From Actinosynnema sp. ALI-1.44 (GTDB lineage Bacteria; Actinomycetota; Actinomycetes; Mycobacteriales; Pseudonocardiaceae), in NCBI RefSeq assembly GCF_001984155.1, contig NZ_MTQO01000052.1, forward strand, positions 62,001 through 126,000: 64,000 bases of DNA, read 5' to 3'. This document shows, piece by piece, positions 1-64,000 of the stretch. The stretch's first letter is position 1. Every line of letters begins with the position of its first letter. The notes beneath the pieces were generated by a model, which was not told the origin of the DNA, searched no databases, and worked only from the letters and a program-made list of their open reading frames with translations. A program made the translations under genes and the position numbers.

Positions 1-189
1 CGGACATCCATCCGGTACTGGGCGTGCGTGTTCGGCCACAGTGGAGCAGGCGGACAGCGGGCATTGGTGGATCCCCGCAACGAAGTGTCGTACGCGTTCC
101 TGCGCCACCGCTTCCTGTTGCCCGCCCAGGCGGACGCCGACCACGGACGACTGCTGAAAGCCCTGCTCACCGCCGTGCACACCGTCTGA
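1..189 (+). CDS. Serine hydrolase (beta-lactamase/esterase type), C-terminal fragment
   Basis: The gene enters from the left edge and ends at TGA 187-189, giving 62 visible residues in frame 1. The visible part holds FGHSGAGGQRALVDP followed by SYAFLRHRF. This resembles the C-terminal end of class C beta-lactamase-like serine hydrolases (EstB type), where a GxxGxGG loop precedes the last strand and helix. The SxxK nucleophile lies outside the window, so activity cannot be judged. A strong hairpin follows the stop, and the next gene converges on it. Confidence 0.6.
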   Translation, partial: RTSIRYWACVFGHSGAGGQRALVDPRNEVSYAFLRHRFLLPAQADADHGRLLKALLTAVHTV

Positions 190-241
190 TCGACCCGGGT
201 ATGCCGAGATCCGGTACAGGCAAACGCTTCCCCGCCCGGGA

Positions 242-287
242 GCACGAACGCGGTGCCCCGGCTCTGGGCGGGACACCGCGTTCGTGC
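242..287. terminator. Bidirectional hairpin terminator
   Basis: Perfect 14-bp inverted repeat: GCACGAACGCGGTG at 242-255 and its complement at 274-287, with an 18-nt loop. It may extend outwards through GGCAAAC near 219 and GTTTGCC at 291-297. It lies between convergent genes and probably ends transcription from both sides. There is no long T run, which is usual in high-GC actinobacteria. Confidence 0.75.
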
Positions 288-299
288 GGTGTTTGCCTT

Positions 300-2945
300 C
301 TACCTCTTCCAGAAGGCTTTTCGTTGGGGGCGGAGGGATTCAAGGGTTGCCATGGTGTGGTGCCAGCGGCGTTCGAGTTCGTCGAGGTCGGTTGTGGGCA
401 CGGTCAGTTCTGTGTGCAGGGTAAGGAGGGTGGCTCGGGCTTCTGCGGGTTCGTTGGCTGCTGCCCAGTCACTCAGGTTGGCGAGGATCGTCTGGGCCAG
501 GATGTCCAGCAGCGATGCTCGGGCCAGGGTCGGCTCGTTCTCCGCCGCGCGCAAGGCTTTCAGTTGCTCTGCCACGAAGTCGGCCAGCGTTGGTGTCGTG
601 GTCGCCGTCGGGTCTGCTCCCGGCGCTGCCTCGGCTCGGTCCCCGCGGCGGGCTTTCCTGAGACTTCGCGGGTTTCGCTCGGGCTGGTTCGGTGACTCAG
701 GTGGGTTCATCACGTGCGGCGGGCAACCGGGTCCTGAGAGCGGTGCGCCACCGGGCTGAGGTGCGGCCGGTCGAGGTGCGGGTGGCGGGGGTGAGCCGTA
801 CGGCGCCGAAGGTGCGCTGCCTGGGGCCGTGCTGCCGAACTGGCTGCCGTAGGCGCCTTGGTCGTACGAGGCGTTCTGATACGACGGACCTCCTTGGTTG
901 CCGTACCCGCCCGAGTACGCGGTGCCTCCGCCCTGCTGGGGCTGGGCTCCGCCGACCGCGCTGCCCGGGGCCGACATTCGGCTGTACATGGGTGCGGCCG
1001 CCATCGGGGCCGATGCCGGCGCCGCGAAGCCGTAGCCGCCGTCCATCTGCCAGCCGCTGGGGAGTTCCACCGGTTGCGTTACCTTGTGGACCGTTCCCGC
1101 TTCGTTGACCACTCGCTGGTCGACTGCCACGAAGGCCGTGAAGCGGGAGAGCACGCCGAACTTCAGCGACGTGTCCACGATCTGCTGCTCCAGGCCGGGG
1201 AGATCACCCGAGCCGACCACATAACGATCTTCCAGGTCCCGGATCCATGCCCTTGCCCACAGCGCGCCGAGGCTGGGGTTGTCGCTGGCGGTCGATGTCA
1301 CGTCGGACTTCCAGCCGTCCGCGCTGCTCACCGTGACCGTTCCGCTTGCTTGGCCGGTGAAGCGGCCGGTCACCACGATCGGCGCGCCAGGGAACAGGTC
1401 GGGCAACGGGCTGGGGGCCAGGGTGCTCTCGTCCACCGCCAGCCCGGCCGGGGTCAGCCGCAGGCCCACTGCCACGGGTGATCCGATGCGCCGGTGGATG
1501 TTCTGCATCGCGTCGTCGAGACGGTCCTCGGACTCCACGAGTTCACACCGGCCTGCCGTGCCTGCCAGCCTGCGCAGGAAGGACTCGTTGACCGCGCGGT
1601 CGATGCCGACGGTGTGCACCCGGACACCGCTCAGCACGGGGCTCAACTCACGCAGTAGCTGGTCCTCGTTGCCGATCTGGCCGTCGGTGACCAGAACGAG
1701 CACACGGTCGCGTTCGGCTGACTCGCTCAGTAACCCGGCGGCGCTTTGCAGCGGCACCGACATCTCGGTACCGCCGCGGGCGTCCAGGCCGGAGAGGAAC
1801 TCGACAGCACGGAACCTGTTGCGGTCACTGGCCTCCACGAAGCCCGTGGCCAACGAGGGCGGCGTTTGCACCTCGTGGTCGAAGGCGATCACGGCGAACC
1901 TGTCCGACGAACCGAGGGTGTCCACGATCCGGCCCGCGGCGCGCCGGGCGGCGACCATCTTCCAGCCGCCCATGGAGCCCGACCGGTCGATCAACAACAC
2001 GACGTCACGCGGACGCCCGGCCGTTGCGGTCGACGGCGGCAGCACGGTCAACGCGAACGTGCCACCGGAGCCACCGGAGTCACCGTCGGGCAGGAGCGCG
2101 AGCGATGTGCTGATCGCCTCCGCGCCGTAGCTCAGGCGCAGGATGAAATCCCGATCCGCGCGCTCCCCCGGTTCGAGCCTGACCCGCAGTCCGGTCGGCC
2201 CGTCCTCGGTGGCGACCGCGTGCAAGCTGGACGCGAGTCCCCGCAACGGCAACGAACCCGGGTCGATGTCGACCACGACGGACAGCTGAACGGGATTCGG
2301 GAAGCCCGGCAACAACACCGGCGGACTGATCCGGGACGCGTCCGGGACCGCGTCGGTGTCCTGGGCGACACCATCGCCCACCTGCTGCCCGGCCAGCGGC
2401 GTGCCGGGGATGTAGCGCGGGGCCACCACGAGCGGGAACCTGAACGTGGCTTCCTCATCCTCATAGGACAAGGTGGCGGCCAGCGTCAGGTGCACGCTGA
2501 CCTGCTCACCCGGCATGATGTTGCCGACTCGCATGGTGAAGACGCCCGGACGCTCCTCCTCCGCGATCGACGCGCGTTTGCCCTCGGAGATGGCCTGGTC
2601 GTAGCTCTCTCTTGCCGCGCCCCGCTCCTTCAACAGCCCTTCGACCACGCGCCCGTCAGCCTCCATCCGCAACGCGGTGACCGCGGCTCGGGGCGGCAAC
2701 GGGAAGATGTAGGTGGCTTCGAGCGGTTCTTCGTACGGATTGCGGAATCCTTGCGTGACTTCGACGCTGGCCGCCAGGCCGGTGATCGAGGACCGGACGT
2801 CGATCACCTCGAGCGGCAGGTTGCCCCGGCTGGTCCGCAGGCAGCCGACACCGTCGTCCGCACCGGGCCCCTGAGCACCGGGCTCCTGTGCACCGGGACT
2901 ACTCGGCGCCGCGATCGATTCCCTGACGTCGACATGCATGGTCAT
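300..2945 (-). CDS. VIT and von Willebrand factor A domain protein
   Basis: 881 aa. A VIT domain (about residues 40-170) is followed by a linker with beta structure and a VWA domain (about 313-490). The VWA domain carries an intact MIDAS motif, DRSGS, with D320, S322 and S324, plus a downstream TDGQ aspartate. The later part (about 640-760) is rich in Gly, Pro, Gln, Ser and Tyr and looks disordered. The C-terminal 100 residues are helical and charged. There is no clear signal peptide or membrane span, so it is probably cytoplasmic. VIT/VWA proteins are metal-dependent adhesion or scaffold proteins, and the bacterial role is unknown. Its ATG overlaps the TGA of the MerR gene (ATGA at 2942-2945), which implies translational coupling. 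Confidence 0.85.
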   Translation of the reverse strand: MTMHVDVRESIAAPSSPGAQEPGAQGPGADDGVGCLRTSRGNLPLEVIDVRSSITGLAASVEVTQGFRNPYEEPLEATYIFPLPPRAAVTALRMEADGRVVEGLLKERGAARESYDQAISEGKRASIAEEERPGVFTMRVGNIMPGEQVSVHLTLAATLSYEDEEATFRFPLVVAPRYIPGTPLAGQQVGDGVAQDTDAVPDASRISPPVLLPGFPNPVQLSVVVDIDPGSLPLRGLASSLHAVATEDGPTGLRVRLEPGERADRDFILRLSYGAEAISTSLALLPDGDSGGSGGTFALTVLPPSTATAGRPRDVVLLIDRSGSMGGWKMVAARRAAGRIVDTLGSSDRFAVIAFDHEVQTPPSLATGFVEASDRNRFRAVEFLSGLDARGGTEMSVPLQSAAGLLSESAERDRVLVLVTDGQIGNEDQLLRELSPVLSGVRVHTVGIDRAVNESFLRRLAGTAGRCELVESEDRLDDAMQNIHRRIGSPVAVGLRLTPAGLAVDESTLAPSPLPDLFPGAPIVVTGRFTGQASGTVTVSSADGWKSDVTSTASDNPSLGALWARAWIRDLEDRYVVGSGDLPGLEQQIVDTSLKFGVLSRFTAFVAVDQRVVNEAGTVHKVTQPVELPSGWQMDGGYGFAAPASAPMAAAPMYSRMSAPGSAVGGAQPQQGGGTAYSGGYGNQGGPSYQNASYDQGAYGSQFGSTAPGSAPSAPYGSPPPPAPRPAAPQPGGAPLSGPGCPPHVMNPPESPNQPERNPRSLRKARRGDRAEAAPGADPTATTTPTLADFVAEQLKALRAAENEPTLARASLLDILAQTILANLSDWAAANEPAEARATLLTLHTELTVPTTDLDELERRWHHTMATLESLRPQRKAFWKR

Positions 2946-3613
2946 TGCGTTTCCCCTCCAGTGGACGGCGCCAGGCCGAGGCGGCCGAGCAGTTCGAGCA
3001 ACGGTGCGGCCGCGGCCTCGATGGCGGCGATTTCGTCCGCGTCGGGCATGTGCGCGGCGGCCTCCAGCACGACAGTGACACTGTCAGCGAGCCGGACCCC
3101 GTGGACCAGCTTCGGGACAGTGACAGCGTCGATGTGGGTGACAGTGTCGGCACCGGTGACAGCGTTCGGGGCGGTTTCGCCGTTGCCCGGTGTCTGCGTC
3201 GGGGTCACTGGCGGGGCCACTGTCGGGCGGCCGTGCGCATGGCCTTTCCAGAACTGCGGGGAGGTGCCGACGTCCACCTGCGGGCGGACGGCATCCACGT
3301 GCGCGACGCCCGCGAGCTCGGCGAGCCGGGAGTCGGTCGCTCCGACCAGCTGTTCCTGGATTTCCGCGAGCGAGGCCCCGGTGGACTGCAGCTTCTTGAC
3401 CGCGACGATCTGCAGCAAGTGGCGGCGCCCGTAGAGCACGGTGCGGCCGCGGGTGGCCGCGGGCCGGTCCACCAGGCCTATCGTGGTGTACCACCGGATG
3501 GTGCGACGGTTCGGCAGCTCCCGGATCCGGCCGTTGCGCTGGCCGTCGTAGTTCTCCGACAGCAGCTCGGCCACTTGATCCGGGAGCTGTTCGATCGTCC
3601 ACAGCTCGCTCAT
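2942..3613 (-). CDS. MerR-family transcriptional regulator
   Basis: 223 aa starting at MSELWTIEQL (ATG 3611-3613). A longer in-frame start exists near 3997 but would run through the ptsH gene, so it is rejected. Residues 25-75 match a MerR winged helix: RTIRWYTTIGLVDRP followed by YGRRHLLQIVAVKKLQSTG. The middle is low in complexity and rich in Thr and Val, with repeated DxVTV-like units. The C-terminal helix may be a dimer or sensor segment. No Cys metal-binding set is visible, so the ligand is unknown. The gene is coupled to the VIT/VWA gene, its likely target, and a palindrome lies just upstream of its start. Confidence 0.85.
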   Translation of the reverse strand: MSELWTIEQLPDQVAELLSENYDGQRNGRIRELPNRRTIRWYTTIGLVDRPAATRGRTVLYGRRHLLQIVAVKKLQSTGASLAEIQEQLVGATDSRLAELAGVAHVDAVRPQVDVGTSPQFWKGHAHGRPTVAPPVTPTQTPGNGETAPNAVTGADTVTHIDAVTVPKLVHGVRLADSVTVVLEAAAHMPDADEIAAIEAAAAPLLELLGRLGLAPSTGGETQ

Positions 3614-3622
3614 ACTGCAAGA

Positions 3623-3648
3623 CTGCCAGATGTATCTGACAGTGTCAA
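3623..3648 (-). promoter_or_regulatory. Candidate MerR promoter/operator
   Basis: On the minus strand TTGACA (3648-3643) is followed directly by the imperfect 20-bp palindrome CTGTCAGATACATCTGGCAG (3642-3623), ten nucleotides before the ATG. Operators filling a long -35/-10 spacer are typical of MerR regulation. A convincing -10 hexamer is not visible. The nested TGACAGTGTCA motif recurs inside the merR gene near 3071 and 3139. Confidence 0.45.
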
Positions 3649-3675
3649 TGTTGCAGTGTTGCTCGAAGGGGACGC

Positions 3676-3954
3676 TCAGGAGGTGGGGGCTGCGTCCAGG
3701 TCCTGCGCGAGCAGTGCGGCCAGTTCGTCCAGCGCGGCTTCGGCGCCGTCGCCTTCCGCGGACAGTTCGACCTCTTCCTCGAACTTCACACCCAGCGCCA
3801 TCACGGCCAGGATGCTCGACGCCACAACACCTTCGCCACCGGGGCGGCCGATCAGGACCGGCATCGGCTGCCGCGCGGCCGCCTGCGCGAACAGCCCGGC
3901 AGGGCGGGCGTGCAGCCCGACAGTGGACGCGACCTTCACCCGGATCGTCGCCAT
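3676..3954 (-). CDS. ptsH: HPr phosphocarrier protein
   Basis: 92 aa from ATG at 3954, which is preceded by GGGAGGAG; an upstream in-frame ATG at 3987 lacks this support. The protein carries phosphate from enzyme I to PTS IIA domains. It contains the signature GLHARPAG with phospho-accepting His15 and the regulatory-site region VVASSILAVMALG around residues 43-55. The length is normal for the family. It lies downstream of the deoR gene on the same strand, separated by 95 bp that hold one copy of an ATGTTGATT motif. It probably serves the neighbouring mannitol-type PTS. Confidence 0.93.
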   Translation of the reverse strand: MATIRVKVASTVGLHARPAGLFAQAAARQPMPVLIGRPGGEGVVASSILAVMALGVKFEEEVELSAEGDGAEAALDELAALLAQDLDAAPTS

Positions 3955-4023
3955 CAGCTCTCCTCCCGTGGTCAATGGAAGAGCCAACGGTAAGCACTGC
4001 CGATGTGGTTAAGCAAGGGTTTG

Positions 4024-4032
4024 ATGTTGATT
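4024..4032 (+). promoter_or_regulatory. Candidate DeoR operator half-site (ptsH side)
   Basis: ATGTTGATT lies upstream of ptsH. The identical word occurs at 4823-4831 before deoR, and ATGTTGGTT occurs on the minus strand at 4870-4862 before the kinase gene. The spacing between sites is not constant, so this is a repeated-word observation rather than a proven operator. Confidence 0.4.
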
Positions 4033-4049
4033 TAGTTTGTTTTACGTGG

Positions 4050-4811
4050 TCATGCTTGGATCACACGTGGTCCAGCGGCCGCGAGCTCCTTGGCTACCTC
4101 GTCGTCGACGCCGGTGTCGGTGATGAAGGTGTCGATGTCCCCCAGGTCGGCGAAGCGCGAGAAGTGGTCGTTGCCGACCTTGGTGTGGTCGGCCAGGAGG
4201 ACACACCGCCGCCCGCTGGCGATCGCGGCCTTCTTGACCATCGCCTCCGCCGGGTCCGGCGTGGTCAGCCCCCGATCGACCGAGATCCCGTTCGTGGCGA
4301 GGAAGACGACCTCGACGAACGTGTCACGCAGCGCCTGCAGCGCCCAGGCGTCGACCGAGGCGAGGGTCCGGCTGCGCAACCGGCCGCCGACGAGCATGAC
4401 GGTCACGTTCGGCCGGGTTATCAGCGACAGGGCGATGTTCACCGAGTGGGTCACGACCGTGAGCTCACGGTCCACAGGCAACGCGTCGGCCATCCGCGCG
4501 GTCGTGGTGCCCGCGTCGAGCAGGATCGTCCCGGCTTCCGGCAGCTCGGCCAGCGCGGCCTTGGCGATCCGGGCCTTCTCGTCGGTCATCACCGTCTCGC
4601 GGACCGACAGCGCGGGCTCGAAGCCGAGCCGCTCGACCGGGATCGCACCGCCGTGCACCCGCCGCAGCACACCGTGGCGCTCCAGCACGGTCAGGTCGCG
4701 CCGGATCGTCTCGGTGGTGACGTCGAACTCCTCGGCGAGCGCGGCGACGTCCACACGGCCTTTCGCCCTGGCTCGTTCGAGGATCACTTGCTGCCGTTCC
4801 TCCGCGTACAT
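4050..4811 (-). CDS. DeoR-family repressor of the PTS locus
   Basis: 253 aa. The N-terminal DeoR helix-turn-helix spans residues 1-57, with the classic RRDLTVLERHGVLRRVHGG after VTTETI. It is followed by a DeoRC sensor domain (about 75-235) with ILLDAGTTT and FLATNGIS. Such sensors bind phosphorylated sugars. It is divergent from the kinase-PTS-dehydrogenase operon and in the same direction as ptsH. Repeated ATGTTGRTT words in both promoter regions suggest it represses itself, ptsH and the operon until a sugar phosphate binds. The length matches FruR, GlpR and SrlR relatives. Confidence 0.9.
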   Translation of the reverse strand: MYAEERQQVILERARAKGRVDVAALAEEFDVTTETIRRDLTVLERHGVLRRVHGGAIPVERLGFEPALSVRETVMTDEKARIAKAALAELPEAGTILLDAGTTTARMADALPVDRELTVVTHSVNIALSLITRPNVTVMLVGGRLRSRTLASVDAWALQALRDTFVEVVFLATNGISVDRGLTTPDPAEAMVKKAAIASGRRCVLLADHTKVGNDHFSRFADLGDIDTFITDTGVDDEVAKELAAAGPRVIQA

Positions 4812-4822
4812 GGTGTGACTTT

Positions 4823-4831
4823 ATGTTGATT
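4823..4831 (+). promoter_or_regulatory. Candidate DeoR operator half-site (deoR start)
   Basis: ATGTTGATT begins 12 bp upstream of the deoR start codon, in the 127-bp space between deoR and the kinase gene. It is identical to the word at 4024-4032. This position would fit autorepression. Confidence 0.4.
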
Positions 4832-4861
4832 CGTGCGCGTCAGCAACGTCGCAGTCTTGCA

Positions 4862-4870
4862 AACCAACAT
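4862..4870 (-). promoter_or_regulatory. Candidate DeoR operator half-site (kinase operon)
   Basis: The forward sequence AACCAACAT reads ATGTTGGTT on the minus strand, one base different from the two other copies. With 4823-4831 it forms a loose inverted pair whose centres are about 39 bp apart, between the divergent promoters. Confidence 0.35.
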
Positions 4871-4938
4871 GAACACATGCACAATCACTTAAATCCACGT
4901 TGGACGAGATGCAGGACCACATGGAGGTGGCAGTCAGC

Positions 4939-5895
4939 GTGATCGTCACCGTGACGGCGAACCCGAGCATCGACCGGACGGTCGAGGTGGGCGCGCTCGT
5001 GCGCGGCGGACTGCACCGGGCCACGGCCGTGCACATCCAGCCGGGCGGCAAGGGAATCAACGTCGCGAGAGCGTTGGTGTGCAACGGGGTCAAGGCGCGT
5101 GCCGTGGTCCCGGCAGGCGGCGCCGAAGGCGAGCAGCTGATCAGCCTGCTGAGCGGCTACAGCATCGACGTCGTCCGCGTGCCCACGCTCGGGCCGGTGC
5201 GGATGAACGTCAGCGTGATCGAACCGGACGCGACGGTCACCAAGCTGAACGAACCGGGCGCGCGGCTGACCGATGACGAGAATACGGCGCTGGCCGACGC
5301 GGTGATCACCGCGTCCCACAACGCCTCCTGTGTCATCCTCGCGGGCAGCCTGCCGCCTGGTGTGCGTGACGACTTCTACGCGGACCTGGTCAACCGCCTG
5401 TCCGGCGAGGACACCAGGGTCGTGGTGGACACCAGCGGCCCGGCGCTGCGCGCGGCGGTCGCGGCCGGTCCCGCGCTGATCAAACCGAATCACCACGAGC
5501 TCGAAGAGGCCGTCGGGCGTCCACTGCCGACACTGGGTCACGTCGTCGAAGCGGCGCGGGAACTGCGTTCCCTCGGCGCGGGCGCGGTGCTGGCCAGTCT
5601 CGGTCGTGACGGCGCGGTGCTCGTGGCGGAGGACGACACGTGGCACGCCGAAGCGCCGGTCGTGCTCGCCAGGAGCTCGGTGGGAGCCGGTGACGCGATG
5701 CTCGCCGGGTTCATCGCCGGATTCGCCACCGGCGGAGGCGACGGCCGCGAGGCGTTGGTGTCCGCGGTGGCGTGGGGCGCGGCAGCGGTGTCGCTGCCGG
5801 GCAGCACCATGCCGAGGCCGGACGACCTCCACCCGCACCTCGTCGAGGTGCACCCGCTGATCGACGCAGGCCGGGAATTACGCGGGGACAACTGA
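4939..5895 (+). CDS. fruK: 1-phosphofructokinase / PfkB-family sugar-phosphate kinase
   Basis: 318 aa from GTG 4939, chosen because it yields MIVTVTANPSIDRTVEV, the usual family N-terminus, and GGAGG lies 11 nt upstream. An ATG at 4900 would add 13 residues. PfkB motif 1 is PGGKGINVARAL (35-46). Motif 2 holds GAGD with catalytic Asp252. The family phosphorylates fructose 1-phosphate or tagatose 6-phosphate to the bisphosphate. It is the first gene of the PTS operon. The partner transporter is mannitol-type rather than fructose-type, so the natural substrate could be another ketose phosphate. Confidence 0.87.
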   Translation: MIVTVTANPSIDRTVEVGALVRGGLHRATAVHIQPGGKGINVARALVCNGVKARAVVPAGGAEGEQLISLLSGYSIDVVRVPTLGPVRMNVSVIEPDATVTKLNEPGARLTDDENTALADAVITASHNASCVILAGSLPPGVRDDFYADLVNRLSGEDTRVVVDTSGPALRAAVAAGPALIKPNHHELEEAVGRPLPTLGHVVEAARELRSLGAGAVLASLGRDGAVLVAEDDTWHAEAPVVLARSSVGAGDAMLAGFIAGFATGGGDGREALVSAVAWGAAAVSLPGSTMPRPDDLHPHLVEVHPLIDAGRELRGDN

Positions 5896-5921
5896 AAGCA
5901 CCAGCACAGGAAGTGTCGACG

Positions 5922-7022
5922 ATGACAAAGACTGAAGACGCGCCGTCGCGGGCGCACCAGCTGCGGGCCTCGGTGCAACGCTTCGGCGGCCACCTCGCAG
6001 GCATGGTGATGCCCAACATCGGCGCTTTCATCGCATGGGGCCTGATCACCGCGTTGTTCATCCCGTCCGGCTGGTTGCCGAACGCGCAGCTCGGTGAACT
6101 CGTCGATCCGATGGTCAAGCTGCTGCTGCCGGTCCTGATCGGGTACACCGGCGGCCGGTTGGTGCACGGTCAGCGCGGCGCCGTGGTCGGTGCCGTCGCC
6201 ACGGTCGGCATCGCGGTCGGCGCGGATGTGCCAATGTTCCTCGGCGCCATGTTGATCGGCCCGCTGACCGCGTACCTGTTGAAGCTGTGGGACAACTCCG
6301 TCGGCGAGAAGGTCGGCGCCGGGTTCAAGATGCTCGTCGACAACTTCAGCGCGGGCATCATCGGTGGCGCCATGGCGGTGCTGGGATCGCTGGCGATCGG
6401 CCCGGTCGTCGAGGCGATCACGAAGGCGCTGGGCAACGGCGTGCAGGCCCTGCTGGAAGCGCACCTGCTGCCGCTGGTGTCGGTCATCGTCGAACCGGCG
6501 AAGGTGCTGTTCCTCAACAACGCCATCAACCACGGTGTGCTGTCGCCCCTTGGCGTCACGCATTCGGCCGACACGGGCAAGGCGATCGAGTTCCTGATCG
6601 AACCCAACCCCGGTCCTGGCCTAGGCATCCTGGTCGCGCTCGCGCTGTTCGGCGTGCGGGCGGCCCGTGCGACCGCGCCCGGCGCGATCGTGATCCAGTT
6701 CCTCGGCGGTATCCACGAGATCTACTTCCCGTACATCCTCGCGCAGCCACGGCTGATCCTGGCCGCCATCGCCGGTGGCGCGTCCGGTGTGCTCGTGTTC
6801 AGCATCTTCGGCGCCGGTCTGACCGCGACGCCGTCACCCGGGAGTATCTTCGCCATCCTCGCGGTGACGCCGAAGGGCGGGTATTTCGGGGTCATCGCCG
6901 GTGTGGTCGTCTCGGCGGCCGTGTCGTTCATCATCGCGGCTCTGCTGCTGAAGTTCGGCCGGGGCAACAAGGAAGCCGAACGCAAGCGGGAAGTCGGCAA
7001 CGGCGGCGTAGTCACAGCGTGA
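5922..7022 (+). CDS. mtlA: PTS mannitol-type enzyme IIC
   Basis: 366 aa from ATG 5922, preceded by AGGAAG. It is an integral membrane permease with about 8-10 hydrophobic segments. Hallmarks of the mannitol IIC family are MPNIGAFIAWGLITALFIP near the N-terminus, FLNNAINHGVLSPLG in the middle, and EPNPGPGLGIL with GGIHEIYFPYIL later. It lacks fused IIB and IIA domains, which are encoded by the next two genes. It imports and phosphorylates a polyol or related sugar. It follows the kinase gene by 26 bp in the same operon. Confidence 0.92.
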   Translation: MTKTEDAPSRAHQLRASVQRFGGHLAGMVMPNIGAFIAWGLITALFIPSGWLPNAQLGELVDPMVKLLLPVLIGYTGGRLVHGQRGAVVGAVATVGIAVGADVPMFLGAMLIGPLTAYLLKLWDNSVGEKVGAGFKMLVDNFSAGIIGGAMAVLGSLAIGPVVEAITKALGNGVQALLEAHLLPLVSVIVEPAKVLFLNNAINHGVLSPLGVTHSADTGKAIEFLIEPNPGPGLGILVALALFGVRAARATAPGAIVIQFLGGIHEIYFPYILAQPRLILAAIAGGASGVLVFSIFGAGLTATPSPGSIFAILAVTPKGGYFGVIAGVVVSAAVSFIIAALLLKFGRGNKEAERKREVGNGGVVTA

Positions 7023-7035
7023 AAGGAAGCCTGAC

Positions 7036-7344
7036 ATGAGCAGCATCGACGGGGCCGCGATCAAGAAGGTCGTGATCGCGTGCGACGCCGGGATGGGCAG
7101 CAGCGTGATGGTCGCGTCCCAACTGGCCAAACGGCTCAAGCCGTACTCGGTGTCGGTGTCCCACACACCGGTCAACGACATCCCGGACGACGCGGATGTC
7201 GTGCTGTGCCAGAGCACCCTGCTGGCCAGGGCCCGCAAGAGCACCGGGGACACGGTCGTCCTCGGTTTCCAGAGTTTCCTCGGCGACCCGGTGTTCGACC
7301 GGGTGGAGGCCGCGATCAGGGACGGTGGGTCGCTTGACGACTGA
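7036..7344 (+). CDS. PTS mannitol-type enzyme IIB
   Basis: 102 aa, starting 13 bp after the IIC gene. It is a cytoplasmic domain that takes phosphate from IIA onto Cys16 in the P-loop VIACDAGMGSSVM, the signature of mannitol/fructose-type IIB. It then passes the phosphate to the sugar bound by IIC. The length is that of a free-standing IIB domain, whereas many bacteria fuse it to IIC in MtlA. GAAAGGAAG precedes the start. Confidence 0.92.
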   Translation: MSSIDGAAIKKVVIACDAGMGSSVMVASQLAKRLKPYSVSVSHTPVNDIPDDADVVLCQSTLLARARKSTGDTVVLGFQSFLGDPVFDRVEAAIRDGGSLDD

Positions 7345-7795
7345 GCGGACGTCGTTGCTGACCGCCGACGGCATCCACCTCGGCCGCGCCGCGACCGGCC
7401 GCGACGACGCGATCGACCAGTGCGGGCGGGCGTTGCTCGACCTCGGCGCCGTCGAGGTGGACTACCTGGCGGCGATGCACGAGCGCGAGGCGTCGCTGTC
7501 GACGTTCATCGGCGAGGGCGTCGCCATCCCGCACGGCACCGACCAGTCACGGCAGTTCGTGAAACGCACGACGCTCGTGGTGCTGCAGTTCCCCGACGGC
7601 GTGGACTGGGGCTCTGGCAACACAGTCAAGGTATGTGTCGGCATCGCGGCCAACGGGTCCGAACAGGTCGGGATCCTGTCGGCGTTGGCCCACGTGCTGA
7701 TGGACGGCGACAAGGCCGAACGGTTGCGGTCAGCGGCCGACACCCGGACGGTCCTTGATCTGCTGCAGTCGATCGACGAGGAGAACAGCCAGTGA
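7334..7795 (+). CDS. mtlF: PTS mannitol/fructose-type enzyme IIA
   Basis: 153 aa if the TTG at 7334 is used; a GTG at 7325 is equally possible and adds three residues. Either start overlaps the end of the IIB gene. The signature GVAIPHGT contains the phospho-accepting His67, and the length matches MtlF. It relays phosphate from HPr (probably the ptsH at 3676-3954) to IIB. The stop overlaps the next gene's GTG start (GTGA at 7792-7795), so the downstream dehydrogenase is translationally coupled. Confidence 0.9.
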   Translation: MTTERTSLLTADGIHLGRAATGRDDAIDQCGRALLDLGAVEVDYLAAMHEREASLSTFIGEGVAIPHGTDQSRQFVKRTTLVVLQFPDGVDWGSGNTVKVCVGIAANGSEQVGILSALAHVLMDGDKAERLRSAADTRTVLDLLQSIDEENSQ

Positions 7796-8832
7796 AGGTC
7801 GCGCGCTTCTACGCGCCAGGGGACATCCGCATCGAGCAGGCGCCGGAGCCCACCGCGGGTCCCGGCGAGCTCAAACTCAAGGTGCACAACTGTTCCACGT
7901 GCGGGACGGATCTGAAGATCTTCCGGCACGGGCACCACCACATCGACCCGCCGAGGGTGATCGGCCACGAGATCGCCGGTGAGGTCGTCGAGGTCGGCTC
8001 CGGTGTGGACGGCTGGCAGCCGGGCGACCGGGTGCAGGTGATCGCGGCGATCCCGTGCGGCGAGTGCCCGGACTGCCTGCGCGGCTGGCTGACGATCTGC
8101 CCGAACCAGCGTTCGATGGGCTACCACTACGACGGCGGTTTCGCCGAGTACATGATCGTGCCTCAGGCAGTGCTCAAGGTGGACGGCGTGAACCGGATCC
8201 CGGACTCGCTGTCGTACGCGGAGGCCTCGGTCGCGGAGCCGTTCGCGTGTGTCCTCAACGGACAGGAACTGGCCGGGGTCGGCGACGGCGACACCGTCGT
8301 GGTCGTCGGCGCCGGGCCGATCGGCTGCCTGCACGTGCGGCTCGCCCGTGCCCGCGGCGCGGAGGCGGTGTACCTGGTCGAGCTGTCCCGGTCCCGGCTG
8401 GACATGGCCGCCGCGCTGGTCAAACCGGACGCGGCGATCTGCGCGTCGGACGCCGATCCGGTGGACGAGGTGTTGCGGCTGACCGACGGGCGCGGCGTCG
8501 ACGTGGTGATCACGGCCGCCGCGGCGGGCAAGGCGCAGGAGGACGGCCTGCGGATGGCCGCGCGACGTGGCCGGATCAGCTTCTTCGGCGGCCTGCCGAA
8601 GGACAACCCGATCATCGCGTGCGACTCGAACCTGGTCCACTACCGTGAGTTGACCATCGTCGGCGCGAACGGCTCCAGCCCCGACCACAACAAGCGGGCG
8701 CTGGAACTGATCGCGTCCGGTGCCGTGCCGGTCGACGACCTGATCACCCACCGGATGCCGCTGGACGGCGTGCTCGACGCGATCGACACGGTCAGCACCG
8801 GCGAGGCCATCAAGGTGACGATCGAGCCGTAG
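7792..8832 (+). CDS. Zinc-dependent polyol (phosphate) dehydrogenase, MDR family
   Basis: 346 aa. It is a medium-chain zinc alcohol dehydrogenase of the sorbitol/galactitol-phosphate branch. Catalytic zinc ligands are C37 in CGTD and H59-E60 in GHE. The structural zinc set is C89, C92, C95 and C103. The Rossmann motif VVVGAGPIG lies near residue 170. It is coupled to the IIA gene by a GTGA overlap, so it probably oxidises the polyol phosphate that the PTS delivers. The classic mannitol-1-phosphate dehydrogenase MtlD is a different fold, so this operon does not use the textbook mannitol route. Confidence 0.88.
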   Translation: MKVARFYAPGDIRIEQAPEPTAGPGELKLKVHNCSTCGTDLKIFRHGHHHIDPPRVIGHEIAGEVVEVGSGVDGWQPGDRVQVIAAIPCGECPDCLRGWLTICPNQRSMGYHYDGGFAEYMIVPQAVLKVDGVNRIPDSLSYAEASVAEPFACVLNGQELAGVGDGDTVVVVGAGPIGCLHVRLARARGAEAVYLVELSRSRLDMAAALVKPDAAICASDADPVDEVLRLTDGRGVDVVITAAAAGKAQEDGLRMAARRGRISFFGGLPKDNPIIACDSNLVHYRELTIVGANGSSPDHNKRALELIASGAVPVDDLITHRMPLDGVLDAIDTVSTGEAIKVTIEP

Positions 8833-8836
8833 CGGA

Positions 8837-9616
8837 ATGTTCCGGCCGCCGCCGGGGTTGTACGTGGGCATGAATACTCGTGGACGAGTCAAGCTCGAAC
8901 CGGGTACGCGCCGTGTCCGGGTCTACCTCGGTGGTGTGCTGGTCGCCGACACCCTCGCGCCGATGTACGTATGGGAAATCCCCTATTACCCGTGGTACTA
9001 CATCCCGCGCGCGGACGTGAAGGCCGAACTGGTCGCGTCCGGCGGTACGGAACACTCCCCCAGTCGCGGGGACGCGACCCTGTACACGGTCAAAGCCGGC
9101 GGCAAGGAGGCGGTGGCCGCGGCGAAGATCTACGCCGACTCGCCGATCGAGGAGCTGCGTGACCTGGTCAGCTTCGACTTCAAGGCGATGGACGCGTGGT
9201 TCGAGGAGGACGAGGAGATCTACGTCCACCCGCGTAATCCGTACACGCGCCTGGACATCCTCCCCAGTTCCCGGAATGTCCGGGTCGAGATCGACGGCGT
9301 GACCGTCGCGGAGTCGGCCAACGCGCGGATGCTGTTCGAAACCGGCCTGCCGACCAGGTACTACCTGCCGAAGACCGCCGTCCGGCTGGACCTGCTCGAG
9401 CCGAGCGACACGCGCAGCGCGTGCCCGTACAAGGGCGAGGCGTCGTACTACTCGGTGCGCGTCAACGGCACCGTGCACGAGGATGTCGTCTGGTACTACG
9501 ACACTCCGCTGCCGGAGAGCGAGCGGATCGCCGGAACCATGGCGTTCTACAACGAGAAGGTCGACATCTTCGTTGATGGCGTGGAGCAGCCGAGGCCCAG
9601 CACCCAGTTCAGCTGA
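8837..9616 (+). CDS. DUF427 domain protein
   Basis: 259 aa with two DUF427 modules. The first is around RVRVYLGGVLVADT with YYIPRADVKAEL; the second is around RVEIDGVTVAES with RYYLPKTAVRLDLLEP. Each ends in a cysteine- or glycine-containing strand rich in Tyr and Trp. The family is a small beta fold common in actinobacteria and of unknown biochemical role. It starts four bases after the dehydrogenase stop, so it may be the last gene of the PTS operon. An in-frame ATG at 8870 is a possible alternative start. The end overlaps a terminator hairpin. Confidence 0.82.
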   Translation: MFRPPPGLYVGMNTRGRVKLEPGTRRVRVYLGGVLVADTLAPMYVWEIPYYPWYYIPRADVKAELVASGGTEHSPSRGDATLYTVKAGGKEAVAAAKIYADSPIEELRDLVSFDFKAMDAWFEEDEEIYVHPRNPYTRLDILPSSRNVRVEIDGVTVAESANARMLFETGLPTRYYLPKTAVRLDLLEPSDTRSACPYKGEASYYSVRVNGTVHEDVVWYYDTPLPESERIAGTMAFYNEKVDIFVDGVEQPRPSTQFS

Positions 9617-9628
9617 GTGCTGGGCCTT
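9593..9628. terminator. Bidirectional terminator hairpin
   Basis: Perfect 11-bp stem, AGGCCCAGCAC at 9593-9603 with its complement at 9618-9628 and a 14-nt loop. It overlaps the last codons of the DUF427 gene and lies before the convergent aldo/keto reductase stop. Confidence 0.75.
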
Positions 9629-9634
9629 CTGGGC

Positions 9635-10453
9635 TCAGCCGACCTGGTCGGGGTGCGGGCCCGTGCGGTGCCCCTTGTCCAGACTGGACAGCTCGGCGAC
9701 GTCGGTTTCGGCCAGTTCGAAGTCGAACACGTCGAAGTTCTCGACGATCCGGTGCGGCGTCACCGACTTCGGGATGGCGACGTTGCCGAGCTGCAGGTGC
9801 CAGCGCAGCACGACCTGGGCCGGCGTGCGGCCGATCCGTTTGGCGACCGCGACGATCGTCGGGTGGTCCAGCAGGTCGCCGCTGGTCAGCGGGCTCCACG
9901 CCTCGGTGGCGACGCCCAGTTTGGCGTGCATCTCGCGCAGCTCTTTCTGCTGCAGGAACGGGTGCAGTTCGATCTGGTTGACCGCCGGCACGCGACCGGT
10001 CTCGTTGATGATCCGCTCGAGGTGGTCGGGCTGGAAGTTGGAGACACCGATGGCGGTGACGCGACCCTCGTCGGCCAACCTGATCAGGGCTTTCCAGGTC
10101 TCGACGTAGAGGTTGCGGGTCGGCTGGGGCCAGTGGATCAGGTACAGGTCGAGGTAGTCGAGGCCCAGGCGGGTCATGCTCGCGTCGAAGGCGCGCAGCG
10201 TCTCGTCGTAGCCGTGGTCGGAGTTGCCCAGCTTGGTCGTGATGAACAGCTGTTCACGGGGGAAGCCCGCGACCGCCTTGCCGACGCCTTCCTCGTTCTC
10301 GTACCCAGCCGCGGTGTCGATGCTGCGGTACCCGGTCTCCAGTGCCTTCGTCACGACGGAGGTGGCATCCCCGTCCGGGACCTGCCACACACCGAAGCCG
10401 AGTTGCGGCATGGTGACACCGTTGTTGAGCTTGATGGTTGGGATGTCCGGCAC
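9635..10453 (-). CDS. Aldo/keto reductase (2,5-diketo-D-gluconate reductase type)
   Basis: 272 aa, a TIM-barrel NADPH-dependent reductase. The catalytic tetrad is complete: D46, Y51, K74 and H107. Family signatures are visible as GYRSIDTAAGYENEEGVG and the C-terminal IPKSVTPHRI. Members reduce small aldehydes and ketones, and the specific substrate cannot be read from the sequence. It stands alone, converging on DUF427 and divergent from the DJ-1-type gene. Confidence 0.92.
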   Translation of the reverse strand: MPDIPTIKLNNGVTMPQLGFGVWQVPDGDATSVVTKALETGYRSIDTAAGYENEEGVGKAVAGFPREQLFITTKLGNSDHGYDETLRAFDASMTRLGLDYLDLYLIHWPQPTRNLYVETWKALIRLADEGRVTAIGVSNFQPDHLERIINETGRVPAVNQIELHPFLQQKELREMHAKLGVATEAWSPLTSGDLLDHPTIVAVAKRIGRTPAQVVLRWHLQLGNVAIPKSVTPHRIVENFDVFDFELAETDVAELSSLDKGHRTGPHPDQVG

Positions 10454-10597
10454 TGTGATCCTCTCAGCATGACTATCGGCGTGCGCAATATTTGCGTACG
10501 CTTCCTATCGTACCTGACCGGTACGGACCGTGCGCATGGCCGCAACGGTGGCCGAGATGTCCGAAAAGGTCCGGAAATCGCGGATACGGTCGAAGTC

Positions 10598-11248
10598 ATG
10601 CAGATCGCATTCGTTGTTTACCCAGGAATGACGGCCCTAGACGCCATCGGGCCATATGAACTCCTCCGGTCCATGCCCGAAGCCGAAGTGCGGTTCGTCG
10701 CGGCCGGAACAGGACCGATCGTCACGGACAGTGGTGTTCTCGTCCTGCACGCGAGTCACTCGTTCGAGGAAACACCCACGCCCGACATCGTCCTCGTCCC
10801 CGGCGGCTCGACCGGGACGCTCGGCGCGATGAACGACCAAGCGCTGCTCGACTGGCTACGCGCCGTGCACCCGACGACGAAGTGGACGACGTCGGTCTGC
10901 TCGGGGGCGTTGATCCTGGCGGCGGCAGGCCTGCTGAAGGACGTTCCTGCCACGACACACTGGATCTGCCAGGACGTCCTCGGCTCGATGGGCGCGGTTC
11001 CCCAGCGGGACAAGCGGATCGTGCGCTCCGGCAAGATCGCCACCGCGGCGGGCGTGTCGGCCGGGATCGACCTCGCGCTCTGGCTGATCGGCGAGATCCA
11101 CGGTCCTGAGCAGGCCGAGCTCTCGCAGCTGGTGATCGAATACGACCCCCAGCCGCCGTACGACGCGGGCCACCCGAGCAAGGTCACGCCCGAGTTGCTG
11201 GCGTCGGCGAAGGAGCACCTGATGGCAGAGGCCCAAGCAGCGGTGTGA
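10598..11248 (+). CDS. DJ-1/PfpI family protein (isonitrile hydratase-like)
   Basis: 216 aa from ATG 10598 (MQIAFVVYPGMTALD). The fold is a class I glutamine amidotransferase-like domain with the nucleophile elbow SVCSGAL (Cys101) and upstream LVPGGS. The N-terminal FxxYPGxTxLDxxGPxE pattern matches cyclohexyl-isocyanide hydratase-like proteins and the sensor half of GATase1-AraC regulators, but no AraC DNA-binding domain follows. The role is unknown. Its TGA and the stop of the convergent cap-protein gene lie in one short palindrome (11246-11259). Confidence 0.85.
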   Translation: MQIAFVVYPGMTALDAIGPYELLRSMPEAEVRFVAAGTGPIVTDSGVLVLHASHSFEETPTPDIVLVPGGSTGTLGAMNDQALLDWLRAVHPTTKWTTSVCSGALILAAAGLLKDVPATTHWICQDVLGSMGAVPQRDKRIVRSGKIATAAGVSAGIDLALWLIGEIHGPEQAELSQLVIEYDPQPPYDAGHPSKVTPELLASAKEHLMAEAQAAV

Positions 11249-11256
11249 CCCCCGGG

Positions 11257-12042
11257 TCAGCGCTTGCGTTTGAACTCGACGGGCCCGGTGGGCGGCACCT
11301 CTCCCCTGCTCTTGCCGTTCACCGAGACCTTGTCGCCGACCTCCGCGGGGATGAGGAACTTCCCGGCCTCGTCCGCCTCGGTCGCGCCGTGCGGGGTGGA
11401 CACGATCGTGCCCGCTTCGGACGCGGCGACCTGACCGGCGACGAACATGCGCTCCTCGGACACCGAGTCGCCGTTGGACGTGATGATCGAGAAGCGGTGC
11501 ACGGGCGGCCCCGCCGGGACGAGCAGCGCACTGTCCACTGTGGCGGTCACGGTCACGTCGAGCCCCGGCTTGAGCTGGCCGCCCAGCGCCGACCAGAAGT
11601 CCGAGTTGTCGCGCTCGCCACCGGAGGCGATCGTGATGCTGGGCACGGGAGTCACTGTGTCGTACGGGGCCAGCAGGTACTGGGCGTCGATCTCGGTGTG
11701 CATCAACAACGCTGTCAGGGTCGCGCCGAGCAGTGAGTGCTCGTCGCGCATGTCCGACGTCCACGCTGTCACCAGGTACCGGCAGTCCACTCTGGGCAGT
11801 GGGGCCCGCCGGTGCGGACGACCGTTCTCGTCGTGCACCGTTTCCATACCGTACTCGCGCTCGGACACGTTGCGGCGCACGTCCCACAGGTACAGGTTGA
11901 TCGTCGGCCGCGAGACCCGCGCCGACCAGTCCTTGTCCGGCGCGTCGAAGGAGATGTCCACTTCCCGCTTCGGCAGGGGGACGACCGCTCGCAGGAACTC
12001 CTCGAGGGACTCGTCAAGCAGGTTCAGCATGGCCGTCCCCAT
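11257..12042 (-). CDS. eCIS cap/terminator protein, Pvc16-like (DUF4255)
   Basis: 261 aa. Residues 5-190 match the DUF4255/Pvc16_N family: LDESLEEFLRAVVP at the start, then INLYLWDVRRN, YLVTAWT and LLGATLTALLMH. Pvc16 caps the distal end of the injection tube and stops polymerisation. The C-terminal 70 residues form a small Ig-like extension with SVNGKSRG. The start (12042, or ATG 12030) overlaps the end of the AAA+ ATPase gene, reproducing the Pvc15-Pvc16 pairing. This is the last gene of the left arm of the locus. Confidence 0.88.
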   Translation of the reverse strand: MGTAMLNLLDESLEEFLRAVVPLPKREVDISFDAPDKDWSARVSRPTINLYLWDVRRNVSEREYGMETVHDENGRPHRRAPLPRVDCRYLVTAWTSDMRDEHSLLGATLTALLMHTEIDAQYLLAPYDTVTPVPSITIASGGERDNSDFWSALGGQLKPGLDVTVTATVDSALLVPAGPPVHRFSIITSNGDSVSEERMFVAGQVAASEAGTIVSTPHGATEADEAGKFLIPAEVGDKVSVNGKSRGEVPPTGPVEFKRKR

Positions 12043-13966
12043 TCACCAGTTTGAAATAACGGTCGAACTCGGATTCGGTGCGCAGCCGCCCCATCTTCTG
12101 GAACTCGCGCTTCAGCGCCAGCGCGACGCGTTCCATCGTCACCGGGGCGTTCTCGTCCGCGGCGAGGAATCCGGCGCCGAGCGCCGCGTTGCGGATGATC
12201 CCGCCGGTGATCCGGAACTGTCTGGCCAGGAAGGCGTAGTCCAGGTCGTCGACGGGCGCTCCCGGCGGGAACGCCTGCCGCCAGATCTGTTCCCGCTGCG
12301 GCTCGTCCGGGGTCTCGAAGTCGATCGACACCGAGATCCGGCGCAGGAACGCGTCGTCGATGTTGCGTTGCAGGTTGGTGGCCATCACCACGAGCCCGTC
12401 GTAGGACTCCAGGCGTTGCAGCAGGTACGCGACCTCGATGTTGGCGTACCGGTCGTGCGCGTCGCTGACCTCGGAACGCTTGCCGAACAACGAGTCCGCC
12501 TCGTCGAAGAACAACACCAGGTCGCCGGCCGCCGCCGCGCCGAAGATGCGTTCCAGGTTCTTCTCGGTCTCGCCGATGTACTTGCTGACCACCGACGACA
12601 GGTCCACTTTGTACAGATCGAGGCCGAGCTCACCCGCGACGATCTCCGCCGCCAGCGTCTTGCCCGTACCCGACGGGCCGGAGAACAACGCCACGACACC
12701 GGTCGACGGCAAGGGCGAGAATCCCCAGTCCCGGTAGACCACAGTGCGGCGCCTGTACCGTGCGACCAGTTCCCGCACCTGCGCGGTCTGGTCGGCGGGC
12801 AGCACCAGATCCGACATCGTGCGACGCGGCCTGATCCGGACCGACAGACCGTCCAGGTGTCCGCCCGCGAGCCTGCGGACACCGGCTGCGACCTGCGCCG
12901 GGTCGCCTGCCGACGCGGCGGTGACGAGCCGCAACTGCTCACGGGACAACGGGAACGCGGGTACCGGGGACACGCCAAGCGCTTGCTCCCAGTCGGTCGC
13001 CGACGCGAGACCGGAGTCGAGCCGGATCTCCTGCCACGGTCTGCGCGGCAACGCGTCCAGCGCGAGTTCCTTCGGCGAGCTGAGCACCCAGCCGAGGTGG
13101 TCGGCCCGGTCGATCCGGTCGGCGGCGTCCCGGCTGGGCGGGTCGGTCAGGTCCAGCACGACCGCCCGGTCGCCGACACCTGCTTCCCGGACGACCGCTG
13201 CCCATTCGGCCTGCGAGGACGGCATCGGGCACGCCAGCAACGGTTTACCCGGCCAGCGATCACGGACCGCGGCGAGCCTGCTGTCCCTGTCCGCGCCGGT
13301 CACCAGCAGCATCGAAGCCGCGACGGGCTCCTGGCGCACGGCGTCCAGTCGTCGGGTACCGGCGGGCAACGCGGCATCCGCCGAGTCGTCGTCGGCCACT
13401 GCCCAGGTCAGCCGCGGCGCGGGCCAGCACATCCTGGTCGCCCACGCGCCCTCGGTGCCGAGTTCGACGAACTCGGCACGTCTCAGCGGAGCGTCCGGCG
13501 CGACGCAGCGGGCGTCGAGGATGCGGCCGAGACTGGCCACGGTGAGCCGGGGCAGCTGCACGTTGTCCTGGAAGTACGCCACGAGCCGCATCCGGTGCGG
13601 TGACCGTTCCACCGCGAGCATCACGGCAAGCGCTTGCGCGTCACGGGAATCCAGCCGCGCGGTGCGCACGAGCCGGTCGAAAGTGGACTGCCCGGACGCC
13701 AGGGATTCCTCGAACTGCTTGCGCGCCACCGCGAGCTCCGGTTCCAGTTGACGCAGCAGCGCGTCGACCTTCGCCGCAGCAGGCCCCGACGCGCCAGGCA
13801 GTTCGGCGAGGATCCGGTCGACCTCGTCGTGTCCGATGTAGAGCCCGGCGAAGTCGTGCGGCAGCAGTCCTTCACCGAGACGGCACACCAAAGCCTCGCG
13901 CTGCAGCAGGGTGTCGGCCATCACCTGCCACGGCGGCGCGGAACGGATGAGGCCATCGCGGTGCAC
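12014..13966 (-). CDS. eCIS AAA+ ATPase, Pvc15/Cis15-like
   Basis: 650 aa from GTG 13966; an ATG at 13921 (MADTLLQREAL) is an alternative. The N-terminal 380 residues form a family-specific region. The AAA+ module follows with Walker A GPSGTGKT (430-437), Walker B LVLFFDEAD (483-491), sensor MATN near 528, and arginines in LRRISVS. Every eCIS encodes such an ATPase, and it is thought to act in assembly or quality control of the particle. It is divergent from the candidate cargo gene, with 133 bp between them that must hold both promoters. Confidence 0.92.
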   Translation of the reverse strand: MHRDGLIRSAPPWQVMADTLLQREALVCRLGEGLLPHDFAGLYIGHDEVDRILAELPGASGPAAAKVDALLRQLEPELAVARKQFEESLASGQSTFDRLVRTARLDSRDAQALAVMLAVERSPHRMRLVAYFQDNVQLPRLTVASLGRILDARCVAPDAPLRRAEFVELGTEGAWATRMCWPAPRLTWAVADDDSADAALPAGTRRLDAVRQEPVAASMLLVTGADRDSRLAAVRDRWPGKPLLACPMPSSQAEWAAVVREAGVGDRAVVLDLTDPPSRDAADRIDRADHLGWVLSSPKELALDALPRRPWQEIRLDSGLASATDWEQALGVSPVPAFPLSREQLRLVTAASAGDPAQVAAGVRRLAGGHLDGLSVRIRPRRTMSDLVLPADQTAQVRELVARYRRRTVVYRDWGFSPLPSTGVVALFSGPSGTGKTLAAEIVAGELGLDLYKVDLSSVVSKYIGETEKNLERIFGAAAAGDLVLFFDEADSLFGKRSEVSDAHDRYANIEVAYLLQRLESYDGLVVMATNLQRNIDDAFLRRISVSIDFETPDEPQREQIWRQAFPPGAPVDDLDYAFLARQFRITGGIIRNAALGAGFLAADENAPVTMERVALALKREFQKMGRLRTESEFDRYFKLVNGDGHAEPA

Positions 13967-14099
13967 TGCACCCCCGGATCGTCACAGGACAACGTCGCGC
14001 CTGAAATTAACACCAAGTGGGCCCCACCTGCTCGAACAGTGCCCTTTTGGGCACACGAAATGGCGCCCACACACCCGCGGAGTCAAACATAATGGCGGC

Positions 14100-15668
14100 A
14101 TGGCGCGATATTCCGCGGAGCAGATCTACGGGTTCGCGCGCGAGGCTGGGTTCTCCCCCGATCGCGCCGCGACGATGACCGCGATCGCCATGGCCGAGTC
14201 CGGCGGGAACGACGGCGCGCACAACCCGGTCGGGGAGAACAGCAAGGGCCTGTGGCAGATCAACCAGGCGGCACACCCGAAGTTCGCCAACATCAACCTG
14301 TTCGACCCGGTGCAGAACGCCAGGGCGGCCTTCCAGGTCTCCAAGGGCGGTGACGACATCTCGCCGTGGACGACCACGCACAAGGGTTCCGCCGCGAAGT
14401 ACCTGAAGTACAAGGAGCAGGCGCAGGCGGCGGCCGAGGCGTACGGCGACGGGCCCAACCGGGGGATGTGGACCGGTGTCTCCGGCTACGGCGACCACAC
14501 CTCGGCAGGCGACGCGCGCGGCGGCGGCCAGGGTGTCGCGCCGACGCAGTCAGCCACTTCCACCAGCGGCGCGAGCGACAACGTCAACGTCGGCCAGGCA
14601 GCGGCGGCGGCTCCGGCGGCGGACGCGCCGGCCGAGCAGCAAGTCGGCGCCCAGTACGGCGCGCCACTGGACGGCGACGCGGCGACGGGTCCTGGCGGCG
14701 TGCAGAGCGTGACAGCCACCGCGAACGACCCCACCGCGCTCGCCGAGAAGCAGGCGGGCGCCCAGTACGGCGCACCGCTGGACGAGGACAGGGCGACGGC
14801 CGCCCCACCGCCCACCCCAGCCAGCACACCAGCTCCCAGCCAGACCATGGGCCAGCAGTCGGTGGCCCCCGGCGACGGCACCAAGCTGCAGACGTTCCTC
14901 AACTCGGCCGTGGCGCAGACCGGCGACAAGTACGTGTTCGGCCACGAAGTGAGCGTCAGCGACCGCAACCCCAGCACTTTCGACTGCTCGGAGCTGGTGG
15001 AATGGGCCGCGGGCCAGGCAGGCGTGAAGGTGCCGGACGGCTCGTGGTTGCAGTACCGGCAGCTCGCCAACAGCGGCACGACCATGTCGGTCGAGCAGGC
15101 CATGCGGACCCCGGGCGCGTTGCTGTTCAGCTTCTCGTCCGACCCGATGAAGGGTGGCCGCCCGTCGGCCGCGCACGTGGCGATCAGCCTGGGCAACGGC
15201 AAGACGATCGAGGCCAAGGGCACGCAGTACGGCGTCGGCTCGTGGGAGGCCAACACCAAGCGCTTCCAGTACGCGGGTTACCTGCCGGAAATGGGCGCGG
15301 GTATCGGCGGCGTCGCGCCGCCGCCGCCTCCCCCTCCGCCGACGGACTCGTTCACGCACCGCGTGAACACCGATCCGGCGCCGATGGACCGCAACCCGTC
15401 CACGGTCGCGGCCAGCCACCAGATGACCAACGCCGAGCCGCCGCCCACGCCGGTACCGGCGCCCGAGCCGCCACCTCCCCCGCCGCCCCCGCCTGCCGAG
15501 GTGCCGCAGGCCGCCGCGCCCGCGTCGTCCGACGACCTCGACCACGACAACCAGGACGACGGCATCCAGAGCGCGCACGACTGGATCGCCCCGGAGGACC
15601 ATTCGTTGCCGGACGCCCAGCACGCTCCTGACCAGGACTTCGGTCACGACCCCACCCCTGGGCACTGA
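14100..15668 (+). CDS. Lytic transglycosylase plus NlpC/P60 peptidoglycan hydrolase, candidate eCIS cargo
   Basis: 522 aa. The N-terminal lysozyme-like transglycosylase domain (1-115) has catalytic Glu33 in AMAESGG and GLWQIN. A linker (135-250) contains two copies of a QxGAQYGAPLD unit. The NlpC/P60-type domain (260-395) has Cys296 in FDCSELVEWA and His359 in AAHVAI. The tail is a proline-rich run and an acidic His/Asp-rich end. There is no signal peptide or membrane segment, so Sec export is unlikely. Beside an eCIS ATPase and ahead of dynamin-like genes, it is a good candidate cargo or cell-wall-opening enzyme of the particle. That role is inferred from context. Confidence 0.82.
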   Translation: MARYSAEQIYGFAREAGFSPDRAATMTAIAMAESGGNDGAHNPVGENSKGLWQINQAAHPKFANINLFDPVQNARAAFQVSKGGDDISPWTTTHKGSAAKYLKYKEQAQAAAEAYGDGPNRGMWTGVSGYGDHTSAGDARGGGQGVAPTQSATSTSGASDNVNVGQAAAAAPAADAPAEQQVGAQYGAPLDGDAATGPGGVQSVTATANDPTALAEKQAGAQYGAPLDEDRATAAPPPTPASTPAPSQTMGQQSVAPGDGTKLQTFLNSAVAQTGDKYVFGHEVSVSDRNPSTFDCSELVEWAAGQAGVKVPDGSWLQYRQLANSGTTMSVEQAMRTPGALLFSFSSDPMKGGRPSAAHVAISLGNGKTIEAKGTQYGVGSWEANTKRFQYAGYLPEMGAGIGGVAPPPPPPPPTDSFTHRVNTDPAPMDRNPSTVAASHQMTNAEPPPTPVPAPEPPPPPPPPPAEVPQAAAPASSDDLDHDNQDDGIQSAHDWIAPEDHSLPDAQHAPDQDFGHDPTPGH

Positions 15669-15673
15669 GGCTC

Positions 15674-17512
15674 ATGACCGGACCACGCAGTGCGGCCGAG
15701 ACCGCCGAGATGCTCGAACTGATCGACACGGCGATCACCGAGACCCGCTCGGCCGGGCGGCCCGACCTGGCCGAGAAGCTGATCAAGTGCCGTCGCCAGC
15801 TGACCACGGGAGCGTGGCACGTCCTGGTCGCCGGTGAGTTCAAGAAGGGCAAGAGCGCGTTGGTCAACGGCCTGCTCGGGGTGCCGGTGTGCGGGGTCGA
15901 CGCGGTCGCGTTCACCGCTGTCCCGACGTCGGTCAAGCACGGTGACAAGCCGACGGCGTACCTGGTGCCGAGCGCGCCGGACGACGCTCCGCAGCTGCCG
16001 CCACCGATCAAGATCGACATCAGGAAGGCGGCCGAGTACGCCAGGACCGGCCTGGCCGACGACGGCAGCAGGCTGCGGGCGATCGAGACCACGCTGAAAC
16101 GGGAGATCCTGGCCGACGGGCTCGTCCTGATCGACACGCCGGGGCTCGGCGGCGGGTTCGCCGCGGCGGCCGCGGCGGCGACGATGCGGGCGCTCGCTCT
16201 GGCCGACGGCGTGATCGTGGTGACCGACGCGTCGCAGGAGCTGACGGCGGCCGAGGTCGACTTCATCAGGCACGCGGTCGACGTCTGCCCGAACCTGATC
16301 GTCGTGCTCACCAAGACCGACTTCTACCCGCAGTGGCAACGAATCCTCGACCTGGACCGGCAGCACCTGCGCACCGCCGGGATCGACGCCGAGATCGTCG
16401 CGGTGTCGTCGACGCTGCGGGAGCTGGCGCTGGACACCGGCGATCCGGCGCTCAACGCCGAATGCGGCTTCCCTGTGCTGGTCGAACGCCTCGGTTCGCG
16501 GCTGCTCGCCGACCACGCCGCCAAGTCCGTGCTCGCCGCGGCCGGTGTCGTGCGCAACTCGTTGCGCCAGGTCGCCGAGACGCTGGAGACCGAGCACAAG
16601 GCGTTGACCAAACCGGAGGAACGCCAGGCCACCATCCGCAAGGTGGAGGCCAGCGGGGCGCGGGCGAAGGCGCTGTCGAGCCCGTCGGCGCGGTGGCTGA
16701 ACACGATCACCGACCGGTTCGCCGACATCCAGGCGAACGTGGACGCCGACCTGACCGACTGCTCGCGCAGGCTGGAGAACGAGGTCACCAAGCGGATCAA
16801 GGAGGGCGACCCGACCAAGGAGTGGTCGGAGATCGTGCCGTGGCTGCAGAAACGCGCGAACGAGGAGCTGACCGACGCGCACACCCGGCTGATCCGGCAG
16901 ATCGACGAGCTCGCCGACGACGTGGCGGCGCTGTTCGACGCGACCGCCGAGCAGGTCGAGGCGATCGGCAAGGGTGACATGTCGATCGGGCCGGATCTGA
17001 AGCTGGAGAACCTGGCCAGCAAGAAGGGCGGCAAGCTGGAGGTCGGGATGCACGCGGCCCGCGGCTGGTCGCTCTCGAGCTCGATCGTGACGACCGTGCT
17101 GGTCACGACGCTGGCGCCGAGTCTGTTGATCGTCCTGCCGATCACGGCGGCGCTGGGTTCGGTGTTCGCGTGGCGCGCCGTGCGCAGCTACAAGACCACG
17201 AAGGTCGACGCCGCCCGTGCCGAGGCTCTGCGCGCGTCCGCCGTGTACCTCAACCAGGCCAGGATGGACGCCAACCGCGCGGCGTACGACCTGATCCGGC
17301 ACAGCCGCGGCAAGATCCGCGACTACTACCTCGACCAGGCGCAGGAAATGGTCTCGGCGGCCAAACACGAGCAGGAGGCGGCGATGCGCGCGGTGCAGGC
17401 CGACGCGCAGGCGGCGGCGGCTCGTGGCGCGGCGGCCAAGACGGAGCTCGACCGGGTGTCGGCGCTGCTGGCGACCGCGGAGCGGGTGTCGACACAGAGG
17501 GGCCGGTCGTGA
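15674..17512 (+). CDS. Dynamin-like GTPase 1
   Basis: 612 aa, starting five bases after the hydrolase gene. G1 is GEFKKGKS (54-61), G3 is DTPG (154-157) and G4 is TKTD (213-216). Long helical regions follow. A strongly hydrophobic stretch around residues 470-500 (VLVTTLAPSLLIVLPITAAL) is a likely paddle or membrane-insertion segment. A coiled C-terminus rich in Ala, Glu and Gln follows. Bacterial dynamin-like proteins bind and remodel membranes and often work as unequal pairs. It is coupled to a second dynamin-like gene by a GTGA overlap. Confidence 0.9.
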   Translation: MTGPRSAAETAEMLELIDTAITETRSAGRPDLAEKLIKCRRQLTTGAWHVLVAGEFKKGKSALVNGLLGVPVCGVDAVAFTAVPTSVKHGDKPTAYLVPSAPDDAPQLPPPIKIDIRKAAEYARTGLADDGSRLRAIETTLKREILADGLVLIDTPGLGGGFAAAAAAATMRALALADGVIVVTDASQELTAAEVDFIRHAVDVCPNLIVVLTKTDFYPQWQRILDLDRQHLRTAGIDAEIVAVSSTLRELALDTGDPALNAECGFPVLVERLGSRLLADHAAKSVLAAAGVVRNSLRQVAETLETEHKALTKPEERQATIRKVEASGARAKALSSPSARWLNTITDRFADIQANVDADLTDCSRRLENEVTKRIKEGDPTKEWSEIVPWLQKRANEELTDAHTRLIRQIDELADDVAALFDATAEQVEAIGKGDMSIGPDLKLENLASKKGGKLEVGMHAARGWSLSSSIVTTVLVTTLAPSLLIVLPITAALGSVFAWRAVRSYKTTKVDAARAEALRASAVYLNQARMDANRAAYDLIRHSRGKIRDYYLDQAQEMVSAAKHEQEAAMRAVQADAQAAAARGAAAKTELDRVSALLATAERVSTQRGRS

Positions 17513-19164
17513 CAGTTTCCCTTGCCGCCCGGGTCCGTTCGCTGCTCAACGACGCGGCGCAGGCCTATCAGGGCCGCCAGAGCGGGCGGGTCCTCAACGA
17601 CGTCGCCAGGCACCTCGACGGCCCGCTGCGGGTGGCGATCGCGGGCCGGGTGAAGGCCGGGAAGTCCACTTTGCTCAACGCGCTCGTCGGCACGCGGATC
17701 GCGGCGACCGACGCGGGCGAGTGCACGAGGATCGTGACGTGGTACTTCCGGGGCCCGCAGCCGCGGGCGACCGCCTTCCCGCACGCCACAAGGCCCATAG
17801 GGCTCGCGCTCGACCACGACGGCAGCCGGTACACCCTCGACCTGGGGACGCTGGACGTCGAGACCGTCGACCGGATCGAGGTGGCGCTGCCCAGCGAGTG
17901 GCTCGGCCAGATGACCCTGGTCGACACGCCGGGGATGGGGTCGCTGACGGAGTCGGCCGGGCGCCGGACGCAGGACTTCCTCGGCGAGACGGCGAGTGTG
18001 GACGCGGTGTTGTACTTGATGCGGCACCTGCATTCCACGGACATCGACTTCCTCGACGCGTTCAACGACAGCAGCGACGCGGCTGACAGTTCGCCCGTCA
18101 ACGCGGTCGGTGTGCTGTCCCGTGCCGACGAGGTCGGTGGTGGCGAGGAGGACGCGATCACGCACGCCGGGAAGGTGGCGGCCGGGTATCGGGCCGATTC
18201 CCGGATCCGCAGTCTGGTGCACACCGTGCTGCCGGTCGCCGGGTTGCTGGCCGAGACGGCAGCGACCATGAGCGACAAGGACTTCGCCGACCTGCGGGCG
18301 ATCGCGTCGGCCAGCGAAGGCGCGACCATGCCGCTGTTGTTGTCGGCCGGGCGGTTCGTGTCGCCGACACGCGCGGTCACGGTGGACCCCGAGTCGCGGC
18401 AGCGGTTGCTGTCGATGCTCGGCCTGTACGGGCTGCGGCTGAGCCTGGACTTCATGCGGTCCGGCAACGTCGACCGGGCCCGGTTGTGCACGTTGTTGCG
18501 GGAACGCAGTGGGCTCAGCGAACTGCGGCACCTGCTGTTGACCCAGTTCGCCCAGCGCCGGGACGTGTTGAAGGCCGACGGCGCGTTGCGAGTGATCGAG
18601 TCCGTCACGCGCAACGATCCGATCCCGGCCGCCCCACGGCTGCGCCAGGCGGTGGAGCGGGTGCGGGCGGGTGCGCACGAGTTGACCGAGCTGCGGCTGC
18701 TCACCGAGTTGCGGACGGGTTCGGTGCAGGCACCGACCGAGCAGATCGCCGTCATGGAGCGCTTGCTCGGCGGGCAGGGGACGTCGGTCGCCGATCGGCT
18801 GAACCTGCGCCCCGACGCTCCTTTTGAGACAGTCAATGCCGCGATCACCGGGATGCACGGGCATTGGCGGCGGGTCGCCCAGAACCAGCTGATCGATCCC
18901 AGCTTCTCCCGGGCGGCCCAGGTCCTGCAGCGGACGTGTGAAGGGCTGGCCGCCACTGTCCGGTCGGCGCCGCAGCGCCCGCAGCCGCCGCAACCTCCGC
19001 AAGGGGGTAACAGACAGGCGCCGCCGCAGCGGCGTCAAGGTCCGCCGCCGGTGGACAAGACGGAAACCATCCGCAAGCCGCCGTCGCCGGAGGACAAGAC
19101 CACCGCGTTCCAGCGACCGACGAACATCCCGCGCGGTCAGGGCAACGGCCGCCCCAGGGATTGA
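17509..19164 (+). CDS. Dynamin-like GTPase 2
   Basis: 551 aa from GTG 17509, overlapping the TGA of the first dynamin-like gene. G1 is GRVKAGKS (46-53), G3 is DTPG (139-142) and the G4 candidate is SRAD. No clear hydrophobic paddle is visible, so it may depend on its larger partner for membrane contact. The C-terminus (from about 490) is Pro/Gln-rich and contains two KTxxxxxP-type repeats (KTETIRKPPSPEDKTTAF). These resemble phosphorylation or FHA-binding sites, which is speculative. Paired dynamin-like GTPases are known in Streptomyces (DynA/DynB) and mycobacteria (IniA/IniC). Confidence 0.88.
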   Translation: MTVSLAARVRSLLNDAAQAYQGRQSGRVLNDVARHLDGPLRVAIAGRVKAGKSTLLNALVGTRIAATDAGECTRIVTWYFRGPQPRATAFPHATRPIGLALDHDGSRYTLDLGTLDVETVDRIEVALPSEWLGQMTLVDTPGMGSLTESAGRRTQDFLGETASVDAVLYLMRHLHSTDIDFLDAFNDSSDAADSSPVNAVGVLSRADEVGGGEEDAITHAGKVAAGYRADSRIRSLVHTVLPVAGLLAETAATMSDKDFADLRAIASASEGATMPLLLSAGRFVSPTRAVTVDPESRQRLLSMLGLYGLRLSLDFMRSGNVDRARLCTLLRERSGLSELRHLLLTQFAQRRDVLKADGALRVIESVTRNDPIPAAPRLRQAVERVRAGAHELTELRLLTELRTGSVQAPTEQIAVMERLLGGQGTSVADRLNLRPDAPFETVNAAITGMHGHWRRVAQNQLIDPSFSRAAQVLQRTCEGLAATVRSAPQRPQPPQPPQGGNRQAPPQRRQGPPPVDKTETIRKPPSPEDKTTAFQRPTNIPRGQGNGRPRD

Positions 19165-19174
19165 CGACCCACCA

Positions 19175-19198
19175 AACTGCAACTACGGTTGTTACAGT
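19175..19198 (+). promoter_or_regulatory. Operator site A for the Rrf2-family regulator
   Basis: A 24-bp site with left half AACTGCAACTA and right half GTTACAGT. The same sequence, inverted, occurs at 19708-19731 with 21 of 24 positions identical. It lies about 25 bp before the regulator start, which fits autoregulation. Confidence 0.75.
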
Positions 19199-19223
19199 CA
19201 GGTCGGAGCGCGAAGGGGCCGTG

Positions 19224-19658
19224 GTGAGTCTCAGCAGCAGGAGCGCGGTCGCGATTCACGCGCTCACGATGCTGGGACGCTGGGATCGCTCGTTGACGTC
19301 CGCCGAGATCGCGGACAGCCTGGCAAGCAACCCGGTTCTGGTGCGACGCATACTCGGCAGCCTGCGCGACGCGGACCTGGTGCTGTCCACCGAAGGACGC
19401 GGTGGCGGCTGGCTGCTTGCCCGCCCAGCACGCGAGATCACGCTGCACGACGCGTACACGGCAGTGGAGGCGGGGCCGATCCTGTCGCGGCACGCACATC
19501 CACCCAGCGACGCGTGCGAGGTCGGGCGGCACATGCAGAACCTGCTCGAAACCGAGTTCCGGGACGCGGAAAACGCCATGCGGGAACGCCTGAGCCGCAC
19601 GACCATCGAGCACCTGGTCCAGCAAGTGCTGGCCAGTGAGCGCACGCACCACAACTGA
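19224..19658 (+). CDS. Rrf2-family transcriptional regulator (YwnA-like)
   Basis: 144 aa from GTG 19224, preceded by AAGGGG. A neighbouring GTG at 19221 is possible, while a start at 19161 would place the operator inside the gene. A winged helix (residues 5-65) holds SAVAIHALTMLG, LTSAEIADSLASNPVLVRRIL and the wing GRGGGW. Only one cysteine is visible, in SDACEVG, so an Fe-S cluster of the IscR/NsrR type is unlikely and a YwnA-like redox or ligand switch is more likely. It probably represses itself and the next gene, an MFS exporter, through the matched sites at 19175 and 19708. Confidence 0.88.
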   Translation: MSLSSRSAVAIHALTMLGRWDRSLTSAEIADSLASNPVLVRRILGSLRDADLVLSTEGRGGGWLLARPAREITLHDAYTAVEAGPILSRHAHPPSDACEVGRHMQNLLETEFRDAENAMRERLSRTTIEHLVQQVLASERTHHN

Positions 19659-19707
19659 CTGGACACACCCCAGGCGGAGGTGAACCCTCCGCCCTTCTCA
19701 CACCCTA

Positions 19708-19731
19708 ACTGTAACCACAATAGTTGCAGTT
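19708..19731 (-). promoter_or_regulatory. Operator site B upstream of the MFS gene
   Basis: Inverted copy of site A. On the minus strand it reads AACTGCAACTA, five less conserved bases, then GTTACAGT, followed by one further T at 19707. It ends 25 bp before the MFS start codon, matching the distance of site A from the regulator start. Confidence 0.75.
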
Positions 19732-19756
19732 AACTCCGTGCGGAGGACGCCACGAA

Positions 19757-21160
19757 ATGACGACGACGGAACGAACCAGCTCAGAACTGTCCCTGATGGC
19801 GGTGCTCATGCCAGCGGTGCTCGTCACGGTCATCGCCAGCGACATGGTCAACCTCATGCTCCCATCGATCGGGGCGCAGTTCGGTGCGTCCGAGGCGGAG
19901 CTCGCATGGGTCGTCACCGGCTTCCTGCTGACCTTCGCGGTCGGCATCCCGTTCTACGGCCGCATATCCGACCGAGTGAGCCTGCGGCGTCTCTTCGGGT
20001 TCGCTCTGCTGGCCTTCGCTGCCGGGAGCCTGGTCTGCGCGCTCGCCCCGGACCTGCTCGTCCTCGTGCTCGGCCGGATCGTGATGGGCGTCGGGGCGGC
20101 CGCGCTACCCGTGCTCTCGATCATCGCCGTCACCAGGCTGATGCCTTCGGACAAACGAGGGATGGGGATCGGCGTCGTCTCGGCGGCGACGGGAATCGGC
20201 ACGGCCGCCGGACCGGCCCTTGGCGGCGGGATCGGCCAGGCCTTCGGGTGGCAGGCCCTGTTCTGGCTCATGCTCGTGGTCGCGTTGGTGCTGCTTCCCG
20301 CCGCGTTGCGCGTGCTACCAGGCGAAGCCGCGGCCGGTAAGGTTCGATTCGACCTGCTCGGCGGCCTGCTGCTCGGCCTCGGCGCCGGGCTGTTCCTGTT
20401 CGGCATCACCCAGGCGCAGGTCGCCGGTTTCGGCGCGGCCCCGTCTTGGGCAAGCCTTGCGGTGGCAGCCGTGGCAATCGCGCTCTTCGGGTGGCGCACG
20501 GTTCGCGTCGCGCAACCGTTTGTCCCGCCTGCGCTGTTCACCAACCGGGTCTACCGGGCCGCTGTCGTCGTGGCTTTTCTCGCCATGATCGTCAACCTCG
20601 GCGTGCTGGTGTTCGTCCCACTGCTGGTCGTCGACGCCAACGGTCTCACCCCGGGCGCCGGGGCACTGGTCATGATTCCTGCCGGAGTCGCCGTCGCGCT
20701 CCTGTCGCCGTTGATCGGCCGTCTCGCCGATCGCATCGGCACCCGGCCCCTGACACTGATCGGCCTGGGGTTCATGGGTGTGTTCACCCTGTTCCTTTCG
20801 ACCTTCACGGGTGGCGCGTCGGTCATCCCCGCCGGGGCCGGGGTGCTCGGGCTCAGCACCGGTTTCATCCTCGTGATCACCCCGATCATCAGCGCGGCGG
20901 CCGACGCGCTCCCGGCCGAGCAGGTCGGCGTCGGTCTCGGGATCCTCCAAGGAGCCCAGTTCCTCGGCGCAGGCACCGGCCCGGCCCTGCTCGGTGTCCT
21001 GGTAACAGCACGGCAGCAAACCGGCGCCGTCAACCCGTTGTTTCCGAGTCACGCGGGCGCCGCGTACTCCGACGCTTTCCTCGCCATGACCGTGGTCGTC
21101 GCCCTCACGTTGATCGTCGCGTTCGGGATGCGCCCCACGGCACAGCAACCCGCGGCCTAG
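19757..21160 (+). CDS. MFS drug transporter (DHA2-like)
   Basis: 467 aa from ATG 19757 with CGGAGGA nine bases upstream. It has twelve to fourteen hydrophobic segments. Motif A is GRISDRVSLRRLFG after TM2, and the motif C-like region includes GIGTAAGPALGGGIG. Relatives export antibiotics, dyes or quinones by proton antiport. Control by the adjacent Rrf2 regulator is strongly suggested by the paired operators. Its TAG stop lies in the palindrome CTAG, whose other strand is the stop of the convergent Hsp70-like gene. Confidence 0.9.
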   Translation: MTTTERTSSELSLMAVLMPAVLVTVIASDMVNLMLPSIGAQFGASEAELAWVVTGFLLTFAVGIPFYGRISDRVSLRRLFGFALLAFAAGSLVCALAPDLLVLVLGRIVMGVGAAALPVLSIIAVTRLMPSDKRGMGIGVVSAATGIGTAAGPALGGGIGQAFGWQALFWLMLVVALVLLPAALRVLPGEAAAGKVRFDLLGGLLLGLGAGLFLFGITQAQVAGFGAAPSWASLAVAAVAIALFGWRTVRVAQPFVPPALFTNRVYRAAVVVAFLAMIVNLGVLVFVPLLVVDANGLTPGAGALVMIPAGVAVALLSPLIGRLADRIGTRPLTLIGLGFMGVFTLFLSTFTGGASVIPAGAGVLGLSTGFILVITPIISAAADALPAEQVGVGLGILQGAQFLGAGTGPALLGVLVTARQQTGAVNPLFPSHAGAAYSDAFLAMTVVVALTLIVAFGMRPTAQQPAA

Positions 21161-23730
21161 GAACCAGTGCGTTGACCGAAGGCGGCCACCCACATCGCGG
21201 CGTCGGTCGTGTTCTTCTCCCCCGCCTGGCCCAGCCCGACGATCACAACCTGCCTGTCCGCCACCGGGTACATGCCGTTGAGGAAGATCGCACGCGGCGA
21301 GTTCGACGCGCTGGCGACGTTCCAGCGTTCCCAGCGCTGGTCCTTCGCCTGGGTCCAGCAGCTCAGCGGGGGTGGCTGGCCCGACCCTATCGAGCCGCAC
21401 ACCATCAGCGTCCCGTCGGACAGGCGTGCGATGCCCTTCAGGTTCGGCCCGCCCTCCGGGATGTACGGGGACTGGTCCCATTTCAGGCCGTCCTTGGACG
21501 TCCAGATCGCCGGGCCTTGTTTGGCGCCCTGCAGAACCGATCCGACCGCGACGAACAGGCCGTCCGCCGATGTGGTGACCTTCTCGACGTTCTGCGGCCC
21601 TGTCCCGGACAATCCCGTTGTCTGCACGAGATTCCACGTATTGCCGTCGCCGGAGGCGTAGACCGCCGCGTCGCCGTTCTTGCTGTCGTTGCGGTCGTCG
21701 CGGCCGATGGCGATCAGTTTGTTCTCCGGTCCCACGGTCACCGCGTTGAACTCCTTCAGACCTGAAGTCGCGTTCAGGTCACCCTGCACGGGAAGCAACG
21801 CCCACTTCGTCCCGTCCGGCGACGTCCACACCGCCGGGCGTTTCTTCTGGCCGGTTCCCGTCCACCCGACCGCGACCAAAGTGGACCCCACCGGGGTCAC
21901 GTCGAGAATCAGGCCCTGGCCGTCCTTGCCGACCTCCGCCTCGACGAAGTCCTCCTTGCCGCCTTTGCTCAGCCACGCCCGTGGTTCGCGGTTCTCCGAG
22001 AAGCCGACTGCGACCACGTCACCGTTCTCCGTTCCGGTCACGGCCGTCATCTCGTCGGTTCCCGCCGGTGGGATCACGAGCGGCTGGCCGGTCAGCGTGA
22101 TCTTGCCGACCGCCGCCGGGCCTTCGATCCGCGCCGTGGCGTCCTTGCCGCTCTGCTGTGCGCCGCTGTCGCTGGAGGACTTGTTCAGCACGAAGAAGAT
22201 CAGCCCAGCCACCACGGCCACGATGACCAGGACGACGAGCAACGCGATCAGCCTGCCGCGCTCCTTGCCACCCGCCTCGCTCGTGCGTACTTCGGCGAAC
22301 TGGTCGCCGCCGCGCGGCGGCGGTGCCATGGCGACCGGTTCGAGGGGCTGCATCGCCTTCAGCACTGTCCGGATGTCCGTCACACCGGTCAGGCCGGACC
22401 GGGCCAGGTCGACCTTCTCGCTGACCGCGGGCGCGGGCAGGCCGTTGGGCGGCATCGGCGGCGGGATCGAGCCCATGCTCCGCTGGCCGGGGCCGTGTGG
22501 CGCGGGCATCGCCGACTGCGAGCGGTTGCCCGGTTGGTACGCGGGTGGGTGGGCCATCGGACGTGAGGCCGTCGGGTTGTACAGCGGATTCCCCGACTGG
22601 GGATTTCCCTGTGGCGGCGTCATGGGACGCGCGGGCGGCGCGAAGCCCCCGGACGACCTGATGCCCACCGCGCGTGGCGCCGCGGCGATCGCCGCACCGA
22701 GGCTGACGGTGTATTTCGGGTGCGCGTCCACCGCCACCCGGATACCCAGTTCGGCCGACAGCAGCTGGCGCACCAACGGGATCCGGCTCGACCCGCCGAC
22801 CAGCAGCACGCCGTGCAACTTGGCCGGGTCGATCCCGGCGCGCCGCACCACCTGGCCGAACACGCCGACCGTGCCGAGCACCCGTTGTTTGATCAGGTCC
22901 TCGAACTCCGCGCGGGTGATCAGCACCTGGCGGCTCACGCCGGGCAGCACCACCGGAACGACTACCTCAACGTCCGCCGACAGTGCCTCTTTGGCCTCCA
23001 CGACCGTGCTGAAAAGCTGCGCCATCGCGCTGGACACGACCGGATCGGTGAAGTCCAACTGGGCCACGTCCACGCCTGCCTGCGCGGCGACGTGCCTGAA
23101 CAGGGCGTGGTCGAAGTCGATACCGCCGATCGAGTCGTCGCCGCCCGCTTCGCCGTGGATCTCCACCCCGGTCGCCGTCTTGCGAACGACGCTGGCGTCG
23201 AACGTGCCACCGCCGAAGTCGTAGATCCCGATCAGCGAACCGGGTTCGATCCGCTCCTGCGCCGCGTACCACGTCGCCGCCGCGACCGGCTCCGGCAGCA
23301 GCCCGACCTCGCGCAACCCGGCCAGCGTGGCGGCTTGGACCAGCAGGTTCTTGCGGTACTCGCCCCATGCCGCCGGATGGGTCAGCACGACGTGGTTCGG
23401 TGGGCCGCCCTGCAGCTCCGCCACGCGGCCCAGCGACCAGCGCATCACCTCGCCGGTGAGCTGGTGTGCGGTGAACCCCTTGCCGCCGACCAGGATCGGG
23501 ATGTCGTCGCCCATCCGCCGCTTGAACTCGCGGGCCATTCTGTCCGGATCGGTGATGCCGCGCCGGGAAGCGGACTCGCCGACCAGGAAGCTGCCATCGT
23601 CGCGCAGGAACAGCACAGACGGGACGGCGTTGGCGCGGTTTCCCATCGGCACGGTCTGCACCCGGCCTTCACGCCACAACGCCGCCGCGGTGTATGTGGT
23701 CCCGATGTCGACACCCAGCGGATAGGTCAC
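21157..23730 (-). CDS. Hsp70-like ATPase with membrane anchor and C-terminal propeller-like domain
   Basis: 857 aa from GTG 23730 (VTYPLGVDIGTT); upstream in-frame starts add an unlikely tail. The N-terminal actin/Hsp70 ATPase fold (1-370) has phosphate loop 1 GVDIGTTYTA, phosphate 2 YDFGGGTFDAS and adenosine motif LVGGSSRIP. There is no DnaK substrate-binding domain. A Pro/Gly-rich linker is followed by one TM helix near residue 520 (LIALLVVLVIVAVVAGLIFFV). The outer part has at least four Asp-box-like units (WTSPDGTKW, ASGDGNTW, WTSKDGLKW), suggesting a beta-propeller outside the membrane. Its function is unknown; the topology suggests it couples cytoplasmic ATP hydrolysis to an outside binding domain. 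Confidence 0.85.
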   Translation of the reverse strand: MTYPLGVDIGTTYTAAALWREGRVQTVPMGNRANAVPSVLFLRDDGSFLVGESASRRGITDPDRMAREFKRRMGDDIPILVGGKGFTAHQLTGEVMRWSLGRVAELQGGPPNHVVLTHPAAWGEYRKNLLVQAATLAGLREVGLLPEPVAAATWYAAQERIEPGSLIGIYDFGGGTFDASVVRKTATGVEIHGEAGGDDSIGGIDFDHALFRHVAAQAGVDVAQLDFTDPVVSSAMAQLFSTVVEAKEALSADVEVVVPVVLPGVSRQVLITRAEFEDLIKQRVLGTVGVFGQVVRRAGIDPAKLHGVLLVGGSSRIPLVRQLLSAELGIRVAVDAHPKYTVSLGAAIAAAPRAVGIRSSGGFAPPARPMTPPQGNPQSGNPLYNPTASRPMAHPPAYQPGNRSQSAMPAPHGPGQRSMGSIPPPMPPNGLPAPAVSEKVDLARSGLTGVTDIRTVLKAMQPLEPVAMAPPPRGGDQFAEVRTSEAGGKERGRLIALLVVLVIVAVVAGLIFFVLNKSSSDSGAQQSGKDATARIEGPAAVGKITLTGQPLVIPPAGTDEMTAVTGTENGDVVAVGFSENREPRAWLSKGGKEDFVEAEVGKDGQGLILDVTPVGSTLVAVGWTGTGQKKRPAVWTSPDGTKWALLPVQGDLNATSGLKEFNAVTVGPENKLIAIGRDDRNDSKNGDAAVYASGDGNTWNLVQTTGLSGTGPQNVEKVTTSADGLFVAVGSVLQGAKQGPAIWTSKDGLKWDQSPYIPEGGPNLKGIARLSDGTLMVCGSIGSGQPPPLSCWTQAKDQRWERWNVASASNSPRAIFLNGMYPVADRQVVIVGLGQAGEKNTTDAAMWVAAFGQRTGS

Positions 23731-23760
23731 TCGCCAAACAGTAGTGGTCACAGTGTGACG

Positions 23761-23784
23761 TTTGGGCGCATTCGCGCGCCCGAA
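23761..23784. repeat. Inverted repeat between Hsp70-like and MoxR genes
   Basis: A nine-pair stem (one G-T wobble) with the core GGGCGC and GCGCCC and a 6-nt loop, in the 180-bp divergent region 23731-23910. It could be an operator or a 5' leader hairpin. No clear promoter hexamers could be assigned. Confidence 0.35.
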
Positions 23785-23910
23785 CACTTCTCGTCACGGC
23801 CATGCGCCCATATCGCTGCACTTTCGGGCAGGCCGTGGGAGTCCAATCGGAATAGTGTTTCCGCCGAACCGGCAGCGCGGGGCTGTTCGGGACCACGTCT
23901 GGGGGCGGCG

Positions 23911-24891
23911 ATGACCTACGGCACTCAGCTCGCCGAGCGCGTCGGCTGGGTCCAGCGCCGCTGCAACGAACTGGTCCGCAATGTCGAGCACTTCATCCAC
24001 GGCAAGACCAACGTCATCTGGAACGCCGTTGTCGGCCTGCTCGCCGAAGGGCACCTGTTGATCGAGGACGTGCCCGGCGTGGCCAAGACTTCGCTGGCCA
24101 AGGCGATCGCGCACTCGATCGGCGGGTCGATGCGCCGGATCCAGTTCACGCCGGACCTGTTGCCGTCCGATGTGGTCGGTGTGCAGATCTACGACACGAC
24201 CAAGGGCCAGTTCCAGTTCAAGGAAGGGCCGGTCTTCGCCAACATCCTGCTCGGCGACGAGATCAACCGGGCGTCGCCGAAGACGCAGTCGGCGCTGCTC
24301 GAGGCGATGGCCGAGCGCCAGGTCACTGTGGACGGTGTGACGTACCCGCTGCCGCGGCCCAACTTCGTGATCGCCACCCAGAACCCGGTCGACCAGCAGG
24401 GCACGTACTCGCTGCCGGAGGCCCAGCTCGACCGGTTCATGATGCTGTTGCGGATCGGCTACCCGACGCCGGAGCACGAGGTCCGCATCGTCGGCGACGC
24501 GATCGCCCGCAGGCTGCCGGAGCAACTGCAACCGGTCTGCACGATCGAGGACATGCAGCAGATGGTCGAGGTGGTGCGGGGCATCTACGTGGCACCGGCG
24601 CTGCAGGCGTTCATCGTCACGATCACCAACGCGACCAGGACCATCCCCCAGTTGAAGCTCGGTGCGAGCCCGCGTGCCAGCAACGCGCTGGCCACCGCGG
24701 CGCAGGCACGGGCGGCGGTGGACGGGCGCGCGTTCGTCACCGCGGACGACGTCAAGCAGATGGCCAAGCCCGTTCTGGCGCACCGGCTCGTGCTCACGCC
24801 CGAAGCCGCTGTGCAGGAGTTCAAGCCGGAGGGCCTCATCGACCGCATCCTCACCGCGGTACCCGTGCCGCAGGCCCCCGTCGGGGCGTGA
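23911..24891 (+). CDS. MoxR-family AAA+ ATPase
   Basis: 326 aa from ATG 23911 (MTYGTQLAERVGWV). The P-loop is DVPGVAKTS, where MoxR proteins usually show PGxGKT, so one glycine is replaced by alanine. Walker B with the insert is LLGDEINRASPKTQSALLEAM, and sensor 1 is VIATQNPVDQQGTYSLPEAQLDRF. MoxR ATPases act as chaperones for VWA or DUF58 partners. Here the DUF58 gene follows after one base, and a transglutaminase-like membrane protein comes next, the standard MoxR-DUF58-TgpA order. Confidence 0.92.
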   Translation: MTYGTQLAERVGWVQRRCNELVRNVEHFIHGKTNVIWNAVVGLLAEGHLLIEDVPGVAKTSLAKAIAHSIGGSMRRIQFTPDLLPSDVVGVQIYDTTKGQFQFKEGPVFANILLGDEINRASPKTQSALLEAMAERQVTVDGVTYPLPRPNFVIATQNPVDQQGTYSLPEAQLDRFMMLLRIGYPTPEHEVRIVGDAIARRLPEQLQPVCTIEDMQQMVEVVRGIYVAPALQAFIVTITNATRTIPQLKLGASPRASNALATAAQARAAVDGRAFVTADDVKQMAKPVLAHRLVLTPEAAVQEFKPEGLIDRILTAVPVPQAPVGA

Positions 24892-24892
24892 G

Positions 24893-26035
24893 ATGCCTAC
24901 CCGCTCCGGTGTGGCGGCCGCCGTCTCGGCGGTCGTCCTGCTCGCCATCGGCTGGCTCGCCGACTACCCCGAACTGATCGCGCTCGGGTTCGCCGCCATG
25001 ACCGCGTTGGCCGTCGCCGGTGCGTGGATGGCGTTGCGCCCGGACCTGTCCGCTGTGCGGGAGGTGCGTCCGCAGCGGGTCTCGGAGGGCGAGAAGGCGA
25101 TGGGCGTGATCACGCTGACCAACGAGTCCAAGCGCCGCAGCCCGCCGATCCTCGCCACCGAGCGAATGGCCAACCGCGAGGTGCAGGTGCCGATCCCGAG
25201 CCTGGCCGCGGGCAGCGAGCACGCCACTACCTACTACTTGCCGACCAACCGGCGTGGCATCCACCAGGTCGGCCCGATGTCGATCGGGCACACGGACCCG
25301 TTGCGGCTCATGCGGGTCGGCACTGTCTTCTCGGCTTTCTCGACGCTGTACGTGCATCCACGTTTGGTCCCCGTCGAACCGGTGCCGACCGGGCAGACCA
25401 GGGACATGGACGGCCCGACCTCCAGCTACGCGCCGCAGGGCGGTGTCGCGTTCCACAGCCTGCGTGAGTACGTGCCCGGCGACGACTGGCGGCTGATCCA
25501 CTGGAAGTCGACCGCGCGCACCGGTCAGATGATGGTGCGGCACAACGTCGTTCCCAATCAGCCCCGGCTGATGGTCGTCCTGGACACGAACTCGCTCGGC
25601 TACTCCGAGGAGACGTTCGAGTCGGCGGTCAGCGCGGCGGCGTCGTTGGCGATCGCGGCGATCCGCGATGGCTTCCCGTTGGAACTGCGCACCACGAGCG
25701 GCGGGGTCGCGGCCAGTGACCGGGCGTACGACGGGGCCGTGCCCGCGCTGGATCTCCTGGCCGCCGCCAAGGCGACCCGGAACGACCCCGGTCTGACGGC
25801 GTTGCCCGGCATGGTGTCGACCGATGACAGCGTCGCGCTCGGTGTCGTGACCGGCACGCCCGATCCGCGGGTGTTGTCCGTGTTGCCGACGGTTCGCAGG
25901 CATTTCCTCATGGTCAGCCTGGTCCAGTTCGCGGGCAGGAAGATCCCGCCGACGCCGTTGAACGGGGTCGTGTCGCTGACGGCTCGCACGGCCGACGAGT
26001 TCGCCGACGCCTGGAACAAGCTGGTGCGTAAGTGA
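24893..26035 (+). CDS. DUF58 domain membrane protein
   Basis: 380 aa from ATG 24893, directly after the MoxR stop. Two hydrophobic segments near the N-terminus (residues 5-45) anchor a large cytoplasmic part. The DUF58 signature REYVPGDDWRLIHWKSTAR lies near residues 195-213 and is followed by a VWA-like fold (LMVVLDTN). DUF58 proteins are the usual clients of MoxR ATPases. The stop overlaps the GTG of the next gene (GTGA). Confidence 0.9.
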   Translation: MPTRSGVAAAVSAVVLLAIGWLADYPELIALGFAAMTALAVAGAWMALRPDLSAVREVRPQRVSEGEKAMGVITLTNESKRRSPPILATERMANREVQVPIPSLAAGSEHATTYYLPTNRRGIHQVGPMSIGHTDPLRLMRVGTVFSAFSTLYVHPRLVPVEPVPTGQTRDMDGPTSSYAPQGGVAFHSLREYVPGDDWRLIHWKSTARTGQMMVRHNVVPNQPRLMVVLDTNSLGYSEETFESAVSAAASLAIAAIRDGFPLELRTTSGGVAASDRAYDGAVPALDLLAAAKATRNDPGLTALPGMVSTDDSVALGVVTGTPDPRVLSVLPTVRRHFLMVSLVQFAGRKIPPTPLNGVVSLTARTADEFADAWNKLVRK

Positions 26036-28422
26036 CAGCGATCCGGCCGCAGTCGCCGCCCGCGGGTCCCAGCAGCGCGGGCGGCAACGTCACGCACACG
26101 ATCAGTGTGACCCAGTCGGCGTTGCTCGACCCGAACCCGCCGACGGCCAGGAGGGCCAAACGGGCGCGACAGCACATCCCGCAGAGCCAGCCACGGCTGC
26201 GGATGGGGTTTCCCGCGTACACGCAACTGGTGCTGGCCGGTGTCTCCATCGGTGTGTCCGGTCTGTTGTACTTGAGGTACTACAGCGGTCTCGGCTTCCT
26301 GATCTCGATGCTGACCGCGGCCGCCGCGGGTGTGCTGATCGGTGCGGTCGCCGCGGTGCGGCGTTGGTCCGGGCTGGTCACGATCGGCGCAGGCGTGCTC
26401 GGGTTCCTCGTGATCGCGGTCTTCGCGGTGTCGCGTGACACGCTCGACCGCGGCATCCCCACGTGGACGACGCTGAAGTCGGTCGCGTCCGGCCTGGTCT
26501 CCGGCTGGGCGAAGATGCTGTCGGTGAACCTGCCCGCCGATCCGCGCGGGGAACTGGAGTTCACGCCCGCGCTGATCTGTTTCGCCGCCGGGATCGTCGC
26601 GGCGACCCTGGTACTGCGGACCAAGTCCCTGCTCGCGCCGGTGTTGCCGCCGGTCGTGGCCTTCGGCTTCGCTCTGCCGATCACGGCACCCCGGTCGGTC
26701 GGCGGCCTCGTGCCCGTGGCCGTCCTGCTCACACTGGTGTTGTTGCTGGCGCTGATCCGCGCGGGCACGTCGGATCCGTTGGCCCGCACGATCGACACGA
26801 AAGCCATGTGGGGCCGGTTCCTCTTCGGCCTCCCGGTGGTGGCCGTCGCGGTCGCCGCGGGTATCGCCGGGATGGAGTTCGTGCCGCTCGCGGACGGTGG
26901 CAACCGGTTCGACCTGCGCGAGGTCGTCGAGCCGCCGCTGAACGTCGATGACCTGATCAACCCGTTGGCCACGTTGAAAACACAGTTGCGCAAACCCGAC
27001 GCCGACATGTTCACGGTGAAGCTGACCGGGGACACCGCCGGGGTGGACCGGATCAGAACCGTCGCACTGGACAGGTTCGACGGCGCGATGTGGAGCGCAC
27101 AGGACCAGTTCCTGCTGGCGGGCGGAACACTCCCGCAGGACGAGTCGCTGGTCGACCCGCGCAGGATCACGCTGGACGTCCAGGTCACCGGGCTGCCGGG
27201 ACAGTACCTGCCCGAAATCGGCTCGCCGGTGTCGATCTCGGGCGCGCCCAGGGTCGGCTACAGCAAGACGTCCGGCATCCTGGCGACCGACCAGCAGCCG
27301 GGCGGGTGGAAGTACCGGCTCGTCACCGAGGTCGGCAGGAAGACCGGGCTGGACAAGAGCGTCCCGTACGTCTCGGGCTCGGCCCGGTACACCGACCTGC
27401 CGCGCGACGATCCCCGCCTGCCGGACATCATCCTGGCCAAGGGCAACGAACTCGCTGCGGGCGCGTCCGAGCCGTACGCCAAGCTGATGGCGATCCAGCG
27501 GTACATGCAGTCGTTCCCGTACAGCCTGGACACCCGCCCCGGCCATTCCTACGACGCGTTGAGCAGGTTGTTCGGCCCGAACACCAACGAGCAGGTCGGG
27601 TACGCCGAGCAGTTCGCGTCCGCGTTCGCCGTGCTGGCCAGGACGCAAGGGTTCCCGACCAGGGTCGCGGTCGGCTACATGCTGGACAAGAACCGCATGA
27701 AGGGCGACACCTACCACGTCAGGTCGGGTGACGCGCACGCGTGGGCCGAGGTGAACCTCGCCGGGTACGGCTGGGTGGCGTTCGAGCCGACCGATCCCCA
27801 GCGGCACCCGGCGAACGCGCCGAAACCGAAGGAAACCGAGACACCCGCGGACGAGAACCGGCCGGAGGAGAACTCCACGGCGTCCCAGACCGCCGAGGAC
27901 CCGAACCTGCCCCGGCTCGGCGAGGGCGCGCTGACCGTGCTGGACTGGGCGCTGTTCGTCCTCATCGGACTCGGCTGTCTCGTCGTGCTCACACCGATCG
28001 CCGTTGCCGTGGAGAAGTTCCGCAGACGACGGCAACGCCGTTCCGGGAGCCGTGCGGCCCGGATCATCGGCGCGTGGCAGCAGGCCACGGACAAGCTGAT
28101 CGAACACGGCGTTCCGGTGACAGCGGCATCGACCCCGAAGGAGATCAGCGATCAGGCCAGGGAGAGGATCGGCGAGGACGGCACCGGCGCGCTCGCGGTG
28201 CTGGCCCCGATCGTCACCTCAGCCGTGTCCGAACCGGCCGAGCCGGATGACGCCGCGGTCGACACGGCCTGGCAGCTGGAAAGCCAGCTGCGCGGCGAGT
28301 TGCGCAGAACCGGCAGTCCATTGTTGACCATCCGCGCGTGGCTCGACCCGCGTCCGCTGTATGCGCGCTGGCGTGACGAACGCAGGCGCAGGCGTGCGAT
28401 GGAGAGGCTCACCAGGGGATGA
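26032..28422 (+). CDS. TgpA-like membrane protein with catalytically dead transglutaminase domain
   Basis: 796 aa from GTG 26032. There are five or more N-terminal membrane helices (about 60-290), a large outside domain with the transglutaminase-like core (about 470-600), another TM helix near 645 and a cytoplasmic DUF4129-like tail. The core helix reads VGYAEQFASAFAVLAR. In active members the residue here is the nucleophile Cys (GYCxxFA), and in this protein it is Ala525. His569 in DAHAWAEV and Asp588 in EPTDP are kept. It is therefore probably a binding or scaffold protein rather than an enzyme. Confidence 0.88.
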   Translation: MTAIRPQSPPAGPSSAGGNVTHTISVTQSALLDPNPPTARRAKRARQHIPQSQPRLRMGFPAYTQLVLAGVSIGVSGLLYLRYYSGLGFLISMLTAAAAGVLIGAVAAVRRWSGLVTIGAGVLGFLVIAVFAVSRDTLDRGIPTWTTLKSVASGLVSGWAKMLSVNLPADPRGELEFTPALICFAAGIVAATLVLRTKSLLAPVLPPVVAFGFALPITAPRSVGGLVPVAVLLTLVLLLALIRAGTSDPLARTIDTKAMWGRFLFGLPVVAVAVAAGIAGMEFVPLADGGNRFDLREVVEPPLNVDDLINPLATLKTQLRKPDADMFTVKLTGDTAGVDRIRTVALDRFDGAMWSAQDQFLLAGGTLPQDESLVDPRRITLDVQVTGLPGQYLPEIGSPVSISGAPRVGYSKTSGILATDQQPGGWKYRLVTEVGRKTGLDKSVPYVSGSARYTDLPRDDPRLPDIILAKGNELAAGASEPYAKLMAIQRYMQSFPYSLDTRPGHSYDALSRLFGPNTNEQVGYAEQFASAFAVLARTQGFPTRVAVGYMLDKNRMKGDTYHVRSGDAHAWAEVNLAGYGWVAFEPTDPQRHPANAPKPKETETPADENRPEENSTASQTAEDPNLPRLGEGALTVLDWALFVLIGLGCLVVLTPIAVAVEKFRRRRQRRSGSRAARIIGAWQQATDKLIEHGVPVTAASTPKEISDQARERIGEDGTGALAVLAPIVTSAVSEPAEPDDAAVDTAWQLESQLRGELRRTGSPLLTIRAWLDPRPLYARWRDERRRRRAMERLTRG

Positions 28423-28525
28423 CTGCCGTGACGGTCGACGCGACCAGGACGATATGCGTGTGTGAGAGCAACGCGGGCCGTTGCCTCGACGTCCTCGTAT
28501 CACCCCAATACCGAGAGGCGGGGGT

Positions 28526-30883
28526 ATGACGCCGTTATCCCTGCGAAAGCCGTGGATTCGCAACACCACAGCCGCCGTTTCCACCGTACTCGCCGTCGGC
28601 GGGATGGCCGTGGCCGGTGTGGACAGTGGGCACGAGGCCCATGACGTCAAGCTGCTGTCCGGTGCGGCCTGGCTGGCGTCCGGCCGGGTCGGGCAGTTGA
28701 GCCTGCTGGACGGTCCGTCGACGGAAGTGTCCGCACAGGTCCAGGTCTCGGCGCCGGGTTCGGTGCTGGACGTGGTGCAGGCCGGGCCGAACGCGTACGC
28801 GGTCGACCAGACATCGGGGACCATTCGGCGGATCGACGGGGCAACGTTCGAGGTCAGCGCGCCGGAGTCGCCGATCCCCGGCGCACGCGGCGGGCTGACC
28901 GCGTTCGCGGGCTCGGGCAAGCTGTACATCGTGGACACTCAACGTGGGCTGTTCACCAACGCCGACCCACGAACCGGACGCGCGCTGAGCGACGTCAAGA
29001 ACCTCCCCACGCAGATCGCGCCCGGCACGACCGGGATCGACGCGGGCGGCAGGCTCTGGATCTCCGACAACGCCACCGGCGAGGTGCGGATGATCTCCGA
29101 CGACAACCCCGCCGAGCAGATCGAGGGCGTCACGCGGCCCGGACGCAGCCCGCTGACCATCACCAAGGGCAAACCAGTGGTGGTCGACATCGCGGCGCGC
29201 AAGGCGACGGTGCTGGACCCGATCATGCGACGGGCGAGTGGCACGATCGATCTCGACCTGCGCGGCGGTGAGGACGTCCAGGTCAGTGGTTCGCCGTACG
29301 GCGACCGGTTCTACCTCGTCGCGCCCCGGGGCGTGCTCACGATCTGCGAACTGGACGAGGACAACTGCTCGAGCACCGTCCCGCTGGCCGGGGGCAAGCT
29401 CGGTGCCGCCGTGGAGGCGGGCAACCGCTTGTTCGTGCCCGATTTCACCACCGGGCAGGTCTGGATCGTCGACCTGGAGAAGCGGTCCGTGCTCGCCCGG
29501 CCGCAGGTGCTCAAGACCGCGCGGCAGTTCCAACTGGTGTCCAGGGACGGTGTGGTCTTCTTCAACGACTCGGAGTCCGACCAGGCCGGTGTGATCACAC
29601 TGGACGGAACCGTGCTGGACGTGGCGAAGTACGACGCGAAGGACCCGAACAAGGGCCTGAACGCGCCGATCAAGGGCGTGCCGACCCAACCGAACGCGCC
29701 TCAGCAACAGCAGCAGAACCCGGCACAGGCACCTGTCGTTCCGCAACAACCACAGCAACAACAGCAACAACAACCCCCGCCGAACCAGCCTCAGAACCCG
29801 GTTCCCTCGCAGAACCCGCCTGCCCCGTACCAACCACCTCCACCCCCTCCCCCGCCACCACCACCCCCGGCGCCGCCCGAGCAGCCGCCACCGACGCCGG
29901 ATCCCCCGCCCCAAGATCCGCCACGGCCGGAGAAACCGGTCATCAAGATCACGCCGTCGAAGGCGAGCCCGGTGGTCGGCGAGACCATCACGTTGAAGGT
30001 CGAGGACAGCAAGAGCATCGCGCCGACCAAGGCGGACTGGACATTCGGTGACTCCCGGATGGGCACCGGCGCGATGGTCAGCCACAAGTGGGCCGCGCTG
30101 GGCACGTACCAGGTCAGCGTCGCGGTGACGATGCCGGACGGGCAGACCGCGACCACCTCACGTCCGATCGAGGTCACCAAGCCACCGGACAGCAAAGTGC
30201 CGAACGTCGTCGGGCAGACGGAGAACGCCGCGAAGACCGCCATCGCCAACGCGAACCTGCGCACCACGGTCAAACCGGTCGCCAGCCACACTGTCGCCGC
30301 CGGTCTGGTCATCACGCAGGACCCGGCGGGTGGGAAAGTCGTCGCACCGCAGTCGATGGTGACGATCCAGGTGTCCACGGGCAAACCGGCCGCGGTCGAC
30401 CTGCTCGCCCGAGCGGGCAGCGCGGCGTGGCGCAGCGGAGCTGGAACGCTGCCGTACAACGGGAGCGACAGCGACATAAAGGGTTTCGTCAAGCCACGCA
30501 ACGGCCCGATCCTCGAGGACGGCTCGTCGCCCGCGTTCCTGGAAACACACCCGCAGTGGGTCGACAACGGCTACATCGAAGGCACGTACAACCTGCCACG
30601 CGCGGTGGTGGCCGGTGACCGGTTCAAGACGACGGTCGGCTTCATGGCCGTACAGAGCCCGCCATCGGCGGGTGGTGGCACGTTCATCGTCAGCGTGATC
30701 CGCGGCGGCGCCGCGACGACGATCGCGACCGTCGCCGACTCGGCGTCCGACGGGGTCATGCGGCCGATCAACGTCGACCTGACCCCGTACGCGGGCGCCA
30801 CCCAGATCAGGTTCCGTTTCAACGCAGGTCCTTCCGCAGGCCAGGACTGGGCTTCCTGGGTCGGACCACGAATCGAAGGATGA
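28526..30883 (+). CDS. Secreted/anchored propeller-PKD-PASTA protein
   Basis: 785 aa from ATG 28526, preceded by GAGGCGGGGG. An N-terminal hydrophobic segment (about 14-32) serves as signal or anchor. Residues 40-385 carry repeated beta units of propeller type (GRLWISDN, GQVWIVDLEK). A Gln/Pro-rich spacer (about 390-465) follows, then a PKD domain (about 470-550; WTFGD, HKWAALGTYQVSV), a PASTA domain (about 553-620; VPNVVGQTENAAKTAI, VITQDPAGG) and a C-terminal beta domain. PASTA domains bind muropeptides or beta-lactams, which suggests cell-wall attachment. It overlaps the next gene by ATGA. Confidence 0.85.
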   Translation: MTPLSLRKPWIRNTTAAVSTVLAVGGMAVAGVDSGHEAHDVKLLSGAAWLASGRVGQLSLLDGPSTEVSAQVQVSAPGSVLDVVQAGPNAYAVDQTSGTIRRIDGATFEVSAPESPIPGARGGLTAFAGSGKLYIVDTQRGLFTNADPRTGRALSDVKNLPTQIAPGTTGIDAGGRLWISDNATGEVRMISDDNPAEQIEGVTRPGRSPLTITKGKPVVVDIAARKATVLDPIMRRASGTIDLDLRGGEDVQVSGSPYGDRFYLVAPRGVLTICELDEDNCSSTVPLAGGKLGAAVEAGNRLFVPDFTTGQVWIVDLEKRSVLARPQVLKTARQFQLVSRDGVVFFNDSESDQAGVITLDGTVLDVAKYDAKDPNKGLNAPIKGVPTQPNAPQQQQQNPAQAPVVPQQPQQQQQQQPPPNQPQNPVPSQNPPAPYQPPPPPPPPPPPPAPPEQPPPTPDPPPQDPPRPEKPVIKITPSKASPVVGETITLKVEDSKSIAPTKADWTFGDSRMGTGAMVSHKWAALGTYQVSVAVTMPDGQTATTSRPIEVTKPPDSKVPNVVGQTENAAKTAIANANLRTTVKPVASHTVAAGLVITQDPAGGKVVAPQSMVTIQVSTGKPAAVDLLARAGSAAWRSGAGTLPYNGSDSDIKGFVKPRNGPILEDGSSPAFLETHPQWVDNGYIEGTYNLPRAVVAGDRFKTTVGFMAVQSPPSAGGGTFIVSVIRGGAATTIATVADSASDGVMRPINVDLTPYAGATQIRFRFNAGPSAGQDWASWVGPRIEG
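29703..29880 (+). repeat. Low-complexity CAR/CCN codon tract
   Basis: In-frame CAG/CAA and CCN codons encode the Gln/Pro spacer, including runs of CAACAG and of CCACC. The tract joins the propeller-like and PKD domains and is likely to vary in length between strains. Confidence 0.7.
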
Positions 30884-32397
30884 ACACCATGGCCATCGCG
30901 ATGAAGGTGACCGTCAGCCCCGAGCGGATCTCGCTCGGGCCGGGCGAGTCGGCGGACGTCGAGGTGACGGTCCAGAACGCCAGCCAGGTCGTCGAGCACT
31001 TCGCCGCCCAGGTGGTCGGGCTGCCCAGCGCGGACCTGGTCCGCTGCGAACCGGACGTGGTGAAGCTGCGGCCGAAGGAGATCGGCACCCTGCGGATGCA
31101 GGTCTCGGTGCCCGAAAGAGGCGGAATGGTCGCCGGGCCGTACATCCTCGGCCTGGTGGTGAAGTCCCCGTACAGCAAGGAAGTCTCGCGCTGCGAGGAA
31201 CTGCCTCTCGACGTGCGCCCGGCACCGGCGCTGACGATGAACGTGCAGCCGGAGGTGGCCAACGGCGGCAAGGTCGGCAACTACGTGGTGAACCTGGCCA
31301 ACGAGGGCAACATGCCGATGGCCGTGACCCTGTCGGGCAACGACCCGGAGAACCGCGTGGGCTTCAAGTTCGCGCCGAGGGAGATCCGCCTGGAACCGGG
31401 AATGGTCGCCGGATCCCAGGTAACGGTGAACTCGGACCAACCACTGACCGGCCAGGAGAAGCGCAGGTCCGCGACCCTGCGCGCGAACGCCGGTGAAACC
31501 GTGGTGGAGAAACCGGTTTCGTTCGTCCAACGCCCGAAGATCCGCGGTGGCTGGATGAAGTTCGGCGCACTGGCGGCGGGCCTCGCGGTCCTGGGCGGCG
31601 CGACAGTGGGCGGCGCGCTGCTGCTGCGTGACATCAAGGGCGATCAGACCGTCGCAGCAAACAACAACCCCGCGGCACAACAAGTCCCCCAACCACAGCC
31701 GAACCCCCAGCCGAACCCGCAGCAACCACCTCCTCAGCAGTCAGGACAGCCGAACCCTTCGTCGGCCGCACCCCAACAGCCGCCGAACTCGCAGGCACCC
31801 CCACCGGCTCCACCAGGGCCGTCCGGCGCACCGGCACCGGTCCCGGTGACCACCACCATCGACTTCGAACAGAACCCCACCACCGGCCAACCAGCGGAAG
31901 GCAACGTCTCGATCCCGCCGAACCACTACGCGGAAAAAGGCCTGACCATGGCGGCACTGCCGGACCGGGGACCGATCGAGTGCAAGAACGCGAAGCAGCT
32001 GTGGATCAGGATCAACCAACCGAACCCGAACTCGACGGTGCCGGTGGCGGGCGCAGGCCTCTACCTGACGACGGGGATCCCCACCGAGATCAGGGACTGC
32101 AACATCGTTCCCATCCGCATGACATTCGCGAAACCCACGACCGCGGTGAACGTCTACTTCACGGGCGTCCAGGGAACGAAGTACACGGCGACCATGGTCT
32201 TCGCGGATGGAACACAACAGGCGGTCGAGGGAACGGCGACCAAGATCGGTGAGCGGGTCCCGATCCCCTTCCAGGTGCCGCAGGGCGGCCAGCCGATCAG
32301 GGAAGTGATCTTCGGCCTGAGCCCGAGTGTCGCACCGGATCGTGGCGGTAAGACCAACGTGCTGCTCAAGGGTGTTGGCTTCACCAGCATCCCGTAG
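30880..32397 (+). CDS. Bitopic membrane protein with cytoplasmic Ig-like region and outside beta domain
   Basis: 505 aa, last gene of the five-gene run, with an ATGA overlap to the PKD/PASTA gene. The N-terminus has no signal. Residues 5-215 form two Ig-like modules (ISLGPGESADVEVTVQNAS; VNLANEGNMPMAVTL). One TM helix follows (about 225-250, FGALAAGLAVLGGATVGGALLL), then a Pro/Gln/Asn-rich spacer (about 262-325) and an outside beta domain (330-505) with two likely disulphide cysteines. The predicted topology is N-in/C-out. This arrangement is similar to that described for Streptomyces CisA, which links the CIS to the membrane. I see no proof of homology. Confidence 0.75.
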   Translation: MNTMAIAMKVTVSPERISLGPGESADVEVTVQNASQVVEHFAAQVVGLPSADLVRCEPDVVKLRPKEIGTLRMQVSVPERGGMVAGPYILGLVVKSPYSKEVSRCEELPLDVRPAPALTMNVQPEVANGGKVGNYVVNLANEGNMPMAVTLSGNDPENRVGFKFAPREIRLEPGMVAGSQVTVNSDQPLTGQEKRRSATLRANAGETVVEKPVSFVQRPKIRGGWMKFGALAAGLAVLGGATVGGALLLRDIKGDQTVAANNNPAAQQVPQPQPNPQPNPQQPPPQQSGQPNPSSAAPQQPPNSQAPPPAPPGPSGAPAPVPVTTTIDFEQNPTTGQPAEGNVSIPPNHYAEKGLTMAALPDRGPIECKNAKQLWIRINQPNPNSTVPVAGAGLYLTTGIPTEIRDCNIVPIRMTFAKPTTAVNVYFTGVQGTKYTATMVFADGTQQAVEGTATKIGERVPIPFQVPQGGQPIREVIFGLSPSVAPDRGGKTNVLLKGVGFTSIP

Positions 32398-32423
32398 ACG
32401 AACGAGGGTTCAGTCAGAGAGAA

Positions 32424-32453
32424 CCGAGAATCCCGCCGCTCCGGGATTCTCGG
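32424..32453. terminator. Bidirectional terminator hairpin
   Basis: Perfect 12-bp stem, CCGAGAATCCCG at 32424-32435 and its complement at 32442-32453, with a 6-nt loop and GTTT after it. It separates the convergent five-gene membrane operon and the eCIS right arm. Confidence 0.85.
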
Positions 32454-32470
32454 GTTTCAGTCGTCCTTGG

Positions 32471-32968
32471 TCACAGGAAGTAGGCCAGGGCCCACACCGT
32501 ACCCATGGCCAGCACAGGCAGTCCGATCAGCAACGCCGTCTTCCACCACTGGCTCTTGCGCTTGGGGCCAGCGGCCACCGGTGGCGGCTCAGGCATCCAC
32601 CGAGGCGGGAAAGCAGCTCCCGGCCACAACTCGCACCCGCAGATCTCGCATCGCTTGCGGTGCGGCGGATTCACTTGCCGACACTGTGGACAGTGCGGCC
32701 CCAGAGCACGAGCCGGATCCGGTCGCATCATCTGCTGCTGGGGCGGCGGAGGCGGCTGCCGGTAGGGCTGCCGGGGTGGGGCCTGGCGCGGCGGCGAAGG
32801 CATCTGACCGGTGTAGCTGATCACACCGTCCTCAGCGGGCTTGTGCGTCACTTTCTGCGGTTGCGGCTCCACATGCGCGGGCTTGTCCAACAACAAAGGG
32901 TATCCGCAGTGCGCACAGAGTTTCGCGCCCTGCGGTGGCACCGGGTGGCCACACTCGGGGCAGTTCAT
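32471..32968 (-). CDS. Double zinc-ribbon membrane protein at the end of the eCIS operon
   Basis: 165 aa from ATG 32968, which overlaps the TGA of the preceding tail gene (ATGA). The first zinc ribbon uses C3, C6, C18 and C21; the second uses C93, C96, C107 and C110. The 70 residues between are rich in Pro, Gln and Arg. One hydrophobic helix (about 144-165) ends the protein, so it is probably tail-anchored with the ribbons in the cytoplasm. It is not a structural CIS component I recognise. Its place at the end of the baseplate genes suggests a role in tethering or regulating the particle. Confidence 0.78.
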   Translation of the reverse strand: MNCPECGHPVPPQGAKLCAHCGYPLLLDKPAHVEPQPQKVTHKPAEDGVISYTGQMPSPPRQAPPRQPYRQPPPPPQQQMMRPDPARALGPHCPQCRQVNPPHRKRCEICGCELWPGAAFPPRWMPEPPPVAAGPKRKSQWWKTALLIGLPVLAMGTVWALAYFL

Positions 32969-33510
32969 CGTTGCTCCTGCTTCTCGGACCTGACAACCAG
33001 ATCCACTCGCACACCGACCGGGAGTTCGTCGGCGAGGAAGGTCATGACCTGCTTCTTGGTCAGCAGACCGGTGTGGTCCAACTCGACGGTCACCACATGG
33101 GAAGCCTGGGGGACGTCGTCCCGCGGGCCGAAAACACCGCCGGAGTCGATCACGTCGACCCGGCTGTCGGTCAACGCCTCCAGCAGCAACTCCAACCCAC
33201 GGCTGGTCCCCCGCCACACCAGGGCCTGACCCACCGCCCTGATCAGCCTGCGCTGCGCGTCGCGGACGTTCGGGTCGTCGGAGGCCAGCATCGCCGCGTC
33301 GACGTCCACACCGATCCACGACGCCATGTAGACGAGCATGTCGGGCGAGGCCAGGTTGACGTCGAGTTCGTACTCGATGTCCGAGACCTGCTCTCGGACC
33401 GAGTCACCGATCTCCTCGAACGCGCGCACGAACCCGGCGATCACCTGGTCCCTGCGCATCGCGACCGGGAGTTGGTTCACCAGCCAGCCGGCGTGTCCGT
33501 TGGTCGTCAT
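32965..33510 (-). CDS. eCIS phage tail protein (TIGR02242-like, baseplate-associated)
   Basis: 181 aa from ATG 33510, overlapping the baseplate J stop (ATGA). The opening LPVAMRRDQVIAGFVRAFEEIGDSV and YMASWIGVDVDAAM resemble the phage tail protein domain family that follows the baseplate J gene in eCIS and related phage-tail loci. The second half carries TSRGLELLLEALTD. It probably forms part of the baseplate wedge. Confidence 0.83.
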   Translation of the reverse strand: MTTNGHAGWLVNQLPVAMRRDQVIAGFVRAFEEIGDSVREQVSDIEYELDVNLASPDMLVYMASWIGVDVDAAMLASDDPNVRDAQRRLIRAVGQALVWRGTSRGLELLLEALTDSRVDVIDSGGVFGPRDDVPQASHVVTVELDHTGLLTKKQVMTFLADELPVGVRVDLVVRSEKQEQR

Positions 33511-35471
33511 TGCCGGACCACCACCCGGTGGGACACCGACATGAACAGCTCTTCCTTCGCCAACTGGACGCGTTGGCCCGCTTCCTCCGGCTGTTGCTGG
33601 CCACGCAGGTCCGCGAGGAACATGTGGACCGTCTCGGCCCGGGACACGCCGGGCACCCCGCGCAGCACCGAGAAGATGTCCCCGATGGACAGGTCCGTGT
33701 CGAACGGCCAGCCGTTCCCGTCCGGCCCGCCGGTGATCGGGTTGACGAACGCGTACAGCGCGCGTTCGGCGTCCTCCCTGACCTTCTCCGGCCGCACGGT
33801 CGGTGCCGCGTGCACCTCGGCGACGACCGTGATCCCCTGGTACGACGGCGTGTCGATCCGGACCTGGGTGGTCAGCAGCCGCCGTCCGTCCAGGTAGCCC
33901 TTGATCTGGCCGACCAGGTCCTGTTTCAACGCCAGGTCCGGCAGCTTCATCGTCTCCGGTGCCACGTCGCTGCGCGGCACGACCAGCAGCCGCACCGGGT
34001 CGCCTGCCTTCAGCGGCGGCAGGCAACGGGCCCGCGCCACGCCCGGTGCCGCGGCCCGGGTGAGGCGCTCGAAGTCCTTGCCGGTCACCGCGCGGTGCCC
34101 GCCGCGCAGGTACAGCGGACCGCGGACCTTGGCGTTCTCCACCGATTCCGCGTCGACACCGCCCGTTGCCGGTTCGAGGTTGCGCACCGAGTCGACCGAC
34201 TGGATCGCGCTCAACGGCACGGTCAGCTTGCCCGCGCCCACGTTGCCGCGCCGCCCGCCGCCGTAGCGGTAGCCGGTCACCCAGATCTGCGCGTCCTCCT
34301 CGGGAACCGCGCCGTACTGGCGGATCCGGCCGTCGCGGCCGATCACCCTCGGCCCGAACCGGATCTCACCGGTCGCACCGTTCCACGTGTACACGCGATC
34401 GGTGTCGGAGGCGTCGGTGAAGTCGGCGACTTCCATCCACGGCACGGGATCCGGGTCCGCTCCGGGTTCACGCCGTGGGGCCACGATCTCGACGCGTTCC
34501 CGCGCACCGCGCCGGGGCAGCACGGGCGCCCGCCGCACGACGTGGACCTGGCCCGGTTCGCCGGTGCTGGAGCCGAGCAGTTCGCGGGGAGCGGGTTCGG
34601 CGTGGTGCGCGGCGACCGCGCCGCCGAGGCCGACGACGTTGACCGAGTCCAGCAGTGGCGGGGTGTCGTACGTCTGACCGGGCACGGCCGGGTCGATCAG
34701 CTTGGCACGCACCCAGTGCGCCCGCACCGGGCCGATCGCGAGGTTCTCGTGGCGTCCCTTGAGCAGCAGGGTGACCTCGCCGGACGTGTTGAACCCGTCG
34801 CTGGTGTCGGTCAGCACCCTGGCGTTCGACCAGTCCCTGCCGTTCCAGCTCTGCCAGACCCGCGGTGGGTCGCGCGGGTCGATGCCGCGCCCGGCCGCAC
34901 CGCTGACCTCGATGTCGACCCTGATCAGGTTGCCTTCGAGGCTTTCCTCGAAGCCCAGGTACATCGCGTCGTCGACGTGCAGCGACGGGAAGACCGGGAT
35001 CTGCGTGCCGTCCAGGCCGAGTTCGTCGGTCTTGTTCTCGAACCGGCCGTCGGTCCTGGTCAGCAACGCGGTCAGCTTCGGGCGGACGAGCATCAGGTCC
35101 GTGTCGGTCATGAACACGATCTGGTCCTCGCCGTGCCCGCGCTCCGTGCCGACCTGGGTGCCGCCCGGCACCCTGATCGACTGCTCCGGCGGCGCGGCCA
35201 GCGTGAACAGGATGTCGGTGCGGGCGGGTGACGCCGACGCGAGTTCGATCCCGACCAGTTCGAGGAACTTCACGTACAGCCGGTCGGGCACCTGGTTGAG
35301 CCGGTACAGGATCATCTCGGTCATCCAGGCGAACAACTCGATCAACGCGACACCGGGGTCCGACACGTTGTGGTCGGTCCACTCGGGGCAGTGTCGTGCG
35401 ATCCGTCGCTTCGCCTCGTCGACGATGTCCTGGAACCGGCGGTCGTCGAGATTTGGCGCGGGGAGACTCAT
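33507..35471 (-). CDS. eCIS baseplate J-like wedge protein (Pvc11/Cis11-like)
   Basis: 654 aa, the putative baseplate assembly protein family. The N-terminus DDRRFQDIVDEAKRRIARHCPEWTDHNVSDPG and LFAWMTEMILYRLNQVPDRLYVKFLELVGI are characteristic. The middle has beta-rich insertions including WNGRDWSNARV, and the C-terminal half has GVARARCLP and the final J-type domain. It forms the baseplate wedge that triggers sheath contraction. ATGA overlaps couple it to gp25 upstream and to the tail protein downstream. Confidence 0.92.
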   Translation of the reverse strand: MSLPAPNLDDRRFQDIVDEAKRRIARHCPEWTDHNVSDPGVALIELFAWMTEMILYRLNQVPDRLYVKFLELVGIELASASPARTDILFTLAAPPEQSIRVPGGTQVGTERGHGEDQIVFMTDTDLMLVRPKLTALLTRTDGRFENKTDELGLDGTQIPVFPSLHVDDAMYLGFEESLEGNLIRVDIEVSGAAGRGIDPRDPPRVWQSWNGRDWSNARVLTDTSDGFNTSGEVTLLLKGRHENLAIGPVRAHWVRAKLIDPAVPGQTYDTPPLLDSVNVVGLGGAVAAHHAEPAPRELLGSSTGEPGQVHVVRRAPVLPRRGARERVEIVAPRREPGADPDPVPWMEVADFTDASDTDRVYTWNGATGEIRFGPRVIGRDGRIRQYGAVPEEDAQIWVTGYRYGGGRRGNVGAGKLTVPLSAIQSVDSVRNLEPATGGVDAESVENAKVRGPLYLRGGHRAVTGKDFERLTRAAAPGVARARCLPPLKAGDPVRLLVVPRSDVAPETMKLPDLALKQDLVGQIKGYLDGRRLLTTQVRIDTPSYQGITVVAEVHAAPTVRPEKVREDAERALYAFVNPITGGPDGNGWPFDTDLSIGDIFSVLRGVPGVSRAETVHMFLADLRGQQQPEEAGQRVQLAKEELFMSVSHRVVVRQ

Positions 35472-35884
35472 GGCGCCGGTTCCTCCTGGGGGATCACGTA
35501 GAACGGGTAGACCAGGTTGCGGTGGTCGTTGGTCGCCTTGACGCGGTAGGCGATGTCGATCGAGATCATCGAACCGTCACCTTCCGGGGACGCGCTGACC
35601 TCTTCGAGTTCGACCCGCGGCTCCCACCGCGTCACCGCCTCCCGGACGCTTTGCTCGATCAGGCCGAGGGTGTTGGCGTTGACGGGCGCGAAGACCTGTT
35701 CCCACATGGCGCAGCCGAAGTCCGGGCGCATCACGCGTTCGCCGGGCGCGGTGGTCAGGATCATCCGCAGCGCGGCGTCGATCTCCTCGTCACCGTGCAC
35801 GAGACGAACGCTGCCGCCCGGGGTGATCTGGCCGGGGAACGCCCAGCCGGAACCGATCAGGTCACCGTTGCCCGGTTCGCTCAT
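35468..35884 (-). CDS. eCIS gp25-like baseplate protein (Pvc9/Cis9-like)
   Basis: 138 aa. Family features are GWAFPGQI near the N-terminus, VRLVHGDEEIDAALRMILTTAPGERVMRPDFG in the core and IDIAYRVKATNDHRNLVYPFYV at the end. gp25 (T4 and T6SS TssE relatives) joins the wedge to the hub and nucleates the sheath. It follows the spike gene by 72 nt, the only sizeable gap in the baseplate part of the operon. Confidence 0.93.
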   Translation of the reverse strand: MSEPGNGDLIGSGWAFPGQITPGGSVRLVHGDEEIDAALRMILTTAPGERVMRPDFGCAMWEQVFAPVNANTLGLIEQSVREAVTRWEPRVELEEVSASPEGDGSMISIDIAYRVKATNDHRNLVYPFYVIPQEEPAP

Positions 35885-35906
35885 CGCCCAACTCCCTGCT
35901 CAGTCC

Positions 35907-35950
35907 TCGTGAGTGGTTACCAGTGCCAGAACACGGGAGAACACTCACGA
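35907..35950 (-). repeat. Inverted repeat in the gap between spike and gp25 genes
   Basis: A 9-bp perfect stem, TCGTGAGTG at 35907-35915 with its complement at 35942-35950, encloses 26 nt. It lies in the only open gap of the operon, so it could be an mRNA-processing or differential-expression element. There is no U tract. Confidence 0.35.
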
Positions 35951-35956
35951 TGTCTT

Positions 35957-37612
35957 CTAGTTCAGCTTGATCGGCTTGCCGGTCGCGGTGATCGCGGCCT
36001 TGGCCGTGATGTCGATCTTCGCCGCGTCCAGCTTCAGCGAGTTGGCTGCCTTGATCTCGACGTCCTTCGCACTGATCACCAGCTTCGTCTCACCGGTCAG
36101 TGTGGACTCGTCCTTCTCCAGCACCAGTTCGCACGCCGCGTCGCCGAGCTTGACGGTGATCCTGCTCTTCGGGTCGTCGGTCAGCACGATCCGGTGGTCC
36201 TTGCGGCTGGCCATGATCCGGTCCTTGACCTTGCCGTCCTGCGTCGGCTTCGGCTCCGGTGGCCTGTCCTTGCGGCCCCACAGCCCACCGAGGACGATCG
36301 GCCGCGACTTGTCGTCGTTCTCGAAGCCGACGAGCACCTCGTCGCCGACCTCGGGCAGCCACTCGATGCCCCGGGCCGCGCCCGCGCCGATCGTGGCGAT
36401 CCTGGCCCACTGGCTCTCGTCCTCCGACAGGGTCGGGAACTTCACCTTGACCCGGGCCTGGCTTTCCCTGTCGTCGTTGTTGGTCACCACGCCGACGACC
36501 AGGCTGCCCCAGCCGCGGTGCTCCTGCCGGTTCGCGGTGCCACCGCCGCCGATCATGTCGACGAGGCTCTCGGCTTCCTTGGCACCGCAGGTGAACCGCG
36601 TGACGTAGGGGCGGTCAGCGCCGTAGACGTGTTCGACCGCGGTCACCCGGTACTTGCCCGCCAGGCGTTTGCCGACCTTGTCCAGCGTCACGTCGTTGCC
36701 CGCGCCGATCCACGGGTTGCCGACGGCCTCGCCGCGCAGCACCACGCCACCACCGGAAGCCTTGGCCATCAACGACTGGGCGCGCGCGTCCGCCTCGGAC
36801 TGGCTCGCCGCGGGGAACTGCCCGGCTCGCCTGGTGACCTGCCCGAACGCTCGCTTGGCCGCGGCGGCCATCTGCGCGGCGGCCGGGGCGTCGGTGCCGG
36901 GGTCGGGGGTGTTGGCACGCCCGGTGATCGTCTTCTTGTCGACCGGGTCCCACGCCGTGACCACGACCTCGTCGCACGCGTCGACCGAGGCGAACCGCAC
37001 CTTGAAGCTCCGCAGGTTCTCGCCCCATGTGAGCTTCGGTGCCTGGCCGCGGCCTGACGGCTTGCGCTTGAAGTGGAACTTGTTCTCCGTGATCCAGAAG
37101 TCGTAGCCGATCGAGCCCGCGATCCGGCGCAGGAACGCGTAGTCGGTCTCGCTGTGCTGCAACAGGTGCGTCCGGACGTCCGACGTGCCGTCGATGTCCG
37201 GATCGAGGCCGTACTCGCCGGAGACGCGGCGCGCGATGTCGGCGTCGGTCATGTTGGTGAACGCGCGGGACTTGCCGCCGCGTGCCATCCGGTGGGTCAG
37301 GTCCAGTCCCGTCACGACCAACTCGTGCCGCCCGGTCACACCGGGCTCCACCGACACCCCGGTGACCTCGCCGGACGTCACGACGACCGGCTCACCCTCG
37401 GCGCGGAACGCGATCTCGACCTTGGTGCCCGGCCGGAACTTGTCCTCGTCGAACAGCTCGAAGTGCGGGTCGTCGAACCGCAGCTCGAAGGAGTCCGGCA
37501 GCTGCACGGACTCCTCGACGTGCACGAGCATCAGCCTGCCGTAGAGCTCGGTCCGCAGTGGCGAGCCGTCCACGGTCAGGATGACGCCGTCAAGGCGGCG
37601 CTGTTCAGGCAT
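35957..37612 (-). CDS. eCIS VgrG-like spike/hub protein (Pvc8/Cis8-like)
   Basis: 551 aa from ATG 37612, overlapping the LysM gene stop by 8 nt. The N-terminal 350 residues form the gp27-like hub. The OB-fold lies around WGSLVVGVVTNNDDRESQ, then WARIATIGAGAARGIEWLPEVGDEVLVGFENDD, the gp5/VgrG signature. The C-terminal part from about 455 has regular beta-helix-like repeats (ISAKDVEIKAANSLKLDAAKIDITAK) that form the needle. No enzymatic extension follows. No PAAR tip gene was found nearby. Confidence 0.93.
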   Translation of the reverse strand: MPEQRRLDGVILTVDGSPLRTELYGRLMLVHVEESVQLPDSFELRFDDPHFELFDEDKFRPGTKVEIAFRAEGEPVVVTSGEVTGVSVEPGVTGRHELVVTGLDLTHRMARGGKSRAFTNMTDADIARRVSGEYGLDPDIDGTSDVRTHLLQHSETDYAFLRRIAGSIGYDFWITENKFHFKRKPSGRGQAPKLTWGENLRSFKVRFASVDACDEVVVTAWDPVDKKTITGRANTPDPGTDAPAAAQMAAAAKRAFGQVTRRAGQFPAASQSEADARAQSLMAKASGGGVVLRGEAVGNPWIGAGNDVTLDKVGKRLAGKYRVTAVEHVYGADRPYVTRFTCGAKEAESLVDMIGGGGTANRQEHRGWGSLVVGVVTNNDDRESQARVKVKFPTLSEDESQWARIATIGAGAARGIEWLPEVGDEVLVGFENDDKSRPIVLGGLWGRKDRPPEPKPTQDGKVKDRIMASRKDHRIVLTDDPKSRITVKLGDAACELVLEKDESTLTGETKLVISAKDVEIKAANSLKLDAAKIDITAKAAITATGKPIKLN

Positions 37613-38282
37613 ACCGGCCGTCCCGTCGGCGGGTGCCCTGCTCGGGGATGGCCAGCTGCTTGCCCTTGGGCAGCGCCAACGGGTCCAGGATGCCGTTGGC
37701 CTCGGCGATCTGCCGCCAGCGCGTGGCGTCGCCGTAGTGCGCGGCCGCGACCCGGTCGAGCGTCTCGCCCGGCCGCAGCTGGTGCACGGTGTGCAGGGTC
37801 GGCGTGGACGACGTCGGGTTCTGCAGCGGCAGCTGCTCCTCGTCCTTCCACTGCTTGAGCGTGAGGTCCGCCTTGCACCGCAACGGCATGCCGGAGCTGG
37901 CGAAGTACGTGAACCGGATCTGCACGCGTTCGACGATGCACTTGAACGACTTCGTGTCGCCCCAGTGGAACTCCACCCACGGCGGACGCGCCTTGTTGCG
38001 GCTGGGGTCCGCGCCGGGCACGGCCGGGTTGACCTTCATCAGCTTGAGCAGTTTGTCGGTGTACTTGGTGACCGACTCGCCGTCGCGGGTGGTGTCGAAC
38101 GTCAACGACATCGACATCGACGCCGACTGGCCGGACTGGAACCGCAGTTCGGGGGCGTTCTTGCCCTTGGCCTCGCCGCCCTGCCAGCTGTTGGACTTGC
38201 TGATGGTCAGCTCGGCCGGGTTGAACATGCAGCCGATCTGCTCCTTGCTCTCGGTCAGCAGGTACGCCTTGACAGCCGCCAT
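37605..38282 (-). CDS. eCIS tube-end/hub adaptor with LysM domain (Pvc7-like)
   Basis: 225 aa. It starts directly at the stop of the DUF4157 gene (ATG 38280-38282 next to the stop at 38283-38285). The CIS-tube domain (1-150) opens with CMFNPAELTISKSNSW. A LysM motif (about 160-215) shows HTVHQLRPGETLDRVAAAHYGD and WRQIAEANGI. In Afp and PVC this protein bridges the tube and the spike. The LysM domain is thought to stabilise the baseplate rather than bind peptidoglycan in this setting. Confidence 0.92.
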   Translation of the reverse strand: MAAVKAYLLTESKEQIGCMFNPAELTISKSNSWQGGEAKGKNAPELRFQSGQSASMSMSLTFDTTRDGESVTKYTDKLLKLMKVNPAVPGADPSRNKARPPWVEFHWGDTKSFKCIVERVQIRFTYFASSGMPLRCKADLTLKQWKDEEQLPLQNPTSSTPTLHTVHQLRPGETLDRVAAAHYGDATRWRQIAEANGILDPLALPKGKQLAIPEQGTRRRDGRYA

Positions 38283-40388
38283 CTAGAACACCCCCGCGTA
38301 GCGCCCGCCACGGCGTTCGAGCTGGCGGAGCAGTCGTTCTTCCAGAGCCTCTGCGATCCGGTCGAGATCCACACCGGACAGTGCCTGCTGGGCACCGGGT
38401 CCGAGCGCACCCGCCGCCTGGTTCATTGCCTGGTTGGCCGCGCCGGACACGGCGTTCTGCGCGTCGCCGACCGCGCCCATGGCCTGGTTGCCGAGATCCT
38501 GCACGGCGCCACCGGCCTGGGTCATCGCGCTGTTGACCCATTGGTTCGCCTGGCCCGCGACGCCGTTCACGCCGTCGGTCGCCATGCCTTGCAACTGGCC
38601 GACCACGCCCTGCGCGGCCTGCGTCGCCTGGCTGACGGCCTGGTTAGCCTCGCTCATGGCGGACTGGGTCGCTTCACGAACCGCGTTGTCCACGACGGTC
38701 CTGGCGATCTGGGACACCGCACCGACCACGCCGTTCGCGCCGCCGCCGACCGGCAGGCTGTCCACGAGGCCTGCCGAGACCGATCCGGCCTCGTCGCCCA
38801 TCCGGTTGGCGAAGCCCGACGCGGCACTGGCGAAACGTTCGCTCATCCCACCGGCGGCACTGCTGAGTTCGCTCGCGCCGGACCCGATCGCGGACGTGGC
38901 GGTACCGGCCATCCCGCCGACCATGCCGGTCACCTGGTTGCCCAGTCCGCCGATCGCACCGGTCGCTTGGTTGGTCAGTCCGCCCACGACGCCCGACGGG
39001 CTCGGCAGCCCACCGCCGAACAGCCGCTGCACCCGCGTCGGCGCAACGGCGTCGAACTGGGATCCGACGGTCCGGGCGTGGCGCTCGTCGGAGTCCATGG
39101 ATCCCGTGTGGTGGTGCAGCATGAACCGGGGGCGTGTCACGGGCGAGCGGGCGTGGGTGAGCTCGTGGGCCAGAACGCCGAGCCCGGCCGGGTCCGTGCC
39201 GGGCTGCTGTGCCAAGTGCACGACGCGGCCTGTGGTCGCGCCCAGCGCGCCGACCTCGTGGAGAGCTCGGCGGGTCGCGTGACCGGTCGTGTAGGAGGCG
39301 CCGTCCGGGCTGCCGGTCAGCTGTGCCACGAGTGGCCGGACGCTGCTCGGGAACGGCTTCGGCGACTCCAGCGGGACGGACGCGATCGCCGCACGCCACC
39401 GCTGCTCGGGTGACGCCGGGCGCTCTGCGACCTCGGGTGCCGCCGTTGGGAGCCACACTGGGATCGACACTGGGGGAAACGATGCCGCTGGCGACTGGTA
39501 CGGGGCGGATCGCCCTGCCGTGTCCGGAGTGGTCGGTGAAAGCGACCGCCTGGCCACGAGTGGTTGGACCGCGGTGAGGCGAACAGGCGCGGACCTGGTC
39601 GCGGGCGACTGGGTCGCCTGGAACCCGGCCGCCGGTGATTCCCCGATGAACTGAGGAGCTGTCAACGGTTGGCCGGTCAGTGGCTGGGCGGCCACGCCGG
39701 GCAGTACCACCGACGACTGCTCCGCTGCTGCGCGCAGGGAGGCGGTCGCCGGTCCCACCGCCGACATGGGCCCCGGCGACTGTGTCACCTGGCCGAAAGC
39801 GGCCGCACGCTGGACCGCCGCCGTGACACCGCCGGTCGTCTTCGGGCGGATCGAGCGCACCAGCGAACGGATCGGTGCGACCACAATGGACGACGCGGCA
39901 CGCTGAACCACCGCGGCCGGGCTCGGCACAGAAAGGTGCTGTGCCGCAGAGTGCCCGGCCTCCGCACCTCGCTGATCCGCGGAAATCCCGGCGGCGCCGG
40001 GCGGTGGGGCCATCGCCAGGTGTGCGGTCGAGCCGCCGACCACCGCGTCCTTCGGCGTGGACACCAGAGTGCGGCTCAGCACAGAGGTCTTGCTGGTCAA
40101 CGGTGTGCGCCGAGCCAGCAGCGGCCGCTCGGCCGGGTTGGCCCGTGCGTGCGACTGGGTGTAGGTCGGTGCGCTCGACTCGGCGGCGGGGAAGCTGCCG
40201 GAACGGAACCCCGGCAGCAAACCGCCGACAAGCCGCTGGACCGCCATCCGCCACCACGGCGGGCGGACGGCCAGCGACTTGGCCGATACTACCGGGGCGG
40301 CCTGCGGGGCAGCCGGTTGCCTACGGCGAAACGGAACCAGCCCGCGCAGGCGGCCACCGAGGCCGCTACTTCGTCGGTTTGAAGCCAC
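38283..40388 (-). CDS. DUF4157 metallopeptidase-like protein with tape-measure-like C-terminus
   Basis: 701 aa from GTG 40388, chosen because GGAGGT lies eight bases upstream. The gene overlaps the second tube gene by 23 bp. The first 350 residues are a long Ala/Pro/Ser-rich, apparently disordered region. The DUF4157 core contains the zinc motif HELTH (408-412) in GVLAHELTHAR. The last 250 residues carry degenerate Asn-Gln/Ala/Gly helical repeats (NQATGAIGGLGNQVTG; NQAVSQATQAA) and end in a basic helix. DUF4157 proteins are known eCIS-associated toxins or accessory proteins. No other tape measure is visible, so the repeat tail may fill that role. Confidence 0.8.
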   Translation of the reverse strand: MASNRRSSGLGGRLRGLVPFRRRQPAAPQAAPVVSAKSLAVRPPWWRMAVQRLVGGLLPGFRSGSFPAAESSAPTYTQSHARANPAERPLLARRTPLTSKTSVLSRTLVSTPKDAVVGGSTAHLAMAPPPGAAGISADQRGAEAGHSAAQHLSVPSPAAVVQRAASSIVVAPIRSLVRSIRPKTTGGVTAAVQRAAAFGQVTQSPGPMSAVGPATASLRAAAEQSSVVLPGVAAQPLTGQPLTAPQFIGESPAAGFQATQSPATRSAPVRLTAVQPLVARRSLSPTTPDTAGRSAPYQSPAASFPPVSIPVWLPTAAPEVAERPASPEQRWRAAIASVPLESPKPFPSSVRPLVAQLTGSPDGASYTTGHATRRALHEVGALGATTGRVVHLAQQPGTDPAGLGVLAHELTHARSPVTRPRFMLHHHTGSMDSDERHARTVGSQFDAVAPTRVQRLFGGGLPSPSGVVGGLTNQATGAIGGLGNQVTGMVGGMAGTATSAIGSGASELSSAAGGMSERFASAASGFANRMGDEAGSVSAGLVDSLPVGGGANGVVGAVSQIARTVVDNAVREATQSAMSEANQAVSQATQAAQGVVGQLQGMATDGVNGVAGQANQWVNSAMTQAGGAVQDLGNQAMGAVGDAQNAVSGAANQAMNQAAGALGPGAQQALSGVDLDRIAEALEERLLRQLERRGGRYAGVF

Positions 40389-40830
40389 AGTGGCACACCT
40401 CCAGTTCCTCGGTGGCCAGGTCCTTCGACGTCGCGGCCAGCTTGGGACCGCTCCACTTGACCGGGAAGGCACCGGTGAAGTCCCAGCTGCGCACCACCTT
40501 GCCGGTCGAGTCCTTCAGCTCGACCGACCCGTGCCTGCGCTCGATCTTGTTGCCCGATGACTCGAGACCCTCCCCCGAGCACGTCGCGAACCAGTCGAAG
40601 AGCTCGTTCGACTCGGTGATCCCGCGCTTGAGCACGAGGTTGGGCCACTTCATCTGCTTGGGCAGCTTGTGCGTGAACTGGTTCTGCCCGCCTTCGACGA
40701 GTTCCTCGACGTCGATCTGCACCGACAGACCGGAGACCTCGAGGAACGTGCCGATCGTCAGTCCGTCCACTTTGAACACGAACTGGCCTGCGAACGGCGG
40801 GTCAGCCTTGCGCACCGGGTTATTCGCCAT
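40366..40830 (-). CDS. eCIS inner tube protein 2 (gp19/Pvc5-like)
   Basis: 154 aa from ATG 40830 (MANNPVRKADPP), which overlaps the end of the small DUF6760-like ORF. Tube-family features are FVFKVDGLTIGTFLEVSGLSVQIDVEELVEGGQN, then WPNLVLKRGITES and the central WFAT. The end has the metal-like CHCG motif, possibly structural. It probably forms the first ring or rings of the tube next to the baseplate, as Pvc5 does, or a second tube isoform. Confidence 0.9.
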   Translation of the reverse strand: MANNPVRKADPPFAGQFVFKVDGLTIGTFLEVSGLSVQIDVEELVEGGQNQFTHKLPKQMKWPNLVLKRGITESNELFDWFATCSGEGLESSGNKIERRHGSVELKDSTGKVVRSWDFTGAFPVKWSGPKLAATSKDLATEELEVCHCGFKPTK

Positions 40831-40999
40831 TGCCGCCACCGATCCCCTGCCAGAAACGTTCGTTCAATGTGCTGACTTCCTCCAGCAACGTGACCCGGTC
40901 GCCGTGTTCGAGGTCCAGCAGCTGGTCCAACCCCCAGTGCAAGTGGTAGGCCAGGTACGTGATCTCGCGCCACAGCGTCGCGGCGGCGTATCTCGTCAG
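40820..40999 (-). CDS. Small DUF6760-like eCIS protein lacking a normal start codon
   Basis: About 59 aa if read from CTG 40999. The conserved part WREITYLAYHLHWGLDQLLDLEHGDR and LNERFW resembles the small DUF6760 family found beside tube genes in actinobacterial eCIS loci. The frame is open from 41062 to the TAA at 40822-40820 but has no ATG, GTG or TTG before the conserved part; the first TTG would remove the first twenty conserved residues. The frame is -1 relative to the upstream gene, so it may be made only as a frameshift extension. It overlaps the second tube gene. Confidence 0.7.
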   Translation of the reverse strand: MTRYAAATLWREITYLAYHLHWGLDQLLDLEHGDRVTLLEEVSTLNERFWQGIGGGNGE

Positions 41000-41352
41000 C
41001 CCACGGCTGCCGCCTCCTCCGGGAAAGGGCTGCCCGGCTCCATCGACTCCAGGATCGACGGGTCACCGAAGTTGATGACCCGGTAGAAGTCCTGCAGATA
41101 GCGGTAGTCGCTGGCGAACAGCCGCTCGATGGTGCGGGTGGTGACCCGGCCGGACGTGCCGAGCTCAGTCACCACCCTGGCCAGCACGATCACGGTCGCG
41201 TACGCCTCGTTGTCCTTCACGCGGTTGTCGCGCAACGGCTCGATCTCGTCGCGAGCCGTCGCGAGCCGCATCACGCCCTCGCGGTGGATCACGCCTTCGT
41301 CGTCGACGAACCCCTTGGGCAGCGTGAACGGGTACTCGGTGTTCAAACTCAT
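40996..41352 (-). CDS. Phage tail assembly chaperone-like protein (gpE/TAC type)
   Basis: 118 aa. It starts inside the tube gene stop (ATGA, 41349-41352). It opens with YPFTLPKGFVDDEGVIHREGVMRLATARDE, as in the phage tail assembly chaperone E/41/14 families, and continues with a helical segment ending YLQDFYRVINFGDP. In P2- and lambda-like phages the gene at this place makes a second, longer product by -1 frameshifting into the next ORF. The same arrangement is visible here (heptamer at 41023-41029). Confidence 0.8.
   Translation of the reverse strand: MSLNTEYPFTLPKGFVDDEGVIHREGVMRLATARDEIEPLRDNRVKDNEAYATVIVLARVVTELGTSGRVTTRTIERLFASDYRYLQDFYRVINFGDPSILESMEPGSPFPEEAAAVG
41023..41029 (-). promoter_or_regulatory. 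Candidate programmed -1 frameshift slippery heptamer
   Basis: On the minus strand, in the frame of the 118-aa gene, the sequence is C CCT TTC, which fits X XXY YYZ. Slipping re-pairs Pro and Phe tRNAs on CCC and TTT. Eight bases later begins a GC stem, GGCGGC (41014-41009) with GCCGCC (40987-40982), enclosing a smaller AGCC-GTG-GGCT hairpin (41008-40998). After the slip the new frame reads P-G-G-G-G-S-R-G-L and enters the DUF6760-like ORF. Confidence 0.6.
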
Positions 41353-41780
41353 ACCCGCTCAAGACCTTCGTGCGTGATGGTGACCTTCTCGGTGCTCACC
41401 GCGTTGGCGTCGGCCGAGAGCTCCGAGCCCTCCCACTTGGAGATCCACGCGTTGCTGAAGTTCCACCTGGCGACCTCCTCCATCTTGGAGTTCTTCGCCA
41501 CGATGGAGCCGTTGCGGCGCGCCTTGGTGATGTCGCCCTCGATGATCTCCTTGCGCCACTCCCAGAGACCTGTGTCGTTGTCGACGCGGCGCTCGAGGGT
41601 GATGTCCGACCACTTCAGCGCGCCGATGGTCTTGATGATCATCATGCGGCCGTCTTTGTTGAGTTCCTTGTGCTCGATGACCTCGGACTCGTTGACGACG
41701 CCGCTGCACTTCATGAACGTGCCGAGCTCGATGCCGTCGGCCTCGATCACGAAGATGTTGGTGGCTGTCACGTCTGACAT
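41349..41780 (-). CDS. eCIS inner tube protein 1 (gp19/Hcp-like, Cis1-like)
   Basis: 143 aa. It starts 32 bp after the sheath stop. Features of the family are NIFVIEADGIELGTFMKCSGVVNESEVIEHKE, ALKWSDITLERRV and FSNAWISKWEGSELSADANAV, with alternating beta strands throughout. It polymerises into the hollow needle inside the sheath. The high Asn, Lys and Ile content compared with neighbours reflects strong structural conservation of this gene. Confidence 0.95.
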   Translation of the reverse strand: MSDVTATNIFVIEADGIELGTFMKCSGVVNESEVIEHKELNKDGRMMIIKTIGALKWSDITLERRVDNDTGLWEWRKEIIEGDITKARRNGSIVAKNSKMEEVARWNFSNAWISKWEGSELSADANAVSTEKVTITHEGLERV

Positions 41781-41812
41781 AGCGTCTGCTCCCTATTCCC
41801 TGGTCCCGGCCG

Positions 41813-43405
41813 TCAGTCCGAGGTCTCCGCGCCGCCCTGCCACTGGCTGAGGCGGAAGATCACGAACTCGGCCGGCTTGACCGGCGCGAGCCCGACGTCG
41901 ACGATCAGCTTTCCTTCGTCCACAGAGGACGCGGGGTTGTTGGACTCGTCGCACAGCACGTAGAAGGCCTGGTCCGGCGTGTTGCCGACGAGGGCACCCT
42001 GCATCCAGAGGTTGCGCAGGAAGGCGTTGATGGTCCGCTTGACCCGTGCCCACAGGTCGGCGTCGTTCGGCTCGAACACCACCCACTGGGTGCCCTGGCG
42101 GATGGTCTCCTCGATGAAGTTGAACAACCGCCGCACGTTGATGTAACGCCAGCTCTGGTCGGTCGCGGCCAGCGTGCGCGCGCCCCAGATGCGGATGCCG
42201 TTGGCGCCGAACGACCGGATGCAGTTGACCTGCTGCGGGTTGAGCAGGTCCTGCTCGCCGGTGGTCACGTCGGCCTCGAGCCGGGCGATGCCGCGCACGA
42301 CCTCGTTGGCCGGTGCCTTCCACACACCGCGGCCCGCGTCGGTGCGCGCCCAGACACCGGCGACGTGGCCGGACGGCGGGACGGTCAGGAACTTCTCGCC
42401 GTTGGTGGCGCCGGGGCGCGCCAACGGGTTCTGCACGACCAGGTGCGGGTAGTACGCGGCGCCGAAGGCACTGTCCTTGCCCAGCGCGGTGCGCCACTCG
42501 AGCGCCTGCTGGGCGTTGAGGCCGGGCGGGGAGTCCAGGATGGCCATCTTGGTGTGGCTGCGCTCGCACCAGTCGACCAGCTTCGCCTGCGCGGCGAGGT
42601 ATCCCTCCGTGTCGAAGGTCCCGTCCTCGCGGGTGGCGACGGTGATCAGGTCGGGGATCGCCACCATCGTGACGTCCTCGGCGATCGCGAGCCCCTCGTA
42701 GCCGGTGCGGGAGACCTCGGAGCCCTCGAACTCGGTCGGCGAGACGGACTTGGTCACGGGCGCGGTCGCCTGGATGGCGTACCGGCCGGGAGCGGGCGCG
42801 CGCTCGGCCACCGACAGGCCCTGTGCGCTCTTGACCTCGACGCGGATCAGCTTGGAGCGCTCGTTGATCGTCTTCTCGGCGCTCTTCGGGCCACGGCCGA
42901 GGTGGACGCCGCCGAACTCCTCGCGGACCTGGCCGTTGTCGACGACCTTGAGCGTGAACTCCTGGCTGGCCTGCTCCCCCTCGGCGGGCGGGGCGGGCTC
43001 GATGACGACGTCGTAGGTGGCGGCCGGGTCGAGCGCCTCCACGTTCAGCGTCTCGATCTCCTGGCGGCCGGACGCGGGCAGCGCGCGCTGCGCCTTGCCC
43101 CGGCCGTTGCTGCTCGGGATCCGGACGATGTAGGCGATGCCGCCACCGTTCTCGAAGAACCCCTTCACCGAGTGCGGCAGCAGGATGCCCGGCGCGAAAC
43201 CGCCGTAGACACGCTCGTACTGCGGCCAGCTGGTGACCAGCTGCGGCTTCACGCCGTCGGGGTCGGTCGGGTCGCCCGCGTCGGCGTTGTAGGTCGCGGT
43301 GAAACCCACGAACGCCGCGACGGCCGTGCCCACACCTTGCAGCGGCATCGAACCGCTGGGTCGCTCCTCGATGTAGACGCCTGGGGCGCCGTAAGTCGCC
43401 GCCAT
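41813..43405 (-). CDS. eCIS contractile sheath protein (Cis2/Pvc2-like)
   Basis: 530 aa from ATG 43405 (MAATYGAPGVYIEERPSGS), with AAGGAG seven bases upstream; a longer in-frame reading through the promoter region is rejected. The N-terminus is the standard sheath handshake strand. The C-terminal third carries GIRIWGARTLAATDQSWRYINVRRLFNFIEETIRQGTQWVVFEPND, the most conserved sheath region, and the final strands FVIFRLSQW. It is the first gene of the right-arm operon. Only one sheath gene is present, as in Streptomyces CIS, whereas PVC has three. Confidence 0.96.
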   Translation of the reverse strand: MAATYGAPGVYIEERPSGSMPLQGVGTAVAAFVGFTATYNADAGDPTDPDGVKPQLVTSWPQYERVYGGFAPGILLPHSVKGFFENGGGIAYIVRIPSSNGRGKAQRALPASGRQEIETLNVEALDPAATYDVVIEPAPPAEGEQASQEFTLKVVDNGQVREEFGGVHLGRGPKSAEKTINERSKLIRVEVKSAQGLSVAERAPAPGRYAIQATAPVTKSVSPTEFEGSEVSRTGYEGLAIAEDVTMVAIPDLITVATREDGTFDTEGYLAAQAKLVDWCERSHTKMAILDSPPGLNAQQALEWRTALGKDSAFGAAYYPHLVVQNPLARPGATNGEKFLTVPPSGHVAGVWARTDAGRGVWKAPANEVVRGIARLEADVTTGEQDLLNPQQVNCIRSFGANGIRIWGARTLAATDQSWRYINVRRLFNFIEETIRQGTQWVVFEPNDADLWARVKRTINAFLRNLWMQGALVGNTPDQAFYVLCDESNNPASSVDEGKLIVDVGLAPVKPAEFVIFRLSQWQGGAETSD

Positions 43406-43817
43406 GAAGTGCTCCTTCTGCCTCGGCTTGGCTCGGCCTACAGGTTCTCTCGCACGCACGTGGTCATCACCGCCCTTTCGGGCGGCTATCGGTGCGGACC
43501 TGCCGGTTGCTGGGGCGACCGGCTCGGTGGACCCGAGTCGCATGCACGCGGACGCATCCGTTCACCAGGGGTATCGACTGGGGTTATGCCCCTCTGTTCT
43601 CATCAGGGCGCGCTTTCGTCCTGCACAGTTGACGAGATCGCCTGACGCGACCCGTCGGGGCGATCAGTGGGCACAGTCGGAAACAGGGCAGCCAACGACA
43701 ACCGGATGGTCGGGGCATCACTCTCGCTGGGCAGGCGAGGCACACCGGGTACCCGCGCACGTCCGGCATTTCCCGCAGAGCCGCGGCACGACCGGTGACA
43801 CGGGGGAACAGGAAAGC
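43406..43817. promoter_or_regulatory. Divergent intergenic region between sheath operon and LysR gene
   Basis: 412 bp without a credible gene. It must hold the promoter of the tail operon (minus) and that of the LysR gene (plus). Visible structure is the CCGCCC hairpin at 43470-43485, a GGGG/CCCC set (43568-43571, 43580-43583, 43589-43592) in which either GGGG arm could pair with CCCC, and several GCATGCA-like words near 43540. No clear -35/-10 pair could be assigned. Confidence 0.5.
43470..43485 (-). promoter_or_regulatory. GNRA-tetraloop hairpin in the sheath 5' leader
   Basis: Read as RNA on the minus strand this is CCGCCC-GAAA-GGGCGG, a six-pair GC stem closed by a GAAA tetraloop, 65-80 nt before the sheath start. 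No U tract follows, so it is more likely a transcript-stabilising or protein-binding element than a terminator. Confidence 0.5.
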
Positions 43818-44774
43818 GTGGACATCACACACCACCATCTGCGGGTGATCATCGCCGTCGCGGAGGCGGGCAGCATCGGCAGGGCAGCGGTTCGGTTGCG
43901 CACCTCCCAGGCCGCGTTGTCGGCGAAACTGCGCCGGATCGAACAGTCGCTGGGCGGCGACCTGTTCGTGCGCAGCCGTTCCGGGTGCGTGCCGACACCG
44001 TTCGGCGACTCGGTGCTGACCGGGGCGCGGCAGACGGTCCGCGCGGAGCCGGGACCGGCGCCGAGACCGGAACCCCGCGAACCGATGCGGGTCCGGATCG
44101 GCGGGTACGCCGGGGTCATGATGGGTGAGCTCGGCAGACGGCTGGTCAGCGAGCCGTGGGTGTCCGGCGTGCGGCTGAGCGACAACCCGGACTCCAGGAT
44201 CAACATCCGGATGATCGTGAACGGCGACCTGGACGTGGCGCTGGTCTACGACTGGCCGCCGGTGGCGCTGCCGACCCCGGCGTCGATCCGCGAACGCGTC
44301 ATCCACGTGGCCGAACCGGTCTTCGTGATGATGTCGCAGAGCCACCCGCTCGCCGTCGCGCCGGTCCTGTCGCTGCGGGCGCTGGCGGACTACCCGTGGG
44401 TGGACGAGCCCGCCGGTATGACGACGTGGCCGACGTACCTGCGGCACGTGTGCAACCACGCCGGTGTCACCCTCCACAACAGACTGGCCGCGGCCAACTT
44501 GCTGGAGGCCCGGCGCCTGCTCACCACGTCAGCCGCCGTGGCACCCGTTGTCGCCACCACGGAGTCCACGCCCGGTCTGGCGATCCGCGCACTGGAAGGA
44601 CATCCGCTGCGGCAACGGCTGCGGCTGGTCTACCGGCAGGGCACCCCGATCGGCGCGAGGATCACCAGAATCGTGCAGCACATCGGCAAGGCGTACGCCG
44701 AGCACCAGGGCTGCAACGCCGCGTTCCGCGCGTGGTGGCACGCGGAGGGATGTCACGCCATGCCCGTCCGGTGA
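43818..44774 (+). CDS. LysR-family transcriptional regulator
   Basis: 318 aa from GTG 43818 (VDITHHHLRVIIAVAEAGS). The N-terminal winged helix (1-60) has SIGRAAVRLRTSQAALSAKLRRIEQSLGGDLFVRS. The substrate-binding domain follows, with QSHPLAVAP and a C-terminal RLVYRQGTPIGARI. An upstream in-frame extension would cover the whole intergenic region and is rejected. It is divergent from the eCIS sheath operon, so it is a candidate regulator of that operon or simply a boundary gene. Its stop is five bases from the convergent DUF305 stop. Confidence 0.88.
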   Translation: MDITHHHLRVIIAVAEAGSIGRAAVRLRTSQAALSAKLRRIEQSLGGDLFVRSRSGCVPTPFGDSVLTGARQTVRAEPGPAPRPEPREPMRVRIGGYAGVMMGELGRRLVSEPWVSGVRLSDNPDSRINIRMIVNGDLDVALVYDWPPVALPTPASIRERVIHVAEPVFVMMSQSHPLAVAPVLSLRALADYPWVDEPAGMTTWPTYLRHVCNHAGVTLHNRLAAANLLEARRLLTTSAAVAPVVATTESTPGLAIRALEGHPLRQRLRLVYRQGTPIGARITRIVQHIGKAYAEHQGCNAAFRAWWHAEGCHAMPVR

Positions 44775-44779
44775 ACTCG

Positions 44780-45376
44780 CTACGGAGCGGGCAACGGCGA
44801 GCGGCCAAGGCTGGTCAGGAGTCCGGTCATGGTGGCGATTTCGCGTTGCTGGTCGGCGGCGACGACCTTGGCCACGTCACGGACCTGTTGCCGGTGCGCG
44901 GTTCGCGCGGCTGCGTCGGCCATCCGCACCCCGCCCTGGTGGTGGCGCACCATCAGTTGCAGGAACCAGATGTCCAGGTCGTCGCCGGTCGCGTCTTCCA
45001 ATCGGTGCAGGTCCGGGATGGAGGCCAGTCCGGGCATGGGCGCGCCGCTGTGACCGGCGTGGCCTTCGCCGGTGGCGACCATGGGGGCGTTCCACAGCGA
45101 CAGCCAGCCCTGGAACAGGCCGATCTCCTTGCGCTGGGCCGCCGCGATGCCCGCGGCGATCGCGGCGACCTGCGGTGAGGCGCGGCCGCGGACGAGCTCG
45201 GCCATGTCCACGGCCTGCTGGTGGTGCACGATCATGTCCTGGCTGAACGCGATGTCGGCCGGGTGGCCGCCGGGATCCGGCCGGGACGTCAGCAGCACAC
45301 CACCCAACGCGCCGATCCCGACCAGAACCACAGCACAGACGGCAAGAACGACTCTCCTGCGCACAACTGGGCTCAT
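44780..45376 (-). CDS. DUF305 domain lipoprotein-like/periplasmic protein
   Basis: 198 aa from ATG 45376. An N-terminal signal or anchor (VVLAVCAVVLVGIGALGGVLL) precedes the DUF305 fold. The fold has two family motifs: AFSQDMIVHHQQAVDMAELV near 47-66 and FLQLMVRHHQGGVRMADAA near 140. The His-His pairs and Met residues suggest binding of copper or another metal. It overlaps the stop of the LVIVD-repeat gene (ATGA), so the two are made together. Confidence 0.9.
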   Translation of the reverse strand: MSPVVRRRVVLAVCAVVLVGIGALGGVLLTSRPDPGGHPADIAFSQDMIVHHQQAVDMAELVRGRASPQVAAIAAGIAAAQRKEIGLFQGWLSLWNAPMVATGEGHAGHSGAPMPGLASIPDLHRLEDATGDDLDIWFLQLMVRHHQGGVRMADAAARTAHRQQVRDVAKVVAADQQREIATMTGLLTSLGRSPLPAP

Positions 45377-46848
45377 GACAGCGGATAGGCGCCGTTGCCG
45401 AAGCGCAGTGCGAGCGCGCCGTTGTCGTCGCAGGACACCCACAACTTGTTGCCGTCGAACCTCGGCGGTGACATGCACCAGTCGGCGGTCAGGTCGACGA
45501 TCCCGATGTAGGGCGGGGTTCCGAAGTTGCCGTTGACGAAGTCCGACACCGGGCTGCCGAGCGTGGACGTGACGTGCGCGGAGTTCGCCAACTGACCGCG
45601 TTTGGCCGCCTGGCCGGGCGGGTTGAAGTACGCGATCTCCCGCGGGCGGTTGAGGTCGCGGACGTCGAAGACCCGTACACCCGACTGGGTCCAGCCACAC
45701 GCCAGCGCGGTTGGATCGGTCTGCCGGTCGAGCGAGCAGTAGTGCGCCTCGTAGCCGAAGATCCCGTTGCTCGCGGTGTCGGCGGCACGCGCGGAGACGT
45801 TCTCCGGGCGGTTGATCTCCAGCTTGAGCCGTCGCACGATCCGCGGGGCGCGCTCGTCGCCGATGTCGATGATCCGCACCCCGCCGGACGCGAACTCGTC
45901 CTCCACGACCAGGTACGGTTTGCCGCCCGAGGTGAACGGGATGACGTGCTGGCTGATCAGGCCGTCGGTCCAGGACAGGCTGGAAACCTGGCGCAGCATC
46001 GGGAACAGCGCCCTGCGCTGGATGTCGCTCGAGTCGAACACGGTGATCCCGGCCGGGGCGATGCTGGCGACGTAGATGCGGTTGCCGTCGTTGCTCACCC
46101 CGAACCCGTGGTGGGTCAGGCCGACGATGCCGGAGTACACCACCCGGGGACGGGCGGGGTCGACCACGTCGATCGCGGTGATGGTCCCGCCCACCACACC
46201 GGTGACCCAGTAGGTACGACCGTCCGGCGCCCAGCCGCCCTCATGCCCGCCGGGGATGAACATCGGCAGCGTCAGGTTGGTACCGGCGACGCTGTTGAGC
46301 AACCGGGGATGGGCGCAGTCGGTCTTGACGTCGTAGACGGAGAAGAAAATGCCGCCGTTGCCCGCACCGACCGACACCGCGGCCAGCAGGCCGCGGTCCT
46401 GGTGCACCTTGAGGGTCTCCCACGTGCCACCGAGCATCGCCGGACTGGCCAGTGACGCGCTGAGCTTCGGGTTGGCCGGATCGGCGAAGTCGATCACGTT
46501 GACCCCGCGGTGCTGGGCGAGGACGGTGCTGGTGACGACGCTGCCGAGGTACTGGCAATGACCGTAGGACGCGCCGACGGTGGCCTGCCCCTGACCCTGG
46601 AACTGGCCGACCAGGTCCAGGTTGCAGTGGTAACCGCCCCGCTGACTGCGCCCGCTGCGCCGGTCGGCCACCGGCACCTGCCCCTGGAGCCCGGTTTCGG
46701 GCGCGGATCCCGGCCCGCACACAGCACGGGAGACGTCGGAGTCACCGGGCCCGCTGGCATCCGCGGCCATGGGCACGCCGGTGAGTGGAACCACGGCCAG
46801 CGTCAGCGCCATCGCCAACCGGCTCAAACGCCATCGGACACCATTCAC
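45373..46848 (-). CDS. Secreted LVIVD-repeat beta-propeller protein
   Basis: 491 aa from GTG 46848, where GGAGG lies seven bases upstream; a GTG at 46851 is equally readable. The signal peptide is ALTLAVVPLTGVPMAADA. The mature part has repeated propeller blades with the pattern GVxVIDxxDPANPxL (GVNVIDFADPANPKL; ITAIDVVDPARPRVV; GVRIIDIGDERAPRI; GVRVFDVRDLNRPRE). Six or so cysteines occur in pairs and may form disulphides. No enzymatic motif is seen. It is coupled to the DUF305 gene, a combination that suggests an extracytoplasmic metal or redox role. Confidence 0.85.
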   Translation of the reverse strand: MNGVRWRLSRLAMALTLAVVPLTGVPMAADASGPGDSDVSRAVCGPGSAPETGLQGQVPVADRRSGRSQRGGYHCNLDLVGQFQGQGQATVGASYGHCQYLGSVVTSTVLAQHRGVNVIDFADPANPKLSASLASPAMLGGTWETLKVHQDRGLLAAVSVGAGNGGIFFSVYDVKTDCAHPRLLNSVAGTNLTLPMFIPGGHEGGWAPDGRTYWVTGVVGGTITAIDVVDPARPRVVYSGIVGLTHHGFGVSNDGNRIYVASIAPAGITVFDSSDIQRRALFPMLRQVSSLSWTDGLISQHVIPFTSGGKPYLVVEDEFASGGVRIIDIGDERAPRIVRRLKLEINRPENVSARAADTASNGIFGYEAHYCSLDRQTDPTALACGWTQSGVRVFDVRDLNRPREIAYFNPPGQAAKRGQLANSAHVTSTLGSPVSDFVNGNFGTPPYIGIVDLTADWCMSPPRFDGNKLWVSCDDNGALALRFGNGAYPLS

Positions 46849-46927
46849 CACAGCACCTCCGTTGGTACCAGGCCGCGTCGCGCGCCCACCACAGGCAACG
46901 CCCGTCACGCCGGAAGGTGACGGACGC

Positions 46928-47650
46928 TCACCGGAATGGGTTACTCGTCCGCTGTGGACTGGTGGCTTCGAGCAGGATCCGCGCCAGTTCGCGCGGCTGG
47001 GAGAACATCGGCCAGTGGCCGGTGTCCATCTGGGCGAGCCGCCAGCGCTCGCCGGTCAGCAGTTTCGCCACGTCGTCGCTGGGCTCGGCACCGCCGAGCA
47101 GGCACAGGACGTAGGTCGCCGGGAGTTCGCCGAGTGGACGGCCCAGCACGGCGGGTTCGGTCAGCGTGGCGCCGGGGTGCGGCGTCGAGCCGTCCACGAT
47201 CCGTGCGATCTGGTCGTCGGTGAGGCCGTGGCCGTCGTAGTGGGCCGCGGGTGCGGGCGGCCAGAACCCGCCGTTCTCGGCGATCGACACCTTCAGCGCC
47301 GCGCCGCCGTCCGGCCAGGTGGCGGTGAACGCCTCGCCGTCCGCCGGAACGCACGAATCGACGAAGACCACGCGGGCCAGCCGGTCACCGATCCGCTCTG
47401 CGGCCTGACCGACCGGGATGCCCGCGTAGCTGTGCCCCACCAGGACGACGTCACGCAGGTCCCGGCCTTCGACCTCGTCGACGACGTCCTGGACGTGGGT
47501 CTGCTGCCCGGCGGCAAACCCCTGCTTGTCGGCGAGGCCGGACAATGTCAACGGGTGAACGCCGTGACCGGCCGCCCGCAGGTGCGGGACTACCTCGTCC
47601 CACGCCCATGCCCCCAGCCGCGCGCCTGCGACCAGCACGAAATTCGCCAT
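46928..47650 (-). CDS. Alpha/beta hydrolase
   Basis: 240 aa from ATG 47650 (MANFVLVAGARLGAWAW). Nucleophile elbow GHSYAG holds Ser74; the catalytic His is in DTGHWPM near residue 219. The overall pattern is that of small salicylate-esterase/hydroxynitrile-lyase-like hydrolases. It follows the serine hydrolase gene by 23 bp and is probably the third gene of a TetR-controlled operon. The natural substrate is unknown. Confidence 0.9.
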   Translation of the reverse strand: MANFVLVAGARLGAWAWDEVVPHLRAAGHGVHPLTLSGLADKQGFAAGQQTHVQDVVDEVEGRDLRDVVLVGHSYAGIPVGQAAERIGDRLARVVFVDSCVPADGEAFTATWPDGGAALKVSIAENGGFWPPAPAAHYDGHGLTDDQIARIVDGSTPHPGATLTEPAVLGRPLGELPATYVLCLLGGAEPSDDVAKLLTGERWRLAQMDTGHWPMFSQPRELARILLEATSPQRTSNPFR

Positions 47651-47673
47651 GGCCGCACCGTATCGGAGCCCGG

Positions 47674-48840
47674 TCAGATGTGCTCGCGGACGGCGGCGAT
47701 CAAATTGGCTGCCGGTTGGTCGGCTGTGGGGCTGTTCCTGATGTGGTTCATGACGTAGCCGAACGCGAGGCCGGTCGCCGGGTCGGCGTAACCCAGCGAG
47801 CCGCCGAGGCCGCCGAACCCGAACGAAGTCGCCGAATGCCAGGCGGCGGTGGGGGTGGGCAGGCCGAACCCGAGTCCGACGTGGAACGGCTGGAGCGTGA
47901 CGAGGTCGGGGCCGGAGGTGTGCTCGGCGGTGGCGGCGGCGAGAGTGGCCGGGCTGAGGACACGGTGACCGTCGACCTCGCCGATGAGGGCGGCGTAGAA
48001 CCGGGCCAGTGCGCGGGCGCTGCAGATGCCGTTGGTCGCGGGAATTTCGGCGGCCTGTTCGTCGGGGTCGTTGTGGTCGAACGACGGCTCGACGCAACTG
48101 TAGGCGCGGCGGGTCAGCGAGGTCGGGTCGAACAGCGCGGCGGCGAGGGCGCGGATGGGTTCGGGCAACTGGTCGAGGTCGATCGCCTGGTCGAAGTCGG
48201 CCGGGGGTTGCACGAGGCGGCTGACCCTGTGGTGCTCGCTCTTGGGCAGTCCGATGTGGAAGTCCAGGTCGAGCGGTGTGGCGATCTCGTCGTGGAAGAA
48301 GCCGCCGACAGTGCGGCCGGTGATCCGGCGGACGACTTCACCCACCAGCCAGCCGTAGGTGAGCGCGTGGTAGCCGTGCCGGGTACCGGGCTGCCACTGA
48401 GGGCGTTGCGCGGCAAGGGCTTCGACCATCGGGTGCCAGACAAGGGCGTCGGCGCGGGCGACCGGGTGGTCCAGTGCGACCAAACCTGCCTGGTGGGTCA
48501 ACAACCAGCGAACCGGGATGTCCTGTTTGCCCTCGGCGGCGAACTCGGGCCAGTAGGACGCGACCGGTGCGTCCAGGTCCAGTTCGCCACGCTGGACGAG
48601 TAGAAGCGCGCACGCCGCCGTTGCGGCTTTGGTGGTGGAGTAGACGACCTGCAGCGTGTCGCGGTCCCATGGCCGGTCGCTCGCCGGATCGGCGATCCCG
48701 CCCCACAGGTCGACGACGGGCCGGCCGTGCAGGTAAACGCTGACCGCGGCGCCGATCTCGACCCCGTCGGCGAAGTTCGCCGCGAACACCTCCCTGACCG
48801 CATCGAACCCGCGGGCGGTGAACCCGTTGACCTCAGACAT
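47674..48840 (-). CDS. Beta-lactamase-like serine hydrolase (EstB type)
   Basis: 388 aa from ATG 48840 (MSEVNGFTARGFDAV), overlapping the TetR stop by 8 nt. The family VIII esterase/class C fold shows SxxK as STTK (S68, K71), the tyrosine motif HGYHALTYGW near 156 and the C-terminal FGFGGLGGSLGYADP. A serine hydrolase also ends at position 189 of the window, but the two share only the general fold. It probably hydrolyses a small ester. Confidence 0.9.
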   Translation of the reverse strand: MSEVNGFTARGFDAVREVFAANFADGVEIGAAVSVYLHGRPVVDLWGGIADPASDRPWDRDTLQVVYSTTKAATAACALLLVQRGELDLDAPVASYWPEFAAEGKQDIPVRWLLTHQAGLVALDHPVARADALVWHPMVEALAAQRPQWQPGTRHGYHALTYGWLVGEVVRRITGRTVGGFFHDEIATPLDLDFHIGLPKSEHHRVSRLVQPPADFDQAIDLDQLPEPIRALAAALFDPTSLTRRAYSCVEPSFDHNDPDEQAAEIPATNGICSARALARFYAALIGEVDGHRVLSPATLAAATAEHTSGPDLVTLQPFHVGLGFGLPTPTAAWHSATSFGFGGLGGSLGYADPATGLAFGYVMNHIRNSPTADQPAANLIAAVREHI

Positions 48841-49462
48841 CCGAACTCCTCGAAGTATCGCGGTTCTCGACCGCGAGTCGGCAGAACGTGACGAGTTCGC
48901 GGGTGTACGAGGCCACGTCAAGATCTGGTGTGGTCAGCAGCCGCTGCAACGCGCCGGACAGCTGGTCCCTGATGAGCACAGCCACAACACGCGGGACGAA
49001 GTCGTCACGGAACTCGCCGTCCCGCTGCCCGCGGGTCAGAACCTGTTCGATGCCGTCCAGTTCGGCGTCGTTGGCCCGGTCCACCCAGCGCTCCCGCGCC
49101 TGCGGGTACCCGTGAATGATCTGCACCAGCGCCCGCATGTGCACGCGGTGCGAGTCGTAGAACGCGACGCTGCCCTCCACGAACGCAAGCAGCGCTGCGG
49201 CACTGGACATGGGATGGTCAGCGCGCAGGCGGATCTGTTCGCTGCCCGTGCCGTAGACATTCGCCACCACCTCGCCGATCAGCTCGTCCTTGTCGGCGAA
49301 GTGGTAGGAGATCAGCCCAGGACTGCTCAAACCGGCCCGCTTGGCGATCCGCGCGAACGAGGCGCCGCCATACCCCACCTCGGCGATCGTCTCGATCGCG
49401 GCCTTGACGATCTGGGCGCGCCTTGCGCCCTCGGTGAAGGTCAGCTCCCGTTTAGGTTGCAC
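48833..49462 (-). CDS. TetR-family transcriptional regulator
   Basis: 209 aa from GTG 49462 (VQPKRELTFTEGARRAQIV). The TetR helix-turn-helix (about 15-60) has AQIVKAAIETIAEVGYGGASFARIAKRAGLSSPGLISYHFADKDEL. The ligand domain is typical. It heads an operon with the two hydrolase genes. A perfect 20-bp palindrome covers its start codon, so it probably represses its own operon. Confidence 0.92.
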   Translation of the reverse strand: MQPKRELTFTEGARRAQIVKAAIETIAEVGYGGASFARIAKRAGLSSPGLISYHFADKDELIGEVVANVYGTGSEQIRLRADHPMSSAAALLAFVEGSVAFYDSHRVHMRALVQIIHGYPQARERWVDRANDAELDGIEQVLTRGQRDGEFRDDFVPRVVAVLIRDQLSGALQRLLTTPDLDVASYTRELVTFCRLAVENRDTSRSSDV

Positions 49463-49470
49463 AACCTAAA
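49451..49470. promoter_or_regulatory. TetR operator palindrome over its own start codon
   Basis: TTTAGGTTGCACAACCTAAA, a perfect 20-bp palindrome. It contains the GTG start (49460-49462) and the next three codons of the TetR gene. A related TTAGCTTAGCTGACCTAA lies just upstream. The AT-rich flank 49465-49490 would suit a leaderless promoter. Confidence 0.75.
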
Positions 49471-49518
49471 ATTAGCTTAGCTGACCTAACCCTCGTCGAC
49501 TGGGTCGACGGATGGCGA

Positions 49519-50571
49519 CTACGGCGGATGGATACGACCTCCGGGCTGCTCTGCCGTCCGCATGAAGCGGGTGTCAGGTGGATCTGACTGACGCCGCCTG
49601 ATCGAGTGCCAAGTTTTGTTGTGCGGCACGACCTCGAACGCGGGCGGCACCACAGCGCTGCTGCGAGACCGGACGCGCATCAGCCCCGTGAAGCCGACGG
49701 GGATCGGCTCACCGATCCGGAAGGACAGCGACTGGCCGAACGCCACGTCCTCGAAGCTCGTCGGCTTTCCGGTCCGCTCCTCGCCCTTGAGCAGATAGGC
49801 ACCGTCGAAGGTCGCGTCGCCCCGGAACTGGGAATCGGACAGGTCCACTCCCCACTGGAAGATCGCGTCGTCGAAGTCCGCCGAGCCGGTGACGTCTATT
49901 CTCCAGGTGACGTCCGAGCCGAAGGACACGCTCTGGCATTTGAGCGCGCCGCGAAAGGCGGTCGCCAGCGCTCGGCACTTACCGGAAAGATTCGAAGCCG
50001 AGAAGTCGGCATCGCCGTGGAAGATGGCGTCATCCAGAGTCAGGCCGCCAAGCTCGCAGTAGGTGAACTTCGCCGTACCGAACAGTGTCGCTCCACGCAG
50101 GGACAGTTCACTGGTCGCCTTGATGCTCTCGAATACGGTGGCTTGGTGGAACGACGCGTTGTCCGCCTGCAAGGAAGTCAGTTTCACTGAGCGCAGGGTG
50201 AAGTTCTCGAGCACCGCGCCCGTCAGGTCGAGCCGCATCGGCTCGGCAGCCGCGGTGAGCAGGTCCTGTATCAGCCGTTGTGAGGTCAGGCGTACTTGTC
50301 GCTCGTTGTCGGCCTTGTCCGCATCGACCACAGGACCGGTCATACCTCGTGCCGTCCGGTATTGAATGTGGTCGAAAGGTCTACGCAAGTACGCGCACAG
50401 AATGTCGATGACGGTCTGTTGCATGCCGGGCCACGTTTTGGCCAGCCCTGCCAAGGCGTGCAGCGCACCGACCCTCACGTGATCAGCCTCGTCGCCCAGC
50501 AGTTCCACAGCGCCCAGCTTCCCGCTGACCGCACCGGCCAAAGGCGCCGGCACGACCCCGATCGCAACCAC
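49519..50571 (-). CDS. Pentapeptide-repeat protein, apparently N-terminally shortened
   Basis: 350 aa from a GTG at 50571, directly after an in-frame TAA. Pentapeptide-like A(D/N)Lxx repeats occupy about 110-290 (GAVLENFTLRSVKLTSLQADNASFHQATVF, DAIFHGDADFSASNL). The first 60 residues match the HVRVGALHALAGLAK segment that in relatives follows two membrane helices and a linker. Those preceding parts are missing here. The gene may use this short form or may be truncated. The role of such proteins is unknown. Confidence 0.75.
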   Translation of the reverse strand: MVAIGVVPAPLAGAVSGKLGAVELLGDEADHVRVGALHALAGLAKTWPGMQQTVIDILCAYLRRPFDHIQYRTARGMTGPVVDADKADNERQVRLTSQRLIQDLLTAAAEPMRLDLTGAVLENFTLRSVKLTSLQADNASFHQATVFESIKATSELSLRGATLFGTAKFTYCELGGLTLDDAIFHGDADFSASNLSGKCRALATAFRGALKCQSVSFGSDVTWRIDVTGSADFDDAIFQWGVDLSDSQFRGDATFDGAYLLKGEERTGKPTSFEDVAFGQSLSFRIGEPIPVGFTGLMRVRSRSSAVVPPAFEVVPHNKTWHSIRRRQSDPPDTRFMRTAEQPGGRIHPP

Positions 50572-50632
50572 TTAGTTGGCGGAATCCGGCGGCGTCGCCC
50601 GCCTTGCCGGTAGGGTCGCTGGGGAGGTGCGG

Positions 50633-51100
50633 ATGAGTTTCCGGCTGGCGGCATATGCCGTGTGCATCGAGGACGGGCGTGTGCTGCTCGCCCGTTATGT
50701 CTCGCCGACGGGAGACACGAACTGGACTCTTCCGGGCGGCAAGGTTGAGCATGCCGAGGATCCGTTCGACGCGGTGGTCCGGGAGGTCGCCGAGGAGACG
50801 GGCTGCGAGGTGGTGGTCGAACGCCTGTTGGGCGTGGATTCAAGGGTGATTCCCGCCGCCGAAGCGCGGTTGGGGATGGAGCACCAGAACGTCGGCATCT
50901 TTTACCAGGTCCGGATTACTGGTGGCGCCTTGCGGCCCGAGCCGAACGGCGAGACCGCTGAGTCGGTCTGGATGTCGATATCGGATGTCGCCGATCTGTG
51001 CCGATCGTCGCTCGTTGACGTCGGTCTTGCGTTGGCGCGGACGCTTCCGGCAACCGGCCACGTCTCTCCCGTCGCGGTCGGCGGCCTGATCCGGCATTGA
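50633..51100 (+). CDS. NUDIX hydrolase
   Basis: 155 aa from ATG 50633 with GGGGAGG upstream. The NUDIX box is intact as GKVEHAEDPFDAVVREVAEE, then TGCEV. The N-terminus RLAAYAVCIEDGRVLLARYV and the motif NWTLPGG are typical of ADP-ribose or nucleotide pyrophosphatases. It is divergent from the pentapeptide gene, with about 60 bp between. The substrate is unknown. Confidence 0.92.
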   Translation: MSFRLAAYAVCIEDGRVLLARYVSPTGDTNWTLPGGKVEHAEDPFDAVVREVAEETGCEVVVERLLGVDSRVIPAAEARLGMEHQNVGIFYQVRITGGALRPEPNGETAESVWMSISDVADLCRSSLVDVGLALARTLPATGHVSPVAVGGLIRH

Positions 51101-51138
51101 CGTGCCGTCCGGGAAACGACAGCGAGGACAGCAGGTCA

Positions 51139-52968
51139 TCACTGTGCGAGCAGCTCGGGCCGATGGGCGGCCAAGGCTGTGCGGGTGCGGGCGGCGACGC
51201 GTGCGCCGGCCTTGTCCGGTTCGTGCTCGGCCCGGGTGAGCAACGCGTCCAGCGCGCGGGCGATCTCGGTTTCGGTGACATCGCGGCCGGACTCGGCGAC
51301 CATGTGGCGGGCGTGCCGCCAGGCGAAGGTCGCGAACGGCGCGGCCACCATCGTCCGATGCGTCAAGGGCGCGGTGATCCAGCCGTCCGGAGTGCGGATG
51401 AACACCTGCGACAGGTCATAAGGGTCGTAGTGCACTTCCCAGAGACCGCGTTTGCCGGTCAGCCCGGAGTGCTGCCGCCGGTAGTCGCCCAGCTCGGGGC
51501 AGTCGTAGGTGCGGTCGATCCGCACGCCGTAGTGGTTGATGGCCCGCCATTTCACCGACAGCAGCTCGAGATAGTCGGAGCCGGTCAGGGTCAGCGGCAG
51601 ATAGCCCGCGACCGCGACGAGCGCGGCGTAGCGCGCTCGTTCGGGGTGAGCTTGCGGCGAGCTGAGTGCGGGTCGCGCAGCGCGTCGTGTGGGCGGTGCT
51701 GCCAGCCGACGATCAGCCGCTCGTCGAGCAGGTTTGCAGTTGGTCCAGAGTCCAGACCGGTTGGACGTCGCGGCCGCGCTGCTGAGTGTTGGCGCCCTTG
51801 AACCCGGCGACGTGCTGGGCGAACAGCGTCTTGATCGCCGAGAAGGTCGCCTCGACCACCGCCTTGTCGGTCGGGGTGTCCTTGCGCGCGGGCTGGATGG
51901 AGATGCCAAGCCGTTCGCAGGCGCGGCTGAAGGTCTCGGAGATGAACACCTTGCCGTGGTCGATCACGACCTGCTCAGGGACGATGACCGGCCGCGCCGC
52001 GGCCTCGCGCATCCGCGCGTCGATGGTGAGCAGCCGCTCGTGCGGCAGCCGGGACGCCGACATGCGCAGCGCGTCCACCCAGCCGGGTCGCATCGGCTCC
52101 GGCACCAGCAGCTTGGCCAGCAGCAGCGAGGCGTCGATGGCCTTGGTGCCGACCGGGCGCAGCACCGCGGCGCAGATCGTGCGGGTCGCGACATCAACGG
52201 CGATCGTCAGATCAGCACGGACGGGAACGCCGTCGGCGGCCAGGACCATCACGTCGACGGGCGTGGAATCGATCTGAACCTGTTCACCGGGGCGCGCCGC
52301 CATCGTCGCGGTGAACGCCCCCGACGGCCGGTTCGCCGTCTGCCGCCGGGTGACCGCGGAGCCGAAGGTGTGCTGGCCGACCGCCAGCCGGTCGACGAGT
52401 TCGTAGAAGGCACTGCGTCCCGGCAGCGGCACCACTCCTTCGCCGTGCAGTTGTTCGAGGCGTTTGGTCGCGCGGCGGATCAGCCGCGACCGTGTCCCGG
52501 TGGACAGGTCTGTTTCGGCCTCGATCAGCTCGCGCAGCACCTCGACCAGCCGCGCGTCGGCCTGACCGGCGACGTCGAACGTGCGGGCGGCGCGCTGGTC
52601 GACCAGGCCCCACAACCCTTGCGCCTCGAACCGGGCGCGTTTGCGTTCGATCGTGCGGGCCTGATCCCCAGCTCGGCGGCTTTCGCGTGCAGGCGGTCGG
52701 TCTGTGAGGTGGTGTTCGGGTCGAAGCCGGGACGTGCGGCGGTGCCCGGTGCCGCGCCGGGCGGCAGCCCGGTCGCGATCTCCACCAGGTGCTCACGCCA
52801 GCGTTCGGCTTCGGCGATGACGTCGGCGGGCAGGGATTCCAGCAGCCCGAACGGTTCCATGAAGGCCTGGTCTCCGCAGCCGACGTCCTCATCGCCGACC
52901 ACAGTCCGGTGGCGGTGCCCGCTGCGGCTGTCAGTTCCGTTGCTGCTGAACAATTCTGCCGAGGACAA
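51139..52968 (-). pseudogene. Broken Mu/Tn7-type (rve, TniA-like) transposase
   Basis: Remains of one long DDE transposase in three frames. The N-terminal segment (52968 to about 52666) ends in DRLHAKAAELG. A shift leads to the helix-turn-helix and integrase core (about 52665-51740), with the catalytic D in VQIDSTPVDV, the second D in VIDHGK and the E in DKAVVEATF. A one-base loss near 51735 (AACCTGCTC) and a two-base gain near 51625 (GAGCGCGCTAC) then separate the Mu C-terminal domain (GSDYLELLSVKWRAIN; HYDPYDLSQVFI). No TniB/MuB ATPase gene accompanies it and no clear terminal repeats were found. Confidence 0.85.
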
Positions 52969-53528
52969 ACTCGATCATGCAGGATCTGGCTCGACTGAGC
53001 TCCCCCAGGTGTCCAAACTGGGCAGTATAGACATGTTGGCATTGTCTCGGTGAAGGTCCTCGACGACGGGCTCATACGGGTTGTGCGGCAACCAGATCTC
53101 CCCGCACGGAGGTGGTCTGCGTGGTGAGGTAGTCGCTGGAGACGGGCACGTCGAGGGCGCAGAACCGGGTTCCCAAGATGCTCGGCGCTTGCTCGACGGT
53201 CAGCGAGGTGGTGGGGATGTCGAGTATCCCGCGATCCGCTCCGTGATGCTCTTGATCCCTGTCCGGCCACCGAGACGCTGGCCCGCGCTGTGGACGCGGT
53301 CACCAGGCAGGACCGGCCCACACCGCACCCACTTGAACCACACCCGAACCCCAACACACCAACCACAACCCCGCAAGCCAAAGACAGCAACACACCCCGC
53401 CACGCAAGGCACAGCAGGCAACCAGACCACAACTACCGCCCAAGCAGGAGCGGCTCACACCGCGCCTGCTTGGCCCGCAACCCGACAAGCCGAAGGCTCT
53501 TACCCACGACCGGGACAAGTCCGGCGCG
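52969..53528. other. Gene-poor stretch with degraded coding remains
   Basis: About 560 bp with no intact gene. On the minus strand about 60 codons (53260-53078) read like protein: ILDIPTTSLTVEQAPS followed by LDVPVSSDYLTTQ, ending at TGA. They have no start and no recognised family. The right part (53320-53420) is a C/A-rich tract of CCAACACACC type. The region is probably debris next to the broken transposase. Confidence 0.45.
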
Positions 53529-54227
53529 TCAGCCTGCGACGCGGAGACCGGGGGCGTCGACGGCCCCCGGTGGGTTGAGGTCGACGCTGCGGTCGACCAC
53601 GGATTCCTCCCCGACTTCGGCGTTGTGGACGCGGTCGAGCAGGAAGCCGCGTGGGGCGTCGCGGAGGCGGCACCAGGCGAGCAGGTACCAGCCGCGGGGA
53701 CCGTGTAAGAGGCCCATGGGCTCCACTGTGCGGTCGGTCGTTGTGTCGTTGCGGTCGTGGTAGCGGATTTTGAGGACTCGGCCGGTTTCCAGGGCTCGCT
53801 GGATCGGCCTGGGCACCGCTGAGCGGGGGCCTGGTGGGGCGTTCACCGGGCGGACGCGGTCGACGAGTTTGTCCGCTCGTTCGAGGTCCTGTTCCGGCAT
53901 CATCGCGGTGAGCTTGGCCAACGCCGAACGTGCCGCCGCTTCGAAGGGCTCGCCGCGCAGCTCCCGTAGGGCCACGGACACCGCCATGGCCTCTTCTGTC
54001 GTCATGGTCAACATGGGCAAGGCGCGGTCCTTGTCCAGTACGTAGCCCCCGCGTCGTCCCCGGTCGCCGTAGACCGGGAGGCCTGACTCCTGCAACGCAG
54101 CCAGGTCACGCTCGATCGTGCGGACCGAGACGTTGAGACGATCTGCCAGCCACCGTGCCGCACGCGGCTCGGGTGCGGCCGCGCGAAGCTCCTCCACCAG
54201 GGCGAACTGTCGATCGGTTCTGTTCAT
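53529..54227 (-). CDS. WYL-domain transcriptional regulator (YafY type)
   Basis: 232 aa from ATG 54227 (MNRTDRQFALVEEL); an in-frame start at 54287 adds an unlikely leader. An N-terminal helix-turn-helix (RWLADRLNVSVRTIERDLAALQESGLPVYGDRGRRGGY) is followed by a WYL domain near 140-215 (IRYHDRNDTTTDRTVEPMGLLHGPRGWYLLAWC). WYL proteins sense nucleotides or other ligands and often control stress or defence genes. It stands alone here. Confidence 0.9.
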   Translation of the reverse strand: MNRTDRQFALVEELRAAAPEPRAARWLADRLNVSVRTIERDLAALQESGLPVYGDRGRRGGYVLDKDRALPMLTMTTEEAMAVSVALRELRGEPFEAAARSALAKLTAMMPEQDLERADKLVDRVRPVNAPPGPRSAVPRPIQRALETGRVLKIRYHDRNDTTTDRTVEPMGLLHGPRGWYLLAWCRLRDAPRGFLLDRVHNAEVGEESVVDRSVDLNPPGAVDAPGLRVAG

Positions 54228-54354
54228 ACCGAGCAAGTTACCGAAGGGGTCTGACATTTTTGAGGTTGTCGCACAGCCGTTCGTCACCCGTTCGGCTCAT
54301 CGCGACCGCATCTCCCCTGGTCAGAGACTCGAACATTTGTTCGAAATTTCTCCG

Positions 54355-55167
54355 TCAGAAGCGGTAGCGCAGGATCCGGCCGATGTCCCGCAGCGCGGGG
54401 ATCCGAGCTACCACCCGCAGGCCGATCCGCCCCGACAGCGGCAGGTTCTCCAGGTCGGGCATGTCCACGCTGCGGAGTGCGTCCACGCACTTCAGTCCCG
54501 GATGCCACGCCTCGAGTTCGCGCGGGTCGTCGATGCCCCAGTGCAGAGTGGCGCCAGCGTTGCGGACCGCGGGCACGAGCTTCTGCAGCTTGATCCCCCA
54601 CGACCCGTAGCAGTCGAACAACAGCTGCCCGGACGGGAACCGGGAGGTGATCCGTTCGATCAGCCGCCTGCCCTCTTCCTTGCGCAGATACATGGAGAGG
54701 CCTTCGAACACCGCGACCGTCGGCCGGTCCGCGGGTACCTCGTCCAGCCACGAGTCAGACGTGACCGACGCGCCGACGAGACGGTAGTCGCCGCCGGGCG
54801 CTTCGAGGAGGCGGGTGCGCAACTCGACCACGTCGGGAAGATCCACGTCCACCCAGCGCACGGTGTCCGCTGGCGCGATCCGTTGCACGCGAGTGTCCAG
54901 ACCACACGCGAGGTGCAGGACTGTCGCCGTCGGATGAGAGGCGAGGAACGAGCGTGTCCAGTCGTCGAGGGCTTTGGCACGGATCGCCACGCCGACCGCG
55001 CTCGTCCCTGTCATCTTGGTCTTGCGAAAGTCGTAGTCGATGCGCGCGACGGCGCGGGCCGCGGCGACGTCGTTCAGCACGGAGTTGGGCCGTCGGCTGT
55101 CCAGCGCACGCCCGTACAGGGTGGCCAGCATGGTCTCCGGCGCTCCGGTCAGCGTTATTCGCTCCAC
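54355..55167 (-). CDS. SAM-dependent O-methyltransferase (LCMT/TcmP-like)
   Basis: 270 aa. The SAM site is TVLHLACGLDTRVQRI (84-99) with the acidic WVDVDLPDVVELR after it. The LCMT family mark FEGLSMYLRKEEGRRLIERI lies near 155-175. Family members methylate carboxyl or hydroxyl groups, often in polyketide pathways. No biosynthetic genes adjoin it. Confidence 0.88.
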   Translation of the reverse strand: MERITLTGAPETMLATLYGRALDSRRPNSVLNDVAAARAVARIDYDFRKTKMTGTSAVGVAIRAKALDDWTRSFLASHPTATVLHLACGLDTRVQRIAPADTVRWVDVDLPDVVELRTRLLEAPGGDYRLVGASVTSDSWLDEVPADRPTVAVFEGLSMYLRKEEGRRLIERITSRFPSGQLLFDCYGSWGIKLQKLVPAVRNAGATLHWGIDDPRELEAWHPGLKCVDALRSVDMPDLENLPLSGRIGLRVVARIPALRDIGRILRYRF

Positions 55168-55277
55168 GCCTCCATGATCCCACCGTTAACGAGATCCCGG
55201 CGCCGGTGCCGCGGTAATTCACCGGTGGGGGCAACCGGCAAGGCCGCGGCGCTGGCCCGGGATCTCCGATCCCACCC

Positions 55278-55649
55278 TCAGTCCGACCTTGCCGGAACCC
55301 ACTTCGCGCGGTTCTTGTCAGTGTGGATCCAGCAGCCGGTGGTGCTCGTGGGTGGGTTGTCCGTTTCCACATCGGGAAGGTTGAGCAGGTCGTCCAGCAC
55401 GCGGGGCGCCGGGCCCGCCGAACGCCAGCTGTGCGAGGTCGGCGCGAGGACGTCCGTCGTGTCACCTGCCAGCCGCAACGCCACCGCGTCGTCCTCGGTG
55501 CGCAGCTGCACGACGTCGATCACGTCGTGGTGCGGGCGGACGCCGACTATCGCGGTGATGTCCCCCGTTTCATCTCTCGGGTGCACGAATTTGAAACCGC
55601 GTGCGATCAGTTGCCGTAGTCGTTCTTCGGTGACTTCGGCAGCGTTCAC
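55278..55649 (-). CDS. Conserved actinobacterial hypothetical protein
   Basis: 123 aa starting at GTG 55649, overlapping the DUF397 gene stop (GTGA). It has an N-terminal helix (TEERLRQLIARGFKFVHPRD) and a beta core (DITAIVGVRPHHDVIDVVQLRTEDDAVALR). The second half has LDDLLNLPD and ends in KWVPARS. No catalytic motif is seen. It probably belongs to the XRE-DUF397 group because of the coupling. Confidence 0.75.
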   Translation of the reverse strand: MNAAEVTEERLRQLIARGFKFVHPRDETGDITAIVGVRPHHDVIDVVQLRTEDDAVALRLAGDTTDVLAPTSHSWRSAGPAPRVLDDLLNLPDVETDNPPTSTTGCWIHTDKNRAKWVPARSD

Positions 55650-55876
55650 CGCACGCCCTCGCCCTCTTTTATGCGTGCCGTCATTGACATCAGCCGGTAT
55701 GCGTCATAGATCAGCACGGCACCCCGCGGATTGCGCGAGTTGCGGACGGCGACGCGGCCGTCGGGCAGCCATGCCAGTTCCACACAGTTGCCGTTCTTTC
55801 CGCTGCGACTGCTCTTTCGCCATGACAGGCATGACAGATCCGGCAGATCCGCGGGAGAGGGCGCGGCGGGGTGCAT
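55646..55876 (-). CDS. DUF397 domain protein
   Basis: 76 aa. The family signature is clear: WRKSSRSGKNGNCVELAWLPDGRVAVRNSRNPRGAVLIY. DUF397 proteins are small partners of XRE/DUF5753 regulators in streptomycetes and relatives, where they influence development and antibiotic production. The XRE gene lies 120 bp upstream on the same strand, so this is a standard pair. Confidence 0.93.
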   Translation of the reverse strand: MHPAAPSPADLPDLSCLSWRKSSRSGKNGNCVELAWLPDGRVAVRNSRNPRGAVLIYDAYRLMSMTARIKEGEGVR

Positions 55877-55996
55877 CGCGGATCCTCCTCGTTCGAAGGG
55901 TGATGCAGATGCAATTGCATCCGGGATTGCGCCCTACCGTAGCACGTGCGGATGCGTCCGCTTAGGTCTATCAGGGTGATGGTTGGCGGCCGTATG

Positions 55997-56902
55997 TCAG
56001 AGCGCGGCGCGTACCTTCATCAACCACTGCCGGGTCTCGCGCGGCGTCGCGGCGTCGACCGTCAACTGATCGAATACGCGCCCGTATTGTTCGACGTCCA
56101 CGCGTTTGTCGAGGTAGAAAGCGCCGGTGAGGTGTTCGATGTAGACAATGTCCGGCAATTCCCGCTCGCCGAATCGCAACATCGTGAACGAGCCTTCCGC
56201 GGCGTACCCGGACAGCCCGTACGGCACGATCTGCAGCGTCACGTGCGGCAACGTGGTCAGCTCGAGCAGGTGGTCGATCTGTTCGACCAGCACCTCCCTG
56301 CCGCCGAGCGGCCGGTTCAGCACGGACTCGTCGATCACCGCCCACAGCCGCGGCGGCGACGGCCGGTGCAGCACCTTCTGCCTGCGCATCCGCAGGGTGA
56401 CGCGCCATTCGGCGTCCGGCGTGGCCAGGTCGGGGTGGCCGCTGGTCGCGATGGCGCGGGCGTAGTGCTCGGTCTGCATCAGGCCGGGGACGAACTGCGT
56501 CTCGCAGGTGAGGATGCGGGTGGTGGCCTCCTCGAGGCCGACGAAGTCCTGGAACCAGTCCGGCATCAGGTCGGCGAAGCGGTACCACCAGCCCGGCTCG
56601 TTCGACTGCTTGACCATCTCGATGAACTGGTCCCGCTCAGCCCGGTCGTGCACGCCGTAGAGGGTGAGCAGGTCGGCGACGTCGCGTTCCTTGAGACCGA
56701 CCCGGCCGAGTTCGAGCCTGCTGATCTTCGATTTGGAGCCGCGGATGCACGCACTCGCCTGGGCAGGCGAAATTTCGGCGGCCTCGCGCAACTTCCGTAA
56801 CTGGGTTCCGAGAATAATGCGCAACGCGGTCGGCCCTGCCGGGCGATTGGCTCCACCGTCCGCAGCGCCGAGATCCCCACCGGTACGACCGTCCACCACC
56901 AC
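55997..56902 (-). CDS. XRE-family regulator with DUF5753 domain
   Basis: 301 aa from a GTG at 56902. The helix-turn-helix lies at about 28-85 (RIILGTQLRKLREAAEISPAQASACIRGSKSKISRLELGR). DUF5753 follows from about 100, with GWWYRFADLMPDWFQDFVGLEEATTRILTCETQFVPGLMQTEHYARA and the C-terminal LPHVTLQIVPYG. It pairs with the DUF397 gene downstream. It is divergent from a DUF574-type methyltransferase, which often has such neighbours. Confidence 0.93.
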   Translation of the reverse strand: MVVDGRTGGDLGAADGGANRPAGPTALRIILGTQLRKLREAAEISPAQASACIRGSKSKISRLELGRVGLKERDVADLLTLYGVHDRAERDQFIEMVKQSNEPGWWYRFADLMPDWFQDFVGLEEATTRILTCETQFVPGLMQTEHYARAIATSGHPDLATPDAEWRVTLRMRRQKVLHRPSPPRLWAVIDESVLNRPLGGREVLVEQIDHLLELTTLPHVTLQIVPYGLSGYAAEGSFTMLRFGERELPDIVYIEHLTGAFYLDKRVDVEQYGRVFDQLTVDAATPRETRQWLMKVRAAL

Positions 56903-57082
56903 CGTGCTCCCTTCCAGCCCAACCCCACCAAAACCTACTCATAGTAGTCGTCAAAAGATCAGCTGGCCACACCTCACCTGAACGGAGTAGCCCCCACGAT
57001 AGCTCAGGTGGACCTGCCGACGACAATGCGGATGTGATGGGATAAGAAACCCCGACTGACGATTGCGGGTTGAGAGGATCTA

Positions 57083-57901
57083 ATGTCGCAGAAGCTTGTG
57101 CCGACGCATATCGACACGACAAAGGCCAGTATCGCTCGGGTCTACGACGCCTTTCTCAACGGAAAGGACAACTACGAGGTCGACCGCGAAGTGCTGCGCC
57201 GGGTCCAGCAGGTGGCACCGGAGGCCGCACAGCTCGCGTTCGACAACCGTGCCTTCCTGATCCGCGTCACCCGGTTCATCGCGATGGAAACCGGTATCAC
57301 CCAGTACATCGATCTCGGGTCCGGCCTGCCGACCGCGGAGAACACCCACCAGGTCGCCCAGCGCATCCAGCCGGAGTCCCGCGTGGTCTATGTGGACAAC
57401 GACCCGGTTGTGCTCGCCCACGGCCGCGCGTTGCTGGAGGAGAACGACCAGACGTTCCTGACCTCGGCCGACATCTTCAAGCCCGAGGAGGTGCTCGACG
57501 ACCAGATCGTCCGCGAGCAGATCGACTTCACCGAGCCGGTCGCCCTGTTCCAACTGGGCACGATCCACCACTACGACGGGGAACGCACCCCCGAGTCGAT
57601 CATGCGGGCGTACGTCGACGCGCTGCCATCCGGCTCCTACGTGGCCGTCAGCCACTTCTTCGACCCGCAGACCGAGGAGTACAGCGGCCTGGCGCGGCGG
57701 ATGGAGGACACGTTCCTGCACAGCCCGATGGGCACGGGCCTGTTCCGCACGCGCGACGAGATCCTGAGCATGTTCCCCGGCCTCGAACTGGTCGATCCCG
57801 GCCTGACGCTGTGCGCGGACTGGTGGCCGGACGGGCCGCGGATCAAGCCGCTCACCCAGGTCTCGTACTGCATCGTCGGCGCCATCGGCCGCAAACCCTG
57901 A
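57083..57901 (+). CDS. DUF574-type SAM-dependent methyltransferase
   Basis: 272 aa from ATG 57083 with GAGAGGA upstream. Features of this actinobacterial family are IARVYDAFLNGKDNYEVDREV, NRAFLIRVTRFIA, the SAM loop QYIDLGSGLPTAENTHQVAQRI with VYVDNDPVVLAHG, and a final DWWPDG. The natural substrates are unknown. The gene is divergent from the XRE regulator (180 bp apart) and 72 bp ahead of a P450 in the same direction. Confidence 0.92.
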   Translation: MSQKLVPTHIDTTKASIARVYDAFLNGKDNYEVDREVLRRVQQVAPEAAQLAFDNRAFLIRVTRFIAMETGITQYIDLGSGLPTAENTHQVAQRIQPESRVVYVDNDPVVLAHGRALLEENDQTFLTSADIFKPEEVLDDQIVREQIDFTEPVALFQLGTIHHYDGERTPESIMRAYVDALPSGSYVAVSHFFDPQTEEYSGLARRMEDTFLHSPMGTGLFRTRDEILSMFPGLELVDPGLTLCADWWPDGPRIKPLTQVSYCIVGAIGRKP

Positions 57902-57973
57902 TCAAATGCGCACTAGTGCACTAGGCTGAAATATAGAGCGTTAGACGTCTTGTTCAGCACGTACGATGTACGC

Positions 57974-59107
57974 ATGACTGATGCGCTCCCGATCGCGAGG
58001 ACTTCCCCGTTCGACCCGCCCGCCGAGCTGACCGACCGAGCGGCGGTCAGCAGGCTGCGCTTCGGCGACGGCTCGCTCGGCTGGTTGGTCACCACCCACG
58101 CCGAGGGCCGGAAAGTGTTGTCGGATCCACGGTTCAGCGCCCGCGGCGAGATCGTGCGCTCCCCGATCCGGCCGACCACGATGCCCGCGTCGCCGGGGTC
58201 GTTCGCGTTCATGGACCCACCGGAGCACACCCGGTACCGCAAGCTGCTGACCGGGCAGTTCACCGTGCGGCGGATGCGACTGCTCGAACCGAGGGTCGAG
58301 CAGATCACCCAGGAACTGCTCGACGCCATGACCCCGCCGACGGATCTGGTGCAGGCGTTCGCCTTACCGCTGCCGTCCCGTGTGATCTGCGAACTGCTGG
58401 GCGTGCCGTACAGCGACCACGAGTTCTTCGAGACGAACTCGCACGTCATGGTCGAGCCGTCGGTCAGCGCGGAAGTCCGTGACGCCGCGGGATCGGCGCT
58501 GTTCGGCTACCTGCACGACCTCGTGCGGACGAAGCGGTCGAACCCGGGTGACGACCTGATCAGCGGACTTGTCACCGACAGCGACCTGGACGACATGGAG
58601 CTCACCGGAATCGCGATCATGCTGCTGTTCGCCGGGCACGAGACGACCGCGAACATGCTGGGGCTGGGCACGTTCGCCCTGCTGCGGCACCCGGACCAGC
58701 TCGCCAGGCTGGCCGACGACGTACCGGGCGCGGTGGAGGAACTGTTGCGGTACTTGAGCATCGTGCAGTTCGAGGTGAACCGGACCGCGCTGGAGGACGT
58801 GGAACTCGGCGGTGAGACGATCAGGAAGGGCGAGACAGTCCTGGTGTCACTGCCCGCAGCCAACCGTGACACTTTCGAGCGACCCGACGAGCTGGACGTC
58901 ACCCGTTCGACAGCAGGGCATCTCGCCTTCGGGCATGGCGTGCACCAGTGCCTCGGCCAGCAACTGGCCCGGATCGAGATGCGGGTCGCGTTCGACGCGT
59001 TGTTCCAGCGCTTCCCGGCCTTGCGGCTGGCGGTGGACCCGGACGAGATCCCGCTGAACGTCGGGCGCGGGATCTACGGCGTGGCCAGCCTGCCGGTCAC
59101 GTGGTGA
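57974..59107 (+). CDS. Cytochrome P450
   Basis: 377 aa from ATG 57974. The I-helix oxygen motif is AGHETT (220-225), the K-helix ExxR is EELLR near 239, and the heme loop is FGHGVHQCLG with Cys326 as axial ligand. The length and N-terminus match soluble actinobacterial class I enzymes (CYP105/107-like), which need ferredoxin and reductase partners. None is next to it. It may act with the preceding methyltransferase as a tailoring pair. Its TGA faces the NicO gene stop across one base. Confidence 0.94.
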   Translation: MTDALPIARTSPFDPPAELTDRAAVSRLRFGDGSLGWLVTTHAEGRKVLSDPRFSARGEIVRSPIRPTTMPASPGSFAFMDPPEHTRYRKLLTGQFTVRRMRLLEPRVEQITQELLDAMTPPTDLVQAFALPLPSRVICELLGVPYSDHEFFETNSHVMVEPSVSAEVRDAAGSALFGYLHDLVRTKRSNPGDDLISGLVTDSDLDDMELTGIAIMLLFAGHETTANMLGLGTFALLRHPDQLARLADDVPGAVEELLRYLSIVQFEVNRTALEDVELGGETIRKGETVLVSLPAANRDTFERPDELDVTRSTAGHLAFGHGVHQCLGQQLARIEMRVAFDALFQRFPALRLAVDPDEIPLNVGRGIYGVASLPVTW

Positions 59108-59108
59108 G

Positions 59109-60470
59109 TCACCCGAGCACCGCGCGGACCGTCAGTCCCATCCCCACCAGCAGAACCATTCCCGCGGTGATCGACGGTGCCGCCGCGACCAGGCGCCGCA
59201 TCCGCAGGCGCGCCGCCCAGCCGTCGATCCGGTCGGCGAACCTGACCAGCAGCAGTCCGGCCGCGGTGAGCGCCGCGGCCATGCCCAGCCCGTAGGCGAG
59301 TACCAACAGGACACCGAACCAGGTGCGTCCCAACGCGATCGCGCCGAGCAGAACGACGAGCGCCGACGGGCTGGGCACGAGCCCACCGGCCACGCCCATC
59401 CCGATCAGCCCGCCCTTGCCGAACCGCGGCCCGTGACCGTGCCCATGTCCGTGCCCATGTCCGTGACCGTGGCCATGCCCGGCAAGGGCGGGTTCGCGGT
59501 CGCGCACGGCGGACCGCAGCAGAACCACCCCGATCCCGGCGATCAGCAGCCCGCTGGCGATCCCCAGCCAGCGCAGGACGCTCTCCCCCGTCAGCACACT
59601 GGACACACTCACCAGCAGCCCCAGCACCAGGACACCGGCGGTGTGCGTCAACGTCACGGTGGCGCCGACGACGACGGCGTCGCGCGGAGTCCCCCGCCGC
59701 CCCACCAGGTAGGCGGCGATGACGGTCTTGCCGTGGCCCGGTAGCGCGGCATGGGAAGCCCCCAGCACCAACGAGAGCAGCACGGCCAGCAGTCCGATCA
59801 GCGGGGTCAGCTCCCGCCTGCCGACGAAATCCGCCAGTGCCAGCGAAGCCCGGTCGAGCACCCCCGCCTCTCCCCCGCCAGACGCGGCACCCGGGGCCAC
59901 GGTCCCCTGCCCTGGCTGGGCTTTCAGGCTGACTGTGCGGATGTTCAGCGGGCTGGCGAGCAGGTCGTCGGGGTACTGGCGCAGTTCGTTGCTGACGCTG
60001 GTCGCCGGGACGGGCGAGTCGAGCGCCACCCCGGACCCGACAGCGGTGATCTCACGCCAGCCGACCCGGTCGGGCCGGAACGAGTCGCTGAACGACAGGG
60101 TGACCGGACCGCGGATCCGCACCGGAGCGGTCAGTTCACACGTGAGCCGGGTGGTCGCCAGATCCGCCTGTCCCCGGGGGTGCTCCACGTGTGACGAACG
60201 GACTGTCCACGCCAGCGCACCGGAGTCCACATCGGATCTGACCGAAGCGGCGAGCGACCCGCACTCGCGCCCGGCGTCGAGATTCTTCTCCTGCAATGTC
60301 GGGATTTCCGCCAGATCCACGATGGACCGCAGGTCGATCCGGTCCGGGTGCACGTGCAGCCCGTTGTAGTGGTTGACGCTGAAGTTGCCGAGCGGATGCG
60401 CGTCCGCATGTCCGGACGTCAGGACCAGCGCGAAAGCCGCCAGCAGACCGGCTTTGGCCAGGGTTCTCAT
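59109..60470 (-). CDS. NicO/HoxN-like nickel/cobalt transporter with His-rich loop
   Basis: 453 aa from ATG 60470, overlapping the TPR gene stop (ATGA). A signal peptide (LAKAGLLAAFALVLTSGHADA) leads to an outside domain of about 190 residues (HPLGNFSVNHYNGLHVHPDRIDLR). Six or more membrane helices follow, with the metal motif GASHAALPGHGKT in the first. A cytoplasmic loop holds about eight Gly-His repeats, and the final helices have GMGVAGGLVPSPSALVVLLG. The third gene of the DUF4331-TPR-NicO operon, it probably exports or imports Ni, Co or another divalent metal. Confidence 0.9.
   Translation of the reverse strand: MRTLAKAGLLAAFALVLTSGHADAHPLGNFSVNHYNGLHVHPDRIDLRSIVDLAEIPTLQEKNLDAGRECGSLAASVRSDVDSGALAWTVRSSHVEHPRGQADLATTRLTCELTAPVRIRGPVTLSFSDSFRPDRVGWREITAVGSGVALDSPVPATSVSNELRQYPDDLLASPLNIRTVSLKAQPGQGTVAPGAASGGGEAGVLDRASLALADFVGRRELTPLIGLLAVLLSLVLGASHAALPGHGKTVIAAYLVGRRGTPRDAVVVGATVTLTHTAGVLVLGLLVSVSSVLTGESVLRWLGIASGLLIAGIGVVLLRSAVRDREPALAGHGHGHGHGHGHGHGHGPRFGKGGLIGMGVAGGLVPSPSALVVLLGAIALGRTWFGVLLVLAYGLGMAAALTAAGLLLVRFADRIDGWAARLRMRRLVAAAPSITAGMVLLVGMGLTVRAVLG
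59431..59480 (-). repeat. GGNCAY hexanucleotide repeat encoding a Gly-His tract
   Basis: About eight tandem copies of a GGNCAY (Gly-His) hexanucleotide unit in the NicO gene give GHGHGHGHGHGHGHG, a metal-binding loop. The number of units may vary by slippage. Confidence 0.85.
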
Positions 60471-61789
60471 CGGCCGCTCCGCAGTGCTTCGAGGTGCTTG
60501 CGCGCGATCGGCGCGTGGGTGATCGAGAAGTGTGGGTTGATGTCCAACGCCATCGCCAGATACCGCGAGGCGTCGGCGCGTTGGCCGAGTGCCAGGTGGA
60601 TCATCCCTCGGTGGTAGGCGAACAGCGCGTTGTGCCACCCCAGTGCCAACGCTTTGTCCGTGTACGGCAACGCTTCGGCGTCGCGTCCGTTGACGTGCAA
60701 CGCCCACGCCATCGCGTCGGCGACCAGGACGTTCTGCCGACGCCCCCACTCCGCCTCGGCCCGGCGCAACGCCTCGGCCTTGTCGCCGTGGTCGGCCAGC
60801 ACCAGCGCGGTCGCCAGGTCGTCGGTCGCGCCCTGGGCCTGCATCAGTTTCCGCTGCTGTGCCAGGATTTCGAACTGCGCGGCGGCCTCGGCGGACCGGC
60901 TGGCGACGGCCAGCAGTTCGCCGTACTCCTCAATGTACTGCGGCAGCGGCGCCCGGGTGACCAGGTTCTGGTACCCGGCCAGGGCTTTGTCCGTCTCGCC
61001 ACGGGCCGCAGCCACTTTGGCCTGTCCGTGCAGCAGGGTCGGGTCGGCCACGAGCGCCAGGCCTTGGTCGTGGTGGCGCTGTGCGCCGTCGAGATCACCT
61101 GAGTTGAAGGCGAGCTCGCCCAGGTGGTAACGGCAGAAGGCGATCTCGTCGGGCGCCCCGGCGGCGGCGAGGGCCCGTTCCAACGCCATCCGGGCGTCGT
61201 CGGTGCGGCCGTGCGTTTCGAAGTAGTAGGACGCGCGCGTGAACGACGCGACGTTCGGTTTCAGGTCGAGCATCGCCTGGACGGCGTTCGTGGCCGCGGG
61301 GTCGTCGCCGAGTTGGGTGTAGGCGTCGGCCAGCACGCCGTGCACCTCGGCGGATCGCGGCTGCACGGCCAAAGCTCGCAGTCCCCAGTCCTTCGCGGTA
61401 CCGAAGTCGTGCCGCGCGTTGGCCAGTGCGCCCATTCCGAGCATCGCGGGGCCGTTGCCCGACGGCCGCAGCGTCAGTGACTTGTCCAGCGCCCCCTGCG
61501 CCTTGGCGTAGTAGGAAGCGTCGGCCGTGATCCGTGCCAGCTCCACGTAGGACGAACCGAGCTGGGCCCAGCCCAGCGCGTCGGACGGCCGCTGGTGGAG
61601 TCTGCCCTGCAACGCCGTGACCGACTGCAGGGCACGGCTCTGCTGGGTCGGCTGCCGGGACTCGGCCACCGACTGCGGTGGCGAATACCCGGTGAACACC
61701 GACAGCACCGTGGCCAGGCCGACGACCAGTGCCGCCAGCGGCCACCAGCGCAGGACGTCCGGCTGCTCGGGTTCCAGAAACGACTGCAC
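60467..61789 (-). CDS. Tetratricopeptide-repeat protein with N-terminal membrane anchor
   Basis: 440 aa from GTG 61789 with GGAGGG six bases upstream; longer in-frame readings enter the DUF4331 gene and are rejected. One TM helix lies at about residues 15-35 (WWPLAALVVGLATVLSVFTG). Eight or so TPR units follow (DALGWAQLGSSYVELARITADASYYAKAQGALDKSL; NAVQAMLDLKPN; DASRYLAMALDINPHFS). It is probably an outside scaffold linking the DUF4331 protein and the transporter made from the same operon. Confidence 0.88.
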   Translation of the reverse strand: MQSFLEPEQPDVLRWWPLAALVVGLATVLSVFTGYSPPQSVAESRQPTQQSRALQSVTALQGRLHQRPSDALGWAQLGSSYVELARITADASYYAKAQGALDKSLTLRPSGNGPAMLGMGALANARHDFGTAKDWGLRALAVQPRSAEVHGVLADAYTQLGDDPAATNAVQAMLDLKPNVASFTRASYYFETHGRTDDARMALERALAAAGAPDEIAFCRYHLGELAFNSGDLDGAQRHHDQGLALVADPTLLHGQAKVAAARGETDKALAGYQNLVTRAPLPQYIEEYGELLAVASRSAEAAAQFEILAQQRKLMQAQGATDDLATALVLADHGDKAEALRRAEAEWGRRQNVLVADAMAWALHVNGRDAEALPYTDKALALGWHNALFAYHRGMIHLALGQRADASRYLAMALDINPHFSITHAPIARKHLEALRSGR

Positions 61790-61848
61790 GCCATTCCCTC
61801 CTGGGTTCCCGGAGGCGCGATCGCGCCTCCGGGCGTCGATTCGGACAC

Positions 61849-63441
61849 TCACCAGGGACGGGTGCTGCGGTGACGGGCCTTGCTCGGCCGCTTGCGCCAC
61901 AAGTAGACAGTGCCGCCGAGCAGCACCAGGGCACCGAGCGCGCCACCGATCAGGGCACCGGCGGGCAGGTCGCCGAGCACGCTCGACTTCGTCTCCACCT
62001 TGGTCGAGACAGCCGAGTTGACCGCGGCGTTGCCCGGGACGGCCACGTACGGGAACTTGTGCTCGAACGCGACGTCGTTCGCGTCGACCTTGTCGCCGGT
62101 GGCCAGTGCCTGGACCAGCGCACCGGACTGCGCGGCGCCTTCCATGGCCTGGATGGCGATGTCGATGACGTCGTCGGTGAGCCTGCGGCCGTTGGGGAAG
62201 CCCTGCTGGTCGCCGCCGAGCACGCCGAGGCGGTTGGGCTTGGCGTTGGGCGCGATGGACGTGTTGAGCCGCAGCATCTCCGACGGCGTGAACATGTGCG
62301 CCATCACGTCGGCGTTGTCGAGCTGCGAGTTGAGGTCGGCCTTGATCGGGCCGCCCGCCTTGGTGGTGACCCCGGTCAGGAAGATCTCCACGAGATCGGC
62401 ACGGGGCCCGGCCGGTGCCGGGATCCGGTAGATCTGCTCGACGAGTTTCGGCAGCTCGGGGTCGGTCACGCGGTCGAGCAGGGCCTTGACCTCGCCGTCC
62501 TGGTCGGGGGTGAGGCCGTTGAACGCGTCCTTGAGGCCCGCCGGGGCGACGACCTCGTTGACCAGCGGGTTGCCCAATCGGGACACCTGCACGAACGGTC
62601 CATCGGGTTTCGCCTGCCCGGGGGACAGTTTGATCGACTGGCGTTCGGTGTCGGCCCACACGCCGATCACCGGGTTGCGCTTGGCGTCACCCTTGAGCGC
62701 CAGCATGGAGGTGGGGATCTGCAACGCGATCGTGTTGACGTTGAACCCGCGCAGGGTGTCCTGGCCGACCTCGGACAGGTTCCCGCCGTACAGCAGGTCG
62801 AAGACGCGCAGATCGGCGAAGAAGGAGTCCTCGGCCGGGCCCGCGTAGCTCAGGCCGCCGCCGGGGACCTTGGCGATCGCCTGGTCGCGCAGGACCCGGA
62901 AGTCCGGCATGGACGCCGCACCGGTGTTCGACGGCGCCGAGCGGGCGTTGCGCAGCAGCACCTTTCCGCCGCCGCGCTGGTCGATGAGTTCGAGCTGGTA
63001 GTTCTGCCGGAACAGCAGGTTCTCGTCATTGATCGACGTGACAGGCCCGTTGTTGTAGAGGAACGTGGCGTTCTTTCGGCGATCGTCCGTGTCGAAGGTG
63101 TAGCGGAATGTCAGATCGGCCTTGGCATCGCCGTCGTTGTCGACGTTGATGTCGTAGTGCGCGTTCTCCGCCCACGGGTAGAAGTTCGGCCCGCCGTTCG
63201 GTTCCTGCAGACCGAAGTAGTTGGCCACGACCGTCACGGTGTCCGGCTTGTCCGGACTGACGAACGCGTACAGGTCCGTGTTGTCCACGGTCGGGTCGGC
63301 GGCGATCAGCGGCGCTTCCCGGTGGCTGGACGCGGTGGCCGAGCCGGGGACCAACCCGCCTGCCAGCGCCGCGCCCACCGCGAGCAGCGCCACGGCAGCA
63401 CGTGACCGGCGTAAGACCCGCTCGGTATGGGGTTGTGGCAT
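61849..63441 (-). CDS. DUF4331 cell-surface protein
   Basis: 530 aa from ATG 63441 (MPQPHTERVLRRSRAAVAL); AAGGA precedes it. The signal peptide is followed by the family start SSHREAPLIAADPTVDNTDLYAFVSPD, with NANFYPWAENAHYDINVDNDGD-like acidic stretches that may bind calcium. A C-terminal TM helix (GALIGGALGALVLLGGTVYLW) with basic tail anchors it. It is the first gene of the operon with TPR and NicO. The combination is recurrent in bacteria; the function is not known to me. Confidence 0.88.
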   Translation of the reverse strand: MPQPHTERVLRRSRAAVALLAVGAALAGGLVPGSATASSHREAPLIAADPTVDNTDLYAFVSPDKPDTVTVVANYFGLQEPNGGPNFYPWAENAHYDINVDNDGDAKADLTFRYTFDTDDRRKNATFLYNNGPVTSINDENLLFRQNYQLELIDQRGGGKVLLRNARSAPSNTGAASMPDFRVLRDQAIAKVPGGGLSYAGPAEDSFFADLRVFDLLYGGNLSEVGQDTLRGFNVNTIALQIPTSMLALKGDAKRNPVIGVWADTERQSIKLSPGQAKPDGPFVQVSRLGNPLVNEVVAPAGLKDAFNGLTPDQDGEVKALLDRVTDPELPKLVEQIYRIPAPAGPRADLVEIFLTGVTTKAGGPIKADLNSQLDNADVMAHMFTPSEMLRLNTSIAPNAKPNRLGVLGGDQQGFPNGRRLTDDVIDIAIQAMEGAAQSGALVQALATGDKVDANDVAFEHKFPYVAVPGNAAVNSAVSTKVETKSSVLGDLPAGALIGGALGALVLLGGTVYLWRKRPSKARHRSTRPW

Positions 63442-63612
63442 AACCAATCCTTGTCGGGGTCGGTTATGCGCCTCGTCCTCCCTGGACATCAGGTATACGG
63501 AGCCGTCCGTGGTCCGGATCGGTCGGTGGACGATTTTTTTTCGCCGCCTCGGGGTACCTGGGGTCCGGCGAGGTAGTTCCGGCAGGTCGACGGGGGCTGG
63601 GGAGGCGAACGA

Positions 63613-64000
63613 GTGAGGACCAGTGACCTGCGGTTCGGCGTGGACCGCCGTCGGGGCGTGGTCGTCGCCCACCCGGTCGGCGTGTTGGACGCGACGACGT
63701 ACCCCGAATTCCGGGACACCCTGCTGAGGTACGCGGCCGGGCGGCCTGGAGCGCTGCCCGAAGCACTGGTCGTCGACGTGGAGCGGCTGCGGATGCCGTC
63801 CGAGGCGGCACTGACCGTGTTCTCCCTGGTGTCGATGCGAGTGGCGGACTGGCCTGGGGTGCCGGTGCTGCTGGTCGCGCGGGACGAGTGCGCACGAGCG
63901 TCGCTCGCCGGGCGGTTCACGCCGGTGCACTCGTCGGTCGAAGCGGCGGTGGCCGCGGTGGGCAGCCCGCCGCGGAGGTCAAGGGCATCGCTCGAACTGC
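63613..64000 (+). CDS. STAS-domain protein (anti-sigma factor antagonist-like), start only
   Basis: 129 codons visible from GTG 63613, with GGAGGCG five bases upstream; the gene runs off the right edge. The pattern RGVVVAHPVGVLDATTYPEFRDTLL, then ALVVDVERLRMPSEAALTVFSLVSMRVADWPGVPVLLV matches a STAS fold. The usual phosphorylatable Ser after DVxxL is in MPSEAAL here. Such proteins act in partner-switching control of sigma factors. It is divergent from the DUF4331 gene, with 171 bp between that show no obvious motif. Confidence 0.75.
   Translation, partial: MRTSDLRFGVDRRRGVVVAHPVGVLDATTYPEFRDTLLRYAAGRPGALPEALVVDVERLRMPSEAALTVFSLVSMRVADWPGVPVLLVARDECARASLAGRFTPVHSSVEAAVAAVGSPPRRSRASLEL

Follow-up and report, generated by a model that had tools for sequence, protein, structure and literature searches.

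A candidate programmed -1 frameshift between a tail-chaperone-like gene and a DUF6760 frame in an actinobacterial injection system

The tail chaperones gpE and gpE+E' of phage P2 form a short and long pair, and the P2 slippery heptamer is T TTT TTG. In lambda a -1 frameshift near the end of the chaperone gene likewise gives a short form, gpG, which attaches to the tape measure, and a long form, gpGT, whose tail binds the tube protein (PMC5009743, in the part of the text available). Here we describe a locus of Actinosynnema sp. ALI-1.44 that appears to be built in the same way, with a predicted -1 shift near the end of a chaperone-like gene and a predicted short and long product; it differs from lambda in belonging to a contractile injection system, a molecular syringe derived from a phage tail, in its heptamer, C CCT TTC, and perhaps in its tail domain, whose family weakly resembles P2 GpE. 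The likeness to P2 gpE/gpE+E' and to Mu gp41/FS-gp41 lies in profiles, some members of the chaperone family weakly matching Phage_TAC_7 or Mu gp41 and some DUF6760 members weakly matching Phage_P2_GpE, whereas many of the eCIS members carry a C-terminal CPxC segment and their site is mostly C CCT TTC or a G run. Tail assembly frameshifts of actinophages use GGGGGAA (PMC10274946 and PMC5506516, available in part), a heptamer that also occurs in the G-run eCIS pairs discussed below, but those frameshifts are found in phages and the locus described here has C CCT TTC.

Among the injection systems themselves, the Streptomyces CIS operon SCO4253-SCO4251 has a sheath gene and two following genes, as here, and the product of SCO4251 was detected in cells and in at least one particle purification; no frameshift is mentioned in the available portions of these papers (PMC10020575, PMC10066040, PMC2000904). 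Gene order suggests that SCO4251 is the chaperone discussed here. In the system of S. davawensis a DUF4157 effector is related to tape measure proteins, according to the accessible part of PMC11126660, and in our locus a frame with the eCIS_core domain (DUF4157) stands two genes downstream of the chaperone. In the literature searched, with subscription papers and preprints mostly outside it, we found no description of a chaperone frameshift in eCIS or tailocins and no mention of DUF6760. The device is known from phages; its presence, its spread and the change of its heptamer in injection systems look new.

The locus and its junction

The window, by which we mean the whole stretch of 64,000 nt that was analysed, carries on its minus strand the genes expected of an eCIS; a search of chosen reading frames found sheath, tube, gp25, J baseplate and spike genes as well as an eCIS_core domain. 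In the direction of transcription the order is sheath, tube, the 118-aa gene, the -1 frame with DUF6760, a second tube gene, the eCIS_core frame and the baseplate genes:

41813..43543, minus strand: contractile sheath (PF04984 and PF17482)
41349..41780, minus strand: tube protein 1 (Phage_T4_gp19; PF06841, E 7e-31), precedes the chaperone
40996..41352, minus strand: tail-assembly-chaperone-like gene, 118 aa, zero-frame product (PHROG 508, E 4.6e-6)
41038..41041, minus strand: GGAG, 8 nt before the heptamer, which may act as an internal Shine-Dalgarno stimulator
41023..41029, minus strand: slippery heptamer C CCT TTC in X XXY YYZ register, CCCTTT[C/G] kept in the 24 most similar loci
40997..40999, minus strand: CTG overlapping the chaperone stop, candidate non-AUG start, CTA or TTA in relatives
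40820..41062, minus strand: open stretch of the -1 frame with the DUF6760 domain (PF20546, 34.1 bits), predicted to be read after the slip
40366..40830, minus strand: tube protein 2 (Phage_T4_gp19; PF06841, E 2e-35)
38283..40472, minus strand: reading frame with eCIS_core (DUF4157; PF13699, E 3e-6), outer limits only
37605..38282, minus strand: CIS_tube/LysM protein (PF19266, E 3e-29)
35957..37612, minus strand: spike/hub (Phage_base_V, PF04717, and Phage_GPD, PF05954)
35468..35884, minus strand: gp25-like baseplate wedge (PF04965)
33507..35471, minus strand: Baseplate J-like protein (PF04865)

The chaperone gene thus sits between two gp19-like tube genes and ahead of the eCIS_core frame, whose protein is a candidate tape-measure-like client of the chaperone; an Apolipoprotein match of that frame is weak and sub-threshold (E 0.014), a hint of a helical end. 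The ATG of tube protein 2 at 40830 falls within the end of the DUF6760 frame. A plus-strand frame at 43404-44774, divergent from the sheath gene, looks, judged by eye from its translation, as if it contained a LysR-type regulator.

The chaperone gene runs from ATG 41352 to its stop TGA at 40998-40996, and the -1 frame, with an upstream stop at 41065-41063, is open from 41062 and ends at TAA 40822-40820. Re-derived in this way, the coordinates agree with the sequence-only reading, which had placed the DUF6760-like frame in the -1 frame of the 118-aa gene with a shared open stretch of 65 nt (41062-40998) and had pointed to C CCT TTC at 41029-41023, in slip register within that overlap. The zero frame at the site is AGC CCT TTC and the -1 frame is CCC TTT CCC GGA GGA GGC GGC AGC CGT GGG CTG ACG. 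What had been called DUF6760-like is a real DUF6760 match, its PF20546 score lying above the cut-off of 27 bits, and ahead of its conserved part the frame indeed has no ATG, GTG or TTG; the CTG at 40999 does occur there. Two features by which a programmed frameshift is judged are found at this junction, namely an X XXY YYZ heptamer in the register of the zero frame inside the overlap, and a downstream frame that lacks a start of its own and is conserved as coding, the remaining doubt being the window's CTG.

For the homology of both parts we used two alignments (A2 and A3), built from 54 and 55 of the 61 loci chosen. PHROG 508, 'tail assembly chaperone', matches all 54 chosen homologues (E up to 0.01) besides the window's protein. 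With E up to 0.1, Phage_TAC_7 matches 6 of the 54 chaperones (best E 0.0042), the Mu gp41 family 7 (best E 0.012) and PF12322 T4_baseplate 4 (best E 0.0054), and Phage_P2_GpE (PF06528) matches 15 of the 55 DUF6760 members, weakly (best E 1.5e-4); at the same limit PF06528 does not match the window's own DUF6760. The AlphaFold model of the chaperone (pLDDT 87) finds the HK97 tail assembly chaperone as its best PDB match, a weak one (E 0.08, TM about 0.4), and three viral models match it below E 0.001: a T4-like baseplate hub assembly protein, a baseplate protein and one that is uncharacterised. The likeness to T4-like baseplate hub assembly proteins consists of these top viral fold matches and of the PF12322 matches above; Mu FS-gp41 comes 13th among the viral folds (probability 0.99, E 0.055). 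With the DUF6760 model, the PDB search found two matches, the best at E 5.7. Family membership of the chaperone is clear from its sequence and the fold evidence is mixed. Homology is supported for the chaperone to phage tail assembly chaperones and, weakly, for DUF6760 to the P2 GpE family.

Stimulators of the slip are another matter. A GC stem had been proposed between GGCGGC (41014-41009) and GCCGCC (40987-40982), and it can be drawn, but neither folding nor consensus speaks for it: single-sequence folds of the stretch are no better than those of shuffles (z -0.94, -0.33 and +0.46), and the consensus fold of 18 relatives lacks the stem and has little covariation. The two Rfam matches at the locus are both far under their gathering scores. 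The GGAG upstream of the heptamer is also present in most of the 23 relatives listed, which says little because the conserved E-P-G residues also demand GGAG. We know of no measured slip rate for CCCTTTC. The heptamer was not found in the available parts of the frameshift papers PMC10274946 and PMC5009743.

Close relatives, missing starts and selection

We ranked 161 distinct loci by similarity to residues 1-96 of the window's chaperone, so that the heptamer was left out of the ranking. CCCTTT stands in register at every rank from 1 to 24, window included, and at none from 25 to 45; as eight of the 24 loci come from the window's own genus, they are not independent. In these 24 loci the codon preceding CCT always ends in C, yet it encodes seven amino acids (S, A, T, V, D, F and L), being AGC in 12, GCC in five, ACC in three and GTC, GAC, TTC or CTC in one each. 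The codon after CCT is TTC in 21 and TTG in three, the heptamer persisting where F is replaced by L. At the heptamer site Pro is encoded by CCT in 18 of 18 loci (core set), against 2 of 117 at the other Pro codons of the same genes, and in seven genes of the window CCT makes up 5 of 201 Pro codons. The bare string CCCTTTC is not rare in the window (two found, 4.4 expected), and what goes beyond chance is the place of CCCTTT, not the mere occurrence of the string.

Within the family, the 13 nearest loci, the window itself among them (72-100 % identity), all have CCCTTTC, and in 12 of them DUF6760 follows in the -1 frame. L045 (G007 contig 5) keeps CCCTTTC, but the 0.5 kb downstream, to the contig end, yielded no DUF6760, and the -1 frame of L045 is interrupted shortly past the heptamer. 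The C CCT TTC class as used below (23 members with a DUF6760 frame) takes in L076 and leaves out L045. The alignment of related loci that the sequence-only reading had proposed as a check finds both heptamer and -1 frame persisting in the window's group.

In 19 of the 23 C CCT TTC loci there is no ATG, GTG or TTG within reach of DUF6760; L076 and L101-L103 keep the heptamer and have a possible DUF6760 start. Conceivably DUF6760 could then be a separate small protein begun at CTG 40999 by termination-reinitiation at the CTGA overlap: CTG overlaps the stop in nine of the 19 start-less loci, the window included, GGAGGAGG lies upstream of the CTG in the window, and GTGA or ATGA occupies the same place in many other pairs. 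In a scan for near-cognate starts over the stretch between heptamer and conserved core, however, four of the 19 have only ATT or ATC, and six (L044, L046, L047, L094, L095 and L099) have no CTG, ATT, ATC or ATA and still keep both heptamer and frame. Members from Amycolatopsis, the Actinoplanes-like members and Streptomyces NRRL S-118 have CTA or TTA instead, which leads us to reject a CTG start for the group as a whole. Such a start would also leave the conservation of C CCT unexplained, and we consider it quite improbable in the window.

Both missing starts and a low dN/dS in the -1 frame are, moreover, what a frameshift predicts and what a CTG start fails to predict. Nine pairwise comparisons put the dN/dS of the -1 frame, from the L-T-R-Y segment onward, at 0.16-0.35; in the same comparisons the linker between heptamer and core has no clear constraint in that frame. 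These ratios indicate that the DUF6760 frame is under purifying selection.

We therefore regard it as very probable that a single chaperone gene is read in two ways by a slip on C CCT TTC, giving the two products in a ratio that would serve tube assembly. Most ribosomes would stop at TGA 40998 and release the short chaperone, while a fraction would slip back one base on the heptamer, with re-pairing of the Pro tRNA on CCC and of the Phe tRNA on TTT, and would go on to produce a 177-aa fusion of chaperone and DUF6760. If lambda gpG/gpGT and P2 gpE/gpE+E' are a guide, the short form might coat a tape-measure-like client and the long form, through its DUF6760 tail, might bring tube subunits to it, in which case the slip rate would set the ratio of short to long form needed in tube assembly. 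That the slip occurs, its rate and the function of both forms we infer. The earlier proposal, that an injection system has retained the tail-chaperone frameshift of phages, is supported at the level of sequence by the reading frame, by a heptamer kept despite changing amino acids, by start-less relatives, by purifying selection on the -1 frame and by homology.

Chaperone-DUF6760 pairs in other genomes

PF20546 was matched in 143 of 390 genomes of the window's family, and the 118-aa protein likewise in 143; in the phylum sample the chaperone alignment was matched in 24 of 396 genomes. A named set, made up of the 80 best of at least 574 loci, reaches into Chloroflexota, Cyanobacteriota, Bacillota, Myxococcota, Pseudomonadota, Acidobacteriota and archaea; of the unnamed loci no more than the 30 best from each search were taken, and the counts that follow are no census. 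From 170 loci, 165 had a DUF6760 match, 156 were left after removal of identical ones and 148 after removal of those with gaps of 60 nt or more.

In 146 of these 148 distinct adjacent pairs DUF6760 lies in the -1 frame, the exceptions being L085 (in frame) and L122 (+1). A four-base stop/start overlap also yields the -1 register, so that the frame alone is no proof, and it is the missing starts that carry the argument. Sorted by site, C CCT TTC or TTG accounts for 23 of the 148 pairs (19 without a start) and G runs for 106 (27 without), for the most part G GGG GAA, one or two codons short of the stop. Another seven pairs, five of them start-less, have some other X XXY YYZ heptamer (T TTT TTG, T TTT TTA, G GGA AAC, G GGA AAA or A AAT TTT). 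The P2 heptamer, T TTT TTG, occurs in L133 (Paenibacillus) and L159 (Ammoniphilus). No site was assigned to 12 pairs, 11 of which have a start; the other, L135, is start-less and has G GGG GGG further upstream.

In all, 52 of the 148 pairs are start-less, and 50 of the 52 have an in-register heptamer within the open overlap. The other two registers hold heptamers in 16 and 9 of the 52, and 1000 codon shuffles gave on average 13.4 and at most 25 of 52 pairs with one in register. The two exceptions, L048 and L078, have merely a run of four G (G GGG AGA or G GGG CGA). One might suppose that the -1 register is a by-product of four-base overlaps inherited from an ATGA-type ancestor, such overlaps always giving it, and that DUF6760 goes unexpressed in the start-less lineages; the 11 pairs of the 148 with a start and no heptamer would suit this. 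The dN/dS of the start-less frame and the surplus of heptamers in the slip register over the other two oppose it, and we think it most improbable. We think just as little of a slip in transcription, in place of ribosomal frameshifting, as what joins the frames: some relatives do have six or seven G or T in a run, but CCCTTTC is not a homopolymer and the zero-frame register of the heptamers points to tRNA re-pairing.

A later set, of plasmid and IMG/VR loci that were not used in building the models, gave the same pattern. All 18 distinct pairs are in the -1 frame and all, whether start-less (12 of 12) or start-bearing (6 of 6), have a heptamer in register, against 5 and 2 of 18 in the other registers. 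The most divergent of these loci, L186-L189 (32-39 % identity), have T TTT TTC or A AAT TTT. The pattern of start-less pairs carrying some slippery heptamer is seen across phyla and counts in favour of a frameshift. The IMG/VR contigs yielded 15 loci, among them L186-L189 with their divergent chaperone and DUF6760, which would link phages to injection systems if their contigs come from genuine phages; tblastn of the L111 chaperone against phage records gave no match at E 0.01.

Homologues with a start for the small gene and no slippery site had been named in advance as what would refute a frameshift. They exist, as 11 of the 148 pairs, nine of them in one clade, and they limit the generality of the frameshift; the window's own group is untouched by them.

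Start and heptamer occur together in much of the G-run class, in which 79 pairs have some start. Most of the actinobacterial pairs fetched read G GGG GAA and then TCG TGA, whose GTG could start DUF6760. GAG makes a better Shine-Dalgarno than GAA, yet in the 77 start-bearing five-G pairs the second codon is GAA in 70 and never GAG, with GAA at 134 of 745 among Glu codons upstream for comparison; the choice of GAA over the better Shine-Dalgarno favours the heptamer. In the available text of PMC10274946, GGGGGAA recurs as the five-two motif of about a thousand annotated actinophage frameshifts. In start-bearing G-run pairs, slip and separate start are both possible routes. We note that G-run chaperones (e.g., L111, L120 and L153) end in a CPxC zinc-ribbon-like segment that is missing from the window's type.

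Change of the site and its possible meaning

On a quick tree, which has few columns and in which many forks are weak, 16 of the C CCT TTC loci group together (support 93) with L100 next to them, and the nine start-bearing pairs without a heptamer form one clade (support 97), which falls beside the C CCT TTC loci L076 and L101 at a weak fork. G-run pairs without a start require at least five changes on this tree. The window's own genome has a second injection-system locus (L040, contig 40, chaperone match at 1501-1788) with G GGG GAA and a GTG overlapping the stop; as this is of the G-run type, one genome holds two kinds of site.

Much more tentatively, and with some doubt, we speculate that in bacterial and archaeal injection systems of this sort the frameshift-made pair of chaperone and chaperone-DUF6760 is ancestral, widespread and largely unannotated; the slippery site would have been exchanged several times, and the ratio of the two forms would control how the tube wraps a tape-measure-like cargo protein, the slip rate of the ribosome thereby setting effector loading and tube length. 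Length setting and cargo loading of these syringes matter because delivery devices are built from them. If the frameshift is real, gene lists of these systems miss one product, the long chaperone, and DUF6760 in start-less lineages would be the tail of that chaperone and not an independent small protein. The junction would also offer a natural series, with at least five different slippery heptamers at one place and the frame unchanged.

Several further loci deserve mention. In Rhodococcus sp. WB1 (L171, 2875-3018) the RefSeq DUF6760 gene begins at an internal TTG and loses the conserved Y-P-L-G-T part; ahead of the core a scan detected no start codon, and the chaperone stop comes after a G GGG GGA. 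Gene calls with such a cut-off start may be explained by a frameshift. The haloarchaeal loci L126 and L173 share an in-register G GGA AAC close to where the chaperone ends; L173 has an ATG for DUF6760 as well. In the cyanobacterial loci L121, L128, L138, L139, L150, L161, L164 and L166, DUF6760 lies about 350-650 nt past the matched chaperone, and inspection by eye shows a second chaperone-like start between the two in L139 and L150.
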